Shown: positions 1 to 10,237 of the stretch, one piece after another
Layout of the letters: the number at the start of each line of letters is the position of its first letter
How positions within the stretch are numbered: position 1 is the first letter of the stretch
Origin: Vulcanimicrobiia bacterium
Lineage (GTDB): Bacteria > Eremiobacterota > Eremiobacteria > Baltobacterales > Baltobacteraceae
Length of the DNA: 10,237 bases
NCBI GenBank assembly: GCA_024281135.1
Contig: JAMXLG010000278.1
Coordinates: 1-10,237, forward strand
Reading direction: 5' to 3'
The notes under the pieces: generated by a model
Database searches by the model: none
Seen by the model: the letters and a program-made list of their open reading frames with translations, nothing else
What the model was told of the DNA's origin: nothing
Made by a program: the position numbers and the translations under genes

Positions 1-1139
1 ATAATGCCGGACACCAAATCAAGGCTGGTGATACCGATATTGCGCTGCGCATCGTGCCGTCCGGTGTGTTAAATCCACATGTAGAATTGTTTATCGGGGG
101 AGGCACCGTTATTAGCCTGAGCGGACTGCTCGACGAGCTCGACCGGCTGGCCGGAATCGGCATTGACGTTTCCCGGGTGAAGGTTTCCGACCGTGCGCAC
201 ATCGTGTTTCCGTACCACGGTGCAGCCGATCGCGCGAATGAACGTGCGCGCGGAAGTGCGGCGATCGGAACCACCGGACGCGGCATCGGGCCGGCCTATG
301 TTGATAAGGTTGCTCGGAGCGGCATCACCTTTGCTGATTTGCGTAGGCCTGAAGCGCTTGCGGACAAGATTCGCGCGAATTTGAACCGCGTCGCTTCAGT
401 TGACGGGGAAGCGTTACCGGGCGAGGCCGATCTGGTGGCGCAGACGTTGGATGCAGCAACGCGCCTCGCGCCGCACGTGGTCGACGGCGTTTCGTACATT
501 CATGAAAAGTTAGAGCGCGATAAGCGTGTGTTAATTGAAGGCGCGCAAGGGTCGTTGTTAGATGTTGGATACGGGACGTATCCGTACGTCACGAGTTCAC
601 ATACGATCGCAGGCGGCGCGTGCACGGGACTCGGCGTCGGACCAACGGCAATCGGTCGCGTCGTCGGCGTCGTAAAAGCGTACTGCACGCGTGTGGGAGC
701 GGGACCGTTTCCATCGGAGTTGCACGATGCGACCGGCGAGCGCTTGCGCGAAGCCGGCGGTGAATTCGGAACGGTGACGGGACGTCCGCGACGGTGTGGG
801 TGGTTCGATGCGGTTGCCGGACGATACGCGGTGCGGCTGAACGGGCTCACGGCGCTTGCGGTAACGAAGCTCGACGTCTTGAGCGGCTTCGAACGCATCG
901 GCATCGTGACGGAATACCGCCTTAAAGGAAAACGCGTCGACTTCGCGGATGCGGGCGCGCCCGATCTCGAGGTGACGATCGAGGAGATGGACGGATGGAC
1001 GGAGCCAATTTCAGAGATTCGTTCAATTCGAGAGCTGCCGCAAGCGGCCCGGCGGTATATCGCCCGGCTAGAAGAGTTACTCAGCTCACCGGTCGAATTG
1101 GTGTCGGTAGGACGGGAACGGTCGCAACTCGCTCGTTGA
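1..1139 (+). CDS. purA: Adenylosuccinate synthetase, 5'-truncated by window edge
   Basis: Catalyses GTP-dependent joining of IMP and aspartate to adenylosuccinate, the first committed step to AMP, in the cytoplasm. The reading frame is open from base 3, and the first visible residues, NAGHQI, correspond to the conserved NAGHT region near residue 40 of the family. The N-terminal GDEGKGK P-loop and roughly 35 residues are therefore outside the window, so a GTG at 54 is not the real start. Visible signatures are GTTGRGIGPAY (IMP-binding region), EGAQGSLLDVGYGTYPYVTSS, and TGRPRRCGWFDAVAGR followed by TKLDVL (base-specificity region). The C-terminus SVGRERSQ matches the family end. About 378 residues are visible, so the whole protein would be near 415, slightly below the usual 430. 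One oddity is Gln where most homologues have Thr after NAGH. Family assignment is secure. Confidence 0.97.
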   Translation, partial: NAGHQIKAGDTDIALRIVPSGVLNPHVELFIGGGTVISLSGLLDELDRLAGIGIDVSRVKVSDRAHIVFPYHGAADRANERARGSAAIGTTGRGIGPAYVDKVARSGITFADLRRPEALADKIRANLNRVASVDGEALPGEADLVAQTLDAATRLAPHVVDGVSYIHEKLERDKRVLIEGAQGSLLDVGYGTYPYVTSSHTIAGGACTGLGVGPTAIGRVVGVVKAYCTRVGAGPFPSELHDATGERLREAGGEFGTVTGRPRRCGWFDAVAGRYAVRLNGLTALAVTKLDVLSGFERIGIVTEYRLKGKRVDFADAGAPDLEVTIEEMDGWTEPISEIRSIRELPQAARRYIARLEELLSSPVELVSVGRERSQLAR

Positions 1140-1163
1140 GGGGCAACGGTTCGTGAACTTTTT
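1134..1163 (+). terminator. Possible weak terminator after purA
   Basis: A 5-bp inverted repeat, CGTTG-AGGGG-CAACG (1134-1148), overlaps the purA stop codon. A second small dyad, GTTC-GT-GAAC (1149-1158), is followed at once by five T residues (1159-1163). Both stems are short, so this may be only a weak or incidental terminator. The position between purA and a new promoter is right for one. Confidence 0.3.
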
Positions 1164-1184
1164 GCGACGGCATGCACGCTTGAT

Positions 1185-1211
1185 TAAAGAGGATGCTGTC
1201 GTGACCGATAT
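1185..1211 (+). promoter_or_regulatory. Sigma-28 (FliA)-like promoter upstream of fliF
   Basis: TAAA at 1185-1188, exactly 15 nt, then ACCGATAT at 1204-1211. The FliA/sigma-28 consensus is TAAA-N15-GCCGATAA, so 10 of 12 defined bases and the spacing match. It lies in the only non-coding gap before the flagellar operon. Transcription would start near 1218, giving a leader of about 97 nt before the fliF start. This is a sequence match only. If it is real, MS-ring and export genes are under the motility sigma factor and are not upstream of it in the hierarchy. Confidence 0.6.
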
Positions 1212-1256
1212 TTGGGGATAGTAGTCTGCTGGTTGAACCAACGGACTTCTCCCTTG

Positions 1257-1274
1257 TTGGACAAGGATGTCCAA
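1257..1274 (+). promoter_or_regulatory. CsrA-type RNA-binding hairpin in the fliF leader
   Basis: A perfect 7-bp inverted repeat, TTGGACA-AGGA-TGTCCAA, forms a hairpin with GGA in the loop. Bases 1259-1270 match the published CsrA SELEX consensus RUACARGGAUGU at 11 of 12 positions (only U at position 2 differs). The consensus site is likewise a short hairpin with GGA in the loop. A second GGA (1317-1319) overlaps the TTG start of fliF, and another lies at 1243-1245, so multi-site binding is possible. CsrA controls flagellar genes in several bacteria. No csrA or fliW gene is visible here, so the regulator is inferred. A DNA operator for an unknown regulator is the alternative. Confidence 0.55.
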
Positions 1275-1314
1275 TGTTGCAAGCCAGGGTCGGCTGTGAG
1301 AATTAAGGTAGATC

Positions 1315-3006
1315 TTGGATCGCTTTATATCGATCTTGTCGGGCATCGCCGCGCGGGTGCAGCGGATTTGGCAGAGCCAAAATCGCCAAACGCGCATCAT
1401 ATCGGTGCTCGGCGTTTCCGTTGCGCTCGTAGGTCTTTTAGCCCTCGGGTACCTTGAGTTTGGACGTCAGCCCAGCTACGAAACGCTCTTCTCGAATCTC
1501 TCATCCGACGACGCTGCTGCCGTCACGCAGAAACTCAAGGACGACAAAGTTCCGTATCATCTCTCGAGCGACGGCAAAACGGTTTCCGTTCCTTCGCAAT
1601 ATGTGAGCGACGAGCGCGTTGCAATCGCCGGCTCGAATATGATCAAGGGCGGCGGTACCGGTTATGAGTTGTTCGATCGCACGAACTTCGGCATGACCGA
1701 CTTCCAAGAGAAGATTGCCAAGACGCGCGCGATCGAGGGAGAATTGCAGCGCACGATCAACGGACTCGATCCGGTTGAATCGTCGCGCGTCAATATCGCG
1801 ACGCCCGATCAATCGCTCTACACGTCGACGCAAGACCCCACCACGGCCTCAGTCGCAATCAAGACGAAGCCTGGACAATCGCTTTCGCCGGATCAAGTCA
1901 AAGGCATTACGTCGCTCGTCGCAAATGCGGTCGCCGGACTGAAGCCCGAGAACGTCACGATCGTCAATCAAGACGGTCAGATTCTGCTTCCCGGAGCGGG
2001 ACCGACCGGAAACGGCAGCGACGTTACGGGCCCCGATGCGCTGAAGCTCACGCAAGAACAGCTGCTCGCGAAAGAACGCTACGAATCGGCGCTGCAGCAA
2101 AGCGTTCAATCGATGCTCGACGACACGCTCGGCAAGAAACACGCCGTCGCGCGCGTTTCGACGAAGATGGATTTCGATGCGCAGTCGTCGGAGAGCAAGG
2201 TCTACGCGCCGCAAGGCACGGTGCTCTCGCAGCAGACGGAGCGCGAATCGTATAACGGAACGCAGCCGGTTCGCAATCAGGCGATCGGGGTGCCGGGAAC
2301 GACGTCGAACATCGGCACCTATCAGGCGCCGCAACAACAAACCTCCAACGGGCGTTACAACCGTTCAAAGGCGACGACGAACTACGACATCTCCGAACAG
2401 AACATCAAGCATATCAACGCTCCCGGCAAGGTGTTGCAAACGAGTGTTGCCGTACTCGTCGATTCCTCTGCGCAGCCTGCCACAGGTCCGAATGGATCGC
2501 CGCTTGCCGTCGGTGCCGCAAACGCGCAAGCCTATCAACTGACGCCGGCCAACGTGCAACAAATCCGCAACACCGTCATCGCGGCCGCGGACTTGAATCT
2601 CTCGAGCGGAGATCAGGTTTCGGTTGAAGCGATTCCGTTCAACCCGTCGGTCGTCGGAAGCGGTACTCCGTCGTCGGTCACGACAACGGTTCTCGGCATC
2701 CCGATTTGGGCGCTGATTGTGATCGGCGGTATCGCGGCGCTCGCCGGTATCGGTTTGCTCGGGATGCGCGCACGGCGCAATCAATTTGCTCCGACGATGG
2801 AGCTGCCGTCCTTCGATACGTCGCTTGCCGAGGAGCTGCCGCCGTTCGAGGAACACCCGATTCTGGAGGGCGTACCGGGAGTCGCCGCTCCGATTCGTTC
2901 CGCTGCCGATCTCACGCGCGAGCAGATGATCGAGTACGTAACGACCGTGGCTCAAGAGAACCCGGATTCGATTGCAAAACTCGTCAAACTGTGGTTGGCG
3001 GAGTAA
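1315..3006 (+). CDS. fliF: Flagellar MS-ring protein FliF
   Basis: Forms the inner-membrane MS ring, the platform for the rotor and housing of the flagellar export apparatus. 563 residues, typical for the family. There is a TM helix at about 28-47, then the YscJ/FliF ring-building region with the hallmark stretch GYELFDRTNFGMTDFQEKI and EGELQRTI, a Gln/Ser/Thr-rich periplasmic section with the FliF-specific ring domain, a second TM helix at about 462-483, and a cytoplasmic acidic tail. The tail ends in EMIEYVTTVAQENPDSIAKL, which resembles the FliG-binding segment. The start is TTG. An in-frame TAG at 1309-1311 rules out a longer form, and AAGG (1305-1308) sits 6 nt upstream. It is the first gene of the operon. 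fliE and flgBC, often found before fliF, are absent here. Confidence 0.97.
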   Translation: MDRFISILSGIAARVQRIWQSQNRQTRIISVLGVSVALVGLLALGYLEFGRQPSYETLFSNLSSDDAAAVTQKLKDDKVPYHLSSDGKTVSVPSQYVSDERVAIAGSNMIKGGGTGYELFDRTNFGMTDFQEKIAKTRAIEGELQRTINGLDPVESSRVNIATPDQSLYTSTQDPTTASVAIKTKPGQSLSPDQVKGITSLVANAVAGLKPENVTIVNQDGQILLPGAGPTGNGSDVTGPDALKLTQEQLLAKERYESALQQSVQSMLDDTLGKKHAVARVSTKMDFDAQSSESKVYAPQGTVLSQQTERESYNGTQPVRNQAIGVPGTTSNIGTYQAPQQQTSNGRYNRSKATTNYDISEQNIKHINAPGKVLQTSVAVLVDSSAQPATGPNGSPLAVGAANAQAYQLTPANVQQIRNTVIAAADLNLSSGDQVSVEAIPFNPSVVGSGTPSSVTTTVLGIPIWALIVIGGIAALAGIGLLGMRARRNQFAPTMELPSFDTSLAEELPPFEEHPILEGVPGVAAPIRSAADLTREQMIEYVTTVAQENPDSIAKLVKLWLAE

Positions 3007-4098
3007 ATGAGTTTCGACATGGAATCCCCGATCGTCAATCTTTCGGACTTCGGATCGATGCCCGAGCCGCAGTTCGGCATGCTCCCGGATCAACCGCAGA
3101 TCGAGATCTCTGGGCCGGAAAAAGCGGCGATCTTATTGATCACGCTCGGTCTCGAGCTCTCCGCGACGATTTTCAAGTTCTTGCGTCAGGACGAAGTGGA
3201 ACGCATCGTTCTCGAGATCGCGAAGATCACGACCGTTCCGATCGAGAAGCGCGACGCCGTCATTCAAGAGGCGTATCAGCGCGCGATTGCGCTCAAGTAC
3301 ATCAACGAAGGCGGCATCGAGTACGCCAAGGAGATTCTGGAGCGCAGCTTCGGCGCGGGCCAAGCCGACGACATGACGTCGCGACTGTTTGCCGCGCTCA
3401 AGCACGGCAACCCGCTCGAGCTCATCAAGAAAACCGAACCGGCGCAACTGCTCCAGTTCATCCAAGACGAGCACCCGCAGACGATCGCGCTCATCCTCGT
3501 GTACATGGCGGCAGAACAAGCCGGCGCTGTGATCTCTGCACTCGCGCCGGATCTTCAAGCCGAAGTTGCGATGCGTATCGCAATTCTGCAGAAGACCGCA
3601 CCGGAAGTGCTCGAGCAGCTCGACGAATTGCTCGGACGCCGTCTGCTCGTCAGCGGCGCTGACTTCGCGAAGGCCGGCGGCGTACAGTCGCTCGCGAACG
3701 TGATGAACTTCGTCGATCGCGAAACCGAGAAGAACATTCTCGACGGCTTAGCCAAACGCGATCCCGAACTCGCGCAAGAAGTCAAGAACTTGCTCTTCGT
3801 CTTCGAGGACATCATCAATCTCGACGATCGCTCGATCCAGCGCATCCTCAAGGAAGTGGATGGCAAAGATCTTGCGCTCGCACTCAAAGTCGCCAACGAC
3901 GAACTCCTACAGCGCGTGTACAAGAACATGTCGTCGCGCGCTGCCGTCTTGCTCAAGGAAGAGATCGAGTTGCTCGGGCCGACGCGCATGCGCGACGTCG
4001 GCAAAGCGCAACAGCAGATCGTCGACGTCATTCGTACTATGGAAGAGAACGGTCAAATCGTGATCGCCCGCGGCGCGAAAGACGAACGGCTCGTCTAA
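3007..4098 (+). CDS. fliG: Flagellar motor switch protein FliG
   Basis: Rotor protein of the C-ring. It binds the FliF tail through its N-terminal domain and converts stator ion flow to torque through its C-terminal domain. 363 residues. The core begins near residue 36 (GPEKAAILLITLG). The middle domain carries EHPQT at 155-159, and the C-terminal domain carries GGVQSLANVMNFVDRETEK and the charged torque helix LDDRSIQRILKEVDGKDL starting at 272. The end MEENGQIVIARG is typical. The first 30 or so residues are an acidic, Pro/Met-rich extension beyond most homologues, which are about 335 long. The ATG directly abuts the fliF stop codon, with GGAG at 3000-3003, so translation is probably coupled. 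An internal ATG at 3019 is a less likely start. Confidence 0.97.
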   Translation: MSFDMESPIVNLSDFGSMPEPQFGMLPDQPQIEISGPEKAAILLITLGLELSATIFKFLRQDEVERIVLEIAKITTVPIEKRDAVIQEAYQRAIALKYINEGGIEYAKEILERSFGAGQADDMTSRLFAALKHGNPLELIKKTEPAQLLQFIQDEHPQTIALILVYMAAEQAGAVISALAPDLQAEVAMRIAILQKTAPEVLEQLDELLGRRLLVSGADFAKAGGVQSLANVMNFVDRETEKNILDGLAKRDPELAQEVKNLLFVFEDIINLDDRSIQRILKEVDGKDLALALKVANDELLQRVYKNMSSRAAVLLKEEIELLGPTRMRDVGKAQQQIVDVIRTMEENGQIVIARGAKDERLV

Positions 4099-4107
4099 GA
4101 ACGATCG

Positions 4108-4977
4108 ATGGGCAAAGTCGTTAAATCCGCGCGCTTCGTCGAACAGAAGTACTCGATCGGCGTGCCCGCTGTCGACTCAGTGGCGCCTGCTCCGCCGGTC
4201 GGCGAATTCGGCGACGCGTTTGCTCCTGCATACTTTGCTCCGCCTTCAAACGGATCGACGAACGGATCGAGCAACGGCGTGCACGTGGCCGAGCCAGAAA
4301 TGTATGCCGAGCCCGTTCCGCAGATCGATTGGGAAGCGCTGCGCGCGGATGCCGAAGCGATCGTAGATCGCGCGGCAGCCGACGCGGAGACGCTGATCAA
4401 ACAGGCAGAAAGCACCGCGCTCGAGATGGTCGAGTCGGCGCAAGCACGTGTTGCGGAGATCGAAGAGCAAGCCCGAAACAACGGCTATCGAGAAGGCTTT
4501 GAAAAGGGCCATGCTGCCGCGGTCGACGAGCTCGATCCCGTCATTCGCACGATGCGCGAATTGATCGAAGGTGTTCGCTCGCAACGCGAAGCGGTCATTG
4601 CAAGCGCCGAACCAGAACTCGTGCGACTCGCCCTGGCGATTGCCGAGCGCATTGTACACACTGAGGTCGCGAACAACCGGCAAGTCGTCGTCGAGAACGT
4701 TCGCTCGGCGCTCACGCGTCTGGTCACCCGCGAGGTCGTGACCTTGCGCGTCAATCCCGCCGATCACGAAACGATTCGTCAGTATCGCGATTCAATCGTC
4801 GCCGCTAGCGACATGGAACAATTGCGCATCGTGGAAGATAAGCGCGTCGACCACGGCGGCGTCATCGTCGAAACCGACGCGGGCACGATCGACGCGAAGA
4901 TTGCCACGCAGTTGCGCGAAGCGAAGCGTGCGATTTTAACCGACGAAGCACTGGCGCTCGATCCGCCCGAAGTATAG
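4108..4977 (+). CDS. fliH: Flagellar assembly protein FliH (export ATPase regulator/stator)
   Basis: Peripheral-stalk-like partner of the FliI ATPase, which it holds at the export gate and regulates. 289 residues. The N-terminus MGKVVKSARF resembles the usual FliH start. It is followed by a low-complexity Pro/Asn/Gly/Ser linker (NGSTNGSSNG), then a long Ala/Glu-rich helical segment (about 75-150, AEAIVDRAAADAETLIKQAE) and the conserved FliH/V-ATPase-E-like C-terminal domain. That domain includes LVRLALAIAERIVHTEV, LRVNPADHE and VDHGGVIVETDAGTIDAKI. It begins 9 nt after fliG and ends 2 nt before fliI. No good Shine-Dalgarno sequence is visible, so coupling to fliG is likely. The family assignment rests on both the C-terminal motifs and gene order. 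Confidence 0.93.
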   Translation: MGKVVKSARFVEQKYSIGVPAVDSVAPAPPVGEFGDAFAPAYFAPPSNGSTNGSSNGVHVAEPEMYAEPVPQIDWEALRADAEAIVDRAAADAETLIKQAESTALEMVESAQARVAEIEEQARNNGYREGFEKGHAAAVDELDPVIRTMRELIEGVRSQREAVIASAEPELVRLALAIAERIVHTEVANNRQVVVENVRSALTRLVTREVVTLRVNPADHETIRQYRDSIVAASDMEQLRIVEDKRVDHGGVIVETDAGTIDAKIATQLREAKRAILTDEALALDPPEV

Positions 4978-4979
4978 CG

Positions 4980-6302
4980 ATGGCGCTCGACACGCACGCA
5001 TTCTCCGCCGAACCCTACCTCGAAGTCTTGCGCGGTGCCGATCTGGTTCGCCAGTACGGTAAAGTCCGTCAAGTAATCGGCGTCGTCATCGAAAGTCTCG
5101 GTCCGAACATGGCTGTCGGCGAAACATGCGAGATTTCGTACAAGCGCACCGCCGAACCGGTCCTCGCAGAAGTCGTCGGCTTCCGCGATAATAAAGTGCT
5201 GATCATGCCGCTCGGCGAGTTGGAAGGCATCGGCGCCGGCAGCGATGTCGTTGCGCACGGCGCGCCGCTCGAAATCGGCGTCACGGATCATTTGCTCGGC
5301 CGCGTGCTCAACGGCTTGGGACGGCCGATGGACGGTAAAGGCACGATCGTTGCGGACAATCGCGCGGTGGTCACCGCGCCACCGCCACCGCCGCTTTCTC
5401 GCCGTCGCGTGACGGAGCCGCTTTCGCTCGGCATTCGCGCAATCGACGGCATACTGACGTGCGGCAAAGGCCAGCGCGTCGGCGTGTTCGCGGGCTCGGG
5501 CGTCGGCAAGTCGACGATCCTCGGCATGATTGCGCGCGACACGGCCGCCGACGTCAACGTCATAGCGCTAGTCGGCGAGCGTGGTAAAGAAGTTCGTGAT
5601 TTCATCGAACGTGACTTAGGTGAAGAAGGGCTGCGCCGCAGCGTCGTGGTCGTTTCAACGAGCGATCAGCCTGCGCTCGTGCGCATCAAAGCCGCATTCG
5701 TCGCCATGACGATCGCGGAGTATTTCCGCGATCAAGGTCTCGACGTGATGTTCATGATGGACTCAGTGACGCGATTTGCGATGGCGCAGCGCGAAGTGGG
5801 TTTGGCCATCGGCGAGCCGACGACGACGCGTGGATACACGCCGTCCGTTTTTGCACTGCTGCCGAAACTGCTCGAACGCGCCGGCACGTCGGAACGCGGC
5901 ACGATCACCGGTCTCTTCTCGGTTCTTGTCGACGGTGACGATATGAACGAACCTGTTGCCGATGCCGTGCGCTCGATTCTCGACGGGCACATCGTGCTTT
6001 CGCGCCAACTCGCGTCGGCAAATCATTATCCGGCGATCGACGTGCTGCAAAGCGTGAGCCGCGTCATGCCCGACGTGACGGACGCCAACCATTATTCCGC
6101 TGCGTCCGCGATTCGCGACGTCCTCGCGACCTATCGCGAAGCCGAAGACTTGATCAATATCGGCGCGTACGTGCCGGGAAGCAATCCCCGCGTCGATCAC
6201 GCGCTCTCGAAGATCGAAGCGGTGCGTCATTTTCTCAAGCAGGGCATTTATGAAACGAGCTCTTACGAGAACACGATCGCGCAGCTCATGGGTGTTGCAT
6301 GA
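4980..6302 (+). CDS. fliI: Flagellum-specific export ATPase FliI
   Basis: Hexameric ATPase that powers or primes export of flagellar subunits through the type III apparatus, at the cytoplasmic face of the membrane. 440 residues, a typical length. The Walker A motif AGSGVGKST is at 171-179 with Lys177. It is followed by LVGERGKEVRDFIE, the Walker B region LDVMFMMDSVTRFAMAQREV, GEPTTTRGYTPSVFALLPKLLERAG and GDDMNEPVADAVRSILDGHIVLSR. The last two separate the FliI/YscN group from F1 beta subunits. The flagellar context excludes a virulence type III ATPase. The start is ATG 2 nt after fliH. The 3' end overlaps fliJ by 4 nt (ATGA at 6299-6302), indicating translational coupling. Confidence 0.98.
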   Translation: MALDTHAFSAEPYLEVLRGADLVRQYGKVRQVIGVVIESLGPNMAVGETCEISYKRTAEPVLAEVVGFRDNKVLIMPLGELEGIGAGSDVVAHGAPLEIGVTDHLLGRVLNGLGRPMDGKGTIVADNRAVVTAPPPPPLSRRRVTEPLSLGIRAIDGILTCGKGQRVGVFAGSGVGKSTILGMIARDTAADVNVIALVGERGKEVRDFIERDLGEEGLRRSVVVVSTSDQPALVRIKAAFVAMTIAEYFRDQGLDVMFMMDSVTRFAMAQREVGLAIGEPTTTRGYTPSVFALLPKLLERAGTSERGTITGLFSVLVDGDDMNEPVADAVRSILDGHIVLSRQLASANHYPAIDVLQSVSRVMPDVTDANHYSAASAIRDVLATYREAEDLINIGAYVPGSNPRVDHALSKIEAVRHFLKQGIYETSSYENTIAQLMGVA

Positions 6303-6754
6303 AGAAGTTCGTCTTCACCCTCCAGCCCGTGCTCGATCAGCGTCAACGCGTCGAAGACGAGAAGCAACAAATCGTCGCGCAGCGCCGGCGCTCGCTCGAC
6401 GAAGCGGAAGGCGAATTGGGGCGTCTCAACAACGAGTTTCGTAAGAGTAGCGAGCGCCTGCGTACGGCGCATCGCGGACTGAGCGCGGAAGAACTGCGCC
6501 TGCACTACGCGCATTTGTCGTTTCTCGATCGCACGATCGTCGCGCAGATTCAAATCGTTGCCGAACGGCGCGTTGCGCTCGATCGCGCGCGTGCGGATTT
6601 ACTTGCCGCAAGCAAAGAACGCAAGGTGGTCGAGAAGCTCAAAGACCGGCGCCATGAAGCGTACGTCGCCGAAGCGGCGCGCATCGAACAGAATGCATTG
6701 GATGACAGCAACGCGCGCCGCCACGCGCGACGAATAGTAGGAGGTATCCCGTGA
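6299..6754 (+). CDS. fliJ: Flagellar export protein FliJ
   Basis: Small coiled-coil protein, the gamma-subunit-like stalk of the FliI ring, which links it to the export gate and helps recycle export chaperones. 151 residues. The start MKKFVFTLQPVLDQRQRVEDEK closely follows the family pattern of a short hydrophobic patch followed by L-x-x-VL-x-x-R. The rest is almost entirely charged, Arg/Glu/Ala-rich and helical with no membrane segment, consistent with the antiparallel coiled coil. The primary sequence is weakly conserved in this family, so position directly after fliI, length and composition carry much of the weight. The ATG overlaps the fliI stop, and the TGA overlaps the GTG of the next gene. 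Confidence 0.92.
   Translation: MKKFVFTLQPVLDQRQRVEDEKQQIVAQRRRSLDEAEGELGRLNNEFRKSSERLRTAHRGLSAEELRLHYAHLSFLDRTIVAQIQIVAERRVALDRARADLLAASKERKVVEKLKDRRHEAYVAEAARIEQNALDDSNARRHARRIVGGIP
6739..6745 (+). promoter_or_regulatory. Strong Shine-Dalgarno for the MotE-like gene
   Basis: AGGAGGT lies within the last codons of fliJ, 5 nt before the GTG at 6751. It is the best ribosome binding site in the flagellar operon. It fixes the GTG start, which otherwise overlaps the fliJ stop as GTGA. Confidence 0.85.
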
Positions 6755-7419
6755 TCGTTACCCGCCAGCGGCGCAAACCGTTTCCGTGGAAGCGATGGGT
6801 TTTGCCGGTCATAGCGATCGCGCTTGTAATTTTCGCATTCTTGTGGGCGCCTTCGCGTAGTGTGATCGCAAATGGTCCGCTCGCTCCGGCGTGGCGCGCT
6901 TCGGGAAGCGTATTCGATGCGGTCTCGAAGCCGTTCAACTTCGCGGCGCAGAACGAAATGCTGACGGAGAAGAACAAGCAGATTCTCGCGTTGCAAAAAC
7001 AGATCGGCGATCTGCAATCACAAGCTACGGGGAAGGACAAGAAAATCGGCGACCTGAGCGGGCAGGTTCAGCAACTCCAGCTCCAGGCTACCAACCCGAA
7101 AGCTCAGCCAGTCCCCAAAGCGAGCGCGCCGGCAACACAAGCCGATGCGTCTACTGCGTCGGGAAGCAGCTTTGGATCGCAGGCTTCGACGGGCAGCGAT
7201 CTCACGCAGGGCGCTTCGCCCGATATGCGGCGCACGGCTGGGTACTGGGGCAACATGGAGCCGGAAAACGCGGCGAAATTGATTCAGCGATTGCCGGTGC
7301 CGTACGTTGCGCACATTCTCGCGCTCATGTCGCCCGACAACGTCGGCGCGATCCTCGATGCGCTTCCGGCGGCCTACGCCGCCAAGCTGACGCAGGATCA
7401 CCCCGAGCTGAAAAAGTAA
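6751..7419 (+). CDS. MotE/YlxF-like flagellar membrane protein
   Basis: 222 residues. After a basic N-terminus there is one TM helix (about 16-33, WVLPVIAIALVIFAFLW), then a coiled coil (about 67-113, rich in Lys/Gln/Leu heptads). A Pro/Ala/Ser/Thr/Gly-rich linker follows, and a compact C-terminal domain begins near residue 165 (YWGNMEPENAAKLIQRLP, then LMSPDNVGAILDALP). That domain has the MEPEKAA-x-x-L / M-x-x-x-x-A-x-IL-x-x-L repeat of MgtE N-terminal-like domains. This architecture and the place directly after fliJ match YlxF, the MotE family of flagellar operons, a poorly understood group thought to assist motor or stator assembly. fliK, which often follows in such operons, is absent. 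The family is probable and the exact role unknown. Confidence 0.83.
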   Translation: MIVTRQRRKPFPWKRWVLPVIAIALVIFAFLWAPSRSVIANGPLAPAWRASGSVFDAVSKPFNFAAQNEMLTEKNKQILALQKQIGDLQSQATGKDKKIGDLSGQVQQLQLQATNPKAQPVPKASAPATQADASTASGSSFGSQASTGSDLTQGASPDMRRTAGYWGNMEPENAAKLIQRLPVPYVAHILALMSPDNVGAILDALPAAYAAKLTQDHPELKK

Positions 7420-7423
7420 ACGC

Positions 7424-7440
7424 GGGGCCATCTTGGCCCC
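7424..7440 (+). promoter_or_regulatory. Perfect hairpin covering the trpE start codon
   Basis: GGGGCCA-TCT-TGGCCCC is a perfect 7-bp, GC-rich inverted repeat with a 3-nt loop. The TTG start of trpE (7433-7435) begins in the loop and continues into the right arm, and the only G-rich ribosome-binding candidate (7424-7427) is in the left arm. No T-run follows, so it is not a canonical intrinsic terminator. It could limit trpE translation unless a ribosome finishing the upstream gene (stop at 7417-7419) opens it. The structure is certain as sequence; the function is inferred. Confidence 0.5.
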
Positions 7441-8773
7441 GTTCATCGTTCGCACGCGCACGCTTCCAGCCGACGTTCTGACGCCGATCGGCGCATATCT
7501 CGCGCTCGCAAGGCCGGGCGCGTCGTGCCTGCTCGAGAGTGTCGAGCACGGTGGCAAGCTCTCGCGCTACACATTCATCGGCCTCGACTATCTGACGACG
7601 GAGTCGTTCGATGCGTCACCCGATCTCTACGAGCGCATTCGCTCGTTCGTTGAATCCTATCGTCCCCTCGACGAAACAGGTCTCGGCGGCTCGCTCGTCA
7701 TCTTTGCATACGACGCCGCGCGGCCGATGGCGCACTTGGCGCGCCGTGAAGCGAGCATCCCGGCAATGCCCGACGCCGTTGTTGCCATCCCCAGCACGTG
7801 GCTGATCTTCGATCATCTCACGCATTCACTGGTCTTATGGGGTTGTGGCAATCGCGCAGCCGAAATCGACGAGCGGCTCGCCGAGTACGTCGCTGCGCTT
7901 ACCGGAAACGCGCCGCGCCTCGCGGCTCCGGTGCGTGCGCGAGGACTCGTTGGGGCAACGATGGATCGCGAAACGTATCTCAGCAAAGTCGCGCGCGTCA
8001 AACGCTATATTTACGACGGTGAAGTCTACCAACTGCAGCTCGGTATCCGCTTCAATGCAGAACTCGAAGGAACGCCGTTCGACCTCTACCGCGCGCTTCG
8101 CCGGCGCAATCCTTCGCCGTATATGTTTTACGTCGACACGGAGTTCGGGCAATTGCTCGGGGCATCGCCCGAGTTTCTGGTACGCCTCGAAGGACGCAAG
8201 GCGCGCATCCGTCCGCTCGCAGGAACGCGCTCGCGCGGTGCGACCGAGAAACTCGATACGGATATTGCTGAGGAACTTCTCTCAAACGAGAAAGAGCGAG
8301 CCGAACACGTCATGCTTGTAGATCTCGGGCGTAACGATCTCGGCATGGTCTGCGAATTTGGAAGCGTGGAAGTCGACGAGCTGCTGCAAATCGAACGCTA
8401 CAGCCACGTGATGCACATCGTATCGGACGTCGTCGGAAGCCTCCGCGATGAATGCGACGGTCTCGATCTCTTCCGCGCGGGGTTCCCCGCCGGTACGGTG
8501 ACCGGCACGCCGAAGGTGCGCGCAATGCAACTCATCGACGAGCTGGAACCGGTCACGCGGGGCTTCTACGCAGGCAGCATCGGCCGCTGGAATTGGAACG
8601 GCGACTTCGATTCGTGCATCACGCTGCGCAGCATGCACGTGCAGGGCGGACGAGCGTACTGGCAAGCGTCGGCGGGGATCGTTGCTGATAGTGATCCGGA
8701 GGCCGAGTACGAAGAAGTCTTACATAAAACGCGCATTGCGCGCGAAGTTTTGAGCGTGGAGTTCATGGGATAA
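7433..8773 (+). CDS. trpE: Anthranilate synthase component I
   Basis: Converts chorismate with ammonia (from TrpG) to anthranilate, the first step of tryptophan synthesis. 446 residues, shorter than many TrpE (about 500) but with all core blocks. These are LLESVEHGGKLSRYTFIG (33 on, including the LLES element linked to Trp feedback), GEVYQLQLGIRF, NPSPYMFYVD, RPLAGTRSRG, LVDLGRNDLG, ERYSHVMHIVSD (His325), FPAGTVTGTPKVRAM and SAGIVADSDPEAEYEE. Ala263 in PLAGT is the TrpE state. PabB usually has Lys there (PIKGT), so aminodeoxychorismate synthase is less likely. TGTPK replaces the common SGAPK. The TTG start is the only usual start codon after the in-frame TGA at 7409-7411, and no clear Shine-Dalgarno sequence is present. 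It lies 13 nt behind the flagellar genes. Confidence 0.9.
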   Translation: MAPFIVRTRTLPADVLTPIGAYLALARPGASCLLESVEHGGKLSRYTFIGLDYLTTESFDASPDLYERIRSFVESYRPLDETGLGGSLVIFAYDAARPMAHLARREASIPAMPDAVVAIPSTWLIFDHLTHSLVLWGCGNRAAEIDERLAEYVAALTGNAPRLAAPVRARGLVGATMDRETYLSKVARVKRYIYDGEVYQLQLGIRFNAELEGTPFDLYRALRRRNPSPYMFYVDTEFGQLLGASPEFLVRLEGRKARIRPLAGTRSRGATEKLDTDIAEELLSNEKERAEHVMLVDLGRNDLGMVCEFGSVEVDELLQIERYSHVMHIVSDVVGSLRDECDGLDLFRAGFPAGTVTGTPKVRAMQLIDELEPVTRGFYAGSIGRWNWNGDFDSCITLRSMHVQGGRAYWQASAGIVADSDPEAEYEEVLHKTRIAREVLSVEFMG

Positions 8774-9355
8774 ATGCCGGCCAGCATTCTTTTCATCGAT
8801 AACTATGACAGCTTCACGTACAACGTAGTGCACTTGCTTGCATCACAAGGCGTGAAGCCGGTAGTGCTTCTCAACGACGATGAACGGCTCGTCCCGGAGC
8901 TTCTCGACGATTATGTAGCACTGGTCGTCGGGCCAGGACCGGGAAATCCGTCGCAGCAGCCGCGCATGATGAGCATCTTGCGCGCCGCGATCGACCGCGG
9001 AATGCCGACCTTCGGGGTTTGCCTCGGCCTGCAGTCGATCGGTGAGGCGATGGGTGGGCGCGTCACACACGCTCCGGCGCAAATGCACGGCAAGACGAGC
9101 GAAATCGAACACGACGCCAGCGGCATCTTCTTGGGACTACCGTCGCCGTTCGTCGCGACGCGATACCACTCGCTCTGCGTCGATGAAGCGACACTGCCCG
9201 CAGAACTGCGCGTCACAGCCCGGAGCAAGGACGGCGTCGTTCAAGGCATCGCTCATGTTTCTAAACCCGTCTCTGCCGTGCAATTCCATCCCGAGTCGGT
9301 CCTGAGCGAGTATGGCGAGCGCATCGTGCGAAACTTTCTTGACACCCTTCCGTGA
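8774..9355 (+). CDS. trpG: Anthranilate synthase component II (glutamine amidotransferase)
   Basis: Class I glutamine amidotransferase that supplies ammonia to TrpE. The same subunit may also serve PabB in folate synthesis. 193 residues, full length. It starts with ILFIDNYDSFTYNVVHLL, followed by VVGPGPGNPSQ. The nucleophile is Cys83 in GVCLGLQSIGEAMGG, and His172 and Glu174 in FHPESVLSEYG complete the triad. RYHSL is also present. The strongly conserved CLGHQ motif reads CLGLQ here; that His is not a triad residue, so activity is probably kept. The ATG directly abuts the trpE stop codon, implying coupled translation. The last codons contain the -35 element of the next promoter. Confidence 0.92.
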   Translation: MPASILFIDNYDSFTYNVVHLLASQGVKPVVLLNDDERLVPELLDDYVALVVGPGPGNPSQQPRMMSILRAAIDRGMPTFGVCLGLQSIGEAMGGRVTHAPAQMHGKTSEIEHDASGIFLGLPSPFVATRYHSLCVDEATLPAELRVTARSKDGVVQGIAHVSKPVSAVQFHPESVLSEYGERIVRNFLDTLP

Positions 9356-9367
9356 GCGTGTTACGCT
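9339..9367 (+). promoter_or_regulatory. Sigma-70-type promoter for the trpL-aroF unit, inside the trpG end
   Basis: A perfect -35 TTGACA (9339-9344), a spacer of exactly 17 nt, then TACGCT (9362-9367) preceded by TG at 9359-9360, an extended -10. The -10 keeps T1, A2 and T6 of the consensus. The start of transcription is expected near 9373-9376, so only about 0-4 nt would precede the leader ATG at 9377. The -35 lies in trpG codons. The strong -35, spacing and extended -10 make it convincing without experimental data. Confidence 0.75.
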
Positions 9368-9376
9368 CGCCCAACG

Positions 9377-9469
9377 ATGACGACGACGAATTTCGTTGCG
9401 TGGTGGTGGCCCCTGACCGAAAGCATTTCCGGTGAGGCGTGTGTGCCATTGTCGTTGCATCGCAAATAA
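9377..9469 (+). CDS. trpL: Trp leader peptide TrpL (30 aa)
   Basis: A 30-codon ORF from ATG to TAA whose codons 9-11 are TGG TGG TGG, in the context FVAWWWPLTES. Trp codons are rare, and three in a row about ten codons into a short ORF directly before an intrinsic terminator is the mark of trp leader peptides (for example WW at 10-11 in Escherichia coli). It is longer than the 14-residue E. coli peptide. The extra tail places the stop where a terminating ribosome would cover the antiterminator arm. No Shine-Dalgarno sequence precedes the ATG, and the predicted transcription start is within a few bases, so translation may be leaderless. It follows trpG by 21 nt in the same frame. Its function would be as a sensor of charged tRNA-Trp; the peptide itself need not act. 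Confidence 0.9.
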   Translation: MTTTNFVAWWWPLTESISGEACVPLSLHRK

Positions 9470-9491
9470 CGCGAGAGTTTAAGGAATCGAC

Positions 9492-9526
9492 AAGGCCGCC
9501 CGGAGCACCGGGCGGCCTTCGTTTTT
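9492..9526 (+). terminator. Rho-independent terminator of the trp attenuator
   Basis: A perfect 12-bp stem: AAGGCCGCCCGG (9492-9503), loop AGCA, complementary arm 9508-9519, then CG and five T (9522-9526). It stands only 16 nt before the aroF start codon, so it can block aroF unless relieved by the upstream antiterminator. It could also end read-through from trpEG. Confidence 0.95.
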
Positions 9527-9542
9527 GTTAGGGGAGAAGGAC

Positions 9543-10237
9543 ATGTACGAGTTGGCGCGGCGTGGAGCAAGTGCGGGTACCATCGTTGATGTTGGCGGCG
9601 TGCGCATCGGCGACGGCTTCATCGTGATCGCCGGACCTTGTGCGGTCGAAGACGACATTCAAATCGAAACGGTCGCGCGCGCGGTCAGCGCGCACGGCGG
9701 CGCCATGCTTCGTGGGGGTGCTTACAAGCCGCGAACGTCGCCCTATTCGTTTCAGGGACTCGGTGATGCGGGCGTCGACCTCATCGCGCGCGCATCACGC
9801 CATCACCGCTTACCGACGGTCGTCGAAGCGCTCGATTCGGAGCAATTACCGATCCTCGCGCGGACGGTGTCGATGATTCAAATCGGCGCGCGAAACATGC
9901 AAAACTTCGCGCTCGTGAAAGCGGCGGCACGAACCGGCCTCCCGCTACTGCTCAAACGCGGACCGGCCGCAACCCTAGACGAGGTGCTCTACGCCGCAGA
10001 GTACGCGCTCCTCGAAGGCAACTCAAACGTGGTGCTCTGCGAACGCGGCATCCGTGGCTTCGATCAACATACGCGCAACGTCTTCGACCTCGCCGGTGCC
10101 CTTCGGCTCAAAGAGCTCACCCATCTCCCGGTGATCGTGGACCCGAGCCACGCGACCGGCCGCCGCAGCCTCATCGCTCCGCTCGTCCTCGCCTCCGCCG
10201 CCGCAGGCCTCGACGGCGCGATGATAGAGATCCACCC
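9543..10237 (+). CDS. aroF: DAHP synthase, type I-beta, 3'-truncated by window edge
   Basis: Condenses phosphoenolpyruvate with erythrose 4-phosphate to DAHP, the entry step of the shikimate pathway. 231 codons are visible, open to the window end. The core motifs are AGPCAVE (metal-ligand Cys33), [61 protein letters not shown] (His203) and MIEIH (Glu229); the last metal ligand lies past the edge. Only 32 residues precede the Cys, against about 101 in the Thermotoga enzyme, so the N-terminal ferredoxin-like feedback domain is missing. A C-terminal fusion cannot be excluded. The ATG has GGAG (9533-9536) 6 nt upstream and sits right after the attenuator terminator, so the start is well supported. 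Expression is probably governed by tryptophan attenuation. Confidence 0.96.

Follow-up and report, generated by a model that had tools for sequence, protein, structure and literature searches.

The window, as we call the whole 10,237-nt stretch of DNA analysed here, carries, in this order, a partial purA, fliF, fliG, fliH, fliI, fliJ, a gene with an MgtE_N domain, trpE, trpG, a short leader, and aroF (Table 1); the names of fliF, fliG, and fliI come from their translations and not from a family search. AroF, a DAHP synthase, scores 299.1 bits against TIGR01361 (cut-off 267.75), also matches PF00793, and is 90% identical to a protein labelled Candidatus Eremiobacteraeota, which puts the window in Candidatus Eremiobacterota/Vulcanimicrobiota. 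An initial annotation had described a complete tryptophan attenuator with trpEG upstream and aroF as its target, and the gene order supports this assignment. Direct reading together with the TIGR01361 match also confirmed its account of a perfect 12-bp terminator followed by a ribosome binding site and aroF.

Table 1 Features of the trpEG-aroF region of the window
Feature	Position	Strand	Description and basis
trpE	7433-8773	+	Upstream of the attenuator; best NCBIfam match below cut-off, above Pfam cut-off
trpG	8774-9355	+	Upstream of the attenuator
Candidate promoter	9339-9367	+	TTGACA 9339-9344, 17-nt spacer, TG 9359-9360, -10 TACGCT 9362-9367; from sequence, inside the 3' end of trpG
Leader ORF	9377-9469	+	MTTTNFVAWWWPLTESISGEACVPLSLHRK, then stop; ATG 9377, TAA 9467-9469, 30 codons; direct reading
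Regulatory codons	9401-9409	+	TGG TGG TGG; direct reading of the leader ORF
Protector hairpin P0	9412-9437	+	CCTGACCGAAA / gca / TTT-(C)-CGGTGAGG; fold, with the AAA:TTT pairs added by eye outside the fold
Arm A, outer antiterminator strand	9429-9434	+	CCGGTG; covariation, duplex energies, folds
Arm B, inner antiterminator strand	9445-9454	+	GCC-A-TTGTCG, one bulged A
Arm B'	9488-9496	+	CGACAAGGC, overlaps the terminator 5' arm; pairing with arm B
Intrinsic terminator	9492-9526	+	Perfect 12-bp stem 9492-9503/9508-9519, loop AGCA, T tract 9522-9526
Arm A'	9506-9511	+	CACCGG, end of the terminator loop and start of the 3' arm; covariation, folds
Ribosome-binding-site-like sequence	9530-9541	+	AGGGGAGAAGGA, precedes the aroF ATG
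aroF (3-deoxy-7-phosphoheptulonate synthase)	9543-10237	+	ATG 9543; truncated by the window end

The leader ORF with its three consecutive TGG codons is present as the initial annotation had described it, the ORF at 9377-9469 and the codons at 9401-9409. Tryptophan makes up 0.49% of the residues in the ten longest expected proteins of the window, none of which contains WW, and from this frequency the chance of WWW in a given 29-codon frame is ~3e-6. The ORF is followed by the single terminator-like site in 9200-9700 (shuffles average 0.6). The locus thus has the short leader ORF with tandem regulatory codons and the intrinsic terminator between leader and structural gene that mark a trp-type attenuator.

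Two strands upstream of the terminator, arms A and B, can pair with its loop and its 5' side. The initial annotation had proposed a 9-bp antiterminator between 9445-9454 and 9488-9496; the nine standard pairs of B:B' do form, but they make up the inner helix only, and the outer helix A:A' (9429-9434/9506-9511) was missed, the annotation being silent on it as well as on the promoter and a leaderless start. When the window RNA to 9514 was folded with a ribosome stalled at the Trp codons, the minimum-energy structure was the nested antiterminator, A:A' outside and B:B' inside, at -34.2 kcal/mol. The terminator formed alone (-26.4 kcal/mol) when everything upstream of 9480 or 9483 was masked and the RNA reached 9519. 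Folding had been suggested as a check, and folds with these alternative ribosome positions gave both the antiterminator and the terminator state. In equilibrium folds of the RNA with the complete terminator, the terminator fold was more stable even when the upstream RNA was free. Because the terminator wins at equilibrium once it is complete, the switch must be kinetic, and timing matters.

We searched for relatives of the locus. A PurA search of 193 genomes across Bacteria turned up a single clear relative, G173 (63% identity), and within its phylum 135 of the 149 genomes searched had an AroF match at E<=1e-55; the best 30 of these loci, with 67-90% AroF identity to the window, were fetched. 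This identity and the common gene order indicate that the phylum of G173 is evidently also that of the window. No close relative emerged when AroF was sampled around the FCPU426 and ADurb.Bin236 genomes, and searches of viral contigs and plasmids gave distant aroF only. A short ORF rich in W and Y stands before a terminator-like GC-rich hairpin and a T run in 29/29 readable upstream regions, the thirtieth locus (L124) being a partial gene; the hairpins of L097, L098, and L111, missed by the automatic perfect-stem search, are visible by eye. The peptides contain WWW in the window clade, except L096 (WWCW), and in L102-L111, and elsewhere are of the YSYWWY, SYSYWWQ, and YWYW types, so that some clades code for Trp and others for Trp and Tyr. 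Outside the codon run the peptide differs widely between clades.

The spacing of these leaders is more constant than their peptides. In 30/30 aroF leaders, arm A follows the last W or Y codon (counting the first 16 codons) at a distance of 15-22 nt, roughly what a stalled ribosome would span. Measured from where arm A starts, the stop codon is 4 or 9 nt away in 22/30; in the window clade (8/30), it lies 35-38 nt after that start, and a ribosome there cannot mask A itself. Upstream, TTGAC[AG] is found 36-39 nt before the leader ATG in 30/30 aroF leaders (window included), which were picked by AroF similarity and not by promoter, and a -10-like TAnnnT was measured in 23 aroF leaders, where its end is 7-10 nt from the ATG. 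In leaders of all gene kinds (described below), TTGAC occurs in 62/76 and TAnnnT in 63/76, although these counts are not independent for the leaders found with the covariance model R2, which includes the promoter columns. In the window the -10 element ends 9 nt before the leader ATG and has 3/6 consensus letters, and a sigma-70 scan of the window did not list 9339-9367 among its predictions. The near-fixed distance from TTGAC-TAnnnT to the ATG would place the RNA start on the AUG or right beside it; from the promoter position, we infer a start at ~9374 in the window, 0-3 nt ahead of the leader ATG. No Shine-Dalgarno sequence was seen before this ATG, and the leader mRNA is probably leaderless, to judge from its sequence. 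A perfect inverted repeat, GAGCGT-gtt-ACGCTC, runs from the trpG stop codon into the -10 element (9354-9368); it is present in L095 and absent from L096.

Covariation of the arms was examined in an alignment of 26 aroF leaders (four near-duplicates of the 30 omitted). A:A' is paired in 92.3% of cells, vs 91.3% in shuffles (53/500 reach it) and at most 59.3% in slid controls. Two pairs are changed on both sides (59/500 shuffles), CG to UA in L113 and GC to AU in the L114 group, with GU elsewhere; for further pair types, 453/500 shuffles were as good. The covariation score (4/500) and the number of double-changed cells (3/500) stand out. The shuffles come close on most measures because arm A hardly varies among aroF leaders. 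The terminator has changes on both sides at 6/10 counted pairs. Conservation among relatives, which weighs most for the element being real, had been named as a check on the initial annotation, and the W/Y run in all 29 readable loci together with the covarying terminator and arms bears it out.

The element also stays with aroF where no trpG is adjacent upstream (for example in L103-L109, L111-L113, L115). This bears on the reading that the hairpin is a mere trpEG terminator behind which aroF has its own promoter, the ORF being spurious. The terminator does follow trpG directly in the window and in some relatives, but an element that accompanies aroF without trpG, leader codons that follow the target gene across gene kinds (below), and a TTGAC-TAnnnT at near-constant distance from the leader ATG make this reading highly improbable.

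We used two covariance models, R1 from the aroF leaders, which led to further leaders, and the broader R2; both include the window sequence, so the window's own score is by construction, and they reach leaders that resemble the training set and may miss other designs in the phylum. At E<=1e-4, R2 gave 70 matches in 53/149 genomes, and when read by eye, 69 of the 70 (52 genomes) had a leader ORF whose codons suit the gene that follows. The next genes were aroF (32, including L191, whose contig ends before the gene), proC (13), trpE and ilvB (4 each), pheA-aroF, sulfonate-binding, and CADD-fold genes (3 each), trpS and ilvE (2 each), and ilvC, pheA, and cysH (1 each); leaders of leuA, metB, and ssuD-like genes appeared at E values weaker than 1e-4. 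Representatives of proC, trpS, ilvB, ilvC, ilvE, cysH, and the SsuA-type L188 and L220 are above the curated NCBIfam cut-offs, as is the L212 fusion for its DAHP synthase part only; leuA is above the equivalog cut-off NF002086 and below TIGR00973, TrpE, pheA, metB, ssuD, and L216 have their best match below cut-off, and the remaining family genes are named by likeness. The codons follow the genes: proline makes up 28.7% of residues in proC leaders vs 5.3% elsewhere, I/L/V 40.9% of the cognate leaders vs 13.9%, and Cys plus Met 26.3% vs 3.3%.

In 202 genomes across Bacteria, R2 at E<=1e-4 found G173 alone, which is the phylum's own member; 7/202 genomes outside the phylum matched at 3.1e-4 to 0.01, and the best of these, L236, has no T tract in the stretch read. 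A model search of 864,956 bases from other taxa, spanning 80 aroF loci, reached a best E of 0.2. Within the phylum, six of 23 loci read were not attenuators (L183, L186, L187, L189, L192, L194), and among 40 loci read, L227 was without an attenuator and L213 (cysH) had a leader that is moderately convincing only. Three further loci comprised one without a leader (L241), one ambiguous (L242), and one with a plausible Cys leader (L243). A 20-bit minus-strand R2 match inside the window trpE was judged false.

What the family has in common is the pairing of the outer arm with the terminator loop. The sequences of arm and loop differ between genes and stay complementary, CCGGCGAG with CTCGCCGG in ilvC and GGATCGGT with ACCGATCC in ilvB (L200), and the five pairs that an unsupervised RNAalifold called across 29 leaders from several gene kinds all belong to A:A'. 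For quantification, 76 leaders were compiled; an automatic terminator was found in 66 (not in L175, L130, L184, L197, L205, L200, L223, L219, L231, and L234), of which 62 are distinct, and the permutation tests take the leaders without correction for relatedness. The duplex of each leader's arm with its own terminator has a mean of -13.56 vs -11.90 (sd 0.30) after permutation, with 0/2000 permutations as low. Single arms beat 95% of the terminators from other gene kinds in 13/62 cases; few stand out because many share the CCGGT core, and the signal lies in the mean. The corresponding duplex test on the stop region says nothing about the window clade, in which arm A and the stop are far apart. 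In stalled-state folds of the 62 leaders, 0.67 of the terminator top was in upstream pairs vs 0.31 with shuffled upstream RNA, and the mean energy z was -2.34, being below -1 in 50/62. Prediction and covariation thus both speak for an antiterminator that is exclusive with the terminator and favoured by the stall. In many leaders the arm CCGGTGAGG is also similar to a portion of an extended Shine-Dalgarno sequence, with GGUGA complementary to UCACC of the 16S 3' end.

P0 is predicted to sequester arm A, and in many leaders a small hairpin lies directly before the arm, its 3' side extending into the CGG of that arm. In the fold test, 57/62 leaders have 4 or more of the initial 6 nt of arm A paired (shuffled mean 3.2). 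The apical stems vary (GATG/CATC, GGTG/CACC, GAAG/CTTC, and others) and form a perfect 4-bp stem in 34/60 leaders of the apical-stem test, where 5000 permutations gave a mean of 7.0 and a maximum of 15, and in 17/37 when each combination of gene kind and right arm is counted a single time; the window's own stem scores 2/4. The energy is modest, with a mean z of -1.02 for 62 leaders. A protector hairpin that a stalled ribosome could open is thus supported by prediction and covariation, and weakly by energy alone. The 1:2 hairpin that had been described beside the TGG codons has its functional equivalent in P0, at other coordinates (9412-9437).

From these elements the following sequence of events can be proposed. 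Transcription would start within ~3 nt of the leader AUG, as the promoter spacing suggests, and a ribosome would load on the leaderless end. When tryptophan is scarce, the ribosome would stall on the UGG codons, cover the 5' side of P0, and free arm A; once RNA polymerase is past the terminator loop, A would pair with A' and B with B', and the nested hairpin would occupy half of the terminator loop along with 10 of the 12 nt in the terminator 5' arm, allowing aroF to be transcribed. When tryptophan is plentiful, the ribosome would reach the UAA at 9467 and mask the downstream RNA along with the 3' portion of arm B, preventing B:B', while P0 would reclose over arm A behind it and the 12-bp terminator would form. 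If the leader is not translated, P0 would keep arm A, and termination would be the default. We consider it very likely that the element is a ribosome-mediated transcription attenuator through which aroF rises when charged tRNA-Trp is scarce.

A textbook trp attenuator, with B:B' as the whole antiterminator, a 1:2 hairpin formed from the Trp codons, and A:A' as a coincidence, would agree with the 9 bp that B:B' reaches in the window and with a fold of 9400-9530 that pairs GUGGUG 9400-9405 with 9444-9449. However, it is A:A' and not B:B' that recurs across gene kinds, and 22/30 aroF leaders have an ORF that stops <=9 nt from where arm A begins and thus contains no arm B; we regard this version as unlikely. 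The initial annotation was therefore right about a Trp-codon attenuator before aroF and less so about its classic character, given the probable leaderless start, a stop beyond arm B, and an antiterminator that takes the terminator loop too. Likewise, it had placed the stop within footprint distance of the antiterminator arm as in the classic model: a ribosome at the UAA should indeed cover the 3' part of arm B, but with the stop at 9467 past arm B (9445-9454), the geometry of the enterobacterial trp leader is absent. T-boxes, TRAP-like proteins, and riboswitches control aromatic genes in other phyla, and one of them could in principle act here in place of a translating ribosome. As Rfam reports no regulatory family in the window at E<=1 and what is conserved is a cognate-codon ORF, we give this next to no credence. 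The sole Rfam match in the window, to a viral family, is distant and below cut-off and was judged to be chance.

In the E. coli trpL leader, as in the window, tandem Trp codons are combined with protector, antiterminator, and terminator logic. In the enterobacterial trp leader the stop lies between segments 1 and 2, and segment 3 is confined to the 5' arm of the terminator. Unlike E. coli trpL, the window element targets aroF, probably starts leaderless, has its stop at or beyond the antiterminator arms, and uses the terminator loop in its antiterminator; the Rfam model RF00513 (Trp_leader) has no match in the window at E<=1. The element is best read as a trp-type attenuator with a structural layout of its own. 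An aromatic attenuator is reportedly the subject of Neshat et al. 2014, to go by the title. Like the window, C. glutamicum aroF has an attenuator-like leader before a DAHP synthase gene, with Phe-Tyr-Phe codons where the window has Trp, a comparison that is by description and not by sequence or structure, as far as the available part of that account goes (PMC4046766).

Leaderless attenuator ORFs with cognate codons are known from Actinobacteria, among them S. lividans and, at trpE and ilvBNC, C. glutamicum. The available portions of the published accounts describe, in S. lividans, leaderless trpL1 (WWW) before trpE, trpL2 before trpS, and ilvL, leuL, and metL with cognate codons (PMC8079986), a three-hairpin attenuation model for C. 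glutamicum ilvBNC (PMC11857589), and predicted attenuators for trp, trpS, and leuS, ilvB leader peptides with terminators, and Cys-coded leaders (PMC1262725). Going by these portions, the two groups have in common leaderless cognate-codon ORFs before trpE, trpS, ilvB, and leuA (S. lividans, C. glutamicum) and the antiantiterminator/antiterminator/terminator logic, but differ in that the present leaders belong to another phylum and use one arm-and-terminator-loop architecture for many gene kinds, and in that the proC, pheA-aroF, cysH, and ssu targets are absent from the available text of the three accounts (PMC8079986, PMC11857589, PMC1262725). Among the titles and abstract openings of the best-matching literature, in which subscription journals are thinly covered, there is no Trp-coded leader before a DAHP synthase gene and no Pro-coded leader before proC; the best literature matches likewise contain, in the parts available, no report of ribosome-mediated attenuation in Eremiobacterota and no mention of the phylum name. 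A further action in trans, by the terminated leader RNA or the peptide on other mRNAs, has a precedent in the trans-acting leader peptide peTrpL reported from Sinorhizobium meliloti in the available part of PMC7298713, and the window has the matching Trp-type leader with a stable terminator. The peptide beyond the codon run is, however, poorly conserved between clades, and we think such a role here very unlikely.

The same device, with its codons swapped, appears from the sequence comparisons to be in use at roughly a dozen further amino-acid and sulfur genes of the phylum. Leaders coded for Tyr, Phe, and Trp were also seen before prephenate dehydratase-DAHP synthase fusions (L204, L206, L212, L218, L219, L224, L230, L231); family searches identify L206, L212, and L230 as fusions, with an ACT domain in L206 and L230, and a DAHP synthase domain lies downstream of L204 (G554:C42). 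In three genomes a second DAHP synthase gene lies behind a Tyr/Phe leader (L231 in G489, L230 in G490, L246 in G530) in addition to the Trp-coded aroF (L100, L101, and L099, respectively). These leaders and the mixed Tyr/Trp leaders imply that tryptophan probably sets one isoenzyme. The initial annotation had inferred that charged tRNA-Trp sets carbon entry into aromatic synthesis; the Trp-coded aroF leader agrees with this, but the Tyr/Phe-coded second enzyme and the mixed codons of several aroF leaders show the claim to be too broad. In E. coli, TrpR and TyrR make the isoenzymes of aroH, aroF, and aroG each answer to one aromatic amino acid. Control of one DAHP synthase isoenzyme by each aromatic amino acid is likely here too, by leader peptides instead of repressors (G489, G490, G530). 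The second AroF of the closest relative, G521 (L244), has no such leader in the ~360 nt read, nor do L245 and L247, and for the window organism isoenzyme-specific control is therefore not claimable. A trpE with its own Trp leader occurs in L130 (G489), L184 (G490), and L131 (G513), in the order leader-trpE-trpG-leader-aroF; before the window trpE, model R2 found no leader.

Tentatively, and at somewhat less than even chances, we propose that much of the amino-acid economy of Eremiobacterota is run by a single portable attenuator cassette, made up of a leaderless ORF, a protector hairpin, an arm with a CGG core at or near the stop, and a loop-capturing antiterminator, which was copied among genes for Trp, Tyr/Phe, Pro, branched-chain amino acids, and Cys/Met and then retuned by codon, with the DAHP synthase isoenzymes divided by codon choice and not by repressors. 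If true, ribosome-mediated attenuation would be a general amino-acid control system in this phylum, with proC, pheA-aroF fusions, cysH, and sulfonate genes as added candidate targets and an arm at or near the stop codon facing the terminator loop as an antiterminator geometry. The natural codon swaps in one scaffold would amount to a ready-made evolution experiment, and leader codons could predict roles: a Tyr-coded leader suggests tyrosine metabolism for the CADD-fold protein.

That protein, uncharacterised and of ~256 aa, follows Tyr-rich leaders (e.g. MFVLQSFAYYYYYGYFDRSR...) in L210, L214, L215, L226, and L229. Some homologues match PF14518, and Chlamydia CADD (8va9, E 2.6e-6) and PqqC are the best matches to the fold predicted for the L226 protein (pLDDT 82.9). 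CADD, a diiron enzyme, synthesises para-aminobenzoate with the use of its own tyrosine. The idea that the gene replaces TyrA was rejected, as PDH_N is over cut-off in 85/147 genomes and in 3/5 carriers of the Tyr-leader gene (G472, G479, G486).

The trpEG-aroF genes lie inside a flagellar cluster in the window (1315-10237), with fliF-G-H-I-J upstream, and in the loci L125-L135 and L139 of relatives. In 12/20 fetched loci the gene directly after aroF is a fliK-like flagellar gene; in the remaining 8 the downstream neighbours are on the opposite strand or unnamed. No trp gene was recognised behind aroF in the 12 loci with the fliK-like neighbour, where the downstream ORFs are partly identified. 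Genes of the flgD, flgE, and MotA types (Pfam, one member each) lie further downstream in several relatives, and read-through of the aroF attenuator might reach flagellar genes.
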